From Candidatus Desantisiibacteriota bacterium (GTDB lineage: Bacteria > JACRDZ01), in the NCBI GenBank assembly GCA_016209155.1, contig JACQWU010000317.1, positions 1 through 6,059 on the forward strand: a stretch of 6,059 bases of DNA. The letters run 5' to 3'. How positions within the stretch are numbered: the stretch's first letter is position 1; each line of letters opens with the position of its first letter. Positions 1 to 6,059 of the stretch are shown here, piece by piece. The notes beneath the pieces are model-generated. The model was not told the origin of the DNA. It was given only the letters and a program-made list of their open reading frames with translations, and searched no databases. Made by a program: the position numbers and the translations under genes.

Positions 1-81
1 AATGCATTGAATATTGGTGTGCTGGAAAAAAAAGATATGATAACAGAAGAGGAGGTATACAGAGCAAGTAAGGAATTGTAA
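1..81 (+). CDS. C-terminal end of an unidentified protein (partial)
   Basis: The first reading frame is open from the left edge to a TAA at 79-81 and encodes 26 residues ending in EEEVYRASKEL. The lysine- and glutamate-rich helical character is typical of a protein C-terminus. The sequence is too short to assign a family. It could also be a chance open frame, since only 26 codons are visible and no start is in the window. The terminator at 260-301 could serve it when read on the plus strand, although that strand forms the poorer stem. Confidence 0.4.
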   Translation, partial: NALNIGVLEKKDMITEEEVYRASKEL

Positions 82-259
82 GAAAATACGGATGAAATAA
101 TGTTGATTTTTCTTTATCAAACTCAAATTTTATTTATCACTTAACATTATTTTATCCCATTTTTTTGGTCATTTTATTGCTATTGATTAGTGAAATAATA
201 TTTTCAAAGATTACAGGCAGTACCGGATTGGCTTCTGTTTGGTGGTATTATACCTGAAT
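82..259. other. AT-rich spacer without a recognisable gene
   Basis: This stretch is rich in T runs and has stop codons in all frames, and no start codon with a ribosome site opens a useful frame. A short frame at about 199-261 ends in LLFGGIIPE before a TAA, but it is too short to call a gene remnant. No RNA gene is recognised. Confidence 0.5.
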
Positions 260-301
260 AAAAAATGACAGAACGAATCTTTTTCGCTCTGCCATTTTTT
301 T
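260..301 (-). terminator. Intrinsic terminator, best on the minus strand
   Basis: Arms at 260-277 and 283-300 flank a 5-nt loop (278-282). The core stem is 12 bp (266-277 with 283-294), and A and T runs extend it on both sides. Read on the plus strand, the stem has two A.C mismatches (268/292 and 273/287). Read on the minus strand these become U.G wobbles, so the stem is continuous and is followed by a run of six U. It begins 18 nt after the stop of the small minus-strand gene at 319, which supports that gene being transcribed. Seven T follow on the plus strand, so weak bidirectional activity is possible. Confidence 0.8.
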
Positions 302-318
302 ATATCCATATAAATTTA

Positions 319-543
319 TTATTCATTATCTCTATGGTGTAAATAGTAAATATTTATTTCTATTATTGTGTAGTTAAATAAGATTATATAAAATTCAAAT
401 TTTGGCGAATGGTCTGCCTTATATCTGTCCCAATTTATTTTTTTTTCAAAAAATATCACTCCATCGGAAGCATCTCTTATCTTATGGAACACAGTCAATT
501 CCCATCCGTAGTTACTATTTATTTTTCCACTGATTGTATTCAT
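319..543 (-). CDS. Small unrecognised protein, 74 aa
   Basis: An ATG at 543-541 opens a 74-residue frame ending with TAA at 319. The product is mixed and soluble-looking: a Trp- and Phe-containing N-terminal half (YGWELTVFHKIRD), a charged middle (INWDRYKADHSPKFEF), then a hydrophobic, probably beta-forming segment (about residues 51-67) and a polar tail (HHRDNE). There is no signal peptide or clear transmembrane helix. I do not recognise the family. Two things support a real gene: the amino-acid composition is balanced although the DNA is very AT-rich, and a well-formed terminator sits 18 nt downstream. Against it, no good Shine-Dalgarno site precedes the ATG; upstream there is only an A-rich run. 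It is divergent from the IS66 fragment and may be accessory cargo. Confidence 0.6.
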   Translation of the reverse strand: MNTISGKINSNYGWELTVFHKIRDASDGVIFFEKKINWDRYKADHSPKFEFYIILFNYTIIEINIYYLHHRDNE

Positions 544-603
544 ATTTTTTTGGCTTTATTCTAATTTACTATTTTGTTTTTATTTGCTTTCAGATAAATT
601 TGT

Positions 604-936
604 ATGAAAACTTTTAATCTTTTAACTACGTCAAATATTTTAAGACTTAGATTGATTGGTCCGAAAAGAGAGTATCCCCGGCTTTTTACTTTTCTTAAAA
701 TTAAAAATGTTCCTGCAACTAATAATCAAGCAGAACAATCTCTTAGGAATATAGTTATATTTAAAAAAATCTGTTTTGGGACACGCTCTCCGGAAGGGTC
801 ATATACTCATAGTGTGTTTCCGAGTTTGATATTAACGGCCAAACGACAAGGCAAACATCCGCTTGCTTTTTTTAATACTTTATTAACTTCGGATATTAAA
901 ACATCACAAGCTGCTTTATATAGAAATTTTTTTTAA
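604..936 (+). pseudogene. IS66-family transposase, C-terminal fragment
   Basis: The 110-residue frame matches the C-terminal end of IS66 (TnpC-type) transposases. The hallmark TNNQAEQSLR (residues 39-48) carries the glutamate (E44) regarded as the last acidic residue of the DDE catalytic triad. It is followed by FKKICFGTRSPEG (53-65), by TAKRQGKHPLAFFNTLL (78-94), and by a short tail. Similarity starts at about residue 11. The family is usually around 450-550 aa, so about four fifths is missing, including the earlier aspartates, the zinc-finger region and the N-terminus. In-frame stops at 562 and 595 block any upstream extension. The ATG at 604 is therefore probably not a natural start. No partner genes (tnpA/tnpB) or terminal inverted repeats are recognised nearby. 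This is a dead remnant of an insertion, and the fragment cannot transpose. Confidence 0.85.
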
Positions 937-977
937 AATATTCGCTTTTTTTCATATCAAAAAACAACTAAACTATT

Positions 978-995
978 ACAATATTATAGTATTGT
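978..995. repeat. Imperfect AT-rich palindrome
   Basis: ACAATA (978-983) and TATTGT (990-995) are inverted around the 6-nt centre TTATAG. It lies between the IS66 fragment and the tetR control region. It might be a weak protein-binding site or a chance feature of AT-rich DNA. No T run follows it, so it is not an intrinsic terminator. Confidence 0.25.
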
Positions 996-1037
996 CCCCA
1001 AGAACATAAAAAAAAGAGTTATTTTTTTATTTTATGC

Positions 1038-1067
1038 TTGACCGACGGTCGGTCATTGTGCTACTAT
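1038..1067 (+). promoter_or_regulatory. Predicted promoter of the tetR gene
   Basis: A TTGACC -35 hexamer (1038-1043) is separated by 18 nt from TACTAT (1062-1067), which matches four of six bases of the TATAAT -10 consensus. The -10 ends 33 nt before the ATG at 1101. An A/T block (TTATTTTTTTATT, 1019-1031) lies just upstream, where an UP element would act. The -35 and the spacer are covered by the operator palindrome at 1039-1055, so a bound repressor would block RNA polymerase. Confidence 0.6.
1039..1055. promoter_or_regulatory. TetR operator O1
   Basis: TGACCGACGGTCGGTCA is a perfect 17-nt palindrome: 8-nt arms around a single central G. It overlaps the -35 of the promoter of the adjacent TetR-family gene, and the same sequence recurs ahead of the next operon at 1774-1794. 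Palindromes of the form GACCG-n-CGGTC, of this length, are typical targets of TetR-family dimers. Autoregulation is inferred from position. Confidence 0.85.
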
Positions 1068-1100
1068 TTATTTTGAAGATGAAAAAAAGGAGATAAAATA

Positions 1101-1718
1101 ATGACCAGAATAGTAAAAAAACCTGATAAGCGCAGGCAGGAAATCATAGCTGCCGCCCGAGAAATATTCCAGAAAAAGGATTATAAAAGCACCACCATGC
1201 AGGACATCATGGATACATTGGGAATCGCCAAAGGTACAATATATCACTATTTCAAGTCTAAAGAAGATTTGCTTGAGGCAATCATTTCAAATACAGTTGA
1301 TCAGTACATTGCAAAACTAAAAAAGGTTTTGGATGAAACTGAAGGCAGTGGACTGGACAAAATGCGTGCTTTAATCATATCCGGTAATGTTGAGCAGCAG
1401 CACAAGGAAATACTTGAACACCTGCATCATCCGAGCAATATCGGTCTGCACACCCGCCAACTGGCAGTTACCCTATTGCGGTTAGCGCCTCTTCACGCAA
1501 CTGCTATACAACAGGGGTGCGAGGAAGGAATTTTCAAAACCGAACATCCACTTGAAAGTGCTGAGTTTTTACTTGCAGGTATTCAGTTTTTAACAGATAC
1601 AGGCTTTTACCCATGGAGAAATGAAGATCTGATGCGACGTGCTATGGCAATACCATCGCTGATTGAAGCACAGCTGAATGCACCAAAAGGTTCATTCAAT
1701 TTTCTGGTTGGGCAATAA
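1101..1718 (+). CDS. TetR/AcrR-family transcriptional repressor
   Basis: This is a 205-aa protein of normal family length. Residues about 10-57 form the TetR N-terminal DNA-binding domain. The first helix is RRQEIIAAAREIFQKKDY. The helix-turn-helix is TMQDIMDTLGIAKGTIYHYF (32-51), with the characteristic G45-T46-I47-Y48-H49-Y50-F51 recognition-helix end and KSKEDLL (52-58). The remaining ~145 residues are helical and should form the ligand-binding and dimerisation domain. It resembles the C-terminal domains of other TetR regulators only in general pattern (for example QQGCEEGIFKTEHPLESAEFLL), so the ligand cannot be predicted. An AAGGAGA site (1087-1093) with a 7-nt gap fixes the start. It has its own operator-covered promoter, and an identical operator lies between it and the following three-gene operon. 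It therefore most likely represses itself and those genes until an inducer binds. Confidence 0.95.
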   Translation: MTRIVKKPDKRRQEIIAAAREIFQKKDYKSTTMQDIMDTLGIAKGTIYHYFKSKEDLLEAIISNTVDQYIAKLKKVLDETEGSGLDKMRALIISGNVEQQHKEILEHLHHPSNIGLHTRQLAVTLLRLAPLHATAIQQGCEEGIFKTEHPLESAEFLLAGIQFLTDTGFYPWRNEDLMRRAMAIPSLIEAQLNAPKGSFNFLVGQ

Positions 1719-1773
1719 TGAAATAAAATTTTTAAGAACGTATAGAAAAACAAGATTATTTTTTTATTACCAT

Positions 1774-1794
1774 ATTGACCGACGGTCGGTCAAT
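1774..1794. promoter_or_regulatory. TetR operator O2 with promoter of the three-gene operon
   Basis: The 17-nt O1 palindrome is repeated here and extended by two further complementary pairs, giving a perfect 21-nt inverted repeat. TTGACC at 1775-1780 is a plausible -35. At the 18-nt spacing used upstream, the -10 would be ATCAAT (1799-1804), a weak three-of-six match. The A/T block TTATTTTTTTATT (1756-1768) precedes the operator at exactly the same 6-nt distance from TTGACC as in O1. The site is 31 nt before the start of the exported-protein gene, well placed for repression. Confidence 0.82.
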
Positions 1795-1824
1795 GAAAAT
1801 CAATAAGAAAGGAGATGAAAAAAA

Positions 1825-2808
1825 ATGGTAGAAACCACAACAAAAAAGATGTTCGAGATGCTTAAACAAGTGCTCTATTTATACCTGATTGTTCTGTATC
1901 CTGTAGTTGCGTACTGTGACAGCAGTGAAGATGTAAAGCAAAATAATCATTTATCTGTACCGCTTGTGCAGTACGACGATATGAACCTGACCAGCCATCG
2001 CATTCAGTCGACCAGTGCGGGTCTGCTTCTCAATCGGGAAGACGTCAAATTTACCGGAATTTATACCCAGCATGAATTCAACAAATCGCTCTCTTACGAC
2101 TTTCCGAATATGTATCACAGCATAGACACATTGCTTGAAGTGAAAAATGGACGTAATCAATACATTGTCATATTAAAGAGTGATTCAGATCAGCCGATAA
2201 GCGGCGGACTAAGTACGCTTCAAGCGGGTGCTGTATATGGAAAAAAGCTGATTAACAACTCCAGGCTGTCACTTGTATTAGGCGGCGGGATTGCAATTGG
2301 TGATTTCGGCATTGAAGTGTCCGATGGTGAACCATGGCCGGTAATACCTGTTCCTCTGGTGCGCATGAATTATCATCCAAATTTGCTCGACTTGAATTTT
2401 GAATTCCTGACATCACCGAATTTGAATTTTACGATTGCTCCAAAAAAACGTATACGATTCACCGGTGATTTTCGTATAGACCAGATGAGAGACTCACGCG
2501 ATATTATATTCGAAACAAATCTTGTGTACCGCATTTTCAACGACAACCACAAGCTGGGTGATTTTGCCGGAGTATCCATAGGATTCAAAAACGATAATGT
2601 CGGCCCTTTTGCTCTGGAAAATAAAGATAAAGAGGAAACTGTGGAAGTGCACTATTACTCTGTGTTTGTAACAATTGATCTGTCTATTATTAAACTGTCT
2701 GTGGGACGTGCATTTGATGGTCGCTTGCTTTATCGCGAAGATATTAAGCAAGACATCGGCGAAGGAAATTTTATTTCGGTTCAGGGAATGATTCCCCTGC
2801 CATTATAA
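1825..2808 (+). CDS. Exported, beta-rich protein of unknown function (possible outer-membrane barrel)
   Basis: This 327-aa product was not recognised. An AAAGGAGAT site (1808-1816) with an 8-nt gap selects the ATG at 1825. The N-terminus has lysines 7, 8 and 14, then a hydrophobic core VLYLYLIVLYPVVA (16-29). Probable signal-peptidase cleavage is after A29 or C31, with a polar mature end (DSSEDVKQNN). The signal n-region is long and has two glutamates, so starts at M9 or M12 would also work. The mature part lacks transmembrane helices. It is made of alternating polar and hydrophobic stretches with Gly- and Asn-rich turns (LVLGGGIAIGDFGIEV, LNFEFLTSPNLNFTIAP, VHYYSVFVTIDLSIIKLSVG), as in small outer-membrane beta-barrels. 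The last residue is Leu, not the usual Phe of a barrel-assembly signal. It is the first gene of an operon with a membrane protease-like protein and a lipoprotein hydrolase, which also points to the envelope. Confidence 0.8.
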   Translation: MVETTTKKMFEMLKQVLYLYLIVLYPVVAYCDSSEDVKQNNHLSVPLVQYDDMNLTSHRIQSTSAGLLLNREDVKFTGIYTQHEFNKSLSYDFPNMYHSIDTLLEVKNGRNQYIVILKSDSDQPISGGLSTLQAGAVYGKKLINNSRLSLVLGGGIAIGDFGIEVSDGEPWPVIPVPLVRMNYHPNLLDLNFEFLTSPNLNFTIAPKKRIRFTGDFRIDQMRDSRDIIFETNLVYRIFNDNHKLGDFAGVSIGFKNDNVGPFALENKDKEETVEVHYYSVFVTIDLSIIKLSVGRAFDGRLLYREDIKQDIGEGNFISVQGMIPLPL

Positions 2809-2841
2809 ATAAATACAAATAAACTATAGGAGGTATTTATC

Positions 2842-3678
2842 ATGCGTAAACGTGATCTGATTTTATTTTTCTTAATTACTTTTTTTCTCACATGGGGCAT
2901 TGTAGCACTTTATATGCTTGCTCCAAATATGATGGTCGGGTTATTCGGAAAGCTTACAGGAAGCCATCCGCTTTTCTTCCTGGCTGTCTGGGGACCGGCA
3001 ATCTCAGCACTTATCATGGTTCTCTTCCGACACGGTTTTGCTGGTGTGCGCCATTTTTTATCCCGCATGCTTCTGTGGCGGGCATCGCTCAACTGGTATG
3101 CATTTATTTTCATACTTGTACCGTTGGTATTCTATGCGGCGTCTCTATTCATTGATGGCGCATACAACACGCTGTTTCCATTTGAATCAGTACAGGCATA
3201 TATTACGGCTCTTCTCCTTATGGGACTTAAAGGGCCGATCGAGGAAATCGGCTGGCGCGGATTGGCACTTCCACTGCTTCAGCGTCGTATGTCACCTTTT
3301 TGGTCTGCAATAATAATAGGTGTTATTTGGGCCATATGGCATACCCCTGCTTTTTTATTAAGCGTTGCTGTTTATAGCGCATGGTCTTTTGCACCGTTCT
3401 TTTTCGGCACCGTGGCCTTAAGCATTATTATGACAGCTCTTTTCAACAGTTCACGCGGCAGTATTCTTCTTCCTGCCTTGCTCCACTGGCAGCTCATTAA
3501 TCCACTATGGCCTGATGTACAGCCTTACGACAATTGGATAATGATAATAATTGCCATTGCTATAGTGTGGATTAACCGCGATACAATGTTTTCAAGTAAA
3601 AATTCCATAAAGGAGGTATTCCCAAATGAGAAAGATACTATTAGTTCTATGCCTTGTTACTCTGGCAGCATGCGTTAA
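2842..3678 (+). CDS. CPBP-family intramembrane metalloprotease / Abi protein
   Basis: This 278-aa polytopic inner-membrane protein carries all the CPBP (CAAX protease and bacteriocin-processing, Abi) signatures. The E-E-x-x-x-R motif is GPIEEIGWRG (E134, E135, R139). A second motif is IWAIWHTPAF (H167), and the third is ALLHWQLIN (H215, N220). The two glutamates and two histidines are the presumed metal and catalytic residues, so activity is plausible. Hydrophobic segments lie at about 6-26, 44-63, 84-104, 155-175, 183-201 and 231-245. Related proteins include Rce1-type proteases and bacteriocin self-immunity proteins; the substrate here is unknown. AGGAGGT (2828-2834) sets the start, 33 nt after the previous gene. 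The final ~22 residues (NSIKEVF onward) are hydrophilic. They are translated from the next gene's ribosome site and start, a 53-nt overlap that probably results from a one-base frameshift near 3598-3602. Confidence 0.93.
   Translation: MRKRDLILFFLITFFLTWGIVALYMLAPNMMVGLFGKLTGSHPLFFLAVWGPAISALIMVLFRHGFAGVRHFLSRMLLWRASLNWYAFIFILVPLVFYAASLFIDGAYNTLFPFESVQAYITALLLMGLKGPIEEIGWRGLALPLLQRRMSPFWSAIIIGVIWAIWHTPAFLLSVAVYSAWSFAPFFFGTVALSIIMTALFNSSRGSILLPALLHWQLINPLWPDVQPYDNWIMIIIAIAIVWINRDTMFSSKNSIKEVFPNEKDTISSMPCYSGSMR
3609..3617 (+). promoter_or_regulatory. Ribosome-binding site of the serine hydrolase gene, inside the CPBP frame
   Basis: AAAGGAGGT is a near-perfect anti-Shine-Dalgarno match 8 nt before the ATG at 3626. 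It shares the 10-nt block AGGAGGTATT with the site ahead of the CPBP gene (2828-2837 and 3611-3620). It fixes the start of the lipoprotein hydrolase within the end of the CPBP reading frame. A TAA at 3608-3610, one frame away from the CPBP frame, overlaps its first bases. Confidence 0.85.
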
Positions 3679-4780
3679 TCATTCTATGACTAAAGTTAAT
3701 AAAGATTTTCAGTCTGAGGTTGACCGCATACGTGCGGAGTTTAATTTGCCCGGTATGACTGCCGCCTATATTTTAAATGACGGAACAAGTGGTACTGCCT
3801 CTTCAGGTTTTTCAGATATTGAGACGAAGGCATTGATGAAAGACAATACTCGCATGCTCGCAGCGAGTATAGGTAAAAGTTTTGTCGGTGCCTTAAGCAT
3901 CGCGCTTGCACAAGAAGGACGATTAACGCTCGATGAACCTATATCACGCTGGCTTGGTAAGTACGATTGGTTTGAGCAACTTCCAAACCATGAATCGATT
4001 ACATTACGGCACTTACTCACTCAAAGTTCAGGGCTCCCCGATCATGTGCATATGGAGGAATTCCAAAAAGCATTTGCAAGCGAGTGGAAAAAGTCAGAAA
4101 ATACATTTACACCTGAGCGGCTTGTACGGTTTATACTGAATAAGCCTGCGCTCTTCCCTGCAGGGCAAGGCTGGGCTTATTCTGATACAGGCTACATTCT
4201 TGCAGGTATGGTTTTAGAGGAAATTATCGCGAACTCTTATTACGATGAAATTCATGCAAGGTTTATAAAGCCCCTAAAAGTTTCAGACACATCCCCTTCA
4301 GATCGAAGAAACTTGCACGGTTTATCTGCAGGGTATATGAGTTCGGACAATCCATTCGGGCTTCCGGCAAAAACGCTTGATGAAAATGGTCACCTGTACT
4401 TGCATCCGGCAATAGAGTGGACAGGCGGAGGACTGATAACTACATCTTTAGATCTTTCCCGCTGGGGTGCCGCCTTATTCACAGGAAAGGCTTTATCCGG
4501 TGAGTATCTTTCGGAACTATTCACAGCAGCGGCAATTGATCCGAACGCTACTGACATCCAATATGGCGCAGGTATCGCGATCAATACAAATGGCCGTTTT
4601 GGCCCTGTATATGGTCATGCCGGATGGATACCGGGTTACATCTCAAGTTTACGTCATTACCGCAATAGTGGTGTTACTATTGCATTCCAGATTAATACAG
4701 ACAGCGGAGTTATCGCCAGCAATAAAAGTGTTGTTAAAAAAATCGAAGAGCGATTATTGGAAATAGTAATTGAGAAATAA
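3626..4780 (+). CDS. Lipoprotein serine hydrolase, beta-lactamase (class C / DD-peptidase) fold
   Basis: This 384-aa protein belongs to the PF00144 penicillin-recognising serine hydrolases. Residues 1-16 form a lipoprotein signal with lipobox L13-A14-A15-C16, so C16 should be lipidated and the enzyme anchored on the periplasmic face of a membrane. The next residue (V17) is not Asp. The active-site elements are in order: S81-I-G-K84 (SxxK, nucleophile and base), Y185-S186-D187 (in the YxN position, with Asp instead of Asn, a variant common in non-lactamase members), and H331-A-G333 (in place of KTG). Other conserved segments are LRHLLTQSSGLP (127-138), GWAYSDTGY (182-190) and EWTGGGLITTSLDLSRW (264-280). 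The HxG third motif resembles R61-type DD-peptidases, D-amidases and esterases more than AmpC, so penicillin hydrolysis is not implied. It is the last gene of the TetR-controlled operon and has no obvious terminator after it. Confidence 0.93.
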   Translation: MRKILLVLCLVTLAACVNHSMTKVNKDFQSEVDRIRAEFNLPGMTAAYILNDGTSGTASSGFSDIETKALMKDNTRMLAASIGKSFVGALSIALAQEGRLTLDEPISRWLGKYDWFEQLPNHESITLRHLLTQSSGLPDHVHMEEFQKAFASEWKKSENTFTPERLVRFILNKPALFPAGQGWAYSDTGYILAGMVLEEIIANSYYDEIHARFIKPLKVSDTSPSDRRNLHGLSAGYMSSDNPFGLPAKTLDENGHLYLHPAIEWTGGGLITTSLDLSRWGAALFTGKALSGEYLSELFTAAAIDPNATDIQYGAGIAINTNGRFGPVYGHAGWIPGYISSLRHYRNSGVTIAFQINTDSGVIASNKSVVKKIEERLLEIVIEK

Positions 4781-4872
4781 GGAATCTGGTTGTTTAATTT
4801 AGTTTTATCGTTGGGAACTAAGTAACTAACTATTTATAAATACAATACAAAAAACAAATAAAAACATTTTAC

Positions 4873-4909
4873 ATGCGCTAGCTACAGTGGATAACAGCCA
4901 CTTGCGCAT
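4873..4909. repeat. Interrupted inverted repeat in the convergent intergenic region
   Basis: ATGCGC (4873-4878) pairs with GCGCAT (4904-4909). AGTGG (4886-4890) pairs with CCACT (4898-4902) around a 7-nt loop (ATAACAG). The two stems are separated by a lopsided bulge: 7 nt (TAGCTAC) on one side and a single T on the other. Read on the minus strand it lies about 75 nt after the amidohydrolase stop and is followed, after a few bases, by T-rich DNA. It could be a poor terminator for that gene. It could also be a folded recognition element of a mobile sequence. The GC-containing stem stands out in a very AT-rich spacer. Confidence 0.5.
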
Positions 4910-4911
4910 CT

Positions 4912-4972
4912 ATTACCCCTGAGCTTATGTATTACGTTATTAAATATAAAAATCTGACAAACATTACCCCTG
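4912..4972. repeat. Pair of 10-nt direct repeats
   Basis: ATTACCCCTG occurs at 4912-4921 and again at 4963-4972, 51 nt apart in the same orientation. The first copy lies 3 nt after the inverted repeat, and the second lies 11 nt beyond the amidohydrolase stop codon. The sequence between them is AT-rich with no frame. They may be binding sites or the scar of an excised element. Confidence 0.4.
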
Positions 4973-4983
4973 CTCTAGATTTC

Positions 4984-6059
4984 TTATTTTTTCAACTCAG
5001 TTCCTGACAACCATACACCTTTTATCATTACTCCTGAAATTTTACTGATATTTGCAATATCATTAAGAGGATTTTTATCTAATAATACAAGATCAGCATT
5101 CTTGCCAGGTTCTATTGTTCCGAATTCATGCAATTTTCCCAGATGTTCGGCCGGATTAACTGTTGCGGTTTTTATTGATTCGTAAGGAGATAATCCAGCA
5201 TTGACCAGATATTGCAATTCTTCATGAACCGACCAACCAGGAAAAACAAAAGGATTGCCGCTATCAGTTCCAAGCAGAAGTTTAGCACCGGCTTTATGCA
5301 AAGCATTTACCATTTTGTAATTTATCTCTGTTATTCTTTTATTATAATCCCCTTTATATTTAATCGATTTGTTTAATTCATTAATTGATATTCTTAAGAA
5401 AATTTTTTGCATAAATGATAAATGCTTCATTCCCGGATGATTTGCCATCTCATCGATTTTTTTTTCATCCAGACCTCTTTTCTGCCAAATTACAATTGTA
5501 GGACAATTCCACACTCCGGCTTTTTTGGTTAATTCAGCATATTTTTCAATTGAGTTTTCCGGAATCAAAAAATCAGCCGCATCAGGATCGATATAACCAG
5601 TCAGGTGATCTATGCTTATTTGTCCTGATTTTAAAGTATTATCAATCCCGACAGCAAAAGGGACATGCCCTTTTACCGGTATTTTGAGCTCCGACGCTTT
5701 TTTAACTATTGCATTGTATGTTGAAGAGTCCAGATTGTCATATACTTTTATAAAATCATATCCACTATTTTTTTGATCTACAACCTCTTTTTCTCCAGCT
5801 TCAGGGGTCATGATTTTTTTCATAAAAGGATGCGTAAGCGGTTCACCTTCAAGTATAGAACCGGCAGTGTAAATAGTTGGTCCAAGAATTTTCCCTTGTT
5901 TTATATCCTCACGCATTTTAAGCTGGTAAGGGAAACCCATAATTCTGAATTTCCAACCATTGTATCCCCATGTGTTTTGAACTGTTGTAACACCATGCGC
6001 AATAAACAAAAAAAGCTCATTATCATTATTAATATGAACATGCATATCAGAAAGTCCGG
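4984..6059 (-). CDS. Metal-dependent amidohydrolase (imidazolonepropionase/prolidase-like), 5' end missing
   Basis: The frame stays open through the right edge. Upstream of the ATG at 6045 it reads G-L-S-D-M-H-V-H, the typical beta-strand 1 motif of amidohydrolases. That ATG is therefore internal, and the start and any signal peptide lie outside the window. Numbering from that Met, the metal ligands are H2 and H4 (HVH), K100 in DFIKVY (the probable carboxylated bridging lysine), H127 (KGHVP), H147 (SIDHLTG) and D261 (LLGTDSGNP). This set is typical of binuclear members such as the imidazolonepropionase-related dipeptidases and prolidases. The C-terminus shows the conserved EELQYLVNAGLSPYESIKTATVNPAEHLG and the beta-sandwich return GTIEPGKNADLVLLDKNPL. 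The likely reaction is hydrolysis of an amide bond in a small peptide or ring; the substrate is not predictable. It converges on the serine hydrolase operon and appears unrelated to it. Confidence 0.93.
   Translation of the reverse strand, partial: GLSDMHVHINNDNELFLFIAHGVTTVQNTWGYNGWKFRIMGFPYQLKMREDIKQGKILGPTIYTAGSILEGEPLTHPFMKKIMTPEAGEKEVVDQKNSGYDFIKVYDNLDSSTYNAIVKKASELKIPVKGHVPFAVGIDNTLKSGQISIDHLTGYIDPDAADFLIPENSIEKYAELTKKAGVWNCPTIVIWQKRGLDEKKIDEMANHPGMKHLSFMQKIFLRISINELNKSIKYKGDYNKRITEINYKMVNALHKAGAKLLLGTDSGNPFVFPGWSVHEELQYLVNAGLSPYESIKTATVNPAEHLGKLHEFGTIEPGKNADLVLLDKNPLNDIANISKISGVMIKGVWLSGTELKK

Follow-up and report, generated by a model that had tools for sequence, protein, structure and literature searches.

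The tetR gene, the exported protein gene (ORF2), the CPBP protease gene and the S12 serine hydrolase gene of a Candidatus Desantisiibacteriota bacterium form a unit that is real, mobile and recurrent. In the reading that we favor tentatively, and to which we give somewhat less than an even chance, this unit would be a laterally acquired, inducible envelope operon that hydrolyzes a periplasmic peptide in two steps, the peptide probably being constrained or D-residue-rich. The window, by which we mean the whole 6,059-nucleotide stretch of DNA analyzed, is one contig (C283) of the 352 that make up a 79% complete draft genome of 3.08 Mb. The host phylum is sparsely sampled, and just three more of its genomes were among the relatives drawn. 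The four genes lie in a row on the plus strand, with the following features:

1038-1056, no strand: predicted, autoregulatory TetR operator 1, TTGACCGACGGTCGGTCAT, 45 bp 5′ of tetR, with one mismatch to the 19-bp palindrome
1101-1718, plus strand: tetR, TetR-family repressor (Pfam TetR_N and TetR_C_39)
1775-1793, no strand: predicted TetR operator 2, TTGACCGACGGTCGGTCAA, a 19-bp perfect inverted repeat centered on one base, 32 bp 5′ of ORF2
1825-2808, plus strand: ORF2, exported beta-rich protein of 327 aa, a probable outer-membrane barrel, with no family above cut-off
2842-3678, plus strand: CPBP intramembrane (Rce1-like glutamic) protease of 278 aa (PF02517; PDB 4cad, MmRce1)
3241-3261, plus strand: CPBP motif 1, EEIGWRG (E134, W138), with EE and GWRG invariant across 13 homologues
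3626-4780, plus strand: S12/PF00144 serine hydrolase of 384 aa (Pfam), a lipoprotein with an LAAC lipobox
3866-3877, plus strand: hydrolase SIGK (SxxK) motif, S81/K84
4178-4189, plus strand: hydrolase YSDT motif (Y185, D187), with Asp where YxN is usual; YxDT in 11 of 11 homologues compared

The intergenic spacing is 106 bp between tetR and ORF2 and 33 bp between ORF2 and the CPBP gene, the last 53 bp of the CPBP gene are shared with the hydrolase gene, and a strong ribosome-binding site of the AGGAGG/AAGGAG type stands 5′ of every one of the four starts. ORF calls and Pfam agree with the gene positions and families given in a first-pass annotation of this DNA, ORF2 being without a family. Our literature search found no paper naming a tetR-ORF2-CPBP-hydrolase operon.

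The TetR_N domain of the first gene product scores 68 bits, and a palindrome lies at the gene's own promoter, which together mark the protein as a predicted TetR repressor. A 19-bp operator pair of this kind is expected zero times by chance (200 shuffles). The palindrome has just two copies in the draft genome, both in the window and both embedded in a 50-bp repeat whose copies are 78% identical; the first-pass annotation did not cite these two operators. The layout is that of a classic autoregulated TetR repressor driving one adjacent operon, with binding predicted from the operators themselves.

We compared the base composition of the four genes with that of 50 coding sequences sampled from the same genome. 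GC content is 41.2 to 43.5% for the four genes (GC3, 37 to 42%) and 34.0 ± 3.6 for the genome reference (GC3, 25.7 ± 5.2), such that the genes from tetR to the hydrolase stand ~8 to 9 GC points above the genome. The adjoining convergent amidohydrolase gene is genome-typical (GC, 34.6; GC3, 26.0), and an IS66 transposase remnant lies upstream of the block, at positions 604-936. Judged by composition, tetR, ORF2, the CPBP gene and the hydrolase gene look to have been acquired laterally as a single block. Since the composition island argues for lateral acquisition of the four genes together, it ties ORF2 and tetR to the CPBP-hydrolase pair independently of homology. The earlier proposal of one repressor-controlled unit is supported, at the level of sequence, by the paired operators, the overlap of the CPBP and hydrolase genes and the foreign composition common to all four genes.

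A scan of GTDB contigs identified relatives of the CPBP protein, with 46 to 61% identity, in Desulfatibacillum, Desulfotignum, a Desulfobacteraceae genome, Fodinibius, an alphaproteobacterial MAG and an Anaerolineae MAG. In three of these, namely Desulfotignum, Fodinibius and the Desulfobacteraceae genome, the gene after CPBP encodes the same hydrolase (55 to 62% identity). The pair also sits on a conjugative plasmid from the cyanobacterium Acaryochloris marina, where the two genes overlap by 4 bp, with identities of 54% and 54.5%. Within the Desulfobacteria, 16 of 241 genomes have the CPBP subfamily (E < 1e-85); the hydrolase is adjacent in 6 of these and truncated in 1, and 9 are without it. 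The subfamily is rare: across 372 domain-wide genomes, one match equaled the window's own in strength and one other was weaker. Because CPBP and hydrolase genes are neighbors in phyla far apart from one another, we concluded that the two genes co-occur beyond chance. Two further loci (G650 and G048) have the same hydrolase subfamily (43 to 49%) beside other CPBP subfamilies (26 to 31%), and this pairing of one hydrolase subfamily with divergent CPBP subfamilies argues for a functional link. CPBP and hydrolase distances across the nine core loci showed no significant covariation (r, 0.18); a mirror-tree of the pair was rejected, as its correlation appears only once divergent loci are included. 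The regulator varies by lineage: it is TetR in the window and AraC in Fodinibius and G048; G764 and G672 each have a divergent sigma-54 activator, assigned by Pfam in G764 and by similarity in G672. Conservation of the structural genes under swapped regulators suggests an inducible function that is wired separately in each host.

The CPBP protein belongs to PF02517, with an E value of 5e-13 and a score of 49.6 bits against a cut-off of 22.4. The EExxxR and WxxxH motifs and a third His are invariant in 13 homologues; in their fuller form, the EEIGWRG-type, WxxWH and third-His motifs are kept in the 13 aligned relatives, and the first two are found in divergent CPBPs as well. A search for a solved MlrA-like structure turned up MmRce1 alone (a type II CAAX protease, PDB 4cad), which is of the same family and can be aligned over most of its length, whereas the window protein forms a distinct subfamily with a conserved NPxxPDxxPYD stretch.

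The hydrolase belongs to PF00144 (E, 9e-47; 160 bits against a cut-off of 27) and has the motifs SIGK, YSDT and YGHAG. Homologous loci keep SxGK, YxDT and YGHxx, and these three, together with EExxWRG and WxxWH in the CPBP protein, are conserved at all loci. The LAAC lipobox is shared by the window and Desulfotignum, and the Fodinibius protein is without an obvious one. The closest solved hydrolases are an alkaline D-peptidase (4y7p), a DD-carboxypeptidase (1cef) and a D-amino acid amidase (2dns), at a low identity that does not fix the substrate. These proteins and ClbP (3o3v) share with the window hydrolase the S12 family and the SxxK and HxG-type motifs; the window hydrolase differs from them in its YxD motif, its lipoprotein anchor and its CPBP operon context. 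The first-pass annotation had offered peptidoglycan, D-peptides, esters and beta-lactams as substrate classes. The protein proved nearer to D-peptidases and DD-carboxypeptidases, whereas beta-lactamase models were far below their cut-offs; as a class C beta-lactamase it was rejected at 37 bits against an NCBIfam cut-off of 415, and it has YSD for YxN.

The DD-carboxypeptidases among the S12 relatives could point to peptidoglycan or envelope maintenance, with the S12 protein as a DD-carboxypeptidase or endopeptidase, CPBP as its scaffold or regulator and ORF2 as a structural barrel. A weak match of the hydrolase to AmpH is in keeping with such a role, as is a weak match of CPBP (20.8 bits, where the cut-off is 300) to SdpC, a CPBP-like subunit that functions in peptidoglycan release. 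However, the catalytic residues of CPBP are intact at all loci, indicating a protease rather than a scaffold, YxD replaces YxN in the hydrolase, and the patchy, horizontally transferred distribution is unlike that of housekeeping wall enzymes. We consider a maintenance role quite unlikely.

The first-pass annotation also held that no named system has this composition. This has to be corrected, since microcystin degradation by MlrA (CPBP) and MlrB (PF00144) has both enzyme classes (PMC12474180, PMC11070527). MlrA is an inner-membrane CPBP protease that opens the cyclic heptapeptide microcystin (PMC12474180), and MlrB is a periplasmic PF00144 hydrolase that cuts the linear MlrA product (PMC11070527). 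The mlr cluster of sphingomonads (MlrA, MlrB, MlrC and MlrD), like the window, encodes a CPBP/Rce1-like protease together with a secreted PF00144 hydrolase, and horizontal acquisition is common to the two. The MlrA-plus-MlrB pathway is an enzyme-class match to the pair in the window.

We compared the window proteins with the published key residues of both enzymes. Those of MlrA are E172, W176, W201, H205, H260 and N264 (PMC12474180); in this comparison by published residues, E134/W138, W163/H167 and H215 of the window CPBP agree with their MlrA counterparts in residue type and in the 33-residue E-to-H spacing (PMC12474180). The third motif differs, being H-x4-N in the window (Asn at +5, N220) and H-x3-N in MlrA (Asn at +4). 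Those of MlrB are S77, K80, Y171, N173 and H307 (PMC11070527); the window hydrolase has S81, K84, Y185 and H331, but D187 replaces N173, so that it is not of the MlrB type. At 384 aa, it is also ~150 residues shorter than MlrB (~540 aa). No MlrC (M81) or MlrD (PTR2) was found among the window proteins, and PF07364 had no match in the window's own genome, in a search that had no positive control and covered a genome 79% complete. The window has in addition a TetR repressor and an exported beta-rich protein, which set it apart from mlr. A search for MlrA by its published primer in plasmids and 385 Alphaproteobacteria genomes gave four matches, no more than the reversed control, and none was in a CPBP gene. 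From these sequence features (mlrC and mlrD absent, YSD for YxN, a shorter hydrolase and an offset last CPBP motif), we concluded that the locus is not an mlr cluster.

ORF2 matched no Pfam family above cut-off, and searches of plasmids, viral contigs, GTDB contigs and the sampled genomes found no relatives; weak matches with E values of 2.6e-4 to 0.006 were judged to be chance. An AlphaFold model of ORF2 from its single sequence had a pLDDT of 30, too low to serve for a fold search. The N terminus, KK...VLYLYLIVLYPVVAYC, reads by eye as a Sec-type signal peptide. The protein has 13 amphipathic 10-mers, compared with 7.3 ± 1.9 in shuffles (z, 3.0). As negative controls, two soluble enzymes of the window gave z values of 0.0 and 0.2; exported proteins at the other loci gave 0.5 to 3.3. 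Signal peptide, strand amphipathicity and gene position make ORF2 a probable outer-membrane barrel, and with this placement the three envelope locations predicted in the first-pass annotation are supported. We rejected ORF2 as a member of DUF6268 (PF19783): there was no Pfam match, the hhalign score was inside the shuffle range, and a global test against class-preserving shuffles gave z values of 0.35 to 1.0. The window's own genome has no DUF6268 gene.

Exported beta-rich proteins also stand beside the pair elsewhere. G764, G672 and G770 (at a contig edge) encode one of 340 to 350 aa before CPBP and the hydrolase. In Fodinibius this position is taken by a DUF6268 gene, the sole one in that genome; in G612 a DUF6268-like gene, whose product is 30% identical to the Fodinibius protein, precedes a run of three CPBP genes, with an S12 hydrolase gene after them; and G651 has hydrolase, CPBP and DUF2860 genes in that order. 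An exported beta-rich gene is thus upstream of CPBP in at least five genomes, with DUF6268 in two. The DUF6268 and DUF2860 (PF11059) proteins resemble ORF2 in size, export and slot beside CPBP and the hydrolase, but have no significant sequence similarity to it. The expectation that homologues of all three envelope genes would be found together elsewhere was therefore borne out for CPBP and the hydrolase (Desulfobacteria, Fodinibius and the Acaryochloris plasmid) and, for ORF2, by position only. DUF6268 is near CPBP in just 1 of 7 DUF6268 loci; since it is mostly distant from CPBP, we concluded that the barrel is a frequent but non-obligatory partner of the pair. In Desulfotignum and Acaryochloris, the pair has no barrel gene alongside.

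The exported protein gene that adjoins CPBP in several loci could instead encode a client of the protease. A precedent is the sorting of surface proteins by the CPBP protease myxosortase (PMC11980579); CPBP might similarly remove a C-terminal or transmembrane tag from exported proteins (e.g., ORF2 or the hydrolase), with the hydrolase otherwise separate in function. However, neither ORF2 nor the hydrolase has, by eye, a C-terminal helix-plus-basic tail or a cysteine tag, and the pair exists without any barrel gene. We regard protein sorting as very unlikely.

We favor two-step peptide hydrolysis because the window has the enzyme classes of MlrA and MlrB in the expected compartments and, in addition, a repressor that responds to a ligand and a candidate component in the outer membrane. 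ORF2, in the outer membrane, would give passage to the substrate or its products. The inner-membrane CPBP protease would cut first, e.g., by opening a cyclic or membrane-inserted peptide, and the outer-membrane-anchored S12 hydrolase, a relative of D-peptidases, would then cut the released product. Binding of the substrate or a breakdown product to TetR would lift repression. Such a scheme would parallel the MlrA and MlrB steps, with a substrate other than microcystin.

The same peptide could be a threat rather than food, in which case the operon would serve for resistance, being induced to degrade an antimicrobial peptide (nonribosomal or lipopeptide) or to shield the envelope from it. This takes up the first-pass proposal that the three envelope proteins could degrade, or give immunity to, an envelope-active compound doubling as the inducer. 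TetR control and the D-peptidase-like hydrolase are both consistent with self-protection. A D-stereospecific peptidase activity of Bacillus hydrolyzes gramicidin A (PMC9541196), and CPBP proteins have been proposed to act in bacteriocin immunity (as quoted in PMC6914704). On the other hand, no recognizable peptide-biosynthesis genes are among the loci read, and the PADLOC phage-defense library had no match for CPBP or the hydrolase and one weak HTH match for TetR. Self-protection overlaps with two-step hydrolysis and differs in purpose alone; we judge it somewhat unlikely.

A wider proposal is that a widespread, undescribed mobile module exists apart from mlr, in which a barrel-like protein of the outer membrane, a CPBP intramembrane protease and an S12 hydrolase jointly import and dismantle a class of natural peptides; we rate this as unlikely, if not strongly so. 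The peptides might be, for example, cyclic or D-residue-rich products of cyanobacteria or other neighbors, inducing the module through interchangeable regulators, and we hold this part to be doubtful to the same degree.

CPBP proteases are widespread, and to our knowledge few of their bacterial substrates have been identified. A transferable pair of CPBP and S12 enzymes with its own inducible control would provide a testable route to a CPBP substrate, and the TetR repressor with its operator would provide a handle for finding the inducer. Our results suggest that the enzyme pairing of MlrA and MlrB may not be peculiar to microcystin.

The operon lies among the following features of the window:

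604-936, + strand: C-terminal part of an IS66 transposase (a remnant), AT-rich and immediately 5′ of the operon
1009-1058 and 1746-1795: two copies of a 50-bp repeat (78% identity)
4984-6057, − strand: amidohydrolase gene (PF01979; Xaa-Pro dipeptidase-like), convergent to the operon and truncated by the contig end

The IS66 remnant is possibly a trace of the operon's transfer. Each repeat copy covers one putative TetR operator and the T-rich stretch 5′ of it, a pattern that a duplication of the regulatory region would produce. The amidohydrolase gene, with a composition native to the genome, is probably unrelated to the operon.

CPBP loci of other genomes contain additional neighbors:

L102, 4063-8991: in one direction, a DUF6268-like protein, three consecutive CPBP genes and an S12 hydrolase
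L145 (genome G048), 3791-6136: large, TonB-receptor-like protein with a CarboxypepD_reg domain, after hydrolase and CPBP
L009, 1662-2216; L092, 7710-8570; L093, 7854-8675: DUF6544/DUF6920 genes

In L102, the run is preceded by a gene resembling an AraC-type regulator. The large L145 protein is a candidate for another outer-membrane partner. DUF6544/DUF6920 genes repeatedly adjoin the window's CPBP subfamily in Desulfobacteria and may encode a further functional partner of it.
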